Assembly: GCA_002839605.1 (NCBI GenBank)
Contig: PGYK01000005.1
Coordinates: 124,001-188,000, forward strand
DNA from: Methanomicrobiales archaeon HGW-Methanomicrobiales-3
GTDB lineage: Archaea; Halobacteriota; Methanomicrobia; Methanomicrobiales; Methanospirillaceae
DNA: 64,000 nt
Direction: 5' to 3'
In this document: positions 1-64,000 of the stretch, in pieces
Numbering within the stretch: position 1 is the stretch's first letter
How the letters are laid out: each line of letters opens with the position of its first letter
Notes under the pieces: generated by a model
What the model was told of the DNA's origin: nothing
Databases searched by the model: none
The model's input: the letters and a program-made list of their open reading frames with translations, nothing else
Position numbers and translations under genes: made by a program

Positions 1-1128
1 AAGATGTTCAGCCTGCTTCTTTGTTGTGCCGTACGTATTGAACTTCCAGATTTTTGTCGCGCCGGGGATGATCCCCGTGATACCCCGCTCCTCGAGCGCG
101 CTCTGGAGATAGTATCCGCGTTTCTTGTGCGTCTCTGCTACCGTGTCGAACGATTCGATGGTGTTGATCCGGGTCATTGTATGCTTCCGCGGGTATTCCG
201 ACATGCAGGTTGTGCCCTCAATGGAGAGGAGCGCGTCCATGACAACATGGTGGTTTGCAAGCTCGCGGTCGAAATGTAATGTCCGCTCCTTTACGTGCGG
301 GAACGAAGCCATCATACCGACGAGGGTTACCCCCATGAGCGTGCAGCCCATCATCTCCGGTTCCTTGATCCCGAACCTGCGTTTCGTCACGTCGCCTTCG
401 ATGGCCGTTGTCCGGAAGACCTCATTCTCCCGTTCAGCCGTTGCTGCGAGGATCCCGGACGGTGCCGGGGCGGCCATGCTCTTGTGGCCGGAGCCGACCA
501 CGAAGTCAACGCCGAGAGCCTTGCCGTCAACCGGCATGACCCCGACCGTGTATGCGCCATTATAGACCACGGGGATGTCGTACTGGTGGGCCACCTTTGC
601 GATCGCCGCAACATCATGGATATTCCCGTACTGGTAATCGACATGATCGATGAAGGCAAGGACGGGCGCCCTGCCGAATTCGCGTTTGACCTCCTCGATC
701 TTTGCCGCAGCCGCATCGGGCGTGACCCGCTTGTCATCCCCGACCGGGATCTCGCGGGCAATTCCTCCGGCCCCTTCCACGGCCATGAATTCCGTGTAGT
801 GTGAGAGGGACGTGAGGAGTACCGGGTCACCCTTCTTCACGTAGGTCTGGGCAACCGCCTGGAACCCCCGCCGGGCACCGGGCACGGTCCGGACCGCATC
901 CATATTCAGCCACTTTGCCACGTCTTTGTGGAACTCCGCTATCGGGGGTTTTGCAATATAATCGAGCCGGTTGGGTTTGCGGCAGTTGTCGCAGACCGAG
1001 TACCCGTCCCCGTACGCGATCACGGCTTTCATCGCGTCGCCTGTAAGCCGGCCGGCGGCCTGGATCGGGTCGATGTTGATGAAGAGCTCGTCAACCTGCC
1101 GGGCTTCGATGCCCTGCCCGCACCTCAT
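1..1128 (-). CDS. pscS: Sep-tRNA:Cys-tRNA synthase (SepCysS), C-terminus cut by window edge
   Basis: This PLP enzyme converts O-phosphoseryl-tRNA(Cys) to Cys-tRNA(Cys), the indirect cysteine route of methanogens. The reading frame is open for 376 codons to the window edge; the family is only slightly longer, so roughly ten residues are missing. Visible features are a CDNC pair at residues 46-49, matching the family's catalytic cysteines, the PLP-lysine segment GSGHKSMAAP, and a later cysteine in EMMGCTLMG. The ATG overlaps the stop of the upstream 60-residue gene by four bases (ATGA), so the two are probably translated together. The partner enzyme SepRS is not in the window. The identification is firm from family motifs and overall sequence. 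Confidence 0.93.
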   Translation of the reverse strand, partial: MRCGQGIEARQVDELFINIDPIQAAGRLTGDAMKAVIAYGDGYSVCDNCRKPNRLDYIAKPPIAEFHKDVAKWLNMDAVRTVPGARRGFQAVAQTYVKKGDPVLLTSLSHYTEFMAVEGAGGIAREIPVGDDKRVTPDAAAAKIEEVKREFGRAPVLAFIDHVDYQYGNIHDVAAIAKVAHQYDIPVVYNGAYTVGVMPVDGKALGVDFVVGSGHKSMAAPAPSGILAATAERENEVFRTTAIEGDVTKRRFGIKEPEMMGCTLMGVTLVGMMASFPHVKERTLHFDRELANHHVVMDALLSIEGTTCMSEYPRKHTMTRINTIESFDTVAETHKKRGYYLQSALEERGITGIIPGATKIWKFNTYGTTKKQAEHL

Positions 1129-1307
1129 TTCAGCATCTCCTGTTTTAACGATCCGACCTGCCGCTCAAGGTTCTCCAGAAGGCGCACTGCCTGCGCTTTC
1201 TGGTTCGCATCGAAATCGTGGGATGGTGCGGTCTCCCGGAGGAGGACGCGGAGGTCCGTAAGCGTATAGATAGCCTGGAAGGTCATGTCGACTGCCCGTT
1301 TTGACAC
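1125..1307 (-). CDS. 60-residue protein coupled to SepCysS
   Basis: A short acidic/basic helical protein with a GTG start preceded by AGGTGA. A longer reading of this frame back to about 1496 is possible, but it crosses promoter-like sequence and lacks coding character. The C-terminal half (residues about 30-60) has a heptad-like pattern of L and A residues, suggesting a short coiled coil. It overlaps the SepCysS start by ATGA. The place beside SepCysS suggests a role as a partner or scaffold of the Sep-tRNA complex, comparable in idea to SepCysE of other methanogens, but no sequence relationship is evident and the function is unknown. Confidence 0.6.
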   Translation of the reverse strand: MSKRAVDMTFQAIYTLTDLRVLLRETAPSHDFDANQKAQAVRLLENLERQVGSLKQEMLK

Positions 1308-1451
1308 GTGTTCACCTGCTGGTAGTATAGGTGCCGGAAGAAAAAAAGTACCAGTGTCCGTTTCTATGGGCAGGGCAGGATGAGGAGTACGTACATTTGT
1401 TTCATGCCCTTTATTTGCCGAACGGTAGAATACTGGATAACCGGTGAAAAA

Positions 1452-2093
1452 ATGAACGAACAGGTACATCTCCGGTTCAGGACCGAGGTCCGGCACTTCT
1501 CGCTTGTAGCAATTCTCAATTTCATCTTTGCCGCCATTGTCATGGCGATGAGCGTCGCGTATATTGTCGATGCCGTCTTTGGGATCATCTCCCCGGGGAG
1601 CCCCCTGTTGCCCCGTGCATTCAGCGGAGCCGTTGCGCTGGCATGTTTTGGTCTTGCCATCAGCTGGATCATTTCGACAATCCAGGTATTTGAAGGGGTT
1701 GAGGAGATCAGCGGCGAACTCGAAGAATCCGATGATCCGGTTTCAGAAGACCGCATCACCTGCCTGATGGTGAAGATGCTCGCGCACTACCGGAACAACC
1801 AGGCAACGATCCGGCGCATGATCCTTGTCAGCACGCTGGGCGGGTACTGCTTCTTTGCCCTTGGTATCCTGACCAGCCTTGAAGCATTCGTCATTACATC
1901 AGACGGGATCTCCTTCACGCTCGACAGCCTGCTGGTCATCCCGGCAATGATTCTGACTATCGGCATTGCGCTGGTCAGCCTCCTCTCCTCGCACACCTTT
2001 TCGCAGTTTGCAGCCACCTGGGATCGGCGCATCGAAGAGATCGATGCAGCGGAATGCACGCTCAAAAAGAACCTGGGGCTGGATGAATCATGA
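1452..2093 (+). CDS. Membrane protein of unknown function (213 aa)
   Basis: I chose the ATG preceded by GGTGA over an in-frame start 24 codons upstream, because that extension has no hydrophobic or conserved character. The protein has two hydrophobic helices in the first 80 residues and two more around residues 115-185. The segment between them is acidic (ELEESDD), and the C-terminal tail looks amphipathic and cytoplasmic. The stop overlaps the ATG of the next gene, a winged-helix protein, so the two form a probable membrane protein/regulator pair. No family is recognised with confidence. Confidence 0.7.
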   Translation: MNEQVHLRFRTEVRHFSLVAILNFIFAAIVMAMSVAYIVDAVFGIISPGSPLLPRAFSGAVALACFGLAISWIISTIQVFEGVEEISGELEESDDPVSEDRITCLMVKMLAHYRNNQATIRRMILVSTLGGYCFFALGILTSLEAFVITSDGISFTLDSLLVIPAMILTIGIALVSLLSSHTFSQFAATWDRRIEEIDAAECTLKKNLGLDES

Positions 2094-2365
2094 GCGGGCG
2101 ACGGACCGTGTACGAGATTTACTGGGAGATCCTCGTGTATTGCAAATCTCCCCGCTCGTTCACGGCCATCATCAACCGGTGTGACCTGAACTCGAAGACC
2201 GGGCAGGAATATTTGGGATTTCTTTCCGGGAGAGGGTACCTTTCCGCAGTAACAGAGGAGGGTAAGACCCGGTATGTTTCCACACCGGCAGCAGGGGAAT
2301 ACATCGCGCTCTTCTCCACTTTGTACCACAAACTCTTCGATTCCGGCCCGGGGTTCAGGCTGTGA
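2090..2365 (+). CDS. Winged-helix transcriptional regulator-like protein (91 aa)
   Basis: A small archaeal winged-helix protein. The YEIYWEILVYCKSPRSFTA segment fits helix 1, SKTGQEYLGFLSGRGYL fits the recognition helix and start of the wing, and KTRYVSTPAAGEYIA fits the wing and last helix, as in archaeal PF14947-type HTH proteins. It overlaps the preceding membrane-protein gene by ATGA and is probably its regulator or co-regulated partner. DNA binding is inferred from fold resemblance only. Confidence 0.7.
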   Translation: MSGRRTVYEIYWEILVYCKSPRSFTAIINRCDLNSKTGQEYLGFLSGRGYLSAVTEEGKTRYVSTPAAGEYIALFSTLYHKLFDSGPGFRL

Positions 2366-3144
2366 TTTTTCCCTGGAGAAACTGCTTCTGGAGAAAAAAC
2401 TGAATTCCGTGATCACACGGGTATGAAAAATTGCATCGATGTGCATCTCCCGGTTCCGCATTTCCTGGATGCATGACTGGAGAGAAGTATCCTGATAATG
2501 GAGAAATAATGCTTTAACCGCCACGGCACGCCTCCCCGGGCCCTGGCAGATTCCCTCTTAATAACCCGAAAACGTCCATTTTTTTGCTCTGTTAAAACGG
2601 GCGTGAATCAGTAGGGTTCAAACCCGAAGCATAAAAATCGGATGAATATTTGAACATAACAGTCCTCGCCCGCATCCTTGCACTCCTTATGGGGGCGGCA
2701 AGGCCCACGAGCGTCGCGCAATGGTCGTGCTGCGGAAGCGATAGTGCCCCGTATGGTCTCCATGCGGGATCCTCAAACTGGTGATTTCCCGGGATATTTT
2801 CCTGAAAAAACCGGATTGAGGCCGCCACGGGGGCGCCCCGCGGGGGTGGCGGCAGGCATCGCAAAAACGTAAAAGAGTCTTGGAAATCCTTGTTGATTAC
2901 TATTTTCTTGGGGAAGTCCCATGAAGCGATTATGGGGTCCAACCGCCCCAATACTCCCATGAAGATGCTTGCCACCCGAACTTCAATGGGTGAGAGGATG
3001 CGCTATTCCGGAAAGAAGCCGTTTATTGGGGACTTCGCTGCCACCGCATGAAGAGCGCCATGGGTGTGCGAAAAAAGGGAATCCGGAAGCGTCAGGATCT
3101 TTGTTATCGCTAATGAGTTCTCCACAGAAAAAAAGAAATTCCGG
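2366..3144. other. Long non-coding stretch with hairpins; possible degenerate dispersed element
   Basis: About 780 bp with no convincing gene on either strand. It carries a GC-rich inverted repeat at 2822-2852 (arms CCGCCAC and GTGGCGG around GGGGCGCCCC) and, near 2970-2995, CACCC/GGGTG arms. Read on the minus strand, about 3000-2600 has long open stretches that change frame, with GC-rich and low-complexity coding. That pattern suggests a structured non-coding or decayed repeat rather than a protein gene. I have an impression that similar stretches occur in other Methanomicrobiales, but cannot verify it here. Confidence 0.4.
2822..2852. repeat. GC-rich inverted repeat
   Basis: Seven-base arms CCGCCAC (2822-2828) and GTGGCGG (2846-2852) flank an internal GGGGCGCCCC palindrome, giving a very stable potential cruciform or hairpin in the middle of a gene-free stretch. 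No T-run follows directly on either strand, so it does not look like a simple terminator. Confidence 0.6.
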
Positions 3145-4002
3145 TTATCCCCTGCGCACCAGCACCGCGAGCAGCCCGGCAAGACCTGCAGCACAGATGA
3201 TGGTGAGGGGAGAGAGGGGTGACTGGGTTGCCGTAGGCCACGGGGTCGGTTCCGTGGTCGGGACCTTCACGGTTGTAACGACCGGGGCAGTGGTGGTCGG
3301 AACAGCCGTCGGCGTCTCGGTTGCCGGGGCAATGACCGTGTAAGTCACCTTGCCGATGTAGCCTTTCGAGTCGCTGAAGTCCACCTCATAGGGCCCGGCG
3401 CCGGTCACTACCACTTTCTTGGTGAATGTTCCTGAATTGTCCCGGATATTGTTGGTGGTGGGGATGTACTGGGGGCCGAAGATCCTGCCGTCCGGGCCGC
3501 GAACCTCGATCTGCACCCCGCTTGCTCCGAGTTTTGCGATCGATCCCTCGATCCGGAGTGCGTCTGCAAGGTTCTGGGTCATGGACGAGGTGATCTCGAT
3601 TTCACCAGAGCGGTCAATGAGCGTCACCATCTGCAGGGTTACCGAATCCGAGCTGGTACGGGGCGCATCTGGACCGAGGAACTCCACCTCAACCTTGTAG
3701 GTGCCCCCGGGAAGTCCCTGGGTATCGAAGAGCTTGTACTGGGTATTCTTGTTCTCCTGGATGGTAACCGGCTGTTTGCTGATCAGCGTTGCCGTATACT
3801 GGGACTGATAAAACGCAAGGTTGAAGGTCGTGCCGGCCGGGAAGTTGCTGTCAACCGAGCATTTCAGCGGGATGCCCACCTGGATCTCGCTTGGCTTCTC
3901 ATTCGAGGCTTTATCCGATGGGCAGGTGAGGTAGAGCTGGTATGCCGATGCCGTGCCGGCAACACACAGGAGGCAGAGTGCGAGCAGAAGGATCCGTTTC
4001 AT
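3145..4002 (-). CDS. Secreted, membrane-anchored surface protein (285 aa)
   Basis: The N-terminus is a classical signal peptide (MKRILLLALCLLCVAG, cleavage near ASA). Residues about 25-225 form beta-rich, probably Ig-like domains. They are followed by a Thr/Pro-rich stalk (about 228-262) and a C-terminal hydrophobic helix ending in VRRG. This architecture is common for S-layer-associated or cell-surface proteins of Methanomicrobiales; the stalk is likely glycosylated and the last helix anchors it in the membrane. I chose the ATG at the signal peptide because the 27 in-frame residues upstream would spoil it. Function beyond surface location is not visible. Confidence 0.8.
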   Translation of the reverse strand: MKRILLLALCLLCVAGTASAYQLYLTCPSDKASNEKPSEIQVGIPLKCSVDSNFPAGTTFNLAFYQSQYTATLISKQPVTIQENKNTQYKLFDTQGLPGGTYKVEVEFLGPDAPRTSSDSVTLQMVTLIDRSGEIEITSSMTQNLADALRIEGSIAKLGASGVQIEVRGPDGRIFGPQYIPTTNNIRDNSGTFTKKVVVTGAGPYEVDFSDSKGYIGKVTYTVIAPATETPTAVPTTTAPVVTTVKVPTTEPTPWPTATQSPLSPLTIICAAGLAGLLAVLVRRG

Positions 4003-4076
4003 ACCAAGAAAATCGCAGGGCGTTAATAAAATGTTTCCCAAAAAGTGGCGAAAAGAACGCGAAAGCCTGCTGCTCT

Positions 4077-4682
4077 TCAGCACATACCGATAAAATTTTT
4101 TAAGAGGCGCAGGCCGACAGCCCCGCTCTTCTCGGGATGGAACTGGACTCCGCAGGTCGTGCCATTTGCAACTGATGAGGCAAAGGGGCAGATATACTGC
4201 GTGGAAGTGAGGGTATACGCGGGCGTTGTGTTTGCATAAAACGAGTGGACGAAGTACACGTATTCTTCCGCGCCAAACCCGGAAAAGAGCGGGTGATCGT
4301 GGTTTGTTACCTCAATTGAGTTCCAGCCCATGTGAGGGATCTTGAACCCGGGGGTCCGGATAAACCGGCAGACCGTTCCCGGGATGAGCCCGAGTCCCTG
4401 GTGAATCCCGTGCTCCTCGCTCGTCTCCATGAGCATCTGCATGCCAAGGCAGATGCCAAGCAGGGGAACGGAGCGGGCGGAGCTGATAACCGTTTCCCGG
4501 AGCGGGCCGAGTTGCTCCATGCCTTCACAAAATGCCCCGACACCAGGGAGGACGAGGCCGTCAGCTGCAGCGATCTCCCCGGCATCGCAGGTAATTGCCG
4601 CCTGCGCGCCCGCCTTCTCAAGTCCGCGGATAACACTCCGCAGGTTCCCAAGCCCATAATCAATAATGGCTATCTTCGTCAT
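4077..4682 (-). CDS. hisH: Imidazole glycerol phosphate synthase, glutamine amidotransferase subunit
   Basis: HisH hydrolyses glutamine and delivers ammonia to HisF for imidazole-glycerol-phosphate synthesis in histidine biosynthesis. The 201-residue length is typical. It opens with IAIIDYGLGNLRSV, has the nucleophile segment GICLGMQML and the His-Glu pair in QFHPEKSG near the C-terminus. Its start lies 23 bases inside the end of the upstream PAPS-reductase-like gene, so the two are probably co-transcribed. No other his gene is nearby, which is usual for the scattered his genes of archaea. Confidence 0.95.
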   Translation of the reverse strand: MTKIAIIDYGLGNLRSVIRGLEKAGAQAAITCDAGEIAAADGLVLPGVGAFCEGMEQLGPLRETVISSARSVPLLGICLGMQMLMETSEEHGIHQGLGLIPGTVCRFIRTPGFKIPHMGWNSIEVTNHDHPLFSGFGAEEYVYFVHSFYANTTPAYTLTSTQYICPFASSVANGTTCGVQFHPEKSGAVGLRLLKNFIGMC

Positions 4683-6072
4683 CGCATCCTCCTTCGCGGA
4701 GCCGCCAGCGCCCGTCCGTTATCCATGATTCAGGAAGCCCCTTTGCTTCCTGCCATTGCCTGAGCCGTTCGGTCCAGTTCTCCCAGTGATCGGGATACGC
4801 ATCCTCGATCATGTGAATCAAAGCCATATCGCTGGACGGGCACATGAAGCATCCGATCCGGTCCAGGTGCCGGCCATAGAGGACATTATACGGCGCCTCT
4901 TCCCGGAATATGTAAAGCCAGACATGCAGTGCCGTCCAGTTGTGGATCGGGGCTGCCGAGAGCTGAGCCCGGACATTTTTGTTGCGCCAGACCCGGTCGC
5001 TTTTTGCACGCGTGGCGGACTCATAGCGCCGCTGGCCGATGAACGAGAGGCATTCACCCCACGTCTCTTTAATGAAATTTCCGACCGGTGTCAGCTTGCA
5101 GACCCGGCAGCACCAGCGGGCGTTTACCGCGGGCGGTCCATCCCTCGCAAATGTATCCCAGAACGTAGTGATGCCGTTCGTTTTGAGCACTTCAAGGCAG
5201 TACTTCTCCGCAACCGTATCGATATTTTCATAGGTCTCGGGGAACTCAAGACCGGTATCGGCAAAGAGGAGCGGGACCTTTCCTATCGCCTTTTTTACGA
5301 CAAGGAGCGTGGCAAGGCTGTCCTTTCCACCGGAATAGGAGACATTGGCCGGAAGGTCTGGGTTCCGGTTTTTGACATCCATGACAAACTGGATCGCCTC
5401 ACCTTCGGCCCGTTCAAGAACCTGTGCATTGGCAATGACCGCATCGTCCCATGATGCGGCGCCGGGCTCCACCTGCGATGCGATGTTGCGCCGTGTCCTC
5501 ACGATGGATCCCTTCTTCATCTCCCGGGCAGCAGCAGCATCCACCTTTGCCCGGCCAACCCCGATGCAGGTCCGGTCCGGGGCAAGGATGAAGACCTCGT
5601 CACCAGCCCGTACATGATCATCGATATGCACAAGCCCCGGTGCAAGCACGCTCATTCCCTGGTCGCGGATGAAGGGGACGGCGTCTTCACTCACCGTAAC
5701 ATACCGACGTGACGGGGAGAAGAGCCGGCAGGCTTCCGGCCGGGGCACCGGTTCCCACGAGCGCCGGTCCGGGAAGTATCGTATGATCCCGGCAACACCG
5801 CCACCGACGATGACCTCTTCCATCCGGTCATGGTCGGGAACCTTGTTGAGGAGCGCGACATGGCCCTCAGGGATGAGCGGGGCACCAAAATGATCCTGGT
5901 AGATCCGGTTGATCAGCGCGATATCCGCAGGAAAGGCCGGGCGGGCATCCCCGGGCGGGGTGACCGGCACCTCACGGGTAGCTGCACCGCAGGCACACTG
6001 GCGCGCAAGAACCGGGGTGTGACAGGTATCGCACCAGCGGAGCAGGATCCTGCCAAGATAAGTCGGGCGCAT
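4660..6072 (-). CDS. PAPS reductase-family protein with N-terminal zinc ribbon and PUA-like domain (470 aa)
   Basis: The first 30 residues hold a zinc-ribbon pattern (WCDTCHTP...CACG). A central segment around residues 130-210 (VTVSEDAVPFI, GDEVFIL, IGVGRAKV) resembles a PUA RNA-binding domain. Residues about 245-440 are an adenine-nucleotide alpha-hydrolase/PAPS-reductase fold with the pyrophosphate loop NVSYSGGKDSLA. Conserved cysteines follow in RWCCRVCK and IGCFMCPSS, which could hold an iron-sulfur cluster. The PUA plus ATP-PPi combination points to sulfur or other chemistry on RNA rather than assimilatory sulfate reduction (inference). A TATA-like TTTTTATC about 25-30 bases upstream supports this start; the frame remains open to 6210. 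Confidence 0.75.
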   Translation of the reverse strand: MRPTYLGRILLRWCDTCHTPVLARQCACGAATREVPVTPPGDARPAFPADIALINRIYQDHFGAPLIPEGHVALLNKVPDHDRMEEVIVGGGVAGIIRYFPDRRSWEPVPRPEACRLFSPSRRYVTVSEDAVPFIRDQGMSVLAPGLVHIDDHVRAGDEVFILAPDRTCIGVGRAKVDAAAAREMKKGSIVRTRRNIASQVEPGAASWDDAVIANAQVLERAEGEAIQFVMDVKNRNPDLPANVSYSGGKDSLATLLVVKKAIGKVPLLFADTGLEFPETYENIDTVAEKYCLEVLKTNGITTFWDTFARDGPPAVNARWCCRVCKLTPVGNFIKETWGECLSFIGQRRYESATRAKSDRVWRNKNVRAQLSAAPIHNWTALHVWLYIFREEAPYNVLYGRHLDRIGCFMCPSSDMALIHMIEDAYPDHWENWTERLRQWQEAKGLPESWITDGRWRLREGGCDDEDSHY

Positions 6073-6229
6073 CTTCTTCACATATTTGTGCTGAGGGGAT
6101 AAAAACTGGAGGGACCGCTCCCATCTTTGGGCGCGATCCACCCCGCAATGGCAACCGGGAAAGGCACAGGAACCACGCGGGCGGGAGCATTGATAACCCT
6201 CCATCTTCAACTGTACTAGCGGGAATCGT

Positions 6230-6490
6230 ATGATCGATCCGTGGATTTTTACCGCATTCTGTCTTGTGCTCCTGGCAGCATGCGCACTCGTTCGCGTAGT
6301 CCGGATACCGGTACTCTATGACCGGATTGTGGCAGCAGCCGTGACCATCGCCATTGCTGCTGTCGCAGGTCTTGTCCTCAGTATTGCACTCGGGGATATT
6401 CTCGTGCTCGATGTGACCATCATCCTTGCCCTGCTCGGGTATGCGGCGGTTATCGCGTCTGGTGCCTCTGCAAAGGAGGCACAGGCATGA
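6230..6490 (+). CDS. mrpF: MrpF/MnhF-type cation:proton antiporter subunit
   Basis: An 86-residue protein of three hydrophobic helices. The cytoplasmic-loop motif VVRIPVLYDRIVAAAV is characteristic of the F subunit of Mrp/Mnh multisubunit Na+/H+ antiporters and of related modules in membrane-bound hydrogenases. The stop overlaps the mrpG ATG (ATGA). Only F and G are present; neighbouring genes are unrelated, so the remaining subunits must lie elsewhere or be absent. Confidence 0.85.
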   Translation: MIDPWIFTAFCLVLLAACALVRVVRIPVLYDRIVAAAVTIAIAAVAGLVLSIALGDILVLDVTIILALLGYAAVIASGASAKEAQA

Positions 6491-6855
6491 GCAGCCCGGT
6501 TGCGGATATCCTCATCTTCCTTCTGCTCGCGGCGGGCATCGGGTTCGGGGGCATTGCACTGATGGGGCTGTTGATCTTTCCGGATCTCCACAGCCGGATG
6601 TACACCGCGCTGCGGGCAAGCCTCATCTGCGTCTCAGCAGTGGTGGGTGCGGCAGGAGTATACGCACTGGCCCGGCTGGTTGAATCCGGCGGGGACCAGT
6701 ATGCCGCCTTCCTCTTCCATGTCATATTCTTTGTTGGGATAATGGTGGTTGCCATCATGATCGTGAACCGGCAGGTTCTCGACAAGACAAAAGCACTGGC
6801 CTATTGCGGCAGTGTTCCCGCAAAGAATCCGGATCAGGAAAAACCGGAATCCTGA
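6487..6855 (+). CDS. mrpG: MrpG/MnhG-type cation:proton antiporter subunit
   Basis: A 122-residue membrane protein with three helices and the G-subunit pattern GLLIFPDLHSRMYTALRAS. The family normally works with MrpA-F in electrogenic sodium/proton exchange, or as the antiporter part of energy-converting hydrogenases. It is translationally coupled to mrpF by a four-base overlap. The C-terminal tail is hydrophilic and somewhat longer than usual. Confidence 0.82.
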   Translation: MSSPVADILIFLLLAAGIGFGGIALMGLLIFPDLHSRMYTALRASLICVSAVVGAAGVYALARLVESGGDQYAAFLFHVIFFVGIMVVAIMIVNRQVLDKTKALAYCGSVPAKNPDQEKPES

Positions 6856-6883
6856 TCTGATCAATACTGTTTTTAAAAGGAAA

Positions 6884-7240
6884 TTATTCAGCGGGTATAT
6901 CATCTTCTTCTTCAGTTTCAGCCGCTGATGCATCCATGAAGCAGACCACCGCAGCGATGCCAAGAAGGATGACGGTTGGCATATAAAGCGCCAGCAGTGC
7001 AAACGATCCGGCAATGGGGATACAGAGCGTGATGAATACCGCTGAAGAGATGAGCATGTAACCGGCAAAACGGGTCTCCTTGTTTGCTATGGCAGCTCCC
7101 ATCAGACCGAGGCTGGAGAAGAGTGCAGTCTGGATACCTGCAAGGGTCACATCATTGGATACCGAATTGGCGATGACATACCCCGCCGTGATGATACCCG
7201 CAAGACCGCCTGCAAGACCGAGGAGAAACCGTTTGTTCAT
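6884..7240 (-). CDS. Small four-helix membrane protein (118 aa)
   Basis: The start is the ATG of MNKRFLLGLAGGLAG; the open frame runs 35 codons further upstream but that part is not membrane-protein-like. Four hydrophobic segments are followed by a short acidic tail (ETEEEDDIPAE). The gene is convergent with mrpG. It resembles uncharacterised archaeal DUF4064-type small membrane proteins; no function can be assigned. Confidence 0.65.
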   Translation of the reverse strand: MNKRFLLGLAGGLAGIITAGYVIANSVSNDVTLAGIQTALFSSLGLMGAAIANKETRFAGYMLISSAVFITLCIPIAGSFALLALYMPTVILLGIAAVVCFMDASAAETEEEDDIPAE

Positions 7241-7544
7241 GTTCGATACGTTGTTCTGATGGCGAATAAAGGTTGCCGTGAGCCCGTTTCCGGGATTGCG
7301 GTGCAGTGTAAAAACCAGAAAAAAACCGCGGGTGCGCAGGAGCAAAATACTTGCGGAAAAGCCCGAAATTTTTTTAAAATAAAAACCTTCAATCTCCCGT
7401 ATTTTCCAAAATGGAATTCAAATTAAAGGATTGCGCATTTCGTGACATATCTGTGTTTTATTTCGTTTCCGGTCCGATGCAACCGCATTCCTTGGAAATA
7501 AGTGATGGTTTTGGCAGATTCTGCGCCCCAAAGTGCCATTGCGA

Positions 7545-7560
7545 CCAAAATATTTATTAA
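7545..7560 (+). promoter_or_regulatory. BRE/TATA promoter of the Lys/Ala-rich peptide gene
   Basis: CCAAAA followed by TATTTATTAA is a good archaeal BRE/TATA box. Transcription would start near 7585, giving a leader of about 25 bases that contains the strong ribosome binding site GGAGGTG at 7597-7603, eight bases before the ATG. Confidence 0.6.
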
Positions 7561-7610
7561 TTGCCAAATTAACACGAGATATAACCCTTTCCGGTAGGAG
7601 GTGGATCCCT

Positions 7611-7691
7611 ATGGCAGCAGCAAAGAAGGCGGCAGCTAAGACGCCGGCAAAGAAGGCGCCCGCAAAGAAGGCGGCACCGAAGAAGAAGTAA
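7611..7691 (+). CDS. 26-residue Lys/Ala/Pro-rich peptide (histone H1-tail-like)
   Basis: A very short gene with a consensus ribosome binding site (GGAGGTG) and a clear upstream BRE/TATA box. The product consists only of M, A, K, P and T, with repeated PAKKA/AAKK blocks and a KKK end. This composition is that of histone H1 C-terminal tails and of bacterial H1-like proteins, so it may bind DNA or RNA, or serve as a polycationic counter-ion. All codons are host-like (GCA, GCG, AAG), and the gene lies just outside the left end of the integrated element. The coding call rests on the ribosome binding site, promoter and regular composition; the function is inference. Confidence 0.65.
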   Translation: MAAAKKAAAKTPAKKAPAKKAAPKKK

Positions 7692-7797
7692 GATTCTTCT
7701 TTCCAACACTACACTTTTTCCCGCAAGGGTTGTTTTTTCCTTGGTTTTCCCGAGAAACGGCACGTTCCCGTACCGGAGAAACGTTTGCAAAAACGAG

Positions 7798-7811
7798 TGC
7801 GCCGACCGGGA
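7798..7811. repeat. Distal attachment site (duplicated tRNA-Gly 3' end)
   Basis: TGCGCCGACCGGGA matches the last 14 bases of the tRNA-Gly gene exactly (in minus-strand sense, the 3' acceptor strand plus part of the T stem). One mismatch and two further matching bases follow. No other part of a tRNA is present here, as expected for the distal att site left by integration into a tRNA 3' end. Confidence 0.78.
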
Positions 7812-7989
7812 TTCCCAACTTAAGGTTATGTGCGCTTACAATTTCTTAATCCCCCGCGCACTTATAACCCATCTTCTTTTGGTTTGATCCTTGCATTTAA
7901 AATCAAAGGAGCAAACAGGACGCGATATGAGAATTGATTAGAGGGCTCACGCCGGGGTATGTTACATCCCCGATTATAAAAAATAGAGA

Positions 7990-8214
7990 TTAATTGCTAC
8001 TCTGCCGGGCCTGATCGATGAGAGCCTGAAGATCATCTTCATGGATGCGCACAAGGTCCCCGAGCTTGAAGGATTTTAACTTACCATCCGTTATCCACTG
8101 CCGGACCGTCCGGGGCTTGATCTTCAGGATCTCCGCTGCCTCTTCTATGGTGTAGATGGTGTCTACCACGCTTTCAGGTTGGCAACCATCCGCTATTATT
8201 GCATCGGTCTTCAT
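7990..8214 (-). CDS. Excisionase-like helix-turn-helix protein (74 aa)
   Basis: The segment YTIEEAAEILKIKPRTVRQWI followed by DGKLKSFKLGDLVRIHEDDLQAL is the MerR-like winged-helix fold of excisionase/DNA-binding (helix_turn_helix_17) proteins. Its place at the end of the element opposite the integrase fits a recombination directionality factor. It overlaps the preceding gene by ATGA and is probably the last gene of the long minus-strand operon. It could instead be a transcriptional regulator. Confidence 0.8.
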   Translation of the reverse strand: MKTDAIIADGCQPESVVDTIYTIEEAAEILKIKPRTVRQWITDGKLKSFKLGDLVRIHEDDLQALIDQARQSSN

Positions 8215-8546
8215 TCGTCCTCTGGCATTTCCTGATCGCCGTACTTCTCATCATAGAGCTGCTTTAATGCCTTGAACCGGGCCGATTCCAGGAGCTCTAA
8301 ACTGTTGGTCCTCATAACTTCCTGCAGGGCCTCATCCGCGCTTACAATCTCCGCGTGATCCCGCTCTCCCTGCCATTGCGTACCGTGGATGAGAACAAAC
8401 CGACCATCCTTCAGGACTGTAAGCCCCAGGTGCCGGCCTGTGCTGCCGCTCGTGTAGTTGCGACCGTCCCAATAATCCAGGTTCGCGTTATATTCGACAT
8501 GCGCAACGATCTTTTCTTCATCATAGACCGGTACTTTGTGCGCCAT
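8211..8546 (-). CDS. Element protein of unknown function (111 aa)
   Basis: The ATG at MAHKVPVYDEEK lies two bases after the stop of the upstream gene, so I prefer it to a longer frame overlapping that gene. The N-terminal half looks like a small beta-sheet domain (VAHVEYNANLDYWDG, LGLTVLKDGRFVLIHGTQW). The C-terminal half is helical and acidic. Its features suggest a soluble regulatory or anti-host protein, but nothing specific is recognised. Confidence 0.62.
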   Translation of the reverse strand: MAHKVPVYDEEKIVAHVEYNANLDYWDGRNYTSGSTGRHLGLTVLKDGRFVLIHGTQWQGERDHAEIVSADEALQEVMRTNSLELLESARFKALKQLYDEKYGDQEMPEDE

Positions 8547-8548
8547 CT

Positions 8549-9085
8549 TCAGAACCCCCCGGCGAGTCCTCCCCGGACCGCCTGCGTTGCCTGTGCACGT
8601 TGCCCCGGGGCCGGATGCTCTCCCGCATTGAGGCGGGATATCGGCGCTCCTTTTGCTCTCCCGTTTACCACTGACAGGAAGGAAGACCAGGGGCAGGATA
8701 GATCCCCGCCGCTTGTCGATGTGCTGATCTTGATCGCTTTCCCGGATACGGACCGGCAGGCATACCCGATCTTTTGAAGGATTGCCGCGCCGTCCGGCTG
8801 CTCCCGGGATTCCTGTACCGGGGCCGGGGGGCTCCATCGGTCCTTAATCATCCGCTGGAGATCCCCCGCTGCAATGTAAACCGCGTGGTCTTTACCGAAG
8901 GATTCATACACAATCTTAAGCGTGCCATCCTCCAGGGTGATTTTCCCGCACCGCTGCCAGGGAGATCCCGCCGATACGGTTTTCTGTGCGTGCTGCGATG
9001 CTGTACCGGCGTTTCCTGTTCCCATGCCTGCAAGCTGAGGGGCCGGGGCGCCATCTTTTTCCAATGCTTCGATTCCCGTTTTCAT
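8549..9085 (-). CDS. Element protein of unknown function (178 aa)
   Basis: First gene after the AT-rich gap at 9086-9323, with GGTGA five bases before the ATG. It starts MKTGIEALEKDG, echoing the starts of two other element proteins (MSGIEALKKRAE and MSIEQLKRRVES). A probable small beta domain (KITLEDGTLKIVYESFG) is followed by a helix (LQRMIKDRW). The last 60 residues are low-complexity Gly/Ala/Ser/Arg and may be disordered. No family is recognised. Confidence 0.58.
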   Translation of the reverse strand: MKTGIEALEKDGAPAPQLAGMGTGNAGTASQHAQKTVSAGSPWQRCGKITLEDGTLKIVYESFGKDHAVYIAAGDLQRMIKDRWSPPAPVQESREQPDGAAILQKIGYACRSVSGKAIKISTSTSGGDLSCPWSSFLSVVNGRAKGAPISRLNAGEHPAPGQRAQATQAVRGGLAGGF

Positions 9086-9323
9086 GTTTTCACCCGGTGA
9101 CCTTTCACGATCACCTTAAGGGTAAATTGTTAGTAGGTGTTAATAAATGTTATCAGGTGTATTGCTTGTGCAAACAGATGTTAGTAAACTTCGCAGAAGA
9201 GTTATTCTGCGCAATTATTCAGAATGGGTTTATTTTTGGAATCGGAGCCCGTTTTAATGGGCGGTTGATATTTTTAAAATAAGATGTGAATATAATATTA
9301 TGACAATGGTTCTTTTTGGTCCC
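9086..9323. other. AT-rich gap inside the element; candidate control or origin region
   Basis: 238 bp, clearly more AT-rich than its surroundings, with no gene. It contains an inverted repeat CGCAGAA-N6-TTCTGCG at 9192-9211, GCCC/GGGC arms near 9248-9262, and several GTTAGTA/AGGTGT-type short repeats at 9129-9185. It splits the minus-strand gene row in two and holds the likely promoter of the 8549-9085 group. An origin or operator role is a guess. Confidence 0.4.
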
Positions 9324-9536
9324 TCACCCATAGCCGATCAGCACGTCCGACCCCCCCGGGAGAGGTCCGGGGCCGCTCTCTATAACCGTTATTAACCGCT
9401 CAATCATAGCCGTCTGAATATTTGCCTGCCCGCTCGTTAGCTCAAGTATCCGAGTACATGCTGCCGCGATAACGTTCTGGTCCTCTTCTAACTGGTTTAT
9501 CCGGGCCTCCAGTTCTTTCATGGTTGTCCTGACCAT
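9324..9536 (-). CDS. Short coiled-coil element protein (70 aa)
   Basis: Residues 4-60 are predominantly helical with heptad spacing (MKELEARINQLEEDQNVIAAA), so it probably forms a coiled-coil dimer. The tail is Gly/Pro-rich. Its ATG overlaps the stop of the upstream zinc-finger gene (TGATG), indicating coupled translation. No family is recognised. Confidence 0.58.
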   Translation of the reverse strand: MVRTTMKELEARINQLEEDQNVIAAACTRILELTSGQANIQTAMIERLITVIESGPGPLPGGSDVLIGYG

Positions 9537-10072
9537 CAGATCACCGTCAACTGAGCCAGGAGCCGGTGAGAACTACCGCATATTTGGCACGAGACCGGAT
9601 GATTTACAAACGGCAGACCGACAAACAAAGAAAGGGGACTCCTTGCGTCACGGATGCAAAGATCATCCGGATTGCCATTGCAGGACTGCCATTTATCAAT
9701 CAGGGTCTGAATAATAATCCCGGACTCATTCAGATTTTGGCCGCAGTTCGGGCAGGTGAGGGTGAGAGATTCCGGGAGAACCTTTACAATCTGACCGTCA
9801 AGCAGGATTTTTAAGTTTCCTTTAGCCATCAGCTCCCGGCCCGCTTCGATCATTCGCTTATGCTTCCGGACCCCCTCCTCCGCTGCCTGCCGGATGCCCT
9901 CCTGCCACCGTTCCTCTTGCAGGCGGTCCCTTTCATCGTTTGCTTCTACAATGGCCCGGGCGGCGGGCGTATATCCCCGATATTTGATTTGACCCTCGAG
10001 GTCCTTGATCCGGGCTATTGTTTCTTCATCCTTCACCGTTTCCGATTCCTTCTTTTTAGTAAGTCCAAGCAT
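9536..10072 (-). CDS. Element protein with zinc-binding cysteine pairs (178 aa)
   Basis: A good ribosome binding site (AGGAG, seven bases before the ATG) supports the start. The N-terminal 90 residues are charged and probably coiled coil (IKDLEGQIKYRGYTPAARAI). The C-terminal half has CPNCGQ and CQIC, about 60 residues apart, which could form one zinc ribbon. A nucleic-acid-binding role is plausible but unproven; no family is recognised. Confidence 0.62.
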   Translation of the reverse strand: MLGLTKKKESETVKDEETIARIKDLEGQIKYRGYTPAARAIVEANDERDRLQEERWQEGIRQAAEEGVRKHKRMIEAGRELMAKGNLKILLDGQIVKVLPESLTLTCPNCGQNLNESGIIIQTLIDKWQSCNGNPDDLCIRDARSPLSLFVGLPFVNHPVSCQICGSSHRLLAQLTVI

Positions 10073-10102
10073 AATTATTCTCCTTGATATTTCTCCCGGT
10101 AA

Positions 10103-10279
10103 TTACCGGTATTCTCTCTTGATTTTCCCCCTTGCGAGATCAAGGTCGATACCCTCATTTATCGGCGGGCCGTCACATCCGATTAAACTAACCTTCCGCC
10201 GGATCTCTTTGGTTTGATCAGTAAGTTTCTCGATCTGAATTGAAAGCCGGTCCACTGGGTTTTTTATGGTGTTGCTCAT
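10103..10279 (-). CDS. Small element protein (58 aa)
   Basis: The start chosen is the ATG of MSNTIKNPVDRLSIQ; an in-frame ATG 20 codons upstream adds an unrelated hydrophobic stretch. The protein is hydrophilic, with one predicted helix (VDRLSIQIEKLTDQTKEIRR) and a basic end. No function is recognised, and its short length makes it uncertain. Confidence 0.5.
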   Translation of the reverse strand: MSNTIKNPVDRLSIQIEKLTDQTKEIRRKVSLIGCDGPPINEGIDLDLARGKIKREYR

Positions 10280-10360
10280 GGTAATGCTCCTGAAGATGGG
10301 CTCAACTTGATAGAGGCAAAAGCGCAGAAGTCCCCTCAAGCATCATAGCCCAAAGATCCA

Positions 10361-10382
10361 TGAGTACGCAAATGCGTACTTT
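10361..10382. repeat. Palindromic repeat, copy 1
   Basis: A 22-base sequence with the perfect inverted repeat AGTACGCAAATGCGTACT at its centre (8-base arms, 2-base spacer). This copy begins right after the stop of the 10381-10704 gene and overlaps it by two bases. An identical 22-base copy lies 102 bases away. Confidence 0.85.
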
Positions 10383-10704
10383 ACCGCGCCCTCCGGAGAA
10401 TTTCCCCGGCTCTCTTCTCGATCTCCTCATCGCTCATCCGGGATACTGCGATCCCGGGTTCCTGAGTACGCAAATGCGTACTTTCTTGACAGTCTACCTG
10501 CTCGATCAACCGGGTTATCATGGCTTCTGTTTCGTCTTCGGTCTGGAGGTCCTCCGGATGGCGATTCGTCCAAACCTTAATCCATTTCCGGCAGTCTGCC
10601 CGCTTCTCCTCCGCGCTCATCCGATCCCAGGGGCTTTTTGGATAGTCTTTTTCCGGTGCAGGTGCGAGTGATTCAACCCGCCGTTTAAGTTGCTCAATGC
10701 TCAT
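10381..10704 (-). CDS. Element protein of unknown function (107 aa)
   Basis: A hydrophilic, helical protein (MSIEQLKRRVESLA, ITRLIEQV, DEEIEKRAGEILRRAR) overlapping the upstream gene by ATGA. One copy of the element's palindromic repeat lies in frame inside the gene and encodes ESTHLRTQ. The second copy sits immediately after the stop codon, so part of the C-terminus may have arisen by duplication of that sequence. No family is recognised. Confidence 0.58.
   Translation of the reverse strand: MSIEQLKRRVESLAPAPEKDYPKSPWDRMSAEEKRADCRKWIKVWTNRHPEDLQTEDETEAMITRLIEQVDCQESTHLRTQEPGIAVSRMSDEEIEKRAGEILRRAR
10463..10484. repeat. Palindromic repeat, copy 2
   Basis: Identical in all 22 bases to the copy at 10361-10382, with the same AGTACGCAAATGCGTACT core. 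It lies inside a coding region without breaking the frame. Two identical long palindromes within about 120 bp suggest a protein-binding site pair or a small mobile palindrome. Confidence 0.85.
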
Positions 10705-10973
10705 AGGTCCCGGTCCTCCGCATCAAGAATGATCGGGATGTTCCCGGCTGCTCTGGTTTCCGCTGCCATTATCTCATAGTGCCGCTTCTCATAGGCCCGG
10801 TACCGGGGATCTCCCAGGATCTCCTCCGTGCTCATGCCTTCCGTGTCCTTTTCCCAGGAGGGCCAAATCTCGTTTAATGCCCGCTCCTGATCCTTGAAAA
10901 TAAGAACCACGTTCCCGCCGTTCTCTTCTGCGAGCCTTTCAGCCCGCTTTTTTAATGCTTCTATTCCGCTCAT
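10701..10973 (-). CDS. Element protein of unknown function (90 aa)
   Basis: The N-terminal helix MSGIEALKKRAERLAEENGG is followed by a strand (VVLIFKD) and charged helices (STEEILGDPRYRAYEKRHYE). The N-terminus resembles those of the 8549-9085 and 10381-10704 products, suggesting a shared targeting or assembly segment within the element. The gene overlaps both neighbours by ATGA. No family is recognised. Confidence 0.58.
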   Translation of the reverse strand: MSGIEALKKRAERLAEENGGNVVLIFKDQERALNEIWPSWEKDTEGMSTEEILGDPRYRAYEKRHYEIMAAETRAAGNIPIILDAEDRDL

Positions 10974-11272
10974 TGCCTGTTCCGTCCTTCTTTGAGTTGT
11001 TCCAGTTCGTTGATCCTCTTCTCCAGCTCTGCGATCTCACTGTCCTTCAGAAGCCCGCCGTATGCCTGTATTGCTGCGATACAGGCCCGGGCATACTGGA
11101 GCCGGGGGCTGTCCGTGTCCGGGGATGGTTTGAACCGGTGCGCCGTGCTCCTCTTGTGAAGGGTCCGGATAAGCTGGCTTGTCATCCGCTCCAGCTCATC
11201 CCGGGAAATTTTCTTGGGAGATGCTGCCGCGTTATCTTGTGATTCTTCCGGCGGTACTGTGCTGTTACTCAT
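10970..11272 (-). CDS. Element protein of unknown function (100 aa)
   Basis: The N-terminus is disordered and Ser/Glu-rich; helices follow in ISRDELERMTSQLIRTLHKR and LQYARACIAAIQAYGGLL, and the C-terminal coiled coil is SEIAELEKRINELEQL. It overlaps the upstream 349-residue gene by eight bases. Its composition resembles small terminase or partition-type adaptor proteins, but there is no motif to support such a call. Confidence 0.58.
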   Translation of the reverse strand: MSNSTVPPEESQDNAAASPKKISRDELERMTSQLIRTLHKRSTAHRFKPSPDTDSPRLQYARACIAAIQAYGGLLKDSEIAELEKRINELEQLKEGRNRQ

Positions 11273-12314
11273 GGACCTTTACCCCCTGTTTTTCCGCTCC
11301 TCCGGCGACCTTTCCCTTATGAATTTCCGTACCCGTCCGGAAGCCCGGGGCCGGGGCTGCCCGCGTCTTTATGGCGGGCTTGGTGAGGTCCTCCACCTTC
11401 TCCCTAACCTTTCGGGAATTGCTGAGAGCTACCCGCGCTGTGCCAGATACCTCTTTGAGCTCCTGCCGGATCTGGTCGCATTGCTGGAGTGCGTCCCGGA
11501 CATCGACAGCGCCCGATAACCCGGTGAGAAGCGCCATTACCTCCCCCAAACCGCACCGGCGCCGATCTGCAAGCTCTACCCGCATCCAGGGACCGTGTGA
11601 ATATATTTTGAGTAAGAGCCCCTCCAGTACCTGAAGGCTGATCGATGAATCGAACCGGAGATCCCGGCTGTCGATGTTTATTTCAATGCTGACACATTCC
11701 CAGGTATCATCAAGACCCTGCCCCCGGAGAATGTGAATAAGAGTAAGAACGTGATCCGGGCTGAATGGCGGGGCTCCATTGACCGATAACCGGATCATTT
11801 CCGTGCCGTTGGTGTACTGCTCCCAGCTCACGCATTGGCCCGTTGGAAGGTTCCAGGGATACCCGGCCCGGGGGGTTGGTTGGGGGATGTTACTATCGCC
11901 CGTTTCCGGGCCGGTTTCCGGGCGGTTTTCATGTGCGCCGGAAGGTAACACGACCCCCCCCTGTGCCCCCTTAGTAACAAGGGTGAGGTTCTCAATCTTC
12001 CAGGCTCCGGATCGGACCAGAGCATCTAATCCGGCCCTGTCTTTTTCTGGAGCGTATTTGTAAAATCCCCTTCCAGCCCGCTTAATGGGGGCGGGATTTT
12101 TCGGAGAGGATAACCGGCTTAATGCCATTTTTACAGCTTGCCGGGTTGATCCGGTACAATGGAAAATATCAGAAATGGAGAAGAGCCTTCCCGGTTCGGC
12201 CCGGAGAATATCCACTATGGTATTAGTAACAGTTACTTCGGGCTCTGTTTTGGGTGTTACTATGATGTTACCGTTTGTGTTACCTTCGGGCTCTGTTGAT
12301 GCTGCGAGCGTCAA
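11265..12314 (-). CDS. Winged-helix element protein, possible replication or regulatory factor (349 aa)
   Basis: The largest cargo gene. It uses a TTG start preceded by GGTGA, and the codon before it is a stop in the same frame, so translation cannot begin further upstream. Residues about 28-85 (IVDILRAEPGRLFSISDIFH, STRQAVKMALSRL, GRGFYKYAP) form a winged helix. Residues about 140-250 look like an alpha/beta domain, and the C-terminal 100 residues are helical with a basic end. The wHTH plus larger domain plan occurs in archaeal plasmid replication initiators and in regulators; no catalytic motif is visible. Confidence 0.65.
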   Translation of the reverse strand: MTLAASTEPEGNTNGNIIVTPKTEPEVTVTNTIVDILRAEPGRLFSISDIFHCTGSTRQAVKMALSRLSSPKNPAPIKRAGRGFYKYAPEKDRAGLDALVRSGAWKIENLTLVTKGAQGGVVLPSGAHENRPETGPETGDSNIPQPTPRAGYPWNLPTGQCVSWEQYTNGTEMIRLSVNGAPPFSPDHVLTLIHILRGQGLDDTWECVSIEINIDSRDLRFDSSISLQVLEGLLLKIYSHGPWMRVELADRRRCGLGEVMALLTGLSGAVDVRDALQQCDQIRQELKEVSGTARVALSNSRKVREKVEDLTKPAIKTRAAPAPGFRTGTEIHKGKVAGGAEKQGVKVHE

Positions 12315-12484
12315 CTATTCACCGCTCCCGGAGCTCTGGAGGGCCTGCCGTCCTCCGTGATGATCGCGCCTTCCTGCCGCATGAAAACCAGCGCCGTATT
12401 ATCCGGGATACCGATGGACCGCCCCCAAGCGATTACCGCGCCCTTAGAGAATACCGGCCTGCCATCCTGTGTTGTAGTAGTCAA
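12311..12484 (-). CDS. Small element protein with coupled TTG start (57 aa)
   Basis: This frame fills the gap between the RHH gene and the 349-residue gene. It begins at a TTG one base after the RHH stop and ends in a TGA overlapping the next TTG (TTGA). The product has alternating strand and helix pattern (RPVFSKGAVIAWGRSIGIP, ALVFMRQEGAIITEDG). The tight packing on both sides supports a coding role, but there is no independent evidence. Confidence 0.5.
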   Translation of the reverse strand: MTTTTQDGRPVFSKGAVIAWGRSIGIPDNTALVFMRQEGAIITEDGRPSRAPGAVNS

Positions 12485-12485
12485 T

Positions 12486-12644
12486 TCAGGAATCGCCCCC
12501 TTTATCCTCCGGGGCGATTGGCATATTCAGGCGTTCACAAAGAAGGCGTTCAATGGTGCGTGACCGGCTGACATCGCCGCGCTGAAGGTCTAAGGCTTCA
12601 ATTACGTCCGGTCGAATTGTGAATCCTACGAATTTGCGGGGCAT
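12486..12644 (-). CDS. Ribbon-helix-helix regulator (52 aa)
   Basis: The pattern KFVGFTIRPDVIEALD, then GDVSRSRTIERLLCERLN, is that of ribbon-helix-helix DNA-binding proteins such as CopG: a basic strand, helix A, a Ser/Arg turn and helix B. It is the first gene of the element's minus-strand row and faces a divergent gene across 44 bp containing TATAT/ATATA symmetric sequence, which fits autoregulation. It is likely the copy-number or operon repressor of the element. Confidence 0.72.
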   Translation of the reverse strand: MPRKFVGFTIRPDVIEALDLQRGDVSRSRTIERLLCERLNMPIAPEDKGGDS

Positions 12645-12688
12645 ATATCCATATATAGGCAAATAGAATCATATAATCAAAGAAACTT
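12645..12688. promoter_or_regulatory. Divergent promoter region of the element
   Basis: A very AT-rich 44-bp gap between the RHH gene (minus) and the zinc-finger gene (plus). It holds TATAT-CC-ATATA near the minus start and CATATAAT further right, which could serve as TATA boxes and as the operator for the RHH protein. With so little space, at least one transcript must be leaderless or nearly so. Confidence 0.5.
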
Positions 12689-13366
12689 ATGGAAACATCA
12701 CAATTATCCCGAACAAAACGGAGGGGGCGCCGATTCTTACCGCCGAAAAAGAGCCATACCCTTTCGATGCTTTGCATGATGAACCAGCATCCAGCACCGG
12801 CGCATGTGTTTGTTGGGATTGACAAAATAATAACTCTGATCGATTCTGAAACGGGAAAATCTCGTAAATGGAACTTTAACCGGGTTAATCCGGCCTTCAG
12901 GAAAGAGTTATGGGATGCAATCAAAAATCACAGCATAAAACCGATATTTTGGTTACTTCCTCCGGCAGATGAGGCACGGGAGGGATACGGCTCCCTTCAT
13001 CAAATTGATCCGACACCAATTCAAGAATATCCCCGGGATCTGAAGGATGAACAAATAATGTTCCTTGCACTGAATCCGGATTGGAAACGCGATCATCCCG
13101 ATTGGCCAATGCCTCAATTCGGTAATTTCTGCTTATATTGCAAAGAACCATTCACTCCGACAAATCCGCGTCAACGATATTGTCCCGGTAAGGACTGCCG
13201 GAGAAAAGCGGAGCTTTTACGGAGAGGTAAGAAGCGCGGAAAGTCCCGGTCAAAAAAGTGTGAAAATTGCGGTATTGTAATATCTGGAAGGGCAGATATC
13301 CGGTTTTGTGGTGATAGTTGCCGGATGGCGTATAATCGGAAAAAGAGGGGGGCCGGTTACCAATAA
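12689..13366 (+). CDS. Double zinc-finger protein of the element (225 aa)
   Basis: The only clear plus-strand gene of the element. The first 140 residues show no known motif. Residues about 150-175 have CLYCKEPF...CPGKDC and residues about 190-212 have CENCGI...CGDSC, two cysteine clusters of the zinc-ribbon type found in CGNR or Zn-finger DNA-binding proteins. They are joined by a basic linker (KKRGKSRSKK), and the protein ends basic. DNA binding is likely. The stop abuts the stop of the convergent integrase gene. It is comparatively AT-rich, consistent with foreign origin. Confidence 0.68.
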   Translation: METSQLSRTKRRGRRFLPPKKSHTLSMLCMMNQHPAPAHVFVGIDKIITLIDSETGKSRKWNFNRVNPAFRKELWDAIKNHSIKPIFWLLPPADEAREGYGSLHQIDPTPIQEYPRDLKDEQIMFLALNPDWKRDHPDWPMPQFGNFCLYCKEPFTPTNPRQRYCPGKDCRRKAELLRRGKKRGKSRSKKCENCGIVISGRADIRFCGDSCRMAYNRKKRGAGYQ

Positions 13367-14575
13367 TTATTGAATCTGTCCGTTTGCCTCTCCTTTCTCC
13401 ATGAGATCCGCTAACCTCCGGAGCTTTGCCGGACTGTTTGCAAACCGCCGGACCTCTTCCTCTTCGTTATCTGCCTCTTCAGTTAATGACCGCCCGCATG
13501 AGGCGCAAAAACTGTTAAGCGGGCTGTTTACTATCTTGCAATGCGGGCATTGAATCGGCTTAAGTCCCCGTTCCTTCTTCTTCTTGGGGACCTCAATACC
13601 GTACAATTTCAACATTTCGTTATCAATATCGGAGCCTGTCAGATGCAAATAGGTTTTGAGCATCCGGCTTTCCTGCGAACCCCAACAAACCGCTTTTACC
13701 ACGCTTTCCGGGGCTCCCTGCCGGATAAGGTGAGTGATTCGGGAATGTCGGAATACGTGAGGATTTACCCGCTTCTTGATGCCCGCCCGGTCTGCAATCA
13801 CCCGGATCTGTTTCCTCACCTGCGCATGGGTGAAGGGTTCGCCGTTCCTGTTCACAAATACCAGGGCGTTTCCTTCCGGGGTTCCGGGGTAACTTGCCCG
13901 CCATCGCGCTAAGTACTCTTTTGCCATGATGAGCCGGACATATCGGGGTTTATCGGTCTTGAAGGATACATTCACGATCACCCCGTGATTGTCGAACGTC
14001 AAATCCCCCCATTTCATTAGCCCGATCTCTCCAATACGGAAAGCGCCTTCGTACAGGGTCCAAAGCATCGCCCGATCAACATCCCGTTTACAGGAGTTTA
14101 TCATCCGTTCGACTTCATCCGGAGTGAGTAAATCGCCCGCCGTGGTTGTCATCGGGTCCCGCCCGGGGGCCCGGAGATCCTGAATTTTATCTATCGGGAT
14201 TTTGCTGTGCTTGTTTTTGATCATCCAGGTAAAGAACTGCTTAAGGATTTTGAGAAAATCGCTGATAGTATTTGATTTGTAACCCCGGCCCGTTGTAGAT
14301 TTTCCCGCTTTAAGGGCAGGGATGGCTAAATGGATATCGGCAATTGCGCAGGTATTGAATGGTTTTGTGAGGAATCGGCGCCATCCGACAAGGGTATAGG
14401 TGATCTTGTTTGCCCGGGATACGCTGATCCCGTCCGTTGCCTGTAATTCTGAAGTAAACGCCCGGATAAGCTCCGCGTCCTTTGCCGTGAGTCTTTTTCG
14501 GGAAATGGCCCGCTGGATGGAGTTATCCGCGTACTCTTCGCGCACAAGGTTAAACGCTGAGATATCCCGCGCCAT
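13367..14575 (-). CDS. Tyrosine recombinase/integrase with C-terminal zinc ribbon (402 aa)
   Basis: The catalytic residues of the tyrosine recombinase family are visible: Arg in EGAFRIGEIGLMKW, Lys in FKTDKPR, His-Arg in PHVFRHSRITHL, then WGSQESRMLKTYLHL with the nucleophile Tyr. The N-terminal 150 residues form the core-binding/SAM-like domain. A C-terminal CPHC...CASCG zinc ribbon is an added feature. It lies directly 3' of tRNA-Gly and the element's duplicated tRNA end marks the other boundary, so it is the element's integrase. A TATA-like TTTTTAAATACT about 25 bases upstream suggests a leaderless transcript. Confidence 0.92.
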   Translation of the reverse strand: MARDISAFNLVREEYADNSIQRAISRKRLTAKDAELIRAFTSELQATDGISVSRANKITYTLVGWRRFLTKPFNTCAIADIHLAIPALKAGKSTTGRGYKSNTISDFLKILKQFFTWMIKNKHSKIPIDKIQDLRAPGRDPMTTTAGDLLTPDEVERMINSCKRDVDRAMLWTLYEGAFRIGEIGLMKWGDLTFDNHGVIVNVSFKTDKPRYVRLIMAKEYLARWRASYPGTPEGNALVFVNRNGEPFTHAQVRKQIRVIADRAGIKKRVNPHVFRHSRITHLIRQGAPESVVKAVCWGSQESRMLKTYLHLTGSDIDNEMLKLYGIEVPKKKKERGLKPIQCPHCKIVNSPLNSFCASCGRSLTEEADNEEEEVRRFANSPAKLRRLADLMEKGEANGQIQ

Positions 14576-14638
14576 GTATCCGCATTGGCTTGCAGTATTT
14601 AAAAAGAAAGTGTAAGGGAATCGAACCTTAAAACGGGA

Positions 14639-14710
14639 TGCGCCGACCGGGACTCGAACCCGGGTTTAGGCGTTGGCAACGCCTAGTGATAACCACTACA
14701 CTATCGGCGC
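14639..14710 (-). tRNA. tRNA-Gly (anticodon GCC)
   Basis: A complete 72-base cloverleaf: acceptor GCGCCGA/TCGGCGC, D stem AGTG/CACT, anticodon stem AGGCG/CGCCT around TTGCCAA (anticodon GCC), T arm CCGGG-TTCGAGT-CCCGG, and discriminator A. CCA is not encoded, as in many archaeal tRNAs. The 3' end is the attachment site of the adjacent element; because the duplicated sequence is identical, the tRNA is intact after integration. Confidence 0.97.
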
Positions 14711-14833
14711 AGTGTGCTCTACAATGTGGGGAGTCAAACAATTTAAGCGTATCGAACCGCAGGTCGGCGGATCCGGCATGCTGGTACGCAATCCAACATC
14801 TTAATGTAACGCCATTGCCCTAACTATATTCAG

Positions 14834-15457
14834 ATGATTCCTCTCTTCATTGACTTTTCCGGCCGGCGCATCGTCATTTTCGGAGGAGGGGATGTAGCCG
14901 CACGCAAAGCCGCTTATTTTTCCGGCAATGCTGATGTCGTGGTGGTGAGCCGCACGTTTGCTCCCGCATTCGATGACATGAAGGTCACGCGAAAAGATCT
15001 CGATATTGTGACCGAGTCCGGCCGGAACCTTGCCGCCCTGCTCACGGGAGCGTTCCTGGTCATTGCCGCAACCTCCGATCCCGAAGTGAACAACCGCATC
15101 GGCCGGCTCTGCAAGGCAACCGGGATCCTCTTCAACAACGCCAATGGCGAGACCGGCGATGTGGTCATGCCCGCAGTCACGCGGGGGGATAACTTCACGA
15201 TTGCGGTGAGCACCGGGGGAAACAGCCCGGCGGTCTCCCGCTACATCCGCGAGAAGATCGATGACGCGTTCCCGACACTGGATGAGATGATCGCGCTCCA
15301 GATCCGGCTCCGCGAAGTGCTCAGGGTGCAGGAGCCCGACCAGAAGAAACGGGCCACCATCATCGCAAAGGTCCTTCATGACCCGACAGTCTGGGCAGCG
15401 CTCGAAGCAAAGCGCCCTGATGTCTGGGAGGACGTCCGGAGGAGGTACCTTTCATGA
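14834..15457 (+). CDS. Precorrin-2 dehydrogenase / sirohydrochlorin ferrochelatase-type protein (207 aa)
   Basis: Homologous to the N-terminal part of CysG and to Met8p/SirC: a Rossmann start FGGGDVAARKAAYF, NAD use, then the conserved LFNNANGETGDVVMPAV and ISTGG-like VSTGGNSPAVSRYIREKI. It oxidises precorrin-2 to sirohydrochlorin, the precursor of siroheme, cobamides and F430. It overlaps hemA by ATGA, so the two form an operon. Whether it also inserts iron cannot be told from the sequence. Confidence 0.9.
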   Translation: MIPLFIDFSGRRIVIFGGGDVAARKAAYFSGNADVVVVSRTFAPAFDDMKVTRKDLDIVTESGRNLAALLTGAFLVIAATSDPEVNNRIGRLCKATGILFNNANGETGDVVMPAVTRGDNFTIAVSTGGNSPAVSRYIREKIDDAFPTLDEMIALQIRLREVLRVQEPDQKKRATIIAKVLHDPTVWAALEAKRPDVWEDVRRRYLS

Positions 15458-16740
15458 CGGAGCAGGCTGGTGTGATGATCGCCATTGCGGGTGTCAGCCA
15501 CCATACGGCAAACGTGAGTGCCATTGAGGCATTCCGGTTCGGGGACGAGCCGGCCTTCCTTGCCGCGGCAAAGGAGCGTTTTGCCGGAGCCCTCCTCCTC
15601 CAGACCTGCAACCGGGTTGAAGTGATCGTGGAAGGTGACCCGGAAGGACTCAGGGAGTTCCTTGTGGAGCAGGGCCGGGAAGGCTTCTTCATGCATGAAG
15701 ATGTCGGAGCCCTCCGTCACCTTTTTGCCCTTGCATCAGGGATCGACTCGATGATCGTAGGCGAAGACCAGATCATCGGCCAGCTTAAAAAAGCCCTCTG
15801 CGACGGGCAGGAAGCCGGCTCCATCTCACCCCTGCTCGAACACTGCGTCACAAAGGCAATCCATGTCGGGATCGAAGTGCGGAAACGGACCCTCATCAAC
15901 CGTGGCTCGGTCTCCATCGGCTCGGCCGCAGTCCAGCTTGCTGAAGCGGAGATCGGGAGTCTTGAAGGAAAACACATCCTTGTGGTTGGCAGCGGCGAGA
16001 TGGGGCTTCTTGTTGCCCAGGCCCTTGCCGAGAAGAAGCTGACAGCAATGTACGTTGCGAACCGCACGTTCGGCCGGGCCGTGATCTTGGCCGGCAAGAT
16101 CGGGGGAAAAGCCGTCAGGTTCCCTGAACTCTACCACTACATCACGCTCTCGGACGTGGTCATCTCCTGCACTTCTGCACCCCACCCCATCATACGGCGG
16201 CAGGAACTGGCACGGGCAATGAGGGACCGCTGCTGGCCGGTGGAAGGCCATCCCCGCCCGCTCATTCTTGTGGATATCGCCCAGCCCCGCGATGTGGAGG
16301 AGGGCGCTGACACTATTGATGGGGTCCACCTCTTCACCATAGACAGCCTCAGAACCATCAACGAACAGACCATGAGCACGCGAAAAGCCGAAGCGGAACG
16401 CGCTCATGCATTTGTTGAGGCGGAACTCTCCATCTTTCTCCGGCACCTCAACCGCCGGTCAGCGGATGAGGTGCTAGGCTCGCTCCATACCTGGGCCGAA
16501 TGCGTGCGGGTCCGGGAACGGGACCGGGCACTTGCAAGGCTCAGTGGGTGCGACCCCAGGGCCGCGGCAGTAATCGACGACCTTACCCGGGTTCTTGCAA
16601 AAAAACTGATAACTGATGTCACGTTTGCCGTCCGTACCAGTGCCGAGGAGGGCGATCTTGCAACCGCGGAAGCACTCGTAAAAGCGGTCACCGAAGGCGA
16701 GTGCATCGGGGGGAGCAAAGCTGGCGGGAAGGCAGAATAA
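15454..16740 (+). CDS. hemA: Glutamyl-tRNA reductase
   Basis: The first committed step of C5 tetrapyrrole synthesis: NADPH reduction of glutamyl-tRNA(Glu) to glutamate-1-semialdehyde. Signatures are GVSHHTANVSAIEAFRF at the N-terminus, the active-site Cys in LLLQTCNRVEV, GIDSMIVGEDQIIGQLK, the NADP loop VVGSGEMGLLVAQAL near residue 175 and the C-terminal dimerisation helices. At 428 residues it has the family length. It is coupled to the precorrin-2 dehydrogenase gene. Confidence 0.96.
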   Translation: MTEQAGVMIAIAGVSHHTANVSAIEAFRFGDEPAFLAAAKERFAGALLLQTCNRVEVIVEGDPEGLREFLVEQGREGFFMHEDVGALRHLFALASGIDSMIVGEDQIIGQLKKALCDGQEAGSISPLLEHCVTKAIHVGIEVRKRTLINRGSVSIGSAAVQLAEAEIGSLEGKHILVVGSGEMGLLVAQALAEKKLTAMYVANRTFGRAVILAGKIGGKAVRFPELYHYITLSDVVISCTSAPHPIIRRQELARAMRDRCWPVEGHPRPLILVDIAQPRDVEEGADTIDGVHLFTIDSLRTINEQTMSTRKAEAERAHAFVEAELSIFLRHLNRRSADEVLGSLHTWAECVRVRERDRALARLSGCDPRAAAVIDDLTRVLAKKLITDVTFAVRTSAEEGDLATAEALVKAVTEGECIGGSKAGGKAE

Positions 16741-16751
16741 TCCCCGGCAGG

Positions 16752-16759
16752 TTTTTTTT
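16752..16759 (+). terminator. T-run terminator after hemA
   Basis: Eight T residues 11 bases after the hemA stop, the usual form of archaeal terminators. No strong hairpin precedes it. Confidence 0.45.
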
Positions 16760-16816
16760 AAATTGAGGATCGTCCGGGAAAATCAGACGATACCGAAATG
16801 AAAAAATGCTTTTTTC

Positions 16817-17416
16817 TTAAAAGAACACATCTTCCCGTGGCAGCCGCCACTTGACCGGCTGCTGATCGGCAGCATACCCGATGGCGCAGAGCACAACCGG
16901 CACATACTCCTCGGGTAAGAAGAGCGTTTCTGCAAAAGCTTCCGGGTCAAACCCGCCCATCGGGCAGGAGTCAAAACCCAGCGACTTTGCGCCATTGACC
17001 GCGTTGCCGAGCGCGATATAGATCTGCTCGCGGGCAAACCCCATCCGCTGCTCGGGGGTCATCGACCCGATATAGCCCTTGATCATGCCGGCATACTGTT
17101 CAACCATCTCCTTTGGCATCCCGGACTGCTGCATCCCCTCAAGCACCTTGTCGATCAAGGATTCAAGCTCGGTATTGGCACAGAAAACCAGCAGGTGCGA
17201 GCAGGTGGTGATCTGCGCCTGGTCATTGGCATGCTGGCGGAGGCTCGCCTTGATCCGGCTTGCGGAGATGACCTTGATCTTCCAGGGCTGGAGGTTGAAT
17301 GCGGACGGGGAGTACCGTATGATATCGAGCAGCGTGAAGAGCGCTGTCTCATCGATCATCCGGCCATCGAACTGCTTGGTTGCATACCGCTGCATCACAA
17401 TATCTTTGAACTCCAT
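16817..17416 (-). CDS. Nitroreductase-family flavoprotein (199 aa)
   Basis: An NAD(P)H:FMN-dependent nitroreductase fold. It has the N-terminal MQRYATKQFDGR substrate/FMN phosphate region, SPSAFNLQPWKIKVI typical of the family, and GALGAAI-like ALGNAVNGAKSLGFDSCPMGGFDP with the later G-rich turn. The substrate is unknown; the family acts on quinones, nitro compounds and flavins. It is monocistronic, convergent with hemA. Confidence 0.88.
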   Translation of the reverse strand: MEFKDIVMQRYATKQFDGRMIDETALFTLLDIIRYSPSAFNLQPWKIKVISASRIKASLRQHANDQAQITTCSHLLVFCANTELESLIDKVLEGMQQSGMPKEMVEQYAGMIKGYIGSMTPEQRMGFAREQIYIALGNAVNGAKSLGFDSCPMGGFDPEAFAETLFLPEEYVPVVLCAIGYAADQQPVKWRLPREDVFF

Positions 17417-17502
17417 CTCGCTAACCCTCTCGCGATACCGCGCTGATACCGTAATCGTTCATCTTGCGGATTAAAAAAATGTGGGATTGTTTAACCATTC
17501 CT

Positions 17503-18138
17503 TCACGGAAGTTTTGCATAAGCAACCTCTGATAGTGCCTTTAACGTTGCAAAGTCCGCATTGGGCCCGGTCATTTTGAGAACTTCGAGGGTTGAGCCTT
17601 TGGCAAAGATTATCTCAACCTGATCGTGTTTGAGCGAACCCTTCAGGGAACCGGATCCCAGCGGGTCACCCTTATTCTCCGAAAAGACAATCTGCGAGAT
17701 TGCCCTGCCACTGAACGCATGGCTGTATTCTCCAAGCGAAGGAGAGGGCAGGATGGTAAATACGAGTTCCGGGTCGGACCGGTCAGTGGTATCAACAAAT
17801 GCAACAATATCGGCCATCACTTCTGCAGGATACGTGGTAATCGTCTGGGAGATTTCGGTTGCACCCATCGGGTGATCCGGCATGCCGGAATAGGTCACCA
17901 CATATCCCCCCTGCCACCCGAGATCCTGTGCAAGGCTCCCGACTTCATCAGCCGTCTTTGCCCTGCTCTCCACAAGCGTGTAATTACCCGGAGCATCGGC
18001 AGCGGTAAGCGCAAAATCGGCAAGAGACGGTACCGGGGTGGCCGGAATATCTTCAGGGAGCGCTGACTGCGTGCACCCGGCCCCCAATGATAGTCCGATA
18101 ACGAACAGGACAAAGAGAACAACCGGTAACCACTTCAT
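17503..18138 (-). CDS. Secreted lipoprotein of unknown function (211 aa)
   Basis: The N-terminus MKWLPVVLFVLFVIGLSLGA ends in a lipobox (LGAGC), so the mature protein should be lipid-anchored at the cell surface. The rest looks like one alpha/beta domain with a duplicated motif (FALTAADAPGNYTLVESRAK), reminiscent of substrate-binding or LpqN/DUF4366-like single-domain lipoproteins. No precise family is recognised. The gene has no operon partner. Confidence 0.72.
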   Translation of the reverse strand: MKWLPVVLFVLFVIGLSLGAGCTQSALPEDIPATPVPSLADFALTAADAPGNYTLVESRAKTADEVGSLAQDLGWQGGYVVTYSGMPDHPMGATEISQTITTYPAEVMADIVAFVDTTDRSDPELVFTILPSPSLGEYSHAFSGRAISQIVFSENKGDPLGSGSLKGSLKHDQVEIIFAKGSTLEVLKMTGPNADFATLKALSEVAYAKLP

Positions 18139-18506
18139 GGTACAATATCGGGAAGAAAGTGCTGAAAAGCATTTGCTTCCGGTCCCGGCATACAGGGCAG
18201 GCAGGGAAATTCAGATTCCAACCAGCTTTTGCAGGTAATTCCGTCCGAGGCCTCAGGAGGACGGGGGCCTGATAATAGTATGACGGATTCCCGCAGGTAC
18301 CGTCTGCCGATCATCTCATACTTCAGAAGGAAAAACTTCCCCCCTCCCGCGAATATCCAAATAACCCGGGCAGTCCTCGCAGAAGGAAAAAACATCTCTG
18401 GGCGGTTCTCAGGGAGCGCTGCCGGTTTTACTCGTGGGATTTCTTAAACTGGTAATGGTGAATAAGGAGGGCAAATGATTTATCGCTGGCATCTGGATAC
18501 TACACT
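18139..18506. other. Intergenic stretch of 368 bp, nothing clear
   Basis: Divergent region between the lipoprotein and the flavin reductase genes. It contains a few short palindromes and the promoter of the flavin reductase gene (TATA-like TTTATC at about 18480). I see no gene or RNA of recognisable type. Confidence 0.4.
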
Positions 18507-19244
18507 ATGCCAGCACCTCTTGTCGGGAGAAAGTTCGGAGTCAACGTCATTCCGGTGCCGGACCGGAATGTCTGCCGGTCAATCAACGTTCTTGGAATCT
18601 CCGGGTCGAGCCGGCAGCAGCCGGGCATGAGCAAGTCGGAACGGCTCCTTTCCCGTGCTCTTGAGCAGTTTACCGGTTTCGGCTGCAGGACGAACTTTAT
18701 CCGTCTCAAGGATCTCATCATCCATGACTGCGAGGGGAACTATTCCGAAGACCCGTCGTTCTGCACCTACCCCTGCCAGAGTTCGATGAAATATGACGAT
18801 GACCAGATGCAGGAAATCTATGATGCGGTGATCGGATGTGACATCCTGATCCTTGCAACGCCCATCCGGTGGAACAACCACTCGGCCCTCATCCAGAAGT
18901 TCATCGAGCGGATGAACGCCATCGAGAACCAGCAGTCATGGTTTGGCAAACGGATGATCACCAACAAGGTGGCCGGTCTCATCGTCATCGGGCACGTAGA
19001 CGGGGTCCAGCACGTTTCCGGAAACCTGCTCAATTTCTTCTCCTGGCTCGGGTTCCACATCCCGGAGATCGCCATTGCGTCATGGGTGGGAGAAAATGAC
19101 GAGGACACAACAAAGGACTGGGCACAGATCGAGGCGAACCGGTACACAAAAGAAGATCTCGAAAACCTGGTTGCCAGTTCGCTCCGGCTTTCCTGCGCCC
19201 TGAAGGGCCAGAGTGCAGGAAAAGACCGGCGACCGGTAATATAA
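18507..19244 (+). CDS. NADPH-dependent FMN reductase / flavodoxin-like flavoprotein (245 aa)
   Basis: After a 25-residue N-terminal extension, LGISGSSRQQPGMSKSERL begins the flavodoxin-like fold of the FMN-reductase family. A cysteine segment SFCTYPCQS follows, and ILATPIRWNNHSALIQKFIERM is the usual second strand and helix. The two cysteines may be a ligand pair as in archaeal iron-sulfur flavoproteins, but a full cluster motif is missing. The gene sits ahead of hemB, with its own promoter. The start could be the ATG here or a later codon; residues 1-27 are not conserved-looking. Confidence 0.82.
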   Translation: MPAPLVGRKFGVNVIPVPDRNVCRSINVLGISGSSRQQPGMSKSERLLSRALEQFTGFGCRTNFIRLKDLIIHDCEGNYSEDPSFCTYPCQSSMKYDDDQMQEIYDAVIGCDILILATPIRWNNHSALIQKFIERMNAIENQQSWFGKRMITNKVAGLIVIGHVDGVQHVSGNLLNFFSWLGFHIPEIAIASWVGENDEDTTKDWAQIEANRYTKEDLENLVASSLRLSCALKGQSAGKDRRPVI

Positions 19245-19295
19245 CCATAAATACCATGGATTAGAAAAAAACTGTACCTGATAAACAAGCGGGGT

Positions 19296-20285
19296 GTGAC
19301 GGTTCTCTTGAGTATCTTTCCCAAGCGGCGGATGAGGCGATCGCGGTCGAGGCATATCCAGCCGCTCCTGCGCGAGGCAACGATTACAAAAAACGATCTT
19401 GTTGCCCCGCTTTTCGTTGACGAGCTCATCACGGTTCCAAAACCCATCGCTGCCATGCCCGGCCAGTTCCGGTATCCCATCTCCGGCATCGCTGAGGTGG
19501 CACTCGGGCTCTGGAATCTGGGCATCCGGTCGGTCCTGCTCTTTGGCATTCCAAAGCACAAGGACGCGGTTGGTACTTCTGCATATGACCCGGAGGGAGT
19601 GGTCCAGCAGGCAGTCCGGGAGGTGAAGAAAGCGGTGCCGGAGATGGTGGTCATCACCGATGTCTGCGCCTGCGAATATACCGACCATGGCCATTGCGGG
19701 ATCATCGGCACGTCCCGGTACGGCACGGATCTCTTAAACGATCCCTCACTTGAACTGATGAACCGGATTGCAGTCAGCCACGCAAAGAGCGGGGCTGACA
19801 TTGTTGCCCCGTCCTGTATGCTGGATGGCGTTGTCAGCTCGATCAGGACAGCGCTTGACGAGGAGGGCTTTGAAGAGGCCCTCATCATGGCCTACTCCAC
19901 CAAGTTCGCGTCTGCGTTCTACGGCCCGTTCCGTGAGGCGGCGGACTCCGGGTTTTCGTTTGGCGACCGTTCCACCTACCAGATCCACCCGGCCAACAGC
20001 CGGGAGGCGATCCTTGAATCCCAGCTCGATGCCGACGAGGGCGCCGACATCCTGATGGTGAAACCCGGCGGGTTCTACCTTGATATCCTTGCCGAAGTTG
20101 CGTTGCTTGGGTTACCGGTCGCAGCCTACCAGGTGAGCGGGGAGTATTCCATGATAAAAGGTGCTGCCGCAAACGGCTGGCTGAACGAGAAAGATGCCGT
20201 GCTCGAGAGCCTGAACTGTATTAAACGGGCGGGAGCCGATCTTATCATCACATATTTTGCGGCAGATGCCGCGAGGTGGCTTTAA
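19296..20285 (+). CDS. hemB: Delta-aminolevulinic acid dehydratase (porphobilinogen synthase)
   Basis: HemB condenses two aminolevulinates to porphobilinogen. Visible are RLRRS-like RMRRSRSRHIQP near the start, the zinc-binding segment VCACEYTDHGHCG, the Schiff-base lysine regions YSTKFASAFYGPFR and MVKPGGFYLDI, and the family's length (329 aa). The GTG start is weak; a later in-frame codon is possible. TATA-like CATAAATACC lies just after the preceding gene, so hemB-hemL-hemC-cobA probably starts here. Confidence 0.95.
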   Translation: MTVLLSIFPKRRMRRSRSRHIQPLLREATITKNDLVAPLFVDELITVPKPIAAMPGQFRYPISGIAEVALGLWNLGIRSVLLFGIPKHKDAVGTSAYDPEGVVQQAVREVKKAVPEMVVITDVCACEYTDHGHCGIIGTSRYGTDLLNDPSLELMNRIAVSHAKSGADIVAPSCMLDGVVSSIRTALDEEGFEEALIMAYSTKFASAFYGPFREAADSGFSFGDRSTYQIHPANSREAILESQLDADEGADILMVKPGGFYLDILAEVALLGLPVAAYQVSGEYSMIKGAAANGWLNEKDAVLESLNCIKRAGADLIITYFAADAARWL

Positions 20286-21536
20286 GTGAAATACAATACC
20301 AGTAAAGATCTGTTTGCTGAAGCCGGGACCCTGATGCCCGGCGGCGTGAGCAGCCCGGTACGGGCCATAAAACCGTATCCGTTCTATACAGCCTATGCCA
20401 GCGGGGCGCACCTGACAACCGTTGACGGCGCCGTGCTCATCGACTGCTGCATGGCGTATGGCCCGCTCCTGCTTGGCCACGCCCCCCAGCCAGTCAGGAA
20501 GGCAATCACCGACCAGCTAGATCTCGGCTGGCTCTTTGGCACTCCCACCCCCCTCGAACCGGCATGTGCAAAACTCATCACGCAGGATCATCCCGGCATG
20601 GACATGATCCGCTTTGTGTCGAGCGGTTCGGAAGCTACGATGGCAGCGATCCGCGTTGCCCGCGGATATACCGGCAGGAAGGACATCGTCAAGATCGAAG
20701 GCGGATTTCATGGTGCCCACGATGCGGTGCTCGTCAAAGCCGGCTCAGGGGCAACTACAACCGGCGTTCCGGACTCGGCTGGGGTTCTTGCCGATCTCGT
20801 GAGCCACACCCGGCAGGTTCCCTTCAACGACACCGAAGCCCTTGAATCACTCCTCTCATCGAACCGGGATATCGCTGCGCTCATCATCGAGCCGGTGATG
20901 GGAAATGTCGGCCCCGTTCTGCCGGAGGATAACTACCTCAAAGACATTCGCGAGATCACCAAAGCCCATGACGTGCTCCTGATCTTTGACGAGGTTATCA
21001 CCGGTTACCGGCTCGGGATTGGCGGGGCGCAGAAGATGTTCGGCGTTCAGCCGGACCTCACCACGCTTGGCAAGATCATCGGCGGCGGCCTCCCCATCGG
21101 GGCGTTTGGCGGGAAGCGCGAGATCATGGAATGGGTATCGCCGCAGGGACCGGTGTACCAGGCCGGAACCTTCTCCGGTAACCCGCTCTCGCTCACCGCG
21201 GGGATTGCCATGCTCCAGTATCTCCACGACCATCCCGAGATCTATTACAACCTTGATGAGAAGACGCGGGCCATGGAAGAGTCGATTGGCAACAGGGCCG
21301 GGGGTTCCTTTGTCCGGCTCGGCTCGATGTTCAAGTATTTCTTCCGGCCGATGATCCCGAAGAACTATAGGGAAGTAAAAGAGTGCGACACCGCAGCATT
21401 TGCCCGGTTCTGGGAGAAGATGCTCTCCTGCAAGGTCTTTTTACCCCCCTCCCAGTTCGAGACCAATTTCCTCTCAGCAGCGCATACCGATGACGACCTC
21501 GCCACCATCGTACAGGCGTACATCCAATGCCGGTGA
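20286..21536 (+). CDS. hemL: Glutamate-1-semialdehyde 2,1-aminomutase
   Basis: A PLP enzyme that converts glutamate-1-semialdehyde to aminolevulinate. The start GTG follows the hemB stop directly. Motifs are [21 protein letters not shown] (phosphate binding), [11 protein letters not shown] and the PLP lysine in [17 protein letters not shown]. The 416-residue length fits the family. The stop overlaps hemC by ten bases. Confidence 0.96.
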
Positions 21537-22417
21537 GGATCGGGACCCGGGGCAGCAAACTCGCCCTTGCCCAGACCCGTACGGTCGTGCAGAAACTTGC
21601 CGGCCTCGGTATCGACGCGGAGTTCGAGATCATCGCCACGCAGGGCGACACCACAACGCAGGTTCCCCTCCACGAGATTGGCGGGCAGGGGGTATTTGTC
21701 CGTGCGCTTGACGATGCGATCCTTGAAGGCAGGATCGATTGCGCAGTGCACAGCATGAAAGACATCCCGGCTTTCCGCCCCCTGGGACTGGTGACCGCAG
21801 CAATTCTTGCACGGGACTCTCCTGCCGATTTCATCGCGTATCATGACTCGATTGCAGCCGTCCAGGTTCTTGGCACTTCCAGCACACGGCGCCGGGCCCA
21901 GTTCCTCCGGCACGACCCGGACCTCACGATAAAGGACCTCCGGGGCAACGTGGATACAAGGCTCCGGAAGCTCGCGGAAAAAGAATATGATGCGATCCTG
22001 CTTGCAGAGGCCGGCCTCCAGCGGCTCGGGCTCACCATCAAAGGCGAGCGCATGGATCCCGAAATATTCGTGCCTTCGCCCAACCAGGGGACCATCGCGG
22101 TGGTATCCAAAGCAGATCCCTCCCTGCAGGAAGTGTTCTCGGCACTCGATCATCCCGGGACACGGGCAGACGTTATGGCAGAGCGGGCGGTGATGGAGGA
22201 ACTGGGCGGAGGGTGTTTCACGCCGCTAGGGATCTTCTGCCGGGACGGACACCTCATTGCCGAGGTGCTCTCACTCGATGGCCGGCGCACCGAGCGGATC
22301 GAGGCGGATGTGAAAACATTTGAGGAAGCCCGGGAACAGGGACGCGTCCTGCGGGGCCGGGCACAGGATTTGATAGACGACGCATTCAGAAGACTGGGGA
22401 TCACGCATGGCGGGTAA
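21527..22417 (+). CDS. hemC: Porphobilinogen deaminase (hydroxymethylbilane synthase)
   Basis: HemC polymerises four porphobilinogens to hydroxymethylbilane. It begins [15 protein letters not shown], contains HSMKDIP and [10 protein letters not shown], and has the dipyrromethane-anchor cysteine in [10 protein letters not shown]. The gene overlaps both hemL and cobA, giving a tightly packed operon. The length (296 aa) fits archaeal HemC. Confidence 0.95.
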
Positions 22418-23165
22418 AGTATATCTGGTGGGCTCCGGCCCGGGAAGCGAGGGGCTGCTCACGCAGCGCGGACGGGCGGTTATCGACAGGGCAGACGTGG
22501 TGCTGTACGACCAGCTGCCGGGCGAGGAGATCCTTGCAACGCTGCCAGGACGGGCAGAGAAGATCGACTGCGGCAAATACGGGGGGAAGCACACCCTTGA
22601 GCAGGACGAGATCGAGACGCTGATGGTGGACCGGGCAAAGAAAGGAAAGATCGTGGTCCGGCTCAAGGGTGGCGACCCGTTCATGTTCGGCAGGGGCGGG
22701 GAGGAACTGGAAACGGTCAGGGCAGCCGGCATCCCGGTCGAGATGGTGCCAGGTATAACGAGTGCCCTTGCAGTTCCCGCCTCGATGGGCATCCCGCTGA
22801 CGCACCGGAAATATGCGTCGCAGGTAACGATCCTGACCGGCAACGAGGACCCGACCAAGCCCGAACCGGCACTCGACTGGAAACTCCTGGCTCAGATCCG
22901 GGGGACCATCGTAATCCTTATGGGCGTAGCAAACCTTGGAAAGATCGCAGAAGTGCTCGTGCAGAACGGGAAACCCGCGGCGACACCTGTTGCCATCATC
23001 GAGCGCGGCCTGCGGAAGGACCGGCGGATCACCACCGGCACCCTTGCGAATATCGCGGCCATTGCAAAGAACGCGGGCGTGAAGCCGCCGGCCGTCATCG
23101 TTATCGGGGATGTCGTGACCCTGCACGACCCGGCCCTGGCAGATCTGGTCCCGTACGAGGATTAA
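22407..23165 (+). CDS. cobA: Uroporphyrinogen-III C-methyltransferase
   Basis: A SAM-dependent enzyme that makes precorrin-2 from uroporphyrinogen III. The signature VYLVGSGPGSEGLLTQRG and the GGDPFMFGRGGEEL motif of the tetrapyrrole methylase family are present. Length 252 aa, so this is the single-domain form, not fused to HemD or CysG domains. The start overlaps hemC by 11 bases. Confidence 0.95.
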   Translation: MAGKVYLVGSGPGSEGLLTQRGRAVIDRADVVLYDQLPGEEILATLPGRAEKIDCGKYGGKHTLEQDEIETLMVDRAKKGKIVVRLKGGDPFMFGRGGEELETVRAAGIPVEMVPGITSALAVPASMGIPLTHRKYASQVTILTGNEDPTKPEPALDWKLLAQIRGTIVILMGVANLGKIAEVLVQNGKPAATPVAIIERGLRKDRRITTGTLANIAAIAKNAGVKPPAVIVIGDVVTLHDPALADLVPYED

Positions 23166-23168
23166 GGT

Positions 23169-23621
23169 ATGATCGAGATTGTCAACAAGTTTGAAAAGAT
23201 CATCTACGCAGCGCTGATGATCATGCTCATGGTGGTTCTGGTTGCTGCCATCATTGACCTTGGATACATTCTTTTCCGGTCCATTTTCGATATTTCGCCC
23301 TGGTTGCTCGAGTCCCATGAGATGATCCTGGTACTCGGCGCTTTCCTGCTGGTCCTCATCGGAGTTGAACTGCTCGACACCATCAAGGCCTATTTTAAGG
23401 AGAACGCGATTCACGTCGAGATCGTAGTCCTTCTCGCGGTCATCGCGGTAGCCCGGAAGGTGATCCTGCTCGACCCGACCGAGATGACCGGGTTCGAGTA
23501 CGGCTTTGAGATGATGGGGATCGGCGTCATCGTAGTCGGGCTTGCCGCCGGGTATTATCTCATCAAGAAGGCCGGCCTCTCGATCGGGCCGGACGGGCTG
23601 AAGCGGGAAGGGGAAGAGTAG
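23169..23621 (+). CDS. PsiE-like small membrane protein (150 aa)
   Basis: Four hydrophobic helices with the family pattern LLESHEMILVLGAFLLVLIGVELLDTIKAYF resemble the phosphate-starvation-inducible E family. The spacing after cobA is only three bases, so it may be co-transcribed with the tetrapyrrole operon, although no functional link is known. It sits in the place where hemD often occurs in related clusters. Confidence 0.78.
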   Translation: MIEIVNKFEKIIYAALMIMLMVVLVAAIIDLGYILFRSIFDISPWLLESHEMILVLGAFLLVLIGVELLDTIKAYFKENAIHVEIVVLLAVIAVARKVILLDPTEMTGFEYGFEMMGIGVIVVGLAAGYYLIKKAGLSIGPDGLKREGEE

Positions 23622-23698
23622 AGGCTGGGACCGGAACCTTCATCCGTTTGGTTTCCAAAAAAATTTTCTCATCTGTTTTACACGATTTCTGATATTGG

Positions 23699-24643
23699 TC
23701 ACTCGTCTGGTTGCGGGTAATTGGTAATGACCAGTTCGCTGATATCGCCGCGGCAGGTGCCTTTGCAGTTGATCCGGCGCCGTGCAGGAACACGCCCGAC
23801 ATAATACCCGGCATAGAGCGAATCAAAGAAGGTATCCTGCGGTTTCTCATTCTTTGGATCGGAGTTGCTCAGCATGACTTTTGCACCACTGCCATCGAGT
23901 TTGCGGAAAAATCCGGCCAGACGCACCTGGTCCGCATCGGAAAATCCGTCCTTTGAATAGGACGTGAAGGAGGAACTGCGTTTCAGGGGCCGGTATGGCG
24001 GATCGAAATAGACAAAGGTGCGATCATTCACCTGTTCCTGGCACGTAGTGAAATCCCCCAGGTGGATCCGGGTTTTTTTGAGCAGGGCAGAAACGGTGTG
24101 CAAATTCTCTTGATTGAGAATGTCGGGTTTTTTGTATCCCCCGAAAGGAACATTAAATTCACCTCTCCGGTTGACGCGGAAGAGTCCGTTGAAGCAGGTG
24201 CGGTTCAAAAAAATTATCTGGGCCGTACGCTCGATCCAGGCATCATTGTATTCGTCAAAATCGATCCGGGTAAGATTCAGGTTAAAATCATTCCGGACTT
24301 CATAATACATTTGTTCCTGCATATCCCCGGCCCGGGAAAAATATGCGGATTTTAGATTTTCCAGTTCAGCGATCAATTCCTGTACCGAATTCTGGATGAC
24401 CCGGTACGAGAGGATGAGTTCTTTGTTCACATCACAGATGTCGCAGTGTTCAAACGAAAAATGCCGGTTGAGATAAAAGAAGACCGCTCCTCCACCAATG
24501 AATGGTTCAACATACCGGGTAATCTTTCCTGTCCTGATCTCTTCTGGCAGACGTTTTTCCAGCTCGTCAAGTAGCTGGGTTTTGCCTCCGGCCCATTTCA
24601 GGAATGGCCGGGCTGCGGGAACGGGATCGGTCTGTTTTGCCAT
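23699..24643 (-). CDS. DNA adenine methyltransferase, Dam family (314 aa)
   Basis: The FLKWAGGKTQLLDELEKRLP motif is the SAM-binding motif of Dam-type class alpha adenine methylases, and FVYFDPPYRPL is the catalytic DPPY motif. The N-terminal half also has VEPFIGGGAVFFYLN. The size is typical of GATC-type Dam and of Dam-like methylases in restriction systems. No restriction endonuclease gene is adjacent, so it is either solitary or has lost its partner. Confidence 0.93.
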   Translation of the reverse strand: MAKQTDPVPAARPFLKWAGGKTQLLDELEKRLPEEIRTGKITRYVEPFIGGGAVFFYLNRHFSFEHCDICDVNKELILSYRVIQNSVQELIAELENLKSAYFSRAGDMQEQMYYEVRNDFNLNLTRIDFDEYNDAWIERTAQIIFLNRTCFNGLFRVNRRGEFNVPFGGYKKPDILNQENLHTVSALLKKTRIHLGDFTTCQEQVNDRTFVYFDPPYRPLKRSSSFTSYSKDGFSDADQVRLAGFFRKLDGSGAKVMLSNSDPKNEKPQDTFFDSLYAGYYVGRVPARRRINCKGTCRGDISELVITNYPQPDE

Positions 24644-24862
24644 CTTTTTTTGGGTACCTTTGGCTGGAATCGGGTTCGTGTCTAAAATATTATCGTTCTA
24701 TCATTAGATGATGTTGGATTGTGGATAGGGGATTTACCGGGGTCATACGGGTTCACACAGCACAGGAGGGTCGAGGTGTTTTTTGAGATAGTCCTCTCCG
24801 GTACTATAAAAGGTTGTGTCTTTTAGCACGGAGATCCCCGATCAGTGTTCCGGTATCAGGAG

Positions 24863-26095
24863 TCAGCTGCCCAGCCGTTTCCGTATCCCCTGCGCTGCAA
24901 GGTACCCGGTTGAGAATGCGGCCTGTAAATTGTATCCGCCGGTATCGCCATCGATGTCGAGCACCTCACCGGCAAAGAAGAGCCCGGGTACGAGTTTCGA
25001 TTCCATGGTTTTGGGATTTACCCCCTCCAGTGCAACACCGCCCCGGGTCGCCATCGCGATTTTGAATTCCCCGAGCGCCGTGACGACGAGCGGGAATTCC
25101 GTGCAGTTCGTAATGAGCGCGGAGCGTTTCTCTAGAGAGAAGTGGGCGCAGGTGAGATCGTCCGAAATCCCCGCGAGCGAGAGGAGTTTCCGGTTCAGCC
25201 TTTCGGGGATTGGATACTTGGCAAGGATCGTGCCAATCTGCCAGCCGGGGTTCTCCGCGGCTCGCTTTGCAAGTTCAGCGGCAAACTCCTCGCGCCGCAT
25301 TGGTCCGGCAAACGAGAGCCGGACGATATCCCCGGGCAGGATCCCCCGCGAGGCATCGAGGATACCCGGGCCGGAGAGACCAAGATGGGTGAAGAGGACA
25401 TCGCCCGTGTGATCCGCCACCTTCCTGCCCCCGCGCCAGACCGTGAAGTGCATGCTCTCAAACGAGATCCCGGCAAGGCTCGCAAACGGGAACGGCCGGA
25501 TGAGAAGCGGGGTGAGTGCAGGGGCAATCTCCGTCACCGGCTGGCCAAGGCTTTGCGCGAGCCGGTACCCGTCTCCGGTTGTCCCGCACTGGGGATACGA
25601 GGCACCGCCCGTGGTGATGACCACCGATCCTGCCCGGTACGAGGCGGAAACGGTCGTGACCATGAACGAATCTCCGTCACACTCAATGCCGGTCACCGGC
25701 TCGCTGCTGTTGATCTTCACACCCTCCTTTGCGCATTCTGCAAGGAGGACGCCAAGCACGTCCGCAGACTTCCGGGTCGCAGGAAAGACCTTACCGTTAC
25801 CTTCGGTCATCATGGCAAGCCCGCGTTTTTGGAAGAATTCCATGAGGGTTTTGTTCGGAAACGACAGAAGGGCCGGTTTTACAAATTTTCCATGATCCCC
25901 GTAATGCGTGACAAAATCCCGTATGTCCCCGTCGTGCGTGAGGTTGCACTGGCCGGTCCCGGCAAGCAGGAGCTTTGATCCGGGCTCCGGGTTCTTCTCG
26001 AGCATGATGACTTTGGCTCCGGCACTGGCAGCATGGATCGCGCAGAAGAGCCCGGCCGGCCCGGCACCAATGATGATCGTATCAGCGTCTCCCAT
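24863..26095 (-). CDS. HI0933-family NAD(P)/FAD-dependent oxidoreductase (410 aa)
   Basis: The dinucleotide-binding start TIIIGAGPAGLFCAIHAASAG, the PGSKLLLAGTGQCNLTHDG stretch, VVITTGGASYPQCGTTGDGY and the C-terminal LFFAGEVLDIDGDTGGYNLQAAF are the signatures of this flavoprotein family (YhiN). Its biochemical role is unknown throughout the family. The gene is monocistronic and is convergent with no nearby gene. Confidence 0.92.
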   Translation of the reverse strand: MGDADTIIIGAGPAGLFCAIHAASAGAKVIMLEKNPEPGSKLLLAGTGQCNLTHDGDIRDFVTHYGDHGKFVKPALLSFPNKTLMEFFQKRGLAMMTEGNGKVFPATRKSADVLGVLLAECAKEGVKINSSEPVTGIECDGDSFMVTTVSASYRAGSVVITTGGASYPQCGTTGDGYRLAQSLGQPVTEIAPALTPLLIRPFPFASLAGISFESMHFTVWRGGRKVADHTGDVLFTHLGLSGPGILDASRGILPGDIVRLSFAGPMRREEFAAELAKRAAENPGWQIGTILAKYPIPERLNRKLLSLAGISDDLTCAHFSLEKRSALITNCTEFPLVVTALGEFKIAMATRGGVALEGVNPKTMESKLVPGLFFAGEVLDIDGDTGGYNLQAAFSTGYLAAQGIRKRLGS

Positions 26096-26395
26096 ACCTC
26101 ACTCCTATAGATCAATGCCGGGGCAAACCTGATGAATTGTTCCCCCGGAAAATCTGCCGCATCCGGGAGCGACAGATCCGGTGTTACAGGCCCCAGCTCA
26201 CCAGAGATACAGGCAGCCAAATCCCTGCCCTCATGCCCTTTGATGATTGCACGGTTGAGGATCAGAACGGTATAAAAGCCGTTGTCGATTTTCCAAATCC
26301 AGGTCTCGTCGCCCATTCATGTGCGTTTTCCCCTGATAGCAGTTTTTTTTATCATTGTCCTGCATATCTCAAGGGTACTCCCAATGGTGTGTGCG

Positions 26396-27784
26396 ATGAT
26401 TGACAACCGCGAGAAGAAACTGATCCTCCTTGTCGCGTCCCTCTCAAGTTTCCTTGTTCCCTATACCGGCTCGTCTATCACGGTCGCCCTGCCGGCCATG
26501 GCGGCACAGTTCCAGGCAGATGCCGTGACGCTTGGCTGGATCACCTCCGCATACATCATCTCGGCAGCCATCTTCATCATCCCGTTCGGGAGGTATGCCG
26601 ACATCATCGGGCGGAAACGAGTATTCTGCGGGGGACTTTTGGTCTTTACCGCAGCGTCACTGATCTCTGCGGTTGCACCGGATGCTGCAACCCTGATCAT
26701 TGCCCGGTTCCTGCAGGGAATTGGCGGCGCCATGCTCTTCTCCACCTCGGTTGCCATTGTCACACAGGTCTTTGGCCCCGGCGAGCGGGGGGCGGCACTT
26801 GGCATCACCATCGCAACGGTCTATGCCGGGCTCTCCATAGGCCCGTTCCTTGGCGGGATTCTCACGGACGGGTTCGGCTGGCCGGCAATCTTCCTTGTCA
26901 ACGTCCCCATCGGCCTTGCAACCCTCGCCCTCGCACTGCGGGGCATCACGCACGAATGGGCCGATGCTGCGGGCGAACCGTTCGATCTCGGCGGGGCAAT
27001 AATGTACAGCATCATGCTCTTCTGTTTCATCTTTGGCATGCTCATGATCCCCGACATGACCGGGCTTGCATGGATCGCGGTTGCCCTGCTGGGGGCCCCG
27101 GCCTTTTTCTGGTGGGAGCGGAAAAGCACAAGCCCGCTCATCAACTTTTCCGTTTTTTCAAAGAACCGGACATTTGTCTTCTCCAACATCGCAGCCATGA
27201 TCAATTACGGGGCAACTTTCGGCGTCGGCGTCCTCCTCTCCCTCTATCTCCAGTACATCCAGGGCTTCTCTGCTGCATCGGCCGGTCTCATCCTTGTCGC
27301 GCAGCCCCTGGTGCAGACCGTCTTCTCACCCATCGCCGGCCGGCTCTCCGACAAAACCGAGCCACGGGTCGTGGCAACGATTGGCATGGCCATCACGGCG
27401 CTCGGGCTCTGCATCTTCATCTTCCTCACCCCGCAGACGCCTCTCATTATCATCGTTGTAAGCCTGATGATCCTCGGTCTGGGCTACGGCACCTTCTCCC
27501 CGCCAAACACCAATGCCATCATGAGTTCGGTAAATAAGACACATCTCGGCATTGCATCCGGCATGAACGCAACGATGCGGTCATTCGGCCAGCTCCTCTC
27601 GATGGCAATTGCGATGACCTGCTTTGCGGTCTTTATCGGCCCGGCCGGGATCACACCTGCCATTTACCCGGCGCTCATGACCAGCGTCACGGTGGCATTT
27701 GTGGTCTTTTTTCTCCTCTGCATTGTGGGGGTCGGGGCATCCTGGGTTCGCGGGACGATTCATGGCGGGAACATAAAGGGATAA
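26396..27784 (+). CDS. MFS transporter of the DHA2 (EmrB/QacA) type (462 aa)
   Basis: Fourteen predicted helices; the motif A loop is FGRYADIIGRKRVF and motif C-like segments are GIGGAMLFST and YAGLSIGPFLGGILTD. The family exports drugs, dyes or metabolites by proton antiport. I chose ATG 26396, with GGTG six bases before; the frame stays open 38 codons upstream to 26282, but those residues would add an extra hydrophobic helix that disturbs the 14-helix plan. The substrate is unknown. Confidence 0.9.
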   Translation: MIDNREKKLILLVASLSSFLVPYTGSSITVALPAMAAQFQADAVTLGWITSAYIISAAIFIIPFGRYADIIGRKRVFCGGLLVFTAASLISAVAPDAATLIIARFLQGIGGAMLFSTSVAIVTQVFGPGERGAALGITIATVYAGLSIGPFLGGILTDGFGWPAIFLVNVPIGLATLALALRGITHEWADAAGEPFDLGGAIMYSIMLFCFIFGMLMIPDMTGLAWIAVALLGAPAFFWWERKSTSPLINFSVFSKNRTFVFSNIAAMINYGATFGVGVLLSLYLQYIQGFSAASAGLILVAQPLVQTVFSPIAGRLSDKTEPRVVATIGMAITALGLCIFIFLTPQTPLIIIVVSLMILGLGYGTFSPPNTNAIMSSVNKTHLGIASGMNATMRSFGQLLSMAIAMTCFAVFIGPAGITPAIYPALMTSVTVAFVVFFLLCIVGVGASWVRGTIHGGNIKG

Positions 27785-27788
27785 ATAC
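27778..27788 (+). promoter_or_regulatory. TATA promoter of the formyl-ligase/ftr operon
   Basis: AGGGATAAATACC overlaps the stop of the MFS gene. The TATA centre is about 25 bases before the ATG at 27810, so the transcript should be leaderless or nearly so; there is no ribosome binding site between. Confidence 0.6.
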
Positions 27789-27809
27789 CGCAATGATTTA
27801 CTATTGCCC

Positions 27810-28388
27810 ATGAGGGAAGAGAAGAACCGGATCCGGCAGATCCTGCGTGACAGGAAAGCAGCACTGACCCCGGCCGAACGGCTGGAGAAGAGCACGAAGA
27901 TCTGCCGTCACGTAATGGAGAAGATCAGGGAGGGTGAGACCGTTCTTGCCTATACCTCAAAAGAGCTTGAGGTGAATACAACCCCGTTAATCGACGCCCT
28001 GCTGGAGAACAAAAACCCGGTAGTGGTACCAATCATCCAGAAGGAGGACATCAGCCTCCGGCTCTCCTACATCCGCACCCGTGCGGTTTTGGTCCCGAGC
28101 ACGTTCGGGGTCCCGGAACCCATCGGGAGCGAGATTCCGGCACAGCCGGGTCACATTACCACGATCCTCCTGCCAATGCTCGGGTTTGACCGGACCGGGG
28201 CACGGATCGGGTACGGTGCCGGGTATTATGACCGGTTCCTTGAGAAGAATCCGGATCTGAAAAAGGTCGGGATCGCGTTTGCCTGCCAGGAGATCGAACG
28301 GCTGCCGGTGGATGCAAACGATATCCGCATGGACATCATCATCACTGAAGACGGCGTGGTGTATCCCGCCTTAACGGGGCAGCAATGA
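27810..28388 (+). CDS. 5-formyltetrahydrofolate cyclo-ligase-family protein (192 aa)
   Basis: The family catalyses ATP-dependent cyclisation of 5-formyl-THF to methenyl-THF. Motifs visible are the basic N-terminus RQILRDRKAALTPAERLEKS, the phosphate-binding and MLGFDRTGARIGYGAGYYDRFL signature near residue 130. Methanogens use H4MPT, so the true substrate may be a formyl-H4MPT or another nitrogen-formyl compound (inference). The start is fixed at the ATG by the TATA box; the stop overlaps the ftr ATG (ATGA), so the two are coupled. Confidence 0.88.
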   Translation: MREEKNRIRQILRDRKAALTPAERLEKSTKICRHVMEKIREGETVLAYTSKELEVNTTPLIDALLENKNPVVVPIIQKEDISLRLSYIRTRAVLVPSTFGVPEPIGSEIPAQPGHITTILLPMLGFDRTGARIGYGAGYYDRFLEKNPDLKKVGIAFACQEIERLPVDANDIRMDIIITEDGVVYPALTGQQ

Positions 28389-29275
28389 ACGTGGGCAGCG
28401 CAGCGATCCTTGACACGTTTGCCGAAGCATTTCCAACCTGGATCTCCCGGGTCATCATCACGGCAGACACCCCCGCGTGGGCACTCAAAGCGGCGGTGGG
28501 TGCAACCGGCTTTGCCACATCCAAGATCGCCTGTCCCTGCGAGGCAGGAATCGAACGGGTTTTTGCTCCGGACGAGACCCCGGACGGGCGGCCCGGTGTT
28601 GCGATCCTTATCTGTGCCGAGAAGAAGAACATGAAAGCCAATGTTGCAGCCCGGGTATCCCAGTGCATCCTTCCTGCCCCGACAGCCTCCGCGTTTGACG
28701 GGTTTCCTGACGCAGAGTCGCGGTTCTTCACAAGGATGCATTATTTCGGGGACCGGTACGAGCGGAAGTGTGTCGTTGGCGGTCGGGACTGTTACAAGAT
28801 CCCGGTGATGGAAGGCGAGTACGTGGGCGAGGAACGGTTCGGCACCATAAAAGGGATTGCCGGGGGTAACTTTCTTGTGATGGCAGAGAACAAAAAGGAA
28901 GCACTCGCCGGCGCAGAGGCCGGGGCTGCTGCCATCGAAGGGCTGCCCGGCGTCATCATGAGTTTTGCCGGGGGAATTGTCGGGAGCGGTTCCAAGGTTG
29001 GGTGCAGGAATTACCGGTTCCCGATGCCTGCAAGCACCAATGATGCGCTCTGCCCCACGCTGAGAGGACTAATTGCCGATTCGCAGGTGCCCGAGGGAGT
29101 TGGCGCAATCTACGAGATCGTGATCAATGGCGTTGATGAAGCCTCCATAAAATCTGCGATGAGAACCGGAGTTGAAGCAGCAGTACTGACGGGCAACGTT
29201 TCGCATATCGGGGCATCAAACTTCGGCGGCAGGCTGGGGCCGTACCGGTTTATGCTCCATGAATTATTTCGGTAA
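28385..29275 (+). CDS. ftr: Formylmethanofuran--tetrahydromethanopterin formyltransferase
   Basis: Ftr transfers the formyl group from formylmethanofuran to H4MPT, the second step of CO2 reduction to methane. The 296-residue length is that of the family, and the conserved blocks EAFPTWISRVIITADT, CPCEAGIERVF, AIEGLPGVIMSFAGGIVGSGSKVG and ASTNDALCPTLR are present. It is cytoplasmic and tetrameric in characterised homologues. Translational coupling to the cyclo-ligase homologue is unusual and suggests a linked role in formyl-group balance. Confidence 0.95.
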   Translation: MNVGSAAILDTFAEAFPTWISRVIITADTPAWALKAAVGATGFATSKIACPCEAGIERVFAPDETPDGRPGVAILICAEKKNMKANVAARVSQCILPAPTASAFDGFPDAESRFFTRMHYFGDRYERKCVVGGRDCYKIPVMEGEYVGEERFGTIKGIAGGNFLVMAENKKEALAGAEAGAAAIEGLPGVIMSFAGGIVGSGSKVGCRNYRFPMPASTNDALCPTLRGLIADSQVPEGVGAIYEIVINGVDEASIKSAMRTGVEAAVLTGNVSHIGASNFGGRLGPYRFMLHELFR

Positions 29276-29418
29276 CGGGTTGAGGGAAGCAGTTAGGCTT
29301 TCCGCCAGTCTAAAAATTCACATCCGGTTAATTGTTCTGCGTGGCTTTTTTTTAAACGTATTCAGCGCTGGAAAAATCACAGAATAAGGGTAAAAACAGG
29401 TATCACAAAAAGGGGGTA
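29276..29418. terminator. T-run terminator region between ftr and the coiled-coil gene
   Basis: The 143-bp gap contains an eight-T run at 29346-29353, a likely terminator for ftr on the plus strand. Nothing else is recognised; the coiled-coil gene ends on the other strand at 29419. Confidence 0.4.
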
Positions 29419-32400
29419 TCAGGTAAACCGGTACCCGAGAGACTGGGCGAGCGCTATCATCTCCCGCACCTGTGCTTCCTGCTTATGGGTGAGCCGCCGC
29501 CCGTTCTGGATAAGCCGGCCCATCCGCACGATTCGGAGCCGCTGATCTTGGGAGAGCGTGCCGGAGTGGTGAGCCCACTTGAGGAGATCGAGCCACTGCG
29601 AGCGGTCGAATTGAGTCGCTGGTTGGAAGGCCATGGGGTTGAACGAAGGCGCGGGGTCCTCATCTTCTTCGTCGATGCTGTCCTCATCTCCGGCCTCTTC
29701 GAGCTCATTGGGAATTTCCTCACCATCGTTTCGTAAATCCTCATCATCACCTTCATCCCCGGCCACACCTGGGACAAAATCCATACCCGGATCCTCCGGC
29801 ACGGGATCGCGGATGATAGTAACGGATGGCAGATCCTCCTCCTCATCATCCTCAAAGAGATCCTCAACTCGGGTCACTGTGAGGGGCGGGGTCCCTGCTG
29901 GGGGAGATGGTGCCGCAACAACCGCTTTTGGGGCTGCCGTAACCGTTGCAGGGAGATCCGGATTCTGGGAAATGACCGCAGGGGGATTTGCAGCGGGACC
30001 GGGAACGGCGCTCTCTACCACCGCAGCAAACCGTTCATTGTCCGTCACGTGGTCCTCCCACTCATCGGCAAGTGCAGCCCGTGCCTGCTCAATCTCGGCT
30101 TCAAGGGAGGCAGCGAGCTTCTGGGCTTCCTCCTTTTCCTGCGTTACCCGCTTGAGTTGCTCCTCAGATTCTGCAATCTTCCCCCTGGCCTCCGTAAGGG
30201 TATCGGATAGGTCCCGGACACGCTGTTCGCTCTCTTCTTCAAGGGTGCGGAGACGCGCTTCGGCATTCCGGCGTTCTTCCTGCTCGGATTCCAGCATCTT
30301 TTTTATGCGTTCCTGCTCATCGGCAATCCTGCGGGCAGTCTCACCGGCCTTCTCCTTTTCCATAACCGCAGACCGGATATTCTCTTCATCCGTCCGGCGT
30401 TGCCGCCGCTCGGTCTCAAGAGCAGCTTTCACCTGGTCCAGTTCATCGGAGAGGGCGCGGATCTGTTTATCGGATTCGGCCTGGTCACCGGATGATGCTG
30501 CCAGTTTCTCTTCAAGAGATCGGATCAGAGCAGCGGATTCCAAAAGACGGTTGTTCAAGGCTGCCCGTTCCCCGGTAACGGCCGCAAGCTCCTGTTTTGC
30601 CAGGGCAAGGTCCTCCCGGTGGGAATCGAGATCGGATTTCACTTCATGGTGAGCGCCCTGCAGCGAGGAGAGCGCGGTGTCCCGCTCCTGCAGCGCACCC
30701 TGCAGTGACTGCCGGGTTGCTGCATGCTGGTGTCGTTCCTCTTCAAGGGCGGCATGGAGTTGTTCAATCTCGGAGTCGAGCGCACGGATCTGTGCAAGGG
30801 CCTGGCCACCTGCATCTTTGAGCTCATTGCAGATGTGTTCAAGGTCGAGCGAACTCTGGGTCTTCTCCTCAAACGCCTGGCGCAATGTGCCAAGTTCGCC
30901 TTCAAGGGACTGGACATGGGACTGCATCCGGGCAGTCACCGATCTCTCTTCAGATAGGGCCTGTTCCAGTTCTCCGGCTCCCCGCGTTTTCTCCTCAAAC
31001 GCCTGGCGCAATGTGCCAAGTTCGCCTTCAAGGGACTGGACATGGGACTGCATCCGAACAGTCACCGATCTCTCTTCGGATAAGGCCTGCTCCAGTTCTC
31101 CGGCTCCCCGCGTTTTCTCCTCAAACGCCTGGCGCAATGTGCCAAGTTCGCCTTCAAGGGACTGGACATGGGACTGCATCCGGGCAGTCACCGATTTCTC
31201 TTCAGATAGGGCCTGCTCCAGTTCTCCGGCTCCCCGCGTCTTCTCCTCAAACGCTTGGCGCAATGTGCCAAGTTCGCCTTCAAGGGACTGGACATGGGAC
31301 TGCATCCGGGCAGTCACCGATCTCTCTTCGGATAAGGCCTGCTCCAGTTCACTAGCACTCCGGGACTTCTCTTCAAGAGCAATACGGGAGGTGTCACAGG
31401 TTGCTGTCAGTTCTTCCAGTTCGCGCCGCAGGTCATCGGCAATCTTCATCAAACCGGTCTCGGCCGATTCCTTTTCAGCAGAAAGAGATGCAAGCTGACC
31501 TTCCAGCGAACGGATCTGGTTTCGTCCGGCATCCTGCTCTTCCTTAAGGGTGATGATCTCACCGGCCTGCTGCCTTGCTTTTTCCTTGAGTTCATCGATG
31601 ATCCGGGTCAGGTCCTGCTCGGACTGGGTCCTGGCAAGGATGATCGATTTGATCTCCTGTTCTGCTGCGGATGCCCGGTTCTGCTCGGTAGAACAGGCTG
31701 ATTTGGCCTGTTCAGACTCGAGCGTTGCAGCCCGAAGGGATTTTTCCAGAAGCTCTTTTTGGGACACTACCTCTGCAAGGGTTGCTTCAGCTTCGATCCG
31801 CAGGGAGATCTCCCGTTCCAGTGCGTCGCTCTTTTCCCTGAGCCCGGACAGTGTGGTTGCAAGTTCTTCAGAAGTGGCTGCAAGACGCTGGTTCAGTTCA
31901 CCGGCCTCTGTGCTGTGGGCGCGCTCCGCCTCCTCCTTCTCATGGAGAAGCACCCGGATCTGCTCTTCGGCTTCCCCGATACGGATCTTGTCCGCCTCGC
32001 GTTCCTGGATGAATAATTCCTTCTCCCGGCTCAATTCTGCAACCTGGGTTGCCTTGGCACGCACCTCGTCCGTGAGGGCAGAGATTGCTTCCTCCTTCTG
32101 TCGGACCGTGTTGTTGAGGATCTCGATGACCCGCCCCTGTTCACCTGCCACCTCTTCTGCTTTTACGATAACCTGCCGGAGATCCTGGTTCTCCGACCGT
32201 GCGCGGGAGAGTTCATCGGATTTGTTGACCGCAATCTCAAACGAGGAGAGGAGGAACTCCAGAAGCTTCCGCCGGTCCGCAGTGACCACGAACAGGTGGT
32301 CATCGTGCTGGATCTTGAACTGCGTCTTGATCTGTTCCGGGGTAGGGCGTTCGACCGGAGTCTGGAGTATCCCCTCGATGAGCGAGTGCAGGTACGAGGG

Positions 32401-32754
32401 ATCGTACGGGTATGCGATGAAGTTGTCTGCATTACAGTCAAGGACAAAGAGGAGATCGGAAAGACTGGATGCCGGGGTCATGATGAGGACCGGGATCATC
32501 CAGAGATCGTTATCCGCCTTGATCTTGCGGCAGGTCTCAAATGCGTCTTCTCCAAGGGAGTGGGAATCGCAGATAAGAAGGTTGGGTTTACCGTACCGGA
32601 GGGTTTCAAAAAGGTGGGCGGTATCGGAAAAAAGCGTTACCAGGTACCCTTTTTGTTCCAGGTCCTCGGTGTTCAACGGGGCTTCTGTTTCACTTGTGCA
32701 AAGAACAAAAATGTCGATAGCATTTTCGTTTCCATCAGATGAAGGGTCATTCAT
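29419..32754 (-). CDS. Receiver domain plus very long coiled-coil protein (1111 aa)
   Basis: Residues about 12-135 are a response-regulator receiver-like domain (LLICDSHSL has the aspartate position, VLIMTPAS the threonine position), but the usual lysine before a proline is replaced (AYPYDP), so it may not be phosphorylated in the normal way. Residues about 165-870 are an almost continuous coiled coil; residues 463-630 come from four near-identical 42-residue repeats. An acidic disordered linker (about 880-1045) leads to a small C-terminal helical domain. A filamentous or scaffold role in signalling or chromosome organisation is an inference. The start precedes a good upstream AT-rich region. 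Confidence 0.85.
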   Translation of the reverse strand: MNDPSSDGNENAIDIFVLCTSETEAPLNTEDLEQKGYLVTLFSDTAHLFETLRYGKPNLLICDSHSLGEDAFETCRKIKADNDLWMIPVLIMTPASSLSDLLFVLDCNADNFIAYPYDPSYLHSLIEGILQTPVERPTPEQIKTQFKIQHDDHLFVVTADRRKLLEFLLSSFEIAVNKSDELSRARSENQDLRQVIVKAEEVAGEQGRVIEILNNTVRQKEEAISALTDEVRAKATQVAELSREKELFIQEREADKIRIGEAEEQIRVLLHEKEEAERAHSTEAGELNQRLAATSEELATTLSGLREKSDALEREISLRIEAEATLAEVVSQKELLEKSLRAATLESEQAKSACSTEQNRASAAEQEIKSIILARTQSEQDLTRIIDELKEKARQQAGEIITLKEEQDAGRNQIRSLEGQLASLSAEKESAETGLMKIADDLRRELEELTATCDTSRIALEEKSRSASELEQALSEERSVTARMQSHVQSLEGELGTLRQAFEEKTRGAGELEQALSEEKSVTARMQSHVQSLEGELGTLRQAFEEKTRGAGELEQALSEERSVTVRMQSHVQSLEGELGTLRQAFEEKTRGAGELEQALSEERSVTARMQSHVQSLEGELGTLRQAFEEKTQSSLDLEHICNELKDAGGQALAQIRALDSEIEQLHAALEEERHQHAATRQSLQGALQERDTALSSLQGAHHEVKSDLDSHREDLALAKQELAAVTGERAALNNRLLESAALIRSLEEKLAASSGDQAESDKQIRALSDELDQVKAALETERRQRRTDEENIRSAVMEKEKAGETARRIADEQERIKKMLESEQEERRNAEARLRTLEEESEQRVRDLSDTLTEARGKIAESEEQLKRVTQEKEEAQKLAASLEAEIEQARAALADEWEDHVTDNERFAAVVESAVPGPAANPPAVISQNPDLPATVTAAPKAVVAAPSPPAGTPPLTVTRVEDLFEDDEEEDLPSVTIIRDPVPEDPGMDFVPGVAGDEGDDEDLRNDGEEIPNELEEAGDEDSIDEEDEDPAPSFNPMAFQPATQFDRSQWLDLLKWAHHSGTLSQDQRLRIVRMGRLIQNGRRLTHKQEAQVREMIALAQSLGYRFT
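30865..31368 (-). repeat. Four tandem 126-bp repeats in the coiled-coil gene
   Basis: Near-identical units start at 30865, 30991, 31117 and 31243 (plus-strand coordinates), exactly 126 bases apart and in frame. Each encodes 42 residues, six heptads, beginning FEEKTRGAGELEQALSEE. They differ by only a few bases, so they arose by recent duplication or are kept alike by gene conversion. A more diverged partial unit continues beyond 31369. Confidence 0.95.
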
Positions 32755-32906
32755 TACAATCTCTCACGTACGCTGGAGGGAGCATTCAACCGCAGGTATG
32801 CCTGATATATAATTTTATATACTGTATTATAGCATTTCTGGTCAAAAGGGGCGTTCCGGGCGGGATGTTGAATAAAAACAGCAAGAAAACAAGGAAAAAA
32901 AATATT

Positions 32907-33767
32907 CTACGAAATTTTTCCGCGCGCCCGAATGTCGATTGGAATCTGGAGTTCGGTTAAGAGTTCATTCTCGGTAACCGTGTCCGGATCGTTGAGGTAT
33001 ATCTCACGGTGCGGACCGGTAGCCAAAAATTCCCGCTCTTCCGCGTAGGCTCCGATACGGCACCATGCTCCGTGCAGGCCGGAGTAGGGCCCTTTGTAGA
33101 TCAATGACAGGCATGTCCCGCCAGGAAGCGTGCGGACTTCCATTTCCGGGTCGCTGACAGTGATCTTACCCGAGAACGGGGCAGCACATTCCACGGTTGC
33201 ATCTGTCTCCCGGTACTCCTGGTCATGGTAAATGGACATGAACGGCCCGGTTACCTTCACACCGTTTCGCATATTTGTCTCAGAAAAGATCTGCCCGCAG
33301 AGATCCTTCATGAGTCGTGCGATACAATCTGCATACATTCCCACACCGCGCTTCCCCAGAATGCGCTGGGGTGCAGTCTCTTTTACAACAGGTTCGTTGA
33401 ATGACATGTACATCATCTCCAGTGAGGCGCCGGTCTCACTGAGGAGCGCCTCGATCTGCTGTAACCTCCGGACTTCCGACCGGATCAGGGTCCGACGCTT
33501 GCAGAAGAGTTGCTGAACGGTCTGCCGGTCACCGGTATCCTTTGCTACAAGAATCGTCTCGATCTCGGCAAGCGAGAAGCCGAGCGCGCAAAGCTCCTTG
33601 ATGGAGACACCGGTTGCTATCTGGGTACCTGTGTAATACCGGTAGCCGGTTGCGATATCTTTTGTTGCCGGAACAAGGAGCCCGCGTTCATCATAGAGCC
33701 GGAGCGCTTTTGGGCTGAGCCGGGTGATGAGCGAGAACCTGCCGATAGGAATCCGGTCGTATGCCAT
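32907..33767 (-). CDS. MerR-family regulator with GyrI-like effector domain (286 aa)
   Basis: The N-terminal 75 residues are a MerR winged helix (IPIGRFSLITRLSPKALRLYDERGLLVPA, then ATGYRYYTGTQ), followed by a dimerisation helix. Residues about 130-280 match the GyrI-like/AraC_E_bind small-molecule-binding domain (GPFMSIYHDQEYRETDATVECAAPFSG, LIYKGPYSGLHGAWCRIG). The architecture is that of BmrR-type multidrug-responsive activators. Its target is unknown; the gene is flanked by large gaps. The start follows TATA-like CTATATGG upstream. Confidence 0.9.
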   Translation of the reverse strand: MAYDRIPIGRFSLITRLSPKALRLYDERGLLVPATKDIATGYRYYTGTQIATGVSIKELCALGFSLAEIETILVAKDTGDRQTVQQLFCKRRTLIRSEVRRLQQIEALLSETGASLEMMYMSFNEPVVKETAPQRILGKRGVGMYADCIARLMKDLCGQIFSETNMRNGVKVTGPFMSIYHDQEYRETDATVECAAPFSGKITVSDPEMEVRTLPGGTCLSLIYKGPYSGLHGAWCRIGAYAEEREFLATGPHREIYLNDPDTVTENELLTELQIPIDIRARGKIS

Positions 33768-34245
33768 TGTTACCGTACTGTGTGCATCGGAAAACCATAT
33801 AGGGTGTTGTTGTCTGCCCCGGGACAGGGTGCAGACATGGGGGATGTGCGGGGGGCGTTGTTACCATCTCCCTGAATGAGATGCTTTTTTAGTGTCCCCC
33901 GGTCCGCGTTCAGGCAATACTACCGTTCTGCAGCTCCGTACCTATGATCCGGACCCTGCTGATGATTTCCGGTTTCATGCCCCGCATATCATGAAACCTG
34001 ACCGGCTCACATTCCTGCGGATTCGATGGTTCTGTACGAACCGGGAGCCGGCCCTCAACAGGAACCTCCCGATCCTGGCACCCCCTTCATGCCGATGCAT
34101 CCGAAAAGGAATGGGAACGGGTAAGAATCCCGGTTCCGAATTTCTGGTATTTTTATAAAAAAAACGTGCCGGATCTCCGGAGAAAAGAAACCAGTCTCAG
34201 GCCGGATCCAAAAATTCATCAGGTTCCCTGCTCCTGACAGTAGGT
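33768..34245. other. Intergenic stretch of 478 bp
   Basis: It contains the promoter of the MerR gene (TATA-like sequence around 33795-33805, minus strand) and, at 34113-34137, an imperfect hairpin GGGAACGGG/CCCGGTTCC followed on the plus strand by a T-rich tract ending near 34155. That may terminate an unseen transcript. No gene is evident. Confidence 0.4.
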
Positions 34246-34581
34246 ATGGAATTTCCGCAAATATTGGACATTATCCGGTTTTTTGCGCTCATTCTCGGGA
34301 TGGCCGGGGCAGTCCTCATCATCTATGGCGGGCTTAAAGCAATCGTCAAAGTCCTGCTGCTGGAAATCCGGAAAGGGTTGTATACCTATAATAGTGTCCG
34401 GAGAGAACTGACCGACAAGATCGTGTTCGGCCTCGAATTCCTTATCGCTGCCGACATCCTGACAACGGTCATTGCTCCAACCCAGGAAGAACTCATTAAC
34501 CTTGCTGTCGTCGTTGTCATCAGGACAATCCTTGGATATTTCCTTGCAAAAGAAGCAGCAGAGTTCGATCTCCAGGGATAA
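34246..34581 (+). CDS. DUF1622-family membrane protein (111 aa)
   Basis: Three hydrophobic helices with the DUF1622 pattern VRRELTDKIVFGLEFLIAADILTTVIAPT in the middle. The family is found in bacteria and archaea and has no known function. It is convergent with the response regulator gene. Confidence 0.85.
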   Translation: MEFPQILDIIRFFALILGMAGAVLIIYGGLKAIVKVLLLEIRKGLYTYNSVRRELTDKIVFGLEFLIAADILTTVIAPTQEELINLAVVVVIRTILGYFLAKEAAEFDLQG

Positions 34582-34608
34582 AAAAAGGGTTGAAATCTTT
34601 TCGCCCAC

Positions 34609-35745
34609 TCAGTTGAGTTTCTCCCGTAGGACAAACACCCGGGACAGCGTCTGATCATCCTGGATAACCGGTGAACTTTTAAGAAGGGTCTTGATCTTGA
34701 GCCCGAACTTGTTCACCGCGGTGAAGGTGCCGTTCCAGACCCGTTTCTTGTCCACGAAGAATGCGTTCTGGTCCATCGCAAAGTGGTCGGACGGGTCCTG
34801 CAATTTGCTGATATGCTTGTTTTTCACCTCGTCAAGCGTGTAGCCGAACCGCTTTTTGAACGCTTCATTCACAAACGAGATCATCCCCATGTCGTCCGTG
34901 CCGATGATGAAATCATCCATGCTGTTCATCATCGCCTCGAACATGATGAGGTTCTGCTTCTCTTTTTCCAGGCGCTGGTTGAGGGCTTTTGTGGTCTGTT
35001 CAGCCCGTTTTATCGCAGTCACGTCATGGCTGTTGACCGCACAGCGTTCAACCCGTCCCTCCTTGTTGGTGAGCGGAGTGATGGTGTACGATATCCATTT
35101 CCCATTGTACTCTTCTTCGAACTGGTACGGTTTGGCATCAAAGAAATGATCGCGGATGGCACCGACAAGAGCAGGCGAGATAAGGCCGCCGGAAAACAGG
35201 GTTTCAAGTAAGAGCCCGGTGCCAACCGATGCACCGCTGGTGAGCATGGATGCAATGGCATTGTTGATGACCAGCACATTCGTGTTCTGGTCGATGATGA
35301 ACATGGGTTCGGGGTTGGCATTGATGAGTGCCTGGATGATGGTATCGCGCTCACGGACCTTCCCGTCGATCTCGTTTTTATAGAGCGCCATCTGGATGGT
35401 TGTCTTCAATGCCCGTTCATCGAGCGGCTTGATGAGGTACCCGAACGGTACCGACCTGACCGCTTTATCAACCGTCGTCTCATCGGAATGGGCGGTGAGG
35501 AAGATCACGGGTATTCCCCGTCGGCCGATGATCTCGGCGGCTTCGATGCCGGTCATCTCGCCTTTGAGGGTGATATCCATCAGCACCAGGTCGGGTTTGA
35601 GTTCTGCTGCGGCATCGATCGCTTTTTGCCCGGTATCCACCACCAGGGGGACATTGAAACCCATCTTTTTGAGTTTGCTCTGGAGGTCCGCACCGGTAAT
35701 AAATTCGTCTTCAACCACGAGAATTGTTGCTTGTGCCATACTCAT
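34609..35745 (-). CDS. Response regulator with two PAS domains (378 aa)
   Basis: The receiver (residues about 5-125) has the acidic pair EDE, the phospho-acceptor aspartate in LVLMDITL, FLTAHSDE and the lysine of YLIKPLDE, so it looks functional. PAS domains follow at about 135-250 and about 265-375. There is no output domain, so it probably works by protein interaction. It overlaps the upstream kinase gene by ATGA and is therefore its cognate partner. Confidence 0.9.
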   Translation of the reverse strand: MSMAQATILVVEDEFITGADLQSKLKKMGFNVPLVVDTGQKAIDAAAELKPDLVLMDITLKGEMTGIEAAEIIGRRGIPVIFLTAHSDETTVDKAVRSVPFGYLIKPLDERALKTTIQMALYKNEIDGKVRERDTIIQALINANPEPMFIIDQNTNVLVINNAIASMLTSGASVGTGLLLETLFSGGLISPALVGAIRDHFFDAKPYQFEEEYNGKWISYTITPLTNKEGRVERCAVNSHDVTAIKRAEQTTKALNQRLEKEKQNLIMFEAMMNSMDDFIIGTDDMGMISFVNEAFKKRFGYTLDEVKNKHISKLQDPSDHFAMDQNAFFVDKKRVWNGTFTAVNKFGLKIKTLLKSSPVIQDDQTLSRVFVLREKLN

Positions 35746-37793
35746 TCACCAGTTTTTTGCATACAGGGGAAGGTCACAATAAAGGTTGTTCCCGCACCCC
35801 GCTTCAGTTCAACCGTGCCATTGAGCTGTTGGGTCAGCCCGTAGATCAATTTCATGCCAAGGGATTCTGTGCGTTCAAACGAGATATCCTCAGGTATTCC
35901 TGTACCATTGTCATGATATTTGAGAATGTAATTTTTACCATCGGTTGTAAAATTGATCGCAATCTCTCCTTTTGCACCGTCCGGGAACGCATATTTGAGC
36001 GAATTGGTGAGCATCTCGTTGATGATAAGGCTGCACGGGACGGCCTGGTTGATATCGACAAAGATATTCTCTGCATGGACAATGCAGGCGATCCGGGAGA
36101 GCGGGACATTGTACGTGTCGAACAGGTGGTTGACGATCTTGTTGAGGTAATCCCCATACTCGATCTGGTCAAGGCTCTTTGACTGGTACAGTTTCTCGTG
36201 AACAAGGGCAATCGATTTGACCCGGTTCTGGCTGTCGGTCAGCGAGTCGATGACGTTCCGGTCAGTAGCCTTGTCGGCCTGCATGGAGAGGAGACTTGAG
36301 ATCACCTGGAGGTTGTTCTTCACCCGGTGATGAATCTCTTTTAAGAGGAACTCCTTCTCCCGCAGGGATGCGGCAATCTGGTTCTCCATCACCTTGCGAT
36401 CCGTGATGTCGTACGACACGCACATCACTGCGGTTACAAGGCCGGTATCATCCTTGAGGGGCGTGAAGGTACTGGAAAGCCACCGGTCCGTACCGTCAAC
36501 CGCGGTGACCCGGTCATCGCGCCGGACATCGTGACCGTGCTGGAAGACCCCGACGATGATCTGGATCTGCATATCGGCATCTTCTGTCGGGAAAACTTCC
36601 ATGAGACGCCGGCCCTTCACTTCCGTTAATCTCTTGTGTAACATGCGGAGCGCGTAATTGTTCGCGTACGCGATCGTTGCGTCGCGGTTGATGATGTAGA
36701 TCGCATTGGGTGAGGCTTCCGAGAGGCTGCGATACTTCTCCTCGCTCTGCCGCAGGGCCTCTTCGGCTTTCTTCTTCTCGGTGATGTCGCGGAAGATCGC
36801 CTGGACGGCAACGGTACCATCGATCTGGATCCGGATAAGGCTCACTTCGGCATCGAATTCCCGGCCGGCAAGCGACCGCTGCATCCATTCAAACCTCTGG
36901 TGCTCGCCATCCAGGGCCCGTTTCAGCCGCTCCATGGCAATTTCCGACGATCGTCTCCCGCCCGGCTGGACCTCGGGGGCGAGATCCCAGAGGGTCTTTC
37001 CGATGATCTGGGTTTTTGTGCCATGGAGCATCCGTTCCGCACTTGAATTGCAGTCCGTATATTTCCCGTCAACAATGATCAGGATCGCGTCATAGGTTTC
37101 TTCAAAGAGCGCGTGGAACCGGGTCTCGCGGTCCTTGAGGTCCTTCATGAGTTTTCCGCGCACCTGCTCTACGCCAAGGACGCCAAAGACGGCCATGAGG
37201 ATGCCCAGAAAGACGATCATGTACGATGTCCAGTTGATGATGTCCTGCTTGGCGATCACCACCTGTTTGTCCACATCTACTCCGACAAGCCCGACAACCG
37301 TGCCCTGTGAATCCTGGACCGGACTGTAGCCGGAGAGGGTCGTGCCCCACTGGTCGGAGGAGAAATCGGACTCAACAGCGGGACGGGAGAAGCCGGCAAG
37401 CATATCCGGGGTAACAAAGATATACTCCTCGCCGATATGGGCGGCACCGGGCTCAAAGCCGTAATCATCGTCGACAACGAAATAAACCCTGCCACTTTCA
37501 TACCGCATGATATAGGCGTTCCTGATGTTGGGAAACGCGGCTTTCATCCGGATCAGCGTGTCCTGTATTTCAAGAAATTCCGGGGTCGTTTCATCCCCGG
37601 GACGGATGGATGCCACGGTACTTCCATCAATCTGGCTTGCGGCAAAGGTGGAAAACCCGAGAATATCTTCTCTTGCCTGTTCCTTGAGCGCATTGGTGGT
37701 GACAAAAGAGATGTAGAGGATACTGCATCCTGAAAAAATGAGGATCATCAGGAGGAGGATCATCGACATCTTCTCAGGGACGCGACTGAACAT
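35742..37793 (-). CDS. Membrane sensor histidine kinase, HisKA_2 type (683 aa)
   Basis: An N-terminal helix (about 9-33), an extracellular cache-like sensor domain (about 40-190) and a second helix (about 192-215) precede two PAS domains (about 230-345 and 355-465). The HisKA_2 motif LLKEIHHRVKNNLQVISSLL gives the phospho-acceptor His, and a HATPase domain follows (NEMLTNSLKYAFP as N-box; GIP, and later GLTQQLNGTVEL). It is the partner of the overlapping response regulator. The ligand is unknown. Confidence 0.92.
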   Translation of the reverse strand: MFSRVPEKMSMILLLMILIFSGCSILYISFVTTNALKEQAREDILGFSTFAASQIDGSTVASIRPGDETTPEFLEIQDTLIRMKAAFPNIRNAYIMRYESGRVYFVVDDDYGFEPGAAHIGEEYIFVTPDMLAGFSRPAVESDFSSDQWGTTLSGYSPVQDSQGTVVGLVGVDVDKQVVIAKQDIINWTSYMIVFLGILMAVFGVLGVEQVRGKLMKDLKDRETRFHALFEETYDAILIIVDGKYTDCNSSAERMLHGTKTQIIGKTLWDLAPEVQPGGRRSSEIAMERLKRALDGEHQRFEWMQRSLAGREFDAEVSLIRIQIDGTVAVQAIFRDITEKKKAEEALRQSEEKYRSLSEASPNAIYIINRDATIAYANNYALRMLHKRLTEVKGRRLMEVFPTEDADMQIQIIVGVFQHGHDVRRDDRVTAVDGTDRWLSSTFTPLKDDTGLVTAVMCVSYDITDRKVMENQIAASLREKEFLLKEIHHRVKNNLQVISSLLSMQADKATDRNVIDSLTDSQNRVKSIALVHEKLYQSKSLDQIEYGDYLNKIVNHLFDTYNVPLSRIACIVHAENIFVDINQAVPCSLIINEMLTNSLKYAFPDGAKGEIAINFTTDGKNYILKYHDNGTGIPEDISFERTESLGMKLIYGLTQQLNGTVELKRGAGTTFIVTFPCMQKTGE

Positions 37794-37890
37794 ATATCAG
37801 ATATCAGCCCGGGGTTTAATAGCGTTAACGATTAGAGAAAAAACGGGGATGAGGGAGTATGACCAGAAGAATGGGAAGTATTCCCATGAT

Positions 37891-38742
37891 TCACAGATCG
37901 TTCCGGCGCCATGCCTCGATGAGCGCCCGCGAGATACTCATCGGGGAGGGGAGGGGCGGGAGTGTATCACAACAAAACCATCCGGCATCCTCAATCTCTT
38001 TGTTGTCGATGGCAATTTCACCTCCCGCATGATCAACGACAAAACCTATCATCAGCGAGTCGGGAAACGGCCAGGGTTCACTGCCGAAATACCGGATATT
38101 TTTTACTTCGACACCCACCTCTTCAGAGACTTCCCGGTGAATGGTCTCCTCAAGGCACTCTCCCGGTTCCACGAACCCGGCAATGACGCTGTACATCCCG
38201 GCCGGGAACCGGGGGGAACGCGCCAGCAGGATCTGATCACCCTTCCGGATCAAAACGATGATTGCCGGAGAAAGCCGGGGATAGACGATCCGGTTGCAAT
38301 CCGTGCAGAGTTTTGCCCGTTCGGTTCTCAGGGCGCGGGTCTTCTTCCCGCACCGGCCGCAGAACCGGGTGGAACGGTCATAGTCGATGATTCGCAAAGC
38401 ATACGCAGCAAGGGCCACCTCTTCGTCCGGACACCTGCCGTACAGTTCGCGGGCACCGGTAAGGCAGTATCCCTCCGGCACGGGAACTGCGGCCGGCAGC
38501 TCGGCGGCATAAAAAGGAACGGCACCTGCCATGCCCAGGTACTGGATCCCGTCACGATCAATTCCGGACGATTCAGGATAATGAGTAAGAATAACCGTGG
38601 GGGGATCTCCTTTTGAAACGAGAACAAAATTCCCCTGCACAACCACCCACCGGCCCATCTTCTCCGGCTGCAGCTCCGGCTCAGGGTAGCGGGCAGAAAG
38701 TGGCGAGAGGGAAAATACCGGGCGGCGATCCATGGCAGTCAT
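37891..38742 (-). CDS. nudC: NADH pyrophosphatase NudC-type NUDIX hydrolase (283 aa)
   Basis: The zinc ribbon CGRCGKKT...CTDCN and the NUDIX box GFVEPGECLEETIHREVSEEVG are both present, with the NudC-specific SQPWPFP-like EPWPFPDSLMIGF following. The family hydrolyses NAD(H) or NAD-capped RNA. I chose ATG 38742 because a TATA-like TTTTTTTATC (minus strand) lies about 35 bases upstream; an upstream extension to 38841 is possible but unlikely. Confidence 0.92.
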   Translation of the reverse strand: MTAMDRRPVFSLSPLSARYPEPELQPEKMGRWVVVQGNFVLVSKGDPPTVILTHYPESSGIDRDGIQYLGMAGAVPFYAAELPAAVPVPEGYCLTGARELYGRCPDEEVALAAYALRIIDYDRSTRFCGRCGKKTRALRTERAKLCTDCNRIVYPRLSPAIIVLIRKGDQILLARSPRFPAGMYSVIAGFVEPGECLEETIHREVSEEVGVEVKNIRYFGSEPWPFPDSLMIGFVVDHAGGEIAIDNKEIEDAGWFCCDTLPPLPSPMSISRALIEAWRRNDL

Positions 38743-38863
38743 CACACTCTGTGGTATGAGATTGGCAGAGGCACGATAAAAAAACCCATCCCTGCCCGAT
38801 CCCGCGGGGTTATGAACCCGGGCAGCGGAATTACCCGGCATAAAATGAACCGGGAGGGGGACC

Positions 38864-39427
38864 TTACCCGGTTATCTGCGAGAAGAGATCCTTTGCTGTC
38901 CGGATACCCTCGGTCACGTTGATGGAGGCGATGGCCGAGACCGGGAAGTATGCATCAAACTCGCTTGCCGCAAATTCCCTGCTCTGCTCAAACGGCAGCT
39001 CATACTCGGTGACCGCGACATCGATGAACGCCGAACCGTTGACCTTCATGGTTATCGAACCCTCCTTTGCAAGGGTACCGATTGCCTTGAGAACCTGCAC
39101 ATTGCTCACCGTTACCGGTATCGTCAGGCTGGTGTTACCGTTCTCCCTGATATCAACCTCGGTTTGCTCGCCATGACCCAGGTACTGGGGAGTGCCGTCA
39201 AGATAATACACATTGAAGGCGAGTTTGTTGAGATTCGCCCCGACAGGATTGGGGTTGCCAACCAGAATTGTGGTGTTGATGGTCATCGACCGGAGCGAGA
39301 CATCGGCTAGCGTGATGTCCGTCACCGTGACCGTTGGTTCTTTTAAAGGAGGTTCGGAACTGCACCCGCAGGTGAGCAGGCTGATGAAAAGAACACAAAA
39401 AACCATCCAGTGGGTTATACCTCGCAT
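38864..39427 (-). CDS. LEA-type lipoprotein (187 aa)
   Basis: The signal sequence ends in the lipobox LLTCGC. The mature part fits the LEA type 2 (LEA14) fold: VTVTDITLADVSLRSMTINTTILVGNPNPVGANLN, then TSLTIPVTVSNVQVLKAIGTL. These small immunoglobulin-like proteins are associated with stress, but the archaeal members are uncharacterised. The start is the ATG at MRGITHW, giving a proper signal peptide. Confidence 0.8.
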   Translation of the reverse strand: MRGITHWMVFCVLFISLLTCGCSSEPPLKEPTVTVTDITLADVSLRSMTINTTILVGNPNPVGANLNKLAFNVYYLDGTPQYLGHGEQTEVDIRENGNTSLTIPVTVSNVQVLKAIGTLAKEGSITMKVNGSAFIDVAVTEYELPFEQSREFAASEFDAYFPVSAIASINVTEGIRTAKDLFSQITG

Positions 39428-39552
39428 AGTGATCTTCCATTCTTTCAATAGAAGATAATACCTGCGGGCATTAGGGATGAGGTTTTATGGGACACAATGA
39501 TTTATCATCCGGCATGAATATCTGAATACACCAGTTAATCCCCGGTGAGGCC

Positions 39553-40503
39553 ATGTACACAATATCCCTGATATCACCTGAAGACAAGGAGACCCTCGTC
39601 CAGTGTCTCAGCCCGCGGGTCCGGTACGAGATAAAATCCGAGATTTACGGGTGCTGTATCAAATTTTTATCCGAAGACGTGGTGATGAAAGAGGCGTGGC
39701 AGGAGAACTTCTACTCCATGTCCCAGAACGTGCGGTCCCATGGCCGGCTGTATGTCTTTGATGATCCGGCCTACCCCATGGACACCGTCCTCTTCGAGCC
39801 GGTCTCAAAGACCGCATTTTTGTATAATTTCCGGTACTATGGCTGGGTAAAATCGCTTGCACTCAGTCTTGCGGGGGATGTTCTCGAAGACGAACATGGC
39901 ATCTTCTCCATCCATGGAGCCTGCGTGGATATCGCGGGAGCCGGTCTCTGTCTTATCGGTGCTTCGGGCGCAGGAAAGACAACCCAGACCTACGGGCTTT
40001 TGAAATATCCCCACACCCGCATCGTCTGCGATGACTGGTTCTTCTCCCGGGTCTTCGGGCCGGAGATCCTTGCCTATGGTTCTGAAAAAAACTTCTATAT
40101 CCGGCAGGATCTCGAGACGATCTGGAAGGAGTTTGAGGGGCTTGTCAAGGAAGGCGACTATGACGGTGAAGGCAGGGCGGTTGCAGATATCCGGTGGATC
40201 ATCGGGAAGGGCCGGATCCTGCCGCTTACCACCTTGCGGATCATCATCATCCTCAAGCGGGATGTAGAGGACCGGAATACCGTACAGACCCTCAACCCGG
40301 AGGTGGCACTGAAGATGTTTGAGGACAATCATTACTTCAACCCGCACATTCTGGTCAATAATCCCTACAAGAAGGCCATTCGTACCCGTTACCTGACTGA
40401 ACTGTTAAACCGGACGACCGTGTATCTCGTCAACACGACCGGAACTCCCGCAGAGACCCAGAGGATGATCCGTTCCCTGGCAGCAGTCCCCCAGGGATTG
40501 TGA
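39553..40503 (+). CDS. HPr-kinase-like ATPase (316 aa)
   Basis: The C-terminal half has a P-loop LIGASGAGKTTQTYGLL near residue 135 and a following IVCDDWFF, a pattern of HprK/P- and PEP-carboxykinase-like ATPases, in which the acidic pair binds magnesium. The N-terminal 120 residues are a separate domain of unknown type. Archaea have no PTS system, so HPr cannot be the target; a kinase or phosphatase of another small protein is inferred. The gene is monocistronic. Confidence 0.72.
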   Translation: MYTISLISPEDKETLVQCLSPRVRYEIKSEIYGCCIKFLSEDVVMKEAWQENFYSMSQNVRSHGRLYVFDDPAYPMDTVLFEPVSKTAFLYNFRYYGWVKSLALSLAGDVLEDEHGIFSIHGACVDIAGAGLCLIGASGAGKTTQTYGLLKYPHTRIVCDDWFFSRVFGPEILAYGSEKNFYIRQDLETIWKEFEGLVKEGDYDGEGRAVADIRWIIGKGRILPLTTLRIIIILKRDVEDRNTVQTLNPEVALKMFEDNHYFNPHILVNNPYKKAIRTRYLTELLNRTTVYLVNTTGTPAETQRMIRSLAAVPQGL

Positions 40504-40599
40504 ACAGGAAAGATCTGGCGTTTTTTCCTTCATCACCCCTCGCCATGCCCGTTTCCCGCTACAATAAAAGATATACCTGATGCCGGAGAGTCATTGATA

Positions 40600-43500
40600 A
40601 TGATCTCTGTCCTGTATGTCGATGACGAGCCGGACCTGCTCGAACTCTGCAGGATTTTTCTGGAGCAGGCAGGGGACTTCAGGGTGGACACCATACAGTC
40701 GCCGCTCGAAGTACTGGGCCAGCTCGATGAGTACCCGTACGATGTTATTGTCTGCGATTACCAGATGCCGGAGATGGATGGCATCAGCCTCTTAAAACAG
40801 GTTCGCAGAAAAAAAAGCGACATCCCGTTTATCCTTTTCACCGGCCGGGGTCGCGAGGAGATCGTGATTGAAGCACTCAACAACGGGGCGGATTTTTACC
40901 TCCAGAAAGGCGGCGATGTCAAAGCGCAGTTTGCCGAACTTGCCTCAAAGATCCGAAAGGCCGTAAAACAGCGGCAGGCAGAGCGTTCCCTCCGGGAATC
41001 GGAGAAGATGCTCAACGATATCATCAACTTCCTCCCCGATGCAACGTTTGCCATCAGTCGTGACGGCACAGTGATTGCATGGAACCGCGCCATCGAGGAG
41101 ATGACCGGAATACTTGCCGGGGATATGATCGGGAAAGGGGAGTATGAGTATGCGATCCCGTTCTATGGAACTCGGCGCCCCATACTCATCGATCTCATCT
41201 TTGAATCGGAAGAGGAGATCCGGAAAAAATATTCAGGGATCACCCGCGAGAAAGATGTCCTGATTGCCGAAACAGATCTCCCCCGGCCAAAGGGAGAGAA
41301 GAAGATCCTGATGGGGAAGGCAAGCCCGCTTTACAGCCAGAGGGGTGAGATTATCGGAGCCATTGAGGCAATCCGGGATATCACGGTTGTAAAACTGGCA
41401 GATGACGAACTTCGGGCAGCCCATGAACAGATGACTGCTTCTGAAGAGGAACTCCGGGGACAGTATGAAGAACTGGTCAGGGCCGAAACGGACATCCGGG
41501 CAAAAGAAGAGCAGCTCCGGGAGATCACGTCAACGTTTCCCGGTGTCGTCTACCAGTTCTATGCAAAACCCGCAAATCAGTTTCGCGTCACCTATGTCAG
41601 CGAACGGGCAACCGATCTCCTTGGCCTTGATGTTTCCGGATCCCGGGATTTTTTCGAGCAGTTCAGCAGCCACATCCACCCGGACGACCGGGCCGCATTC
41701 ATGGAGTCCGTATTTGACGCGGTGAACCGGAAGGCGAACTGGCATTTCGAGGGCAGGTTCATCAGAACTGATGGCAGGACAATCTGGTTCCAGGGGCTCT
41801 CGAGTCCCACCCGGCATGGCAGCGAGCTGGTTTACAGCGGGGTTATCCTTGATGTCAGTGAGCGGAAAACTGCTGATGAGGAACTCAGGGAAGAGGCAGA
41901 GCAGTACCGCGTTCTTGTTGACCACAGCCAGGACCCGGTCTTTATCGTGCAAGACGAAAATGTGGTCTTTGCCAATCGGGCACTCAGGAGAGTGAGTGGC
42001 TATACACAGGATGAAATTGTCGGCATACCGTTTTCCGTCCTCGTTGCGCCGGAAGACAAAGATATGGTGATTGCCCGGATCCGTGAGCAGATGGAGAAAA
42101 AAGCGGTAACGGAGACTTTTGATATATCAGTGCTCCATGCCGATAAAACGACCCGTATCCGCGTCAGGATGAGCATAGGGCCTGCGCGGTATAAAGGTCA
42201 GCCGGCCGCCATCGCCACATTCCATGATGTCACCTGCGAATACCAGCGGGAGGAGACCTTACGGAAAAGTGAGCAGAAATACCGGGATCTTGCCGAACTT
42301 TTACCCCAGATCGTCTTTGAGATGGACGAGAACCTGAACGTGACCTTTGCCAATCGGTTTGCATTCACCGCACTCGGTCTGACACAGGAAGAATATGAAA
42401 GGGGCATTAATGCTCTTGACTATGTGATCCCATCCCAGCATCAGCAGGTAAGGGAGAACGTCCAGAAGATCCTCAAAGGAGAATCTTATGAGAACCCGGA
42501 ATACACCGCAGTCCGGAAGGATGGCAGTACATTTCCGGTTCTCATCTATGCCGCTCCGATCCTGCAGGGAGAGAAACTTACCGGATTCCGGGGAATCATC
42601 ATCGACATCTCCCCCTGGAAGGCTGCAATCAGTGCCCGTAAGGAGAGCGAGGAGCGGTACCAGTCCCTTGCCGAGGCAGCACATGACCTCATCTACATCA
42701 TCGACAAGAACGACACCGTGGTCTATGTGAATAGTTACGGCCTGAAGATGCTGGGAAAGACTCCTGTTGAGGTCATCGGCCGGCCCCGGAAAAATCTCTT
42801 TCCCGATCCGGCAGCATCCCGCCAGTACCAGAACCTCCAGAGAGTCTTCACCACCGGAATGCCGCTCCGAATCGAGAGTACCGTTCCATTTCCCTCGCAT
42901 GATATCTGGCAGGACACGCATCTGGTTCCCCTGCGGGACACGGATGGGGCCATTTCGGCAGTACTGGGGATCTCGCGCGATATTACCCGGCTCAAACAGA
43001 CCGAGACGGCCCTCAGGCGCTCGAATGAGAAGCTGAATCTCCTCAACAGTATCACCCGCCATGATGTGGCAAACCAGCTCACGATCCTGAACGGGTATAT
43101 CCAGCTCGCCCTGATGAAGGAGCCGGATGCCACGATTAAGGATTTCCTGCAAAAGATTGCATCCGCCTGCGAAACGATCGAGCGGCAGATCGGGTTTACC
43201 CGGGCATACCAGGATCTCGGGAAGCAGTCGCCGGACTGGTTTACAATCGATTCCCTCACCGACATGGCGAAACCGGCGGGCATTACGTTCACGTCCCTGT
43301 GTCCGGGATTTGAAATCTTTGCCGATCCCATGATCGAGAAGGTCTTTTTCAACCTCTTTGACAATGCCATCCGTCACGGGGAACACGTCACGTCCATGAT
43401 CGTGCGGTGTGAGGCGGCTGGTAATGAACTGGTTATCCTCATCGAGGATGACGGGATCGGGATCCCGCTGGATGAGAAGCAGAAGATCTTCAATAAGGGC

Positions 43501-43665
43501 TTTGGGAAAAATACCGGTTATGGTCTCTTCCTTGTCCGGGAGATACTTAATATCACGAATATTGCCATCCACGAGACCGGCAGGCACGGGAGCGGCGCCA
43601 GGTTCGAGATAACGGTTCCCCGGGGCGGGTTCCGGAAGATACAGGATGAGGATGATGGGGCGTGA
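40600..43665 (+). CDS. Receiver-multi-PAS histidine kinase (1021 aa)
   Basis: A response-regulator receiver (1-125; VLYVDDEPD, DVIVCDYQMPEMDG, LQKGGD) leads into about five PAS domains (roughly 135-260, 300-430, 435-555, 560-680, 690-800). The kinase core has the H-box ITRHDVANQLTILNGYIQL near residue 817 and an N-box FFNLFDNAIRHGEHV with GIGIPLDEKQKIFNKGFG. A GGAGAG ribosome binding site lies nine bases before the ATG. It is soluble, so it senses internal signals. The same H-box type recurs in two other kinases in this window. Confidence 0.9.
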   Translation: MISVLYVDDEPDLLELCRIFLEQAGDFRVDTIQSPLEVLGQLDEYPYDVIVCDYQMPEMDGISLLKQVRRKKSDIPFILFTGRGREEIVIEALNNGADFYLQKGGDVKAQFAELASKIRKAVKQRQAERSLRESEKMLNDIINFLPDATFAISRDGTVIAWNRAIEEMTGILAGDMIGKGEYEYAIPFYGTRRPILIDLIFESEEEIRKKYSGITREKDVLIAETDLPRPKGEKKILMGKASPLYSQRGEIIGAIEAIRDITVVKLADDELRAAHEQMTASEEELRGQYEELVRAETDIRAKEEQLREITSTFPGVVYQFYAKPANQFRVTYVSERATDLLGLDVSGSRDFFEQFSSHIHPDDRAAFMESVFDAVNRKANWHFEGRFIRTDGRTIWFQGLSSPTRHGSELVYSGVILDVSERKTADEELREEAEQYRVLVDHSQDPVFIVQDENVVFANRALRRVSGYTQDEIVGIPFSVLVAPEDKDMVIARIREQMEKKAVTETFDISVLHADKTTRIRVRMSIGPARYKGQPAAIATFHDVTCEYQREETLRKSEQKYRDLAELLPQIVFEMDENLNVTFANRFAFTALGLTQEEYERGINALDYVIPSQHQQVRENVQKILKGESYENPEYTAVRKDGSTFPVLIYAAPILQGEKLTGFRGIIIDISPWKAAISARKESEERYQSLAEAAHDLIYIIDKNDTVVYVNSYGLKMLGKTPVEVIGRPRKNLFPDPAASRQYQNLQRVFTTGMPLRIESTVPFPSHDIWQDTHLVPLRDTDGAISAVLGISRDITRLKQTETALRRSNEKLNLLNSITRHDVANQLTILNGYIQLALMKEPDATIKDFLQKIASACETIERQIGFTRAYQDLGKQSPDWFTIDSLTDMAKPAGITFTSLCPGFEIFADPMIEKVFFNLFDNAIRHGEHVTSMIVRCEAAGNELVILIEDDGIGIPLDEKQKIFNKGFGKNTGYGLFLVREILNITNIAIHETGRHGSGARFEITVPRGGFRKIQDEDDGA

Positions 43666-43755
43666 GGCGCATTCCGGTATTCTGCCGGTCGACCCGACAC
43701 CAGCGATTTACCGTCCCTTTGTTTCCGAACCTGACACCGGGGTGGTGATGAACGC

Positions 43756-44034
43756 ATGAGTGGGACCACAAAGCAGCAGGTCCGATGGATTGTCGATATG
43801 GCGATGGGCGCGGTCTTTCTCGTCACGGTGGTAACCGGTCTGTTCAACTGGACGCTCCTCATGCGAACCGCCGGCCTGACCGATGTCGTCCTTCCTCTTG
43901 CCCTGATGAGCGAGATCCATTCATGGGCCGGCCCCGTTCTGGCAATGCTCGTGTTCGTCCACCTGTTTATCAACCGGGCATGGATCCTTGCCACGACCCG
44001 GAAGATTCTTTTTGGCATGTCCGAAAAGAGTTAA
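43756..44034 (+). CDS. DUF4405-type small membrane protein, possible cytochrome b (92 aa)
   Basis: Three helices (about 12-36, 48-70, with conserved His in EIHSWAGPVL and FVHLF) resemble the DUF4405/cytochrome b561-like family, in which the histidines may ligate haem. The gene is convergent with a molybdopterin lipoprotein. The pair recalls MsrQ/MsrP (YedZ/YedY), an electron-donating membrane haem protein with an extracytoplasmic molybdoenzyme. Confidence 0.75.
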   Translation: MSGTTKQQVRWIVDMAMGAVFLVTVVTGLFNWTLLMRTAGLTDVVLPLALMSEIHSWAGPVLAMLVFVHLFINRAWILATTRKILFGMSEKS

Positions 44035-44066
44035 AAAAAAGGCGGGATGAAAGCCCGCTCCCTCCT

Positions 44067-44762
44067 TTAGCGGGAGTAAAAGCTTTTATCCAGGTCAGCG
44101 GCATCTGAATACCCGCGCTGCTCCCAGTACCCGCGGTAGGCTGCATTGTCAGAGAGCTCGATCTTCTCGATCCATTTGATCCATTTATATCCCCACTTAT
44201 CCTCAGCCACGAGCTGGAATGGATAGCCACGCTCGACCGGGAGCGTGACGTTGTTCATCCGGTAGGCCATGAGGATATCGTTTTCCATAACGTACGCGAG
44301 CGGGAATGACGTCGTGTATCCGTCACGGGCAGTAAAGATGATCGTAGTAGCACGAGAGTCGGCACCTGCATCCATGACAAGGTCCCTGACCAGCACGCCC
44401 TCCCAGAGGATGGTTGCATCCCACCCCTCCACGCAGTACAGGGTGACCACCTTGGAATACTGCGGAAAGTGTCCGAGAACTTCATCGTAAGTGTAAACCC
44501 GGGGACTCTTCACGAGACCTCCGATCGTGAGCCGGTAATTTGAGATATTGACCTGCTGGGGTCCACGAATAGAGTTTTCGCGAAATGCATTTACCGGGGA
44601 AAGTTTTTCTCCCTCATAGGATCGCACCTCCACTGCTGAAAGAGAGGTTACACCGCCATCCCCGCTGCTGAATACACCGGAGCACCCTGAGATCAGGACA
44701 CATGCTGCAACAAGCAGAACCAGCACTGCGGCAGTGAGATGTATCTCAGCGGACTTTTGCAT
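44067..44762 (-). CDS. Molybdopterin-dependent oxidoreductase lipoprotein (SUOX/YedY fold) (231 aa)
   Basis: A hydrophobic N-terminus with a lipobox (LISGCS) precedes a sulfite-oxidase-like molybdopterin domain. The segment VVTLYCVEGWDATILWEGV contains the conserved Mo-ligating cysteine, and YGYKWIKWIEKIEL matches the family end. Lipid anchoring outside the cell implies an electron partner in the membrane, plausibly the adjacent DUF4405 protein. The substrate is unknown. Confidence 0.86.
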   Translation of the reverse strand: MQKSAEIHLTAAVLVLLVAACVLISGCSGVFSSGDGGVTSLSAVEVRSYEGEKLSPVNAFRENSIRGPQQVNISNYRLTIGGLVKSPRVYTYDEVLGHFPQYSKVVTLYCVEGWDATILWEGVLVRDLVMDAGADSRATTIIFTARDGYTTSFPLAYVMENDILMAYRMNNVTLPVERGYPFQLVAEDKWGYKWIKWIEKIELSDNAAYRGYWEQRGYSDAADLDKSFYSR

Positions 44763-44834
44763 ATGAGATGAAATATTGGTGAAACACGATAAACTCATGC
44801 ATCGTGGCAGAGCAATTAAAAAACGGCGTATTGC

Positions 44835-45650
44835 TCAGTATCCTGTCAGGTAAAAATACCCGCTTTCGTTACGGACATTCACGGGAACCCTGAAGAGATC
44901 TGTAATTTCATTCGCGGTCAGGACATCTTCCTTCTTCCCGTCGCGGATGAACCTGCCATCCTTCATCAGGATCACGCGGGAGATCTCCGGAATGATATCA
45001 TGGATATTGTGGGTTACAAGGATGATTCCGGTGCCGGACTGTGCGACTTTCCTGAGCAGCTGCCGGAACGCGTGGAGGGCATGCAGGTCGAGGCTGTTGG
45101 TCGGTTCATCAAGAATGAGCGTTTTCGGGTCATGCACCAGTGCCCTGCCGATGAGCAGGCGCCGGGACTCCCCGCTGGAGAGTTCCGTCATGGGCCGGTC
45201 AGCGAGGTGTTCAATCTCCAGAAAGGAGAGGATCTCATCCGCCTTCCGGTACATAGCCGGTGTTATCGTCTGGTTAAAGAGGCCGATACTGGAAAAGAAA
45301 CCCGAGAGGATAACTTCGCGACCGGTGATGTCACGGGTGAAGGCGAACTGGAGATCGTTAGAAACGACACCAAACGTTGAGCGGAGGGCAAAAACATCCC
45401 ATATATCCTTACCCTTGATGCGGAAGATGAGACCTTTGGCGTTTGGATCCGGATAGAGTTCGCGGAGGACAGTTTTGATAAACGAGGACTTCCCGGCTCC
45501 GTTAGGCCCGAGAATGGCAATATGTTCCCCTTCAGTAATGGTAACCGAGAGTGAAGATAAGGCTTTCTTCGTCCCGATGTAAACGTCAAGATTGGAAAAT
45601 TCCAACAGCGGCATTGGCGGTTTTTTCCGGCTGTGGGATGAAGGGGTCAT
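44835..45650 (-). CDS. ABC transporter-type ATPase without permease (271 aa)
   Basis: Walker A GPNGAGKSSF (about residue 48), signature LSSGESRRLLIGRAL, Walker B LILDEPTNSLDLHAL and the H-loop VTHN are present. It most resembles ATPases of the ModF/iron-complex (FecE-like) group. No permease or binding protein lies near; the start overlaps the stop of the MBL/ATPase-like gene (ATGA), so it is co-transcribed with the STAS-containing signalling operon. Its role is unknown. Confidence 0.88.
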   Translation of the reverse strand: MTPSSHSRKKPPMPLLEFSNLDVYIGTKKALSSLSVTITEGEHIAILGPNGAGKSSFIKTVLRELYPDPNAKGLIFRIKGKDIWDVFALRSTFGVVSNDLQFAFTRDITGREVILSGFFSSIGLFNQTITPAMYRKADEILSFLEIEHLADRPMTELSSGESRRLLIGRALVHDPKTLILDEPTNSLDLHALHAFRQLLRKVAQSGTGIILVTHNIHDIIPEISRVILMKDGRFIRDGKKEDVLTANEITDLFRVPVNVRNESGYFYLTGY

Positions 45651-47389
45651 AGGATTGCCGGAACCGAGATTTCAAACATCTGTATACCGCCATCACTTTG
45701 GATCACAAGACTGCCACCAGCCCTCTGTGCAAGACCCTTCAGGAACCGTGCGGTCCGGGGCTCATACGAAACGCCACCCTGGGGGATATCGCCACTGAAT
45801 GTGAGAGTGATCTTCTCCTCCCGGTTCATCAGTTCGATCCGGATCTGCCCGGTCATGGTCCCCACGAGATCCTCAACAATATATGTCAGGAGGTCAGTGA
45901 GACGATCGCGGTCGACCAGAGCATTGAACTCCGAATTTTCCGCGTGAAACACAACCTCTACATCCTCAAGGATTGGACGGGTGCCGATCCGCGAAAGCAG
46001 GATCTGGGCAAATGCCTCCTCGTCATCACCGCTCGAGAGGAGGTCCTCATCCGAGCAGGCCGGAACCGCAAGACCGGTCACCAGCGCTTCGATAAGAGAT
46101 CTTATCTCGCAGACCGCGATCTCGCACGGGGGGGTGAACCCCCGCAGCGTTGTGGTGTAATCCGAGAGCAGGCGGCTCGCCCGCAGGGCAAGGTCCGGGT
46201 CGATGATACGGGCAAGATCATCCTGTGCAAATGACCGCTGAAGTTTTGCAATTACCTGCCCGGCTTTGAGTGCCAGGTGCATGGAAACCGCATCACCGCG
46301 CTGGTGGTGCTCCCCCGCAAAATCCCGGAATGCAAGGAGAAGTTCATCAACCACATCTTCCCGCATCAGGGAGGTGGTTTTTTCCGCCAGGTCCGATTCG
46401 CCCAGTTCATCCATAACATAGGAGACATAGAACAAGCGTCCGGCCATCACCGTGAAGAGCTCATTGACCTGCTCCATACTGTCCTCTGCAAATTCTGCAG
46501 CCCATGCAGCCCTCTCGCTGTTGAGTTCAGCAATGTCATCCAGCGCAAGGGCTTCCTTTTTTACTGCTGCAACCATCCGTATCGCATCCGGTGCAGTAAT
46601 CACCCGGCCATGACCGGGACAGACCCTCGTAATGCCCCCGTGGGAAAGGAGGGATCCAATACCGGTCAGGGAACGGACCAGATTTTCCTGGGACCACCCG
46701 GTTAAACCGGCAATCCCGGGGCTTGCAGCAAAGAGGAGATCCCCGCAGAAGAGATGCGAACCCATGCGGATGCAGATACTGTCAGGGCTGTGACCGGGGG
46801 TGTGATAAACCTCGAGTTCCGGGCCGGGACCGAACCGGATTGTCTCCCGGTCCATAGTTACAGGGGCATCACCCAGCGTATCGCGCGTGATGGTGATCTC
46901 TGCGCCATTGGGAAACGCGAGATGGCCGGGAATTCCCTGGCAGGAGGATCGATTGCGGGTCAGGAGCGGAAGCGCGATGTTCATCGGGGTTACAGGAGTG
47001 TTCAAAAGGGTACCCTGCGTTATCCCTCCGTCACCCTGTTCAAGCGCAACTGCTCCGGCTTCCTGCACTGCAAAGATAACGGCTTTGGCATAGGCAAAGG
47101 CCGGGACGGACTGGACCCCGATAAAGTGGTCAATGTGGGCATGGGTCAGGAAGACAAAGACCGGGCGATCCTTCTCTTCACGGCAGGTTTGGATGATTTT
47201 TGAGAAAGCTTCAACCTGATCGGCGATTCCGCCGGGATCGAGGAGGATGAGAGCATCCGCTGTAGCGATAAGATAGGAATTGGAGGAGATGGTATCGATC
47301 TTCCGGATCAGCGGGTAGATTACAGCCCCGTCAGCCCCCGGTATCGGTTGCCACACTAAGGAGGCGAGCTGGTCGTCACCAGCCGGCAA
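45647..47389 (-). CDS. Metallo-beta-lactamase domain fused to a degenerate histidine-kinase-like ATPase (580 aa)
   Basis: Residues about 15-275 are an MBL hydrolase domain: THAHIDHFIG (zinc ligands), HTPGHSPDSICI, LFCGDLLFA and PGHGRVI. The C-terminal 300 residues are largely helical and end in a domain resembling a kinase ATPase fold (FNALVDRDRLTDLLTYIVEDLV, FSGDIPQGGVS, KGLAQRAGGSL), but the N-box asparagine and G-box are missing, so ATP binding is doubtful. The start codon is uncertain; I chose a TTG preceded by GAGG, while a TTG at 47419 would also be possible. It overlaps the STAS gene before it and the ABC gene after it. Confidence 0.78.
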   Translation of the reverse strand: MPAGDDQLASLVWQPIPGADGAVIYPLIRKIDTISSNSYLIATADALILLDPGGIADQVEAFSKIIQTCREEKDRPVFVFLTHAHIDHFIGVQSVPAFAYAKAVIFAVQEAGAVALEQGDGGITQGTLLNTPVTPMNIALPLLTRNRSSCQGIPGHLAFPNGAEITITRDTLGDAPVTMDRETIRFGPGPELEVYHTPGHSPDSICIRMGSHLFCGDLLFAASPGIAGLTGWSQENLVRSLTGIGSLLSHGGITRVCPGHGRVITAPDAIRMVAAVKKEALALDDIAELNSERAAWAAEFAEDSMEQVNELFTVMAGRLFYVSYVMDELGESDLAEKTTSLMREDVVDELLLAFRDFAGEHHQRGDAVSMHLALKAGQVIAKLQRSFAQDDLARIIDPDLALRASRLLSDYTTTLRGFTPPCEIAVCEIRSLIEALVTGLAVPACSDEDLLSSGDDEEAFAQILLSRIGTRPILEDVEVVFHAENSEFNALVDRDRLTDLLTYIVEDLVGTMTGQIRIELMNREEKITLTFSGDIPQGGVSYEPRTARFLKGLAQRAGGSLVIQSDGGIQMFEISVPAIL

Positions 47390-47708
47390 GCGCCTCGCCC
47401 TCAGAGGGATAAATTGCAAAGATGGAGGTGAACCCGGCGAGCTTAAGGATCTTTAAGACCTCGGGTGCAAGGCAGCACAACCCGAATTTATCTCCCGGGT
47501 TTTTTAATTTCTTTGCGGTTGCAAGCAGCACCCGGAGGCCACCGCTGCTGATGTACGTCACACCGGCAAAATTTAACAGGATTTGCCGTTTCTGGTCATC
47601 GATCTGCCGGTTGATTGCCTGTTCAAGTTCCGGTGCGGTTGATGTGTCGACCCTGCCAGTAACAGACAGGACAATTTTTCCTTCGCGGTCAGCGGTTGTG
47701 ATATCCAA
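47376..47708 (-). CDS. STAS-domain anti-anti-sigma-factor-like protein (110 aa)
   Basis: A complete single STAS domain: VLSVTGRVDTSTAPELEQAI, ILLNFAGVTYISSGGLRVLL and AIYPSEGEAL. The SSGG segment holds the serine that RsbW-type kinases phosphorylate in bacterial SpoIIAA/RsbV. It is the first gene of a minus-strand operon with the MBL and ABC genes. Archaea have no sigma factors, so its partner must be another protein, perhaps the kinase at 49722. Confidence 0.88.
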   Translation of the reverse strand: MDITTADREGKIVLSVTGRVDTSTAPELEQAINRQIDDQKRQILLNFAGVTYISSGGLRVLLATAKKLKNPGDKFGLCCLAPEVLKILKLAGFTSIFAIYPSEGEALAGW

Positions 47709-47940
47709 GGTATTCCCCCACCGGTAACGTAATGCCGGAAACTTCTTCTTTATTGTCAGTATTTTTTAAAAGATAATCCTATCCCTCATCTGGCAGGCAT
47801 TCCCCGGTATTCCCAGCAGGGGAACCGACATTGGGGGGCATGAAGACACCTCTCCCGCGAGACTCTATTGCGGGGATTGAGCGCTATATGTCCAAAGCTG
47901 GTGAGGAAAATCCTTAACCATTCAGCACCCGTGTTAACGT
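47709..47940. other. Divergent intergenic region
   Basis: 232 bp between the STAS operon and the KTSC gene. Two possible TATA boxes (TTTTTTAAAAG near 47762 and AACC-TTAAC-like sequence near 47910) and short imperfect hairpins (ACCCCG/CGGGG-type) are visible. No gene. Confidence 0.4.
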
Positions 47941-48168
47941 ATGGTGGTACTTCTGGAACGATTGCCCGTTACATCCCGGATCCTGCGCTCTGTAGGATAT
48001 GATGAGGAAAAAAAGATCATGGAGATCGAGTTTACTTCAGGACTTGTGTACCAGTTCCTGGTGGTTCCTCCCAAAACATATGCAGATCTTATGCATTCGC
48101 CAGAGATTGGCAAATATTTCTCCGAGAAGATCCGGCCAAAATTCCAGACAAAACAGGTATTTTCCTGA
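47941..48168 (+). CDS. KTSC-domain protein (75 aa)
   Basis: The whole protein is one KTSC domain: RILRSVGYDEEKKIMEIEFT, then YQFLVVPPKTYADLM and the FSEKIRPKF end. The domain occurs alone or linked to replication and nucleic-acid proteins and is thought to bind lysyl-tRNA synthetase C-terminal partners; function here is unknown. The start is the only ATG near the end of a plausible promoter. It is short but well defined. Confidence 0.8.
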   Translation: MVVLLERLPVTSRILRSVGYDEEKKIMEIEFTSGLVYQFLVVPPKTYADLMHSPEIGKYFSEKIRPKFQTKQVFS

Positions 48169-48244
48169 TTCCCTCAAAAGGTGCGGGTTGCAATCGAAAA
48201 GAGAAAACGAGGAACATTTATTTTGTTGTTCTCTTCCTCATTTC

Positions 48245-48266
48245 CGCAATAATTGCGAGTTTTTTT
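48245..48266 (+). terminator. Hairpin and T-run after the KTSC gene
   Basis: The 13-base palindrome CGCAATAATTGCG (48245-48257) is followed within two bases by seven T residues, an intrinsic-type terminator on the plus strand between the KTSC gene and the phosphatase gene. Confidence 0.5.
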
Positions 48267-48336
48267 CCAACAGATCTCTCAACCTGACCCTTTATGAGTA
48301 AATGTGTGTAAATTCTATAATACCGGAATCCTGACT

Positions 48337-49719
48337 ATGGACACCTCGATCCTTTCTTCCCTGCTGGTCCTCCTGCAACTCATCTGTGTGATAATCGTTG
48401 TCGCCTATCTCCTCACGAGGAGCCGGATCTTCCCGGAGATCCTTGACGGTCATCCCACGTTCAAGACCCAAGTCATCCTGATTCTGCTTTTTGGCGCCCT
48501 ATCAATCTACGGTACCCTGAGCGGTATCGATTTTTTAGGAGCGCGCATTAATGTCCGCGATCTGGGCCCCATGCTCGCCGGGCTCCTCGCCGGACCCTGG
48601 GTTGGACTTGGAGCGGGCCTTATCGGGGCAGCCCACCGGCTGACTCTTGGCGGGTTTACCGTTTACTCCTGCTCGATTGCAACGGTTTTTGCCGGGCTCT
48701 TTGGCGGGCTTATCTGGCTCCACCAGAAACGAAAATTTGCCGGCACAACCATCGCGGTGCTCTTTGCGATCCTCATGGAAGGGTTCCACATGGCACTCAC
48801 CCTTGCCGTCTGCCAGCCACTCGATCAGGCAATCGCTGTCGTATCCATGGTATCCCTCCCGATGATTCTTGCAAATGCTGCAGGGATGTTCGTCTTCGCA
48901 TCCATGGTGGAGAATATCCAGAATGAGCGCAAGATGCAGGCTGAGCGCGACACGCTGATGCGGGAGATCGAACGCAAGAATACCGAACTTGCCATCGCTG
49001 CCGAGATCCAGCAGAGTTTCCTCCCGGATACGATTGCCCAGATCGAAGGATACGAGATTGTGGGAAAAAGTGTCATGGCAAAAGAGGTTGGCGGGGACTT
49101 TTTCGATGTTATCCCGCTCGAAGTCCTCCCGCTGGGAAAAGACCAGATCGGGATCATGATCGCGGATGTCTCCGGCAAGGGAATTCCAGCCGCGTTGTTC
49201 ATGGCACTCTCCCGTATCGTGGTCCGGGTTAATGCAACCTGGTACGGGAGACGGCCCGCTGCCGCCATCCGGGATGCCAATACCATCATCTCAAACGACT
49301 CGAAATCCGGTATGTTCGTAACCCTCTTTTACGGATACCTCGATTCCGGGAGCCGGACACTCACGTACGTCAATGCCGGTCACAATCCTCCTATCCACTA
49401 CCGGGCCTTAGATGGCACCCTCGCCGAGCTTGCTGCAACCGGTATCGCGATGGGGGTTCTCGACAATGCCGAATATACGCAGGAGACCGTGCAGCTTAAT
49501 CAGGGAGATATCTTAATCCTGTATACGGACGGAATTACCGAAGCAGAGAATGCAAAGCAGGAGATGTTCGATCTCGAACGGCTGGAGAAGGTGATCCTCG
49601 CGTCACACAACCTTCCGGCAAAAGAGATGAGCACCGAAATCCTCAACGCAGTCCGTGAATTTTGCGGCGAGTATCCGCAATCAGATGACATCACCCTCAT
49701 GATTATCCGGAGCCTGTAA
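48337..49719 (+). CDS. Membrane SpoIIE-type PP2C phosphatase with LytS-like sensor (460 aa)
   Basis: The first 200 residues hold six hydrophobic helices of the 5TMR_LYT sensor type (ARINVRDLGPMLAGLLAGPWVGLGAGLI). A coiled linker leads to the PP2C/SpoIIE domain with the metal-binding aspartates VGGDFFDV, DVSGKGIPAALFMAL, NAGHNPPI, LYTDGITEAEN and DDITLMII. It should dephosphorylate a phosphorylated STAS protein in response to a membrane signal. It directly precedes an RsbW-like kinase gene, with which it forms an operon. Confidence 0.92.
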   Translation: MDTSILSSLLVLLQLICVIIVVAYLLTRSRIFPEILDGHPTFKTQVILILLFGALSIYGTLSGIDFLGARINVRDLGPMLAGLLAGPWVGLGAGLIGAAHRLTLGGFTVYSCSIATVFAGLFGGLIWLHQKRKFAGTTIAVLFAILMEGFHMALTLAVCQPLDQAIAVVSMVSLPMILANAAGMFVFASMVENIQNERKMQAERDTLMREIERKNTELAIAAEIQQSFLPDTIAQIEGYEIVGKSVMAKEVGGDFFDVIPLEVLPLGKDQIGIMIADVSGKGIPAALFMALSRIVVRVNATWYGRRPAAAIRDANTIISNDSKSGMFVTLFYGYLDSGSRTLTYVNAGHNPPIHYRALDGTLAELAATGIAMGVLDNAEYTQETVQLNQGDILILYTDGITEAENAKQEMFDLERLEKVILASHNLPAKEMSTEILNAVREFCGEYPQSDDITLMIIRSL

Positions 49720-49721
49720 CC

Positions 49722-50138
49722 ATGGATCCCCCCGTTACCCTGAAAATAAGTTCAGATATCGCAGAGATCCCGGAGGTTTCTGCAAGGCTGGAAGAGCTGA
49801 TGGAGGCTTACGGGTTTGCCCCGGAAGCTATCCTCGATACCCAGCTTGCAGTCGAGGAGGCAATCACCAACATCATCGTTCACGGGTATAAAAGGCCGGA
49901 TGGTGAGATCCAGATTACGTGCTCACGGGTGAGTGACGCAATTGAGATCCGGATTGCGGATTCTGCACCACCTTTCGATCCCCTGTCACTTCCCGAACCG
50001 GACCTTTCCAGCACGGTGAGTGAACGGCGGATCGGAGGGCTGGGAATATACCTCATCCGCCGGGTGATGGACGGGTTCTTTTACCGGTATGAAGACGGGA
50101 AAAATATTCTCACCCTCATTAAAAAAAAGGCTGATTGA
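49722..50138 (+). CDS. RsbW-like anti-sigma/serine kinase (138 aa)
   Basis: A stand-alone HATPase_c domain: the N-box AVEEAITNIIVHGYKRPD, the DSAPPFDP motif and the G2-like ERRIGGLGIYLIRRVMD. In bacteria such proteins phosphorylate STAS partners and bind sigma factors. The start is two bases after the phosphatase stop, so they are co-expressed. Its archaeal target is unknown. Confidence 0.92.
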   Translation: MDPPVTLKISSDIAEIPEVSARLEELMEAYGFAPEAILDTQLAVEEAITNIIVHGYKRPDGEIQITCSRVSDAIEIRIADSAPPFDPLSLPEPDLSSTVSERRIGGLGIYLIRRVMDGFFYRYEDGKNILTLIKKKAD

Positions 50139-50145
50139 ATAAGAA

Positions 50146-51450
50146 CTACTCTTTTGTGATCGTCTGGATATAGGCAATGCCGATCTTGGCCTTCCTGAGC
50201 CGGGTGGAGTCAAGGAGATGGCGCATATCAGCAAATTCGCCCTCGCTGACGATCTTCTTCACCTGCGTGTTGAGGTCGAGCGATGGATCGTATGGGATAT
50301 TCTTAAACACCACCCCGTGGTTGTGGAGGTACATCTCTTTCCCGGCTCCCTTGTTTAACGGGTTTGCGTAATAGATAGAGGCAAGATTCTCTTCGCTGAA
50401 ACCGGAGAGGTCGTGGGTGAGATCGATCCCGATACCGAAACTGACCAGCGTGTCGCCCTTGTAGGAAGATGCGGTATCAGCTGCAACCCATTCATGGAGG
50501 TGAGTGGGGGCCATGATCGATTGCCCGTCCGCGGGTGTGGAACCGGCCACCGGTGCTTTTTTAAGACCTGAACTGGAAAGGCTGTCAAGGACCCCCCAGA
50601 TGGTGATCGCAACCACGCCGCGGTACGTCTTCACCCGCTCTTTTGCCGAGGAGAAGATTGTCCGGTAGATATCAGCGATGGAAACCCCGTTTGCATTCTC
50701 GGTATCGAGCGTGAAGTACTCGTTGAAGGGGCCGTCCAGGGTAATATTGTAACCCGTGTAGACCGGGACATCCCCCCCAGTGTCCAGGGGAGTGAGGAAG
50801 TCGGGGGTATTGTTGCCGTCAGTGGGCAGCCAGACCATCGAGCCGTGCAGCGTAATCATCTCACCAAGGAGCGGGAGCGCATCCTCAACATCCGCACCAA
50901 GCGCCCCAAGACCGAGCGAATAGTTCACTTCCGAGAACTTCTTGGTCTTAACGTCCGATTCGGTGATGGTTGCATAGAGCACTTTTTTTAAGTCCCCAAG
51001 AACCCGGAGGGCCGGGGGTGTGGTCATCCAGCCCGGCTCGATCGTCAGGTTCACGCCTTCCGCTGCAATCTTTTTGTAGAATATCTCGTTGAAGAGCGAC
51101 GGGTTTTTGCGCTTCAGTACAATATCACGAACCGCCTCTTCGGTTGTCGGGAAGATGTCAAAGACCGTGGTGAACCCGGCCATGTCGAGGACTTTTAAGG
51201 GGTACTCCCCGACATTGCTCAGGGCAAGACGCCCGTTTCTCCGCTTCATCTCACGCTTTAATCCATTGAATGTCCTGATGCCCCCGCTGCTCAGGTACGG
51301 TGAGCCTGCAAGGTCCACAACCAGTTCCCGATCATCGTCATGAAGGGCTTCCCGGGCCCAGGAGTCGAGCTGCTGTGCCCCGAATGCATCGAGACGGCCT
51401 GTTACAAAAAAGATAAGGACGCCGTCCTTCCTCTCGCTTCGTGCTTCCAT
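50146..51450 (-). CDS. STAS domain fused to a large unknown domain (434 aa)
   Basis: The first 110 residues form a STAS domain (VTGRLDAFGAQQLDSWAREAL, LVVDLAGSPYLSSGGIRTF, VFDIFPTTEEAVRDIV). The remaining about 310 residues are a conserved-looking alpha/beta domain with several histidines (MAPTHLHEWVAADTA, MYLHNHGVVFKN) and repeated GxG turns, not recognised as a known enzyme. The gene ends eight bases after the convergent kinase gene. The C-terminal part could be the sensor or output of the STAS switch. Confidence 0.78.
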   Translation of the reverse strand: MEARSERKDGVLIFFVTGRLDAFGAQQLDSWAREALHDDDRELVVDLAGSPYLSSGGIRTFNGLKREMKRRNGRLALSNVGEYPLKVLDMAGFTTVFDIFPTTEEAVRDIVLKRKNPSLFNEIFYKKIAAEGVNLTIEPGWMTTPPALRVLGDLKKVLYATITESDVKTKKFSEVNYSLGLGALGADVEDALPLLGEMITLHGSMVWLPTDGNNTPDFLTPLDTGGDVPVYTGYNITLDGPFNEYFTLDTENANGVSIADIYRTIFSSAKERVKTYRGVVAITIWGVLDSLSSSGLKKAPVAGSTPADGQSIMAPTHLHEWVAADTASSYKGDTLVSFGIGIDLTHDLSGFSEENLASIYYANPLNKGAGKEMYLHNHGVVFKNIPYDPSLDLNTQVKKIVSEGEFADMRHLLDSTRLRKAKIGIAYIQTITKE

Positions 51451-51745
51451 AGAATTTCTGCTCCGGATGATGGTTTATTCCCGGTGGCTTTTAAGGTTGG
51501 GGTATTGTTCCTGTGGCAAGGGACTGCTCGCTTTATGGCGCGAACGTTATCCTCTGCCGGCGAAAGGATTTGCCTGTATTACAAGGGGGCATGCAGCCCA
51601 CATTTACTCACGGTATCCGCGCGAAGCGAAGAAGTCCGGCACGGAAATGACTACAATCGGCTTTTGAAGAGTGCGAAAACACAGGCTCTGGCGAGGGTAG
51701 CAGCTCATGTAAAAGTCGCGTCTCCGCTATTGCCGCTGTCAGGAG
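51451..51745. other. Non-coding stretch of 295 bp
   Basis: Region upstream of the STAS-fusion gene on the minus strand, without a supported gene on either strand. A TATA-like sequence for the minus gene may lie near 51480. Nothing else is clear. Confidence 0.4.
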
Positions 51746-51868
51746 TCAGAGGAAAACTGCCTGGAACAGGAAGTACACGTTCAGGTAGAGCGAGAAGACC
51801 AAAATGATCGCCCCGAGCATGAACAGCAGCATGTAGGTGTTCTCATCATCAACTGCCGGATTGTCCAT
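51746..51868 (-). CDS. 40-residue single-helix membrane protein
   Basis: The product has an acidic N-terminus (MDNPAVDDEN) and one long hydrophobic helix (MLLFMLGAIILVFSLYLNVYF) reaching almost to the end. There is no ribosome binding site; a GTATTAAG TATA-like box lies about 30 bases before the ATG, so a leaderless message is plausible. It is short, but charge and helix distribution look real. Confidence 0.5.
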   Translation of the reverse strand: MDNPAVDDENTYMLLFMLGAIILVFSLYLNVYFLFQAVFL

Positions 51869-51945
51869 GGACGAGTGATTTCTTCCTGAACGCTTAATAC
51901 CATCGATCCATTTTTTGTGGATGAGCGATTCAGGGAAGTATCTGG

Positions 51946-52461
51946 TTATGTGGCGGGGATGAATACCAGCAGTTCCCTGCCGTCTTTTCCATACATCTTC
52001 AGGCTGGTTTCCGACACGCGAAATTCGGTGCTGTTCGTGAGATCCACCAGGTATGCTGATTCCTGATCCATGACACCCGGGGGAGAGCAGAGCAGGTCTG
52101 CGAGCACGAGATTTGAGATGGCAATGCCGTACCCCTTTGTCGTGTAGTTGACCGCGTAATAGCCACAACCCGACCTGCCGGCAGCGATACCGTTCTGCTG
52201 GAACCGGATCGAGACCATGGCATTGGGGAGGGCGGGAACCATGACACCGGTTCCGTCATCATACGACCGGAGCTCCCATTGCTGCTGGGTTATAACGGTA
52301 CCGGCCGATGCCCGCATGTCGGGGATATTTACAAAGATCACCAAAAAGAGCAGGGCTCCCAGCAGGGCGATGGCAACCCAGAGCATCGGGCCGTGCTGAT
52401 CCGGCGGACCATCTGGTCGGTCTTCACCCTCACCAGCCCCGGAAGATTCTTCTTCATCCAT
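51946..52461 (-). CDS. Membrane-anchored META-domain protein (171 aa)
   Basis: The acidic N-terminal 25 residues are cytoplasmic and a single helix (WVAIALLGALLFLVIFVNI) is followed by an extracytoplasmic META/HslJ-like domain (WELRSYDDGTG, VSIRFQQNGIAAGRSGCGYYAVNYTT, LLCSPPGVMDQESAYL, LKMYGKDGRELLVF). Similar domains occur in bacterial heat-stress and resistance lipoproteins. No operon partner is clear. Confidence 0.75.
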   Translation of the reverse strand: MDEEESSGAGEGEDRPDGPPDQHGPMLWVAIALLGALLFLVIFVNIPDMRASAGTVITQQQWELRSYDDGTGVMVPALPNAMVSIRFQQNGIAAGRSGCGYYAVNYTTKGYGIAISNLVLADLLCSPPGVMDQESAYLVDLTNSTEFRVSETSLKMYGKDGRELLVFIPAT

Positions 52462-52630
52462 CCGGTTATCAGGGCAGCATGGGGACCGATAACCCTTTCG
52501 GTTCGTTTTTCCCCACGGTCCCCTGAAGACTATCAGGTTTGGTACGTAGAAAGAAATTCCGGATTGAGATGGGGGGATTTATCTAAAAAAGACAGGCACA
52601 CGCGTAACGTCTACGGCAAAAAATGAGATT

Positions 52631-53194
52631 TCAGGCTGCTGCCTGAACACCCTTTGCAGTGTAGGCAACAAAGATGGAGGCAAGACCTGAAACTATTGCA
52701 AACCCGCCAAAGACGAAGGGAAGCAGTGCTGCGGCTATGAACGGGTTGAGCAGCAGGAGAAGCCCGAAGATGATACTGATGATCCCCAGCACACCGTTGC
52801 CCGCATCCTTTGCGGTGAATGCCTGGTACAGGTGCGCGGCACCGACAAAACAGGCCCAGAAACCGACAAAGATGATGAGGAACGTGAAGACAAAGACCGT
52901 GCTGTAGAGGGGGTACATCAGGATCAGGATACCGGCAATGATATTGATGACCGATAAAAAGATCTTCCATCCCATATTGCTCCGGTCAACAACCAGGCTG
53001 CCGATGGTGAACAAACCACAGACAAGCCAGTACGCCCCAAGGAAGATGATGAAAAATTCCATGGTCTGGCCGGGGTTTACGAGAAACAGGATTCCGACAA
53101 GGAGCGTTACGAAGCCCCAGAGCAGCAGGAGCCACCAGGGGAAGAGTTTTGGGTCTGCAAGCATCTGATCGGTCTGGGAAATATCATCAGTCAT
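52631..53194 (-). CDS. HdeD-family membrane protein (187 aa)
   Basis: Six hydrophobic helices arranged as repeated pairs, with DUF308 patterns (GILFLVNPGQTMEFFIIFLGAYW, IISIIFGLLLLLNP). The bacterial relative HdeD is associated with acid resistance; archaeal roles are unknown. It is monocistronic. Confidence 0.85.
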   Translation of the reverse strand: MTDDISQTDQMLADPKLFPWWLLLLWGFVTLLVGILFLVNPGQTMEFFIIFLGAYWLVCGLFTIGSLVVDRSNMGWKIFLSVINIIAGILILMYPLYSTVFVFTFLIIFVGFWACFVGAAHLYQAFTAKDAGNGVLGIISIIFGLLLLLNPFIAAALLPFVFGGFAIVSGLASIFVAYTAKGVQAAA

Positions 53195-53427
53195 AAGAAC
53201 GTTTCACCAGAGGTATATAAACGAGGCAAGTATTTCTACTATTCCTTTCTCAAAGCAGGAAGCAGCGACACAGCAAAGAGTACCCTGCTATGGCCCAAAT
53301 TGACAGTTTCCTCACCAACTGGGATCTTGGGAAATACCTCAAAGGAAGCACAAGGTGAGAGTCCACCCCACCTACGAGATCCAGAGTCGGAACGATGATA
53401 TCCCGATCATGCAAACGGGCGTTTTTT

Positions 53428-54531
53428 TCAGTCCTTCCGGATATGTCCCGTGATGACCATTTTCGTTGTAGTGTCCAGCAGGACGGAGAAGTCAAGGTCC
53501 ACGACAAAGACCGGAAATGTACCAAGGAGTGTGTTTCGTTTGATTAAGTAGATCCGTGACTCGAGCAGCGCAGAGGTTGTCTCGTACTCCTCGGCAGGAT
53601 CCCTGCCTGCGGCGTTGTTCTCATCGCGGGATGCCTCATCCAGCAGTTCATCCAGAGCAGCTTCCCGGTGATCCAGCAGCCGGTTTGCCATGGCACGGCT
53701 TGTGATGCCGTGAATCGCCCGGATGATAAAGTACTGGCTTACAATCAGGATGAGGATGAGACCGAAGCGGTGAGCGATGTCCGTTAACCCCGACTGAGTG
53801 ACAAAGGCATCCAGCGTCATCCCCGGAAGAAGGATTATCGTGGTTAAAAAGACGAGAACAACCAGCAGGAATCCCACAAGGAACATAATTGAGATGAGCC
53901 ATGCAGGAAGGTCCTGTGCAAGACGGTTCCGGACCTTGTCAAGGTTCTGGCTGAAACGGGAGGTAAACGGTTCGGTCCTCCAGACAAGGAAATAAAACAC
54001 GATGAAGAAGAGCGACTGGCCGATGATGATTGCGGTTGTATGAAGCGGGAGCCCTTCAAGGTAATCGATAAGAACCATCAGGATATCAACCGCAAACAAC
54101 AGCCCAATGCCCAGCGAGAGCCCACGGCTGTTGATCAAAAACGAGTTGATGAAGATCCGGGTAAACCGGGTCGTGCTGGTCCTTACCCCGTTCTCCTTTA
54201 ACCAGCCCTGGAACTTTGCAATCTCCGGCATGGACACCTGCCCGCCCCCGGCGCTTGTCGGGATTAACAGCGTGATAAAATACCCCATGTTCAGGTAAAA
54301 ACTTGCAGCGATAAAGAGCGTGAAATAATCAGGCCGGAAGATGAGGTAAATGCCGTTGATGAGGATGCAGCAGGAAAGGATGATGACTTCCCACTGCCGC
54401 CGTGTTCCCGGTGCAAGAAGATCGCCTCTTTTCGTGCGAACCGTGTCGAGCTCCCGGGCGATCAGGTCACGGGCAGGAGAATCAGGTGCAGTGCCAAAAA
54501 CAGAGATTTCTTTTGAGTTGTGCTGGGTCAT
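53428..54531 (-). CDS. Multi-helix membrane protein of unknown function (367 aa)
   Basis: The start at MTQHNSKEISV is chosen because the frame upstream is not conserved-looking. There are about seven hydrophobic helices between residues 50 and 290, a charged loop about residues 285-320 (REAALDELLDEASRDENNA), and a C-terminal about 60 residues with beta pattern. No family is recognised. It is flanked by two HdeD/DUF308-type genes. Confidence 0.65.
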   Translation of the reverse strand: MTQHNSKEISVFGTAPDSPARDLIARELDTVRTKRGDLLAPGTRRQWEVIILSCCILINGIYLIFRPDYFTLFIAASFYLNMGYFITLLIPTSAGGGQVSMPEIAKFQGWLKENGVRTSTTRFTRIFINSFLINSRGLSLGIGLLFAVDILMVLIDYLEGLPLHTTAIIIGQSLFFIVFYFLVWRTEPFTSRFSQNLDKVRNRLAQDLPAWLISIMFLVGFLLVVLVFLTTIILLPGMTLDAFVTQSGLTDIAHRFGLILILIVSQYFIIRAIHGITSRAMANRLLDHREAALDELLDEASRDENNAAGRDPAEEYETTSALLESRIYLIKRNTLLGTFPVFVVDLDFSVLLDTTTKMVITGHIRKD

Positions 54532-54776
54532 GCAGATCACCGGAACGTTTACAGGGAAATGTAATTTCGCGAGAGACCAGGGGCACTTCACGCGGGGTAT
54601 ACAATCATCGGCATCAGGTTGTTTATAGATTGCCTCGCACGGGAATTTAAAATGATAACGGGGAGTGCCGCATTTTCAAAATAAAAGTGCGGGCATCCAG
54701 ACAGCAGAGATTTTGTAGTTGAATCACTAATTATAGTACAGGTAAATTATAAAGCACGGGTGTTCTGGAGAGAGTC

Positions 54777-55352
54777 ATGTTGCTTGATACGAAAACCTCA
54801 TGCCTGTTACGGGGAATTCTGGGCGTACTCTTCGGGTTTCTGGCACTGGTGGTTCCCGAACAGATCATCGATACCTTCTCCGGCCTTTTTCTGGTACTCA
54901 TCGGGCTTGCGATAGCATTCTTTCTCTTCCTTGCCATAACCTCCAAAAGCGATGAGTCGATGCTCTGGTTCGGGCTCTCGGCAGTACTTCTCATCATCGC
55001 CATTGTCACCTTCCTTTTCAACATTGCCGGATTCCTCTTAATCCTACTCATAGCAGCAATCGCAACGTACAATGGATTTTACGATATTACTCTCGCGATG
55101 GCCCACCCAAAGACCAAGTTCATCATCATCCCTGCCATGGTCCTTACCGGTGTTGCCCTGCTCTGTATCTTCTACCTCTATATCCCCAACTTCCACGACC
55201 ACCTCTATATCTCAATCGTGGGGACCCTTGCGTTCACGTTCGGACTCTTCTCCATTGGCATGGGGTATTACAAATTTGAGGAGACAGATGATGCGGTGCC
55301 GGTCCAGAAAGCCAGCCGAACGTTCCGGTGGCCGGAGAAAAAGGAGAGATAA
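54777..55352 (+). CDS. DUF308/HdeD-like membrane protein (191 aa)
   Basis: Six hydrophobic helices, with the DUF308 pattern GILGVLFGFLALVVPEQIIDTFSGLFLVLIG at the N-terminus, the same superfamily as the gene at 52631. It has a good AAATTATAAAG TATA box at about 54743-54753 and a GGAGAGAG ribosome binding site. The C-terminus is a short basic tail. The function is unknown. Confidence 0.8.
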   Translation: MLLDTKTSCLLRGILGVLFGFLALVVPEQIIDTFSGLFLVLIGLAIAFFLFLAITSKSDESMLWFGLSAVLLIIAIVTFLFNIAGFLLILLIAAIATYNGFYDITLAMAHPKTKFIIIPAMVLTGVALLCIFYLYIPNFHDHLYISIVGTLAFTFGLFSIGMGYYKFEETDDAVPVQKASRTFRWPEKKER

Positions 55353-55393
55353 TCACTCCGTATCATCATTTTTTGTTTTTCTGGAAAATTCCC

Positions 55394-56539
55394 ATGATCT
55401 ATGATGTGATCGTTGTCGGTGGAGGACCTGCCGGCAGCGCTGCAGCGGCTGAATGTGCCGGTCTTGGTCTCTCCACGCTCTGTATTGAAGAGCATGGGAC
55501 GATCGGGTACCCGGTCCAGTGCGCCGGGCTCCTCTCAACAGCGGCGTTTGCGGAGTGCAGGGTTTCAGATCGCTCCGTGCTGAACCGCATCTCGGGTGCC
55601 CGGGTCATATCAGGTATGGGCAGTGTCCTCTCCATCGATGCGGGCACCACAAAGGCGGTGGTTGTTGACCGGGCCATCCTGGACCGGGACATGGCAGAGG
55701 CAGCAGCAAATGCAGGCACGGAGTTCCGCATGAAAACCGCGGCCTGTGCGAGGGGGGATACCCATATCCGGACCCGTGGGGCTTATGGCCACGAGGAGTT
55801 CCGGTTCCGGGTCCTGATCGCAGCTGACGGTCCCCGCAGCACGATTGCCCGCCTGACAGGAATGGAGCGTGCAAGGACATATCTTGCCGGCATCCAGGCA
55901 GATCTGATCTCAGACTGTGATCCCCACAAAGTGGAGATTTATCCGGATGCATCCCCGGAGTTCTTCGGCTGGTCGATCCCTTCAGGCCACGGGAGAATCC
56001 GGGTCGGGCTCTGCGGCACAACCGATATTCCAAACCGGTTTTTGGCGTTTATGAAGAAGTTCGGCTCCCGCACGGTTCATCTCGTTTCCGGAACACTGCC
56101 GCTGAGCATCATGGCAAAAACCTACGGGAACCGCACCCTCTTTGTCGGGGATGCGGCAGGTTTTGCCAAGCCCACTTCAGGAGGCGGCATCTATACCGGC
56201 GTCCGCTCGGCCCGGCATGCGGCTGCGGTTGCAGCAGAAGCGTGCAGCAGCGATACCTTTACCAATGTGGCCCTTGCCGGGTACGAACAGCGCTGGAAGG
56301 CGGATTTCGGCCATGAACTTGAAGCAGGATACCGGCTGTTTACTCTCCGCCAGAAACTAACCCCGGAAGATATCGACACCCTCATCCGTGCCCTGAATGA
56401 TCCGGAGATCATCTCTACCATCGAAGAGCACGGCGATATGGACCGTCCGGGGAAACTGGTGAAAAAACTCCTCATCAAACCAGCGGTGCTCCGGCTCGTA
56501 AAACCCTTACTCAGCACCGGGCTCCGTTCCCTGTGGTGA
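55394..56539 (+). CDS. Geranylgeranyl reductase-family flavoprotein (381 aa)
   Basis: The FAD-binding start VIVVGGGPAGSAAAAECAGLG, GTIGYPVQCAGLLS, VDRAILDRDMAEAA and GDAAGFAKPTSGGGIYTGVRSA are those of digeranylgeranylglycerophospholipid reductases, which saturate isoprenoid lipids in archaea. The chosen ATG fits the usual N-terminus. Alternative uses of the family include menaquinone or chlorophyll side-chain reduction; the lipid role is the simplest inference. Confidence 0.88.
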   Translation: MIYDVIVVGGGPAGSAAAAECAGLGLSTLCIEEHGTIGYPVQCAGLLSTAAFAECRVSDRSVLNRISGARVISGMGSVLSIDAGTTKAVVVDRAILDRDMAEAAANAGTEFRMKTAACARGDTHIRTRGAYGHEEFRFRVLIAADGPRSTIARLTGMERARTYLAGIQADLISDCDPHKVEIYPDASPEFFGWSIPSGHGRIRVGLCGTTDIPNRFLAFMKKFGSRTVHLVSGTLPLSIMAKTYGNRTLFVGDAAGFAKPTSGGGIYTGVRSARHAAAVAAEACSSDTFTNVALAGYEQRWKADFGHELEAGYRLFTLRQKLTPEDIDTLIRALNDPEIISTIEEHGDMDRPGKLVKKLLIKPAVLRLVKPLLSTGLRSLW

Positions 56540-56553
56540 TACCTCCCGCACCA

Positions 56554-58017
56554 TCAGGAATTATCATTTGCCGGAATGAGAATGTGGCAGCGCTCGCCCT
56601 GAAGGCGCCGCGGGTACCGGTATTTTCCCTGCGGGATATGCAGCTCAAACCGTGCACCTTTCTGGTACTCCCCGGTCTCGCTGATGGTAATGCCGGTGAT
56701 GGAGAGGATTTCCTGCACGAGGAACAATCCAAGGCCGGTATTCCTGCCAAAACCCTTCCCGAAGATACTGGTTTTGTCAAAAGGCGGTATCCCAATGCCG
56801 TTGTCCTCGATACTGAGGGTAACTCCACCGGACGCCGACTCTGTTGCGGTGATCCGGAGCAGGGTAACGCTGCCTCCGTGGTGGAGCGCATTCTCGATGA
56901 GATTGAAAAATGCCCGTTCAAGCAGGGGATCAGAAAATATCTCCAGATCCTGGGTATCCGACTGGACCGTGAGATTTTTTACATCGATATGCGTGCAGGC
57001 GCGAAAGAAGACGTCCCGCACATTCTGCCAGAGGGGAGCGGTCACGCCAAGGTTCTGGTAGAGCTTGGAGAATTCAATATTCTCACCAATAACCTTCACC
57101 GTTGCCGTGATCTTTTTCCCGTACATCGAATAGTCGGGTTCCGGAGGACGGCTTTTCATGAGATCGAGATATCCACCAATCACGGTCAGCTTGTTCCGTA
57201 TGTCGTGCCGCGTTATTTCTGCGAGCAGATTGAGTTTTTTGTTTGCCAGCTGCAGGGCATCCTGCGTCATCTGGATCTCCGATATGTCGTGGAAGATGCC
57301 CATGAGACAGGGCCTGCCGGATATATCGATACCATTCGCGCTGATGATCATCGGGATATGACGGCCTCCCGAACCAAGGAGGGTGAGGGGGCACGATCCT
57401 GATCCCACCTGGATCATAGACTCTATCGCAGCCCGGTACTGGTCATGATACTGGGGTGGATGCAGAGAGAGGTAATGCTGCGATGTCATCTCTTCTGCAG
57501 AAAGGCCGGTGATATCCCGAGCCTTTTTATTGGCATCAATGATCATGCCGGTCGCAGCATCGATAATGAAGATGGCGTCACTGGCATGATCCATGAGGTT
57601 CCGGTTCTTCTCATTCTCGCTTTTTAATGCGTCCAGCGTCCGGCGCCGTTCAAGGGCGATATGGAGCTTGTGCCGCAATTCGGCAAACTGTGATTTTGCA
57701 TCCCCGCCTTTCTGGAGGTAAAAGTCAACCCCGAGGTTGATTGCCTCGATCACTACTTCCTCCCGGCCCCGCCCGGTAAAGAGGATGAACGGGAGGTTCT
57801 TATGCAGGGTACGGACCTTTTCCAAAAACTCCAGACCATCCATATCCGGCATCTGGTAATCAGAGATGACCGCATCAAATGCCGTTGTTTGGAGTTTCTC
57901 CAGGCCATCCAGCGCAGAACCGGCAGTAGTTACGGAAAATTCACCCCCCCGTTCGAGGAAGAGTTTGCCGAGATCGAGCAGATCCGGCTCGTCATCAACG
58001 TACAGGAGGGCAACCAT
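56554..58017 (-). CDS. Receiver-PAS-histidine kinase (487 aa)
   Basis: The receiver (1-120; ALLYVDDEPDLLDLGK, VISDYQMPDMDG, LQKGGDAKSQFAEL) is followed by a PAS domain (about 140-250), the H-box ITRHDIRNKLTVIGGYLDL near residue 268 and a HATPase domain (FFNLIENALHHGGSV, DNGIGIPPFDKTSIFGKGFG). It is very like the C- and N-terminal parts of the kinase at 40600. The ATP-binding domain appears complete. The stop is close to the end of the convergent reductase gene. Confidence 0.9.
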   Translation of the reverse strand: MVALLYVDDEPDLLDLGKLFLERGGEFSVTTAGSALDGLEKLQTTAFDAVISDYQMPDMDGLEFLEKVRTLHKNLPFILFTGRGREEVVIEAINLGVDFYLQKGGDAKSQFAELRHKLHIALERRRTLDALKSENEKNRNLMDHASDAIFIIDAATGMIIDANKKARDITGLSAEEMTSQHYLSLHPPQYHDQYRAAIESMIQVGSGSCPLTLLGSGGRHIPMIISANGIDISGRPCLMGIFHDISEIQMTQDALQLANKKLNLLAEITRHDIRNKLTVIGGYLDLMKSRPPEPDYSMYGKKITATVKVIGENIEFSKLYQNLGVTAPLWQNVRDVFFRACTHIDVKNLTVQSDTQDLEIFSDPLLERAFFNLIENALHHGGSVTLLRITATESASGGVTLSIEDNGIGIPPFDKTSIFGKGFGRNTGLGLFLVQEILSITGITISETGEYQKGARFELHIPQGKYRYPRRLQGERCHILIPANDNS

Positions 58018-58219
58018 TATCTTTGATTATTGGCTGAACAGGGATATATTTTTTTATCAGCAGTTTGTTTTATAAAAAGTTTTGTAATTTCTCGCTCAAA
58101 GAGCGTCAGGCAGTTTTGCGAATGCCCACCATATCTTACAAAATCATGCATTCAACCCGATCAATCCTGTAGCAACACTGCGCATCGAATCTGCAGGAAG
58201 GCATCATGGGAAGGGGAGA

Positions 58220-59458
58220 ATGAAAAAGGAATGTACTTATCCAAGAGAGGAGTATTTTCCCACAACGTTCAGGAGCGAGGCAGATATGATCCGGATAAAC
58301 CTGGGAACAACGATCCGGGAACAGCAGCAGTCAGTCCTTGCTGCGATTCTCTGCCTCACGATCGGCATCCTTGCAGCAGATATCCTCATCCCGCTTGGGT
58401 TTGTCATCTGGGTCCTGTATCTCGTCCCCCTCCTGATGTCCGTCTGGCTCCCGCACCGTTATTCCCCGTTTCTGATCGCATGGCTCCTTTCCGGAGCACT
58501 CCTCGCAGGCAGTCTTGCCTCCGGATCCGTGCAGGAAAATGTTTCGGATCTCCCAAACCGCGCTGTCTTCATCCTGATGATCGCCATTGTTGCCCTCCTT
58601 GCCTTTGAGATCCGGAACAATTATGCCAGTCTTGAAGAGGAGATAGCCGAACGGACCGCCGCACAGAAGCAACTTGAGGTTCTGACCGGGACCCTTGAGG
58701 AACGGGTTGAGATGCGCACGCGGGAACTCTCTGCGATGAATGAGGAACTGGCCCGCGATATTTCCGAGCGGCGCCGGGTCGAGGCTGCGCTTGCCACGGC
58801 AAACGGAAAACTCCTGCTCCTCTCGCAGATCACCCGTCATGATATCTCGAACCGGATATTTGCCCTGCTGGTGAACCTCGATCTTGTAAAAGACCAGACC
58901 GCCGCTACCGATAACAGAGATCTCCAGGATAGCATCCAGAATATGGAGAAGAATGTTTTTGGGATCCAGGCCCAGATCGCGTTTACCAGGGATTACCAGG
59001 AGATCGGTGCACAGGCTCCGGCATGGCACCAGGTAGAGAGGACCATCCGTTCTGCTGCGGGGCAGCTGAATCTTGCAAAGGTCCGGCTGGAGGTAAACAC
59101 CAGCCAGCTCGAAGTCTTTGCTGATCCGATGATTGGCAAGGTCTTTTACAACCTGATAGACAATGCACTCCGTCACGGGGGAGAGGTGACGCGGATCTCG
59201 TTCTCCTGCCGGAAGGAAGGCTCCGCCATGGTCATCATCTGCGAAGATGACGGAACGGGTATTGCTGAAAAGGACAGGCAGCATATCTTTTCCAAGGGAT
59301 TTGGCAGGGATTCCGGTCTTGGCCTGTTTTTAATCCACGAGATCCTTTCCATCACCGGAATTACTATCCGGGAGTGTGGCGAACCGGGGAAGGGAGCCCG
59401 GTTCGAGATGACGGTTTTTGCAGAGAATTACCGCACCACCTATGAGCCGGAACCTTAA
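58220..59458 (+). CDS. Membrane histidine kinase of the same local family (412 aa)
   Basis: Four helices (about residues 38-135) of an MASE-like sensor, a coiled linker (about 135-195), then the H-box ITRHDISNRIFALLVNLDL near residue 204 and a HATPase domain (FYNLIDNALRHGGEV, DDGTGIAEKDRQHIFSKGFG). No receiver domain is present. The start follows GGGAAGGGGAG; a later ATG at 58286 is possible. The H-box and the YQEIGAQAPAW stretch relate it closely to the kinases at 40600 and 56554. Confidence 0.9.
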   Translation: MKKECTYPREEYFPTTFRSEADMIRINLGTTIREQQQSVLAAILCLTIGILAADILIPLGFVIWVLYLVPLLMSVWLPHRYSPFLIAWLLSGALLAGSLASGSVQENVSDLPNRAVFILMIAIVALLAFEIRNNYASLEEEIAERTAAQKQLEVLTGTLEERVEMRTRELSAMNEELARDISERRRVEAALATANGKLLLLSQITRHDISNRIFALLVNLDLVKDQTAATDNRDLQDSIQNMEKNVFGIQAQIAFTRDYQEIGAQAPAWHQVERTIRSAAGQLNLAKVRLEVNTSQLEVFADPMIGKVFYNLIDNALRHGGEVTRISFSCRKEGSAMVIICEDDGTGIAEKDRQHIFSKGFGRDSGLGLFLIHEILSITGITIRECGEPGKGARFEMTVFAENYRTTYEPEP

Positions 59459-59537
59459 GGACAAGGCCTGTCTTTTCATACCAAACACAAAAAAGATCTA
59501 TGAAAATCACAAATCACAATCTTTTTTAACTACCCGA

Positions 59538-59563
59538 TATTACAATTACAAAGATTCGTAATA
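59538..59563. promoter_or_regulatory. Candidate NikR-type operator before the Ni/Co importer
   Basis: A perfect inverted repeat TATTAC-N14-GTAATA, 15 bases before the cbiM start and overlapping the region where the transcript should begin. NikR operators in archaea and delta-proteobacteria are described as palindromes of the GTATTAC-N13/14-GTAATAC type, so nickel-dependent repression is likely (my recollection of the motif, not checked). Confidence 0.55.
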
Positions 59564-59577
59564 CTTTCGGTGACACC

Positions 59578-60222
59578 ATGCACATCCCTGACGCTTTCAT
59601 ACCCATCTGGCAGGGCGCCATCTACTGGATCATAGCCCTGGTCTTTATCGCGCTTGCCCTCCGCTGGGCCCGTAACGACATGAACGAAGAGAAACTTCCG
59701 CTGGTAGCGGTACTTGCCGCGGGCATCTTTGCTCTCCAGTCGTTCAACCTCCCCGTCTCGATGGGGACCAGCGGACACCTCGTTGGCGGCGCTCTTGCGG
59801 CAATCATCCTCGGCTCGCCCTTTGCTGCAGTCTTTATCCTCACGCTCGTCCTGATCGTCCAGGCAGTCCTGTTTGGCGACGGCGGCATTACCGTTCTCGG
59901 GGCTAACATCATCAACATGGGCGTGATTGGCGGCTTTGTCGGGTTCTATACCTTCAAGGGCCTGATAAGTGCGACAAAAAGCATGCCCGTTTCTGTATTC
60001 TTCGCAGCATGGCTCGCATGCCTGATCCCGGCCCTTGCCTGTGCAGTCGAGATGTTCCTTGCCGGCACATTCCCGCTCACGGAAGGTCTTGTCGCGATGG
60101 GTATCTACCACGCAATTATCGGCGTTATTGAAGGGTTCGTCACCATAGCCGTGATCTACCTTGTCACCAGCGTCCGCCCGGACCTTGTTGACACGGGAGT
60201 CAAAGCCACGGCAGGAGCGTGA
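59578..60222 (+). CDS. cbiM: ECF-type Ni/Co importer, substrate-binding component CbiM
   Basis: The N-terminal MHIPDAF sequence is the hallmark of CbiM/NikM, where the N-terminal amine and the early histidine coordinate the metal. The rest is six to seven helices (LVGGALAAIILGSPFAAVF). It is the S component of an energy-coupling-factor transporter with CbiN-like, CbiO and CbiQ encoded directly downstream. The inverted repeat upstream suggests nickel as substrate. Confidence 0.95.
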   Translation: MHIPDAFIPIWQGAIYWIIALVFIALALRWARNDMNEEKLPLVAVLAAGIFALQSFNLPVSMGTSGHLVGGALAAIILGSPFAAVFILTLVLIVQAVLFGDGGITVLGANIINMGVIGGFVGFYTFKGLISATKSMPVSVFFAAWLACLIPALACAVEMFLAGTFPLTEGLVAMGIYHAIIGVIEGFVTIAVIYLVTSVRPDLVDTGVKATAGA

Positions 60223-60227
60223 TCATC

Positions 60228-60581
60228 ATGATGGACAACAAGACATTCATCATCGCGGGCATTGTCATTGCACTCCTTATCGGGGCTGTTGCAGTGTTCA
60301 TGGCATCCGGTGATCCGGACGGCCTCGAGAGCACGGCCCTTGTCGTGCAGGGGCACAAAGAACTGACCGGGGCTACACCGGAAGATGCAGAGATCGAAGA
60401 AGACTTAACCGGCAAATTCTCGTACGAATCCCCTATGCCGGACTACTCCCTGGGCGAGGCCATGGGATCGACGGGCGGCATAATTGCAATTGTTATCGGT
60501 ACCATCCTTGCATTCCTGGTTGTACTCGGGTTTGCGTACGGTATCAAAGTTGCCGGTAAACCAGCAAAGCAAAACCAATAG
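60228..60581 (+). CDS. CbiN/NikN-like PDGLE-domain protein (117 aa)
   Basis: Two helices flank a hydrophilic loop containing the signature PDGLE (ASGDPDGLESTAL). This protein is the auxiliary membrane component that stabilises CbiM/NikM. The ATG is chosen for its spacing from the GGAG site; a GTG at 60219 overlapping the cbiM stop is an alternative. Confidence 0.88.
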   Translation: MMDNKTFIIAGIVIALLIGAVAVFMASGDPDGLESTALVVQGHKELTGATPEDAEIEEDLTGKFSYESPMPDYSLGEAMGSTGGIIAIVIGTILAFLVVLGFAYGIKVAGKPAKQNQ

Positions 60582-60615
60582 ACTATTACCTTTTTTCACC
60601 CCATTTCCTGTACTC

Positions 60616-61449
60616 ATGCACCTCATTGAGACCCGCGATCTCTGTTATGCGTACCCCAATAAGGTCACCGCGCTGGACCATATCAACTTCATCGCCCCCC
60701 GCAACGCACGCATCGCGGTTATCGGGTCGAATGGTGCCGGGAAGAGCACCCTGTTCAAGCACTTCAACGGCATCTTCAGGCCAACCACCGGTTCAATCCT
60801 GGTGCGGGGAGAGCCCATAACAAAACAGAATATCAAAGAGATCCGCAAGTTTGTCGGGATCGTCTTCCAGAACCCCGACGACCAGATCTTCTCGCCAACG
60901 GTTGAGCAGGACGTGGCATTCGGCCCGAACAATCTTGGTCTTGATCCGGAGACCATCCACCACCGGGTTCACGAAGCGCTGAGTGTTGTCGGGATCGAGC
61001 ACCTCGCAAACCGGGTCCCGCACCACTTGAGCGGGGGAGAGAAAAAAAGGGTTGCGATTGCCGGGGTTATCGCCATGGAACCAGAGGTCCTGGTGCTGGA
61101 TGAACCCACCGCAGGACTCGATCCACGGGGCGTTTCCGATCTCAACAGCTTCATCAACTCTCTTTCAAAGAAATACGGTATGACGGTCATCTTCTCCACA
61201 CACGATGTCGGGCTTGTCCCTGAAGTGGCGGATTTCATCTACGTTATGGACAAAGGCCGGATAGTTGCGAGCGGGACAGTGGATGAGATCTTTATCCAGC
61301 CCGATATGCTCAAATCGGTGCGGCTCGATGTGCCGGTCATCCCCCGACTCTTAAAGTCCCTCAAAGAAAACGGCGTGGACATCTCAATGGCTTACACCTA
61401 CGCAGAAGCTGAAGATTCACTTCTCCGGGCATTCGGCAAGCGATCATGA
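60616..61449 (+). CDS. cbiO: ECF transporter ATPase CbiO (277 aa)
   Basis: Walker A GSNGAGKSTLFKHFNG near residue 39, signature LSGGEKKRVAIAG, Walker B VLVLDEPTAGLD and the H-loop FSTHDVGLV identify the energising ATPase. The start MHLIETRDLCYAYPNKV is the usual one; the frame is open further upstream across cbiN but that would be an artefact. Overlaps cbiQ by ATGA. Confidence 0.95.
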   Translation: MHLIETRDLCYAYPNKVTALDHINFIAPRNARIAVIGSNGAGKSTLFKHFNGIFRPTTGSILVRGEPITKQNIKEIRKFVGIVFQNPDDQIFSPTVEQDVAFGPNNLGLDPETIHHRVHEALSVVGIEHLANRVPHHLSGGEKKRVAIAGVIAMEPEVLVLDEPTAGLDPRGVSDLNSFINSLSKKYGMTVIFSTHDVGLVPEVADFIYVMDKGRIVASGTVDEIFIQPDMLKSVRLDVPVIPRLLKSLKENGVDISMAYTYAEAEDSLLRAFGKRS

Positions 61450-62273
61450 TTGAAGAACTTTTCCAGATCGAACGGGATGCGTACAAGGACAGCATCATCC
61501 ACCGTATCGATGCACGGGTGAAGATCGCTATTGCATTTGCCGCTATCATCGCGCTCGTTGCCGTGCCCTACTCGACGATGATTTACACGGTAGGCGTGAT
61601 CTTCTTTTTCTTTTTTTGCATCCTCTGGACCTGTACCCGTCTCTCGTTTGGCACGTTTCTCCGCAGGGTTCTTGCCATTGTTCCGCTCTGGGGAGTCATC
61701 ATCTTCTTCCAGATCTTCTTAAAGAACAAATATTACACTGAATACGATGTCCTGTTCTCCCTCCCGTTTGGGATCTCAATCTACGCACAATCAATAGAGT
61801 TTGCATTCATCCTGCTCGTAAAATTCATCATCTGTATATCATTTATCATCCTGCTCTCGTCAACAACCAAGATGCACGACATGCTTGAGGGCGCCGCCCG
61901 CATGGGACTGCCCGCGGAGTTTGCCCTGGCTCTTGGGATGATGATCCGGTATCTCTTTGTTTTCGGGTACATGTTCCGAAAGATCAACGAGACCCTCCAG
62001 ACCAGGTGCTTTGATGCCTTCGATCACCGCCTCCCGTACCCGTACCGCCTGAGGCAACTGGGCTATACGCTTGGGACCATGTTCATCCGGTCCTACGAGC
62101 AGGGTGAGCGCGTATACACCAGCATGCTCTGCCGGGGGTACGGCAGGGACAGTTATCTCTTTGTCGAACGAAAACCGCTGAAGGGTGGAGAATGGGCATT
62201 TCTGTTCATCTCAATGGTCTTCATCATCGCCGTCCCGCTCGCGGTCTGGCTGAGCTCGTTCCGGTTATTGTAA
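61446..62273 (+). CDS. cbiQ: ECF transporter transmembrane component CbiQ (275 aa)
   Basis: About six helices with the T-component patterns KMHDMLEGAARMGLPAEFALALGMMIRYLFV and YTSMLCRGYGRD, the coupling helices with the A-R-G motif that contact the ATPase. It couples CbiO to CbiM. It completes the M-N-O-Q operon. Confidence 0.94.
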   Translation: MIEELFQIERDAYKDSIIHRIDARVKIAIAFAAIIALVAVPYSTMIYTVGVIFFFFFCILWTCTRLSFGTFLRRVLAIVPLWGVIIFFQIFLKNKYYTEYDVLFSLPFGISIYAQSIEFAFILLVKFIICISFIILLSSTTKMHDMLEGAARMGLPAEFALALGMMIRYLFVFGYMFRKINETLQTRCFDAFDHRLPYPYRLRQLGYTLGTMFIRSYEQGERVYTSMLCRGYGRDSYLFVERKPLKGGEWAFLFISMVFIIAVPLAVWLSSFRLL

Positions 62274-62320
62274 CCAGACCAACCCGAACCTTTTTTTCAT
62301 CGCTCTCCCATACTTCCGCT

Positions 62321-62629
62321 ATGGCTAGCCGTTTCGGTCGCGGGTTCATCACCAGCATCATGCTGGTTGCAGAACATTTCGGCCTCCCTCCAGAAAACGC
62401 ATGGATGGGGGTTGGAGATCACGTTGAAGGGCTCGTTGTTCCGGAGAAGTTCAAAGGAACCGAGATCGAAGAGTTAACAACCCTGCTCCGGAAAAAAGTG
62501 ATCTGGCATACGCCGGGCACCATGGACAAAGAGGATGCACGCGACGTGATCTTTGTGTTAAACCGGCTCGTAGTCGCAATTGACAAGGAGCTGGGGATTG
62601 CCGATGCAGAGATCGGGGAGTTCCGGTAA
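62321..62629 (+). CDS. Conserved hypothetical protein (102 aa)
   Basis: The ATG of MASRFGRGFITSIMLVAEHF is chosen over the upstream frame, which overlaps cbiQ. The protein is soluble and mainly helical (EIEELTTLLRKKVIWHTPG, VIFVLNRLVVAIDKELG). It probably belongs to a small methanogen-conserved family of unknown function. It may be co-transcribed with the importer operon, 47 bases downstream. Confidence 0.62.
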   Translation: MASRFGRGFITSIMLVAEHFGLPPENAWMGVGDHVEGLVVPEKFKGTEIEELTTLLRKKVIWHTPGTMDKEDARDVIFVLNRLVVAIDKELGIADAEIGEFR

Positions 62630-63001
62630 AAAGAAAGAGAATACAGATACAAAATGGCTCCACGGAAGAGGATGCTGCCAAACCCTTTCACCACTTGCCA
62701 CCTTCCGGCGGTCAACCGGGCGCGGGGTTGTTCCACGAACCTTGGGAAATCTGAAACGATCCAAGAAAAAGAGTGGGGGGCCACTCTTGCGGCTGCAAAA
62801 ATCATTGGCAAAGACAAATAACCCTCTAAAATTTTGAATTATAATATTTCCCGATTTCCTGATACAGCCTGTTTTTCCCAAGCCGTAAAAACCTGCGCTT
62901 TTACGTCGGAGAAACAAACGCCACACTTATATGCTCATGACACCAATATAACATGTGAAAACTCTCTTGCATTTCATTCATTTTTCTCACGGAGGTTTTA
63001 C
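62630..63001. other. Intergenic stretch with hairpins before gyrB
   Basis: 372 bp without a gene. Inverted repeats are AAGAGTGG-GGGG-CCACTCTT (62769-62788), a stable hairpin followed by a T-rich run in minus-strand sense, and CGTAAAA-N8-TTTTACG (62884-62905), just upstream of the gyrB TATA box. A minus-strand AATATTATAATTC (about 62838-62850) is TATA-like, so a short antisense or small RNA ending at the first hairpin is conceivable. Confidence 0.45.
62926..62933 (+). promoter_or_regulatory. gyrB TATA box
   Basis: CTTATATG preceded by CCACA, about 70 bases before the TTG start; transcription would begin near 62957. The leader contains the ribosome binding site GGAGG at 62991-62995, seven bases from the start codon. 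Confidence 0.55.
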
Positions 63002-64000
63002 TTGACTAATACGTACGATGCATCCCATATCACGGTACTCGAAGGGCTTACCCCGGTTCGCGAACGCCCGGCGATGTACATCGGCAGCACCGATACCCGC
63101 GGACTGCACCACCTTGTCTATGAAGTTGTCGATAACTCCATCGATGAGGCGCTTGCAGGGTTTTGTAACCGCATTGCTGTTATCATCCATAAGGACGGTT
63201 CGCTCTCGGTTGAGGACAATGGCCGGGGAATCCCGGTCGATACGATGGAGAAGAACGGCAAGAGCGCTCTTGAAGTGGTCTTAACCGTACTCCATGCCGG
63301 CGGCAAGTTTGACAAGGCAACCTACCAGGTATCGGGTGGCCTTCATGGCGTCGGGGTCTCGGTCGTCAACGCCCTTTCCAACTGGCTGTCAGCCCACGTG
63401 TACCGGGACGGCAATATCTACGAGATGCGTTTTTCCCAGGGAAAACCGACACTCGCCCTGACCCGACGGGAGGAGACGCTTGCCCAGATGCTTGTCCGCT
63501 ATGAGCAGTGGTATGGCGAACCGGCACCATTTACAAAAACCCTTGTGCCAGTAGCCTCCCACACCAGCGGCCAGATGGATCTTTCAGCGGCCCCTGCCAT
63601 CGATGCAGAGAGTACCGAACAGGAGAACCGGCGGGCGTTCATGGCGCAGTTCGGCCAGAAACTGAGCGGAACGCATATCCACTTTGTCCCGGACGCAACC
63701 ATCTTCGAGACCACCAGCTTCGATTACGATGTGCTCGCCCATCGCCTGCGGGAACTCGCGTTCCTCAATGCCGGGCTCACCATCGTCATCACGGACGAGC
63801 GGACGGGCGACACCGCAACCTACTGCTATGCCGGCGGCCTTTCCGAGTTTGTGAAATACTTAAACGAGGGTGCTGACTGCATCCACCCGGCCCCCATTTT
63901 TATCGGAAAGAAAGATCCCGAGAACAAACTCGAACTCGAGATCGCAATGCAGTATACCACCGCATATGACGAAAAGATTTACAGCTACGTCAACTCGGTC
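63002..64000 (+). CDS. gyrB: DNA gyrase subunit B, N-terminal part (cut by window end)
   Basis: 333 codons are seen, starting at a TTG with GGAGG seven bases upstream. The GHKL ATPase is clear: LEGLTPVRERPAMYIGSTD, YEVVDNSIDEALAG, SVEDNGRGIPVD, VLHAGGKFD and YQVSGGLHGVGVSVVNALS. Between YEMRFSQGKP and SGTHIHFVPD, the segment is about 60 residues longer than in typical bacterial GyrB, with a QWYGEPAPF-like insert. Methanogens with gyrase received it from bacteria; the C-terminal toprim part lies beyond the window. Confidence 0.95.
   Translation, partial: MTNTYDASHITVLEGLTPVRERPAMYIGSTDTRGLHHLVYEVVDNSIDEALAGFCNRIAVIIHKDGSLSVEDNGRGIPVDTMEKNGKSALEVVLTVLHAGGKFDKATYQVSGGLHGVGVSVVNALSNWLSAHVYRDGNIYEMRFSQGKPTLALTRREETLAQMLVRYEQWYGEPAPFTKTLVPVASHTSGQMDLSAAPAIDAESTEQENRRAFMAQFGQKLSGTHIHFVPDATIFETTSFDYDVLAHRLRELAFLNAGLTIVITDERTGDTATYCYAGGLSEFVKYLNEGADCIHPAPIFIGKKDPENKLELEIAMQYTTAYDEKIYSYVNSV

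Follow-up and report, generated by a model that had tools for sequence, protein, structure and literature searches.

A partner-switching module of Methanomicrobiales and two candidate outputs encoded beside it

In the 64,000 nucleotide stretch of genomic DNA analysed here (the window), from the archaeon HGW-Methanomicrobiales-3, a stand-alone STAS protein (S), a membrane phosphatase (P) and a serine kinase (K) are encoded together with a STAS fusion protein (F) and a metallo-beta-lactamase fold protein (M). We read these genes as a complete partner switch that acts on F and M, two proteins encoded alongside, and not on a transcription factor, and we consider the chances for and against this reading to be evenly balanced. 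The comparative linkage of F and M to the module is solid. The S/P/K core, which the earlier note on this DNA described, has been known since 2009 (PMC2686161), and what is new is the proposal for its output.

44835-45650, minus strand: A, ABC-transporter-type ATPase (Pfam ABC_tran, E 5.5e-25)
45647-47419, minus strand: M, metallo-beta-lactamase (MBL) domain and degenerate histidine-kinase core, 590 aa (Pfam Lactamase_B, 1.4e-16)
47376-47708, minus strand: S, stand-alone STAS protein (SpoIIAA/RsbV-like), 110 aa, with YISSGGL (Pfam STAS, E 4.8e-20)
47941-48168, plus strand: KTSC ORF between S and P
48337-49719, plus strand: P, 5TM-5TMR_LYT sensor and SpoIIE PP2C phosphatase, 460 aa (Pfam, 7.7e-46 and 2.1e-52)
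49722-50138, plus strand: K, RsbW/SpoIIAB-like serine kinase, 138 aa (Pfam HATPase_c_2, 1.3e-29)
50146-51450, minus strand: F, STAS domain (about residues 1-107) and C-terminal domain (about 125-434), with YLSSGGI (Pfam STAS, 1.1e-17)

Results

The locus and its core proteins

The four genes that had been described, S, P, K and F, are real, all of them highly significant in Pfam, and they span 47376-51450 with their key motifs intact. The module had been drawn from 45647, which is the end of the M gene; M went unmentioned, and it shares 44 bp with the 3' end of S. The end of M in turn overlaps A by 4 bp, the adjacency of M and A recurs in Methanoregula loci, and S, M and A probably form one operon in this genus. 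K follows P on the same strand after a gap of 2 bp, which agrees with the operon that had been proposed for the two, and F is convergent with K, the stops being 7 bp apart. For P, the ATG at 48337, which gives a protein of 460 aa as in relatives, is better placed as start than the GTG at 48304 where the ORF opens. PADLOC gave no defence match for any part.

Both STAS proteins carry the SSGG phospho-site, and S scores above the TIGR00377 ant_ant_sig cut-off (77.1 vs 53.45 bits). The four acidic motifs with the metal-binding Asp are all present in P (GGDFFD, ADVSGKG, YTDGITE and DDITL). The ATP-site motifs of K are intact, with EEAITN as the ExxxN N-box and GGLG, a statement limited to K of the window since the N-box motif expression missed 16 of 61 kinases. 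K matches the RsbW model PRK04069 at 3.2e-17, which is under the curated cut-off, and it is also under the RsbW/SpoIIAB equivalog cut-offs. The bacterial-style set looks functional, as had been claimed. The same genome encodes three SpoIIE phosphatases (one with 5TMR, two with dCache-HAMP), but just a single stand-alone kinase, and its STAS proteins number three. Fusions of K to Cthe_2159-type carbohydrate-binding repeats are found in one genus, probably Methanocorpusculum, and give no pointer to a target.

Conservation and neighbourhoods

Co-occurrence in related genomes had been set beforehand as one test of the idea, and the idea stood up to it: of 58 related loci where the kinase is clear, 51 have S and 45 have P no more than 3 kb from K. 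A chance grouping is thus excluded by the conserved neighbourhood. The module was however presented as one of four genes, and of this the S-P-K core holds, while the linkage of F to K varies with the lineage, being present in some and absent in others; in Methanoculleus and Methanocalculus it is usually distant from K. Among 185 genomes of the order K is found in 123, F in 90 and M in 99. K is also present in 98 of the 99 genomes with M and in 87 of the 90 with F (raw counts, phylogeny ignored), and M tracks K more closely than F does. Since 36 K-bearing genomes are without F and 25 without M, neither of them can be the sole output.

In an unbiased count of neighbours the most recurrent were S (21 genera), P (16) and M (9). 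A transporter or a basal transcription factor had been suggested as the output, but the count gave no recurring transcription factor, basal factor or transporter beside the module, with two smaller recurring families left unnamed. Genes for ALDC (alpha-acetolactate decarboxylase) are common in the order; the only ones seen adjoining K belong to a single genus, probably Methanocalculus, which we take as coincidence. The neighbours of lone F copies (CorA, MreB, a Glycos_transf_3 enzyme and a peptidyl-arginine-deiminase-like protein) vary between genomes, and we dropped them as targets.

Outside the order K is present in 13 genomes, and M, S, P and K are clustered again in outside loci (L223, L230, L231, L233). 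STAS-F occurs also in Verrucomicrobiota and Bacillota, and adjoins P and/or K in L158, L167, L176, L177, L180 and L183. The archaeal F copies form one clade (support 100/100) with one Chloroflexota MAG inside.

The C-terminal domain of F

The AlphaFold2 model of F (pLDDT 88.9) suggests that its C-terminal domain has a fold like that of ALDC and PTD012. Foldseek placed the model with ALDC at TMt 0.63-0.67 (1xv2, E 6.4e-10; 4bt2, TMt 0.67) and with PTD012 1xcr (E 4.7e-6); a match to the DNA-binding PCC-like protein 3htn (E 2e-3) is weaker than that to ALDC, and such a role for F was set aside. ALDC and PTD012/C11orf54 share with F the predicted fold and the GE(M/L) and HxH...H motifs; they differ in that identity is 10-16% and the spacing to the third His is longer in F. 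E197, H376, H378 and H411 of F are conserved in 71, 70, 70 and 71 of 71 homologues, and correspond by motif order to the DGE glutamate E65 and the zinc-binding H194, H196 and H207 of 4bt2; ALDC Arg145 has no obvious counterpart in F. Going by these motifs, the domain is presumably zinc-binding. PTD012/C11orf54 is a beta-ketogulonate decarboxylase with zinc held by three His (PMC12435205).

The C-terminal domain matched no Pfam family in 71 members, and because PF03306 (ALDC) gave no match even at E 1, F is not filed as ALDC. Profile-profile comparison with ALDC gave a local match of only 20 columns (score 26.6, P 0.007; unrelated profiles reached at most 18.9), global hhalign gave no alignment, and a profile search of the PDB with F returned STAS structures only. 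It was fold comparison that revealed the relation, which is one between a predicted structure and known ones. In the STAS part, S54 is kept in 71 of 71 homologues and S55 in 70. The domain is always fused to STAS in complete genes, bar one split case (L174), and some relatives have an extra TCAD9 (kinase-like) domain appended after F.

The receptor of P and the partner M

The receptor part of P has the S-component fold, with N83-x-R85, R112, C123 and A126 (numbered from GTG 48304) at a spacing identical to N70-x-R72, R99, C110 and S113 of BtsS. Three of the four pyruvate-binding residues of BtsS (R72, R99, C110, S113) are thereby kept. N-x-R, R and C stand at the BtsS spacing in 39 of the 41 P proteins of the order; the position of S113 is Ala in 31, including P of the window, and Ser in 8. 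Ser113 is essential to pyruvate sensing in E. coli (PMC10653868). P resembles the LytS-type pyruvate receptors BtsS and YpdA (PF07694) in its 5TMR, but differs in this mostly replaced serine and in having a PP2C phosphatase, not a histidine kinase, as output. Archaeal 5TMR-PPM fusions have been noted previously (PMC11109136).

M has the full HxHxDH/H/D/H set of metal ligands (H93, H95, D97, H98, H210, D227 and H270), conserved in 16 of 16 homologues. In its C-terminal core the H-box His is replaced by M, L or I in all 16 and the N-box Asn by D, Y, T, E or H, and with both the phospho-acceptor and the N-box residue replaced the core does not qualify as an active histidine kinase. The predicted model of M resembles GloB-type MBLs and the histidine kinases 5c93 and 4u7o. 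In two loci, L235 and L236, the C-terminal domain of M is joined to the same type of 5TMR receptor as P.

Discussion

We hypothesize that K would phosphorylate the SSGG serine in the STAS domains of both S and F, and that P, the phosphatase in the membrane whose receptor is of BtsS/LytS type, would strip the phosphate once a small extracellular ligand is bound, probably a 2-oxo acid or a similar carboxylate. Dephosphorylated STAS would dock on K and phosphorylated STAS would not. As STAS is joined to the ALDC/PTD012-like domain in F, it is this domain itself that phosphorylation and K binding would switch. S would act with its translationally coupled partner M, an MBL-fold hydrolase, whose degenerate histidine-kinase core has the same GHKL fold as K and is a plausible part for docking to STAS or K.

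The best-known role of the bacterial SpoIIAB/RsbW kinases is in control of transcription, and K or S could sequester TFB/TFE or a regulator encoded elsewhere, with F and M as upstream sensors. A set in which three SpoIIE phosphatases feed a single stand-alone kinase, with STAS proteins also three in number, is typical of a global response, and neighbourhood analysis would miss unlinked targets. Archaea have however no sigma factor (PMC2686161), which bears out the earlier claim that the module must have a different output; we saw no recurring transcription factor beside the module (the two smaller families being unnamed), and the parts that track K, F and M, have enzyme-like folds. We regard this explanation as possible but improbable. 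The earlier statement that the output is not a sigma factor stands, but the C-terminal domain of F and the M protein were overlooked as candidates.

F and M could also be inputs. Their ALDC-like and MBL domains would then set how much STAS is available to K by binding a ligand (a metabolite, a metal or a redox ligand), and the output would be another protein. It is common for an enzyme fold to be put to new use as a ligand sensor, the core of M is a histidine-kinase relic that elsewhere is attached to 5TMR receptors, and the MBL domain of M has a weak match to ODP, a diiron oxygen sensor (E 0.0036, under the cut-off). The full ligand set in 16 of 16 M homologues and the nearly invariant Glu and His of F are on the other hand what is expected for catalysis, and the TCAD9 domain that relatives add also speaks against an input role. 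We regard this explanation as somewhat less probable still. Very improbable is that the core was imported from bacteria and has since decayed or lies idle, serving no purpose today: 62 of 185 genomes of the order are without K, and F is broken by stop codons or split frames in single cases (G154, G101), but catalytic motifs are intact, operons are conserved over several families and archaeal F forms a single, deeply branching clade with good support.

Anderson et al. 2009 reported homologues of SpoIIAA, SpoIIAB and SpoIIE in Methanomicrobiales as adjacent genes (Memar_2467-2469 and Mlab_1450-1452) with no known target (PMC2686161). Their set is the same adjacent S, K and P, but F and M were not described, and it was said to be absent outside the order, in contrast to the outside genomes with K found here. 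With RsbU-RsbV-RsbW and SpoIIE-SpoIIAA-SpoIIAB of Bacillus, whose structures the models fit, the module shares a kinase, a STAS substrate with an SSG site and a PP2C phosphatase; it differs by having no sigma factor, a STAS-ALDC-like fusion, a 5TMR phosphatase and an MBL/pseudo-kinase partner. A STAS-type switch has been reused for non-sigma outputs also in SypA/SypE of Vibrio (PMC8256260) and in SiaABCD of Pseudomonas, which acts on a diguanylate cyclase (PMC8457831), but in the present module STAS and the candidate output are either parts of one protein (F) or joined by translational coupling (M).

More tentatively, and with the odds leaning clearly against it, the genes may represent a class of partner switch common to both domains of life, with F as an ALDC/PTD012-like zinc enzyme that is fused to STAS, is controlled by phosphorylation and has a substrate derived from a 2-oxo acid, a phosphatase with a pyruvate-type receptor, and M as a second effector. 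If this is true, post-translational control of metabolism, and not of transcription, would be common to methanogens and several bacterial phyla. Why anti-sigma and anti-anti-sigma proteins persist in archaea, which have no sigma factors, has been a puzzle since 2009. With F and M as candidates for the output, 2-oxo acids as a candidate signal class and conserved residues that can be mutated, the question becomes directly testable in Methanomicrobiales. STAS-F, whose conservation extends from Methanoregula to Verrucomicrobiota, may show that control of enzymes is a general use of partner switching in bacteria too.

Gene arrangement

The interval 45647-51450, described in an earlier note as a partner-switching set, contains all four of the genes claimed for it, and the gene at its start (M) had been left undescribed.

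44835-45650, - strand: A, ABC-type ATPase whose gene shares 4 bp with M
45647-47419: M, metallo-beta-lactamase (MBL) domain followed by a degenerate histidine-kinase core, overlapped by the end of S
47376-51450: S (stand-alone STAS protein, - strand), P (5TMR-SpoIIE membrane phosphatase, + strand), K (RsbW-like serine kinase, + strand) and F (STAS fusion, convergent with K), all with strong Pfam support
47941-48168, + strand: KTSC-domain ORF (Pfam 5.7e-21; 75 aa), flanked by the divergently oriented S and P

P and K are separated by 2 bp, and the phosphorylation motifs are intact as had been stated, as are the catalytic ones. The genome is Methanoregula-type, the nearest named F homologue being that of Methanoregula sp. 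UBA11803 (97-98%), and the M-A pair is retained in several Methanoregula loci. Of the three SpoIIE phosphatases in the whole genome, the two besides P are dCache-HAMP-SpoIIE proteins encoded on this same contig. Three STAS proteins, a single stand-alone RsbW-like kinase and a HATPase_c_2-GNAT protein are also encoded, so that several inputs and STAS partners surround a single kinase. The GNAT protein (L002:445-1974, 509 aa) is an RsbW-like domain fused to a GNAT acetyltransferase domain.

Conservation of the switch and its neighbours

The module as such is already known, since S, P and K were reported in Methanoculleus, Methanocorpusculum and Methanospirillum by Anderson et al. (2009, PMC2686161), who pointed to the lack of sigma factors in archaea and could not determine the target, and again in the Methanoculleus marisnigri genome paper. 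Archaeal 5TMR-PPM fusions were noted in 2024 (PMC11109136), and our literature search found no later publication naming a target for the set.

K is present in 123 of the 185 Methanomicrobiales genomes, and the S-P-K operon is found again across families. Of 58 loci in which a kinase is clear, 51 have S and 45 have P within 3 kb of K. Unbiased clustering of neighbours put S first with 21 genera, followed by P with 16 and M with nine; all other recurring families, two of them of about 889 and 469 aa, were found in at most six genera. M occurs in 99 genomes of the order and F in 90, without K in one and three genomes respectively (Fisher p 3e-27 and 3e-19, with no correction for phylogeny). Beyond the Methanomicrobiales, K turned up in two families, in 13 genomes altogether; in one family M, S, P and K are clustered again, in the other S-P-K, in one case with a long F. 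The restriction of the set to Methanomicrobiales, as stated in 2009, no longer holds. In three loci of one genus, probably Methanocorpusculum (L065:9256-11664, L066, L103), the kinase makes up the C-terminal part of a protein of 800 aa that carries Cthe_2159-type carbohydrate-binding repeats.

The fusion protein F

None of 71 members showed a Pfam match in the C-terminal domain of F, which is about 300 residues long. The AlphaFold2 model (pLDDT 88.9) matches STAS structures in its N-terminal part, and also alpha-acetolactate decarboxylases (ALDC; 1xv2, E 6.4e-10; 4bt2, TMt 0.67). The DGE and HxH...H motifs of 4bt2 are E65, H194, H196 and H207 (counted along the sequence), the active-site Glu and the zinc ligands of ALDC. 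F has GE197M, H376-x-H378 and H411, conserved in 71/71 (E197), 70/71 (H376), 70/71 (H378) and 71/71 (H411). A further match is PTD012 (1xcr, 4.7e-6), a decarboxylase with zinc held by three conserved His (PMC12435205). We describe F as ALDC-like and not as an ALDC, because sequence evidence alone for the relation is weak. A true ALDC gene adjoins the kinase gene in L067-L069, G006, G007, G009, G010 and G013, all of one genus, probably Methanocalculus; this is probably a coincidence, if a curious one given the fold of F.

In our collection scan the F domain was found in Archaea, Verrucomicrobiota, Lentisphaerota, Kiritimatiellota, Bacillota, Sumerlaeota and one Chloroflexota MAG, joined to STAS in every complete gene; the one exception is L174, with S and F in separate frames. 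Bacterial F adjoins P and/or K in L158, L167, L176, L177, L180 and L183. Archaeal proteins form one clade separate from the bacterial ones, the Chloroflexota MAG being the exception. STAS-F proteins of about 810 aa occur in L148:2264-4693, L152:2393-4867 and L229; TCAD9, a conflict-system-associated domain, follows F in L148, with L152 similar; in a Methanophagales contig, too, F is followed by a TCAD9 domain. One Methanoregula genome has a second STAS-F paralogue, truncated by the contig, beside the ABC ATPase (L118:9807-10580), and F paralogues adjoin a 635-aa SpoIIE protein in L239 and L240.

The putative hydrolase M

M has an N-terminal glyoxalase-II/MBL-type domain with the full metal-ligand set in 16/16 homologues, and S and M are translationally coupled in the window and neighbours in many relatives. 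Its C-terminal part is modelled as a histidine-kinase core but is a pseudokinase: the phospho-acceptor His is M, L or I in 16/16 and the N-box Asn is replaced. In L235:2875-6378 and L236:5888-9346 the same domain ends a 1150-aa membrane protein, after two 5TMR receptor domains and a transporter-like N-terminal part without a Pfam match; NRAMP-5TMR fusions have been described (PMC11109136). Since it is also attached to 5TMR domains there, the C-terminal domain of M can be placed in the same signalling network.

Candidate signal and outputs

The pyruvate site of BtsS consists of N70-x-R72, R99, C110 and Ser113 (PMC10653868). N-x-R, R and C recur at exactly equal spacing in 39 of 41 P proteins of the order, whereas at the position of Ser113 Ala stands in 31 proteins and Ser in eight. 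Judged from these residues, the ligand of P is likely a small carboxylate, and it is uncertain that it is pyruvate itself.

The target could be an unlinked transcription factor, since an analysis of neighbourhoods is blind to unlinked targets. The best reading, we think, is that of a partner switch whose outputs are encoded next to it. These would be F, in which an ALDC-like domain is fused to STAS, and M, a hydrolase that is coupled to S and has a kinase relic as its docking domain. The S/P/K core is very probably a functional switch, and the chances are about even that F, M or both are its direct outputs. That F would be a phosphorylation-controlled enzyme of 2-oxo-acid metabolism is a tentative and rather unlikely suggestion.
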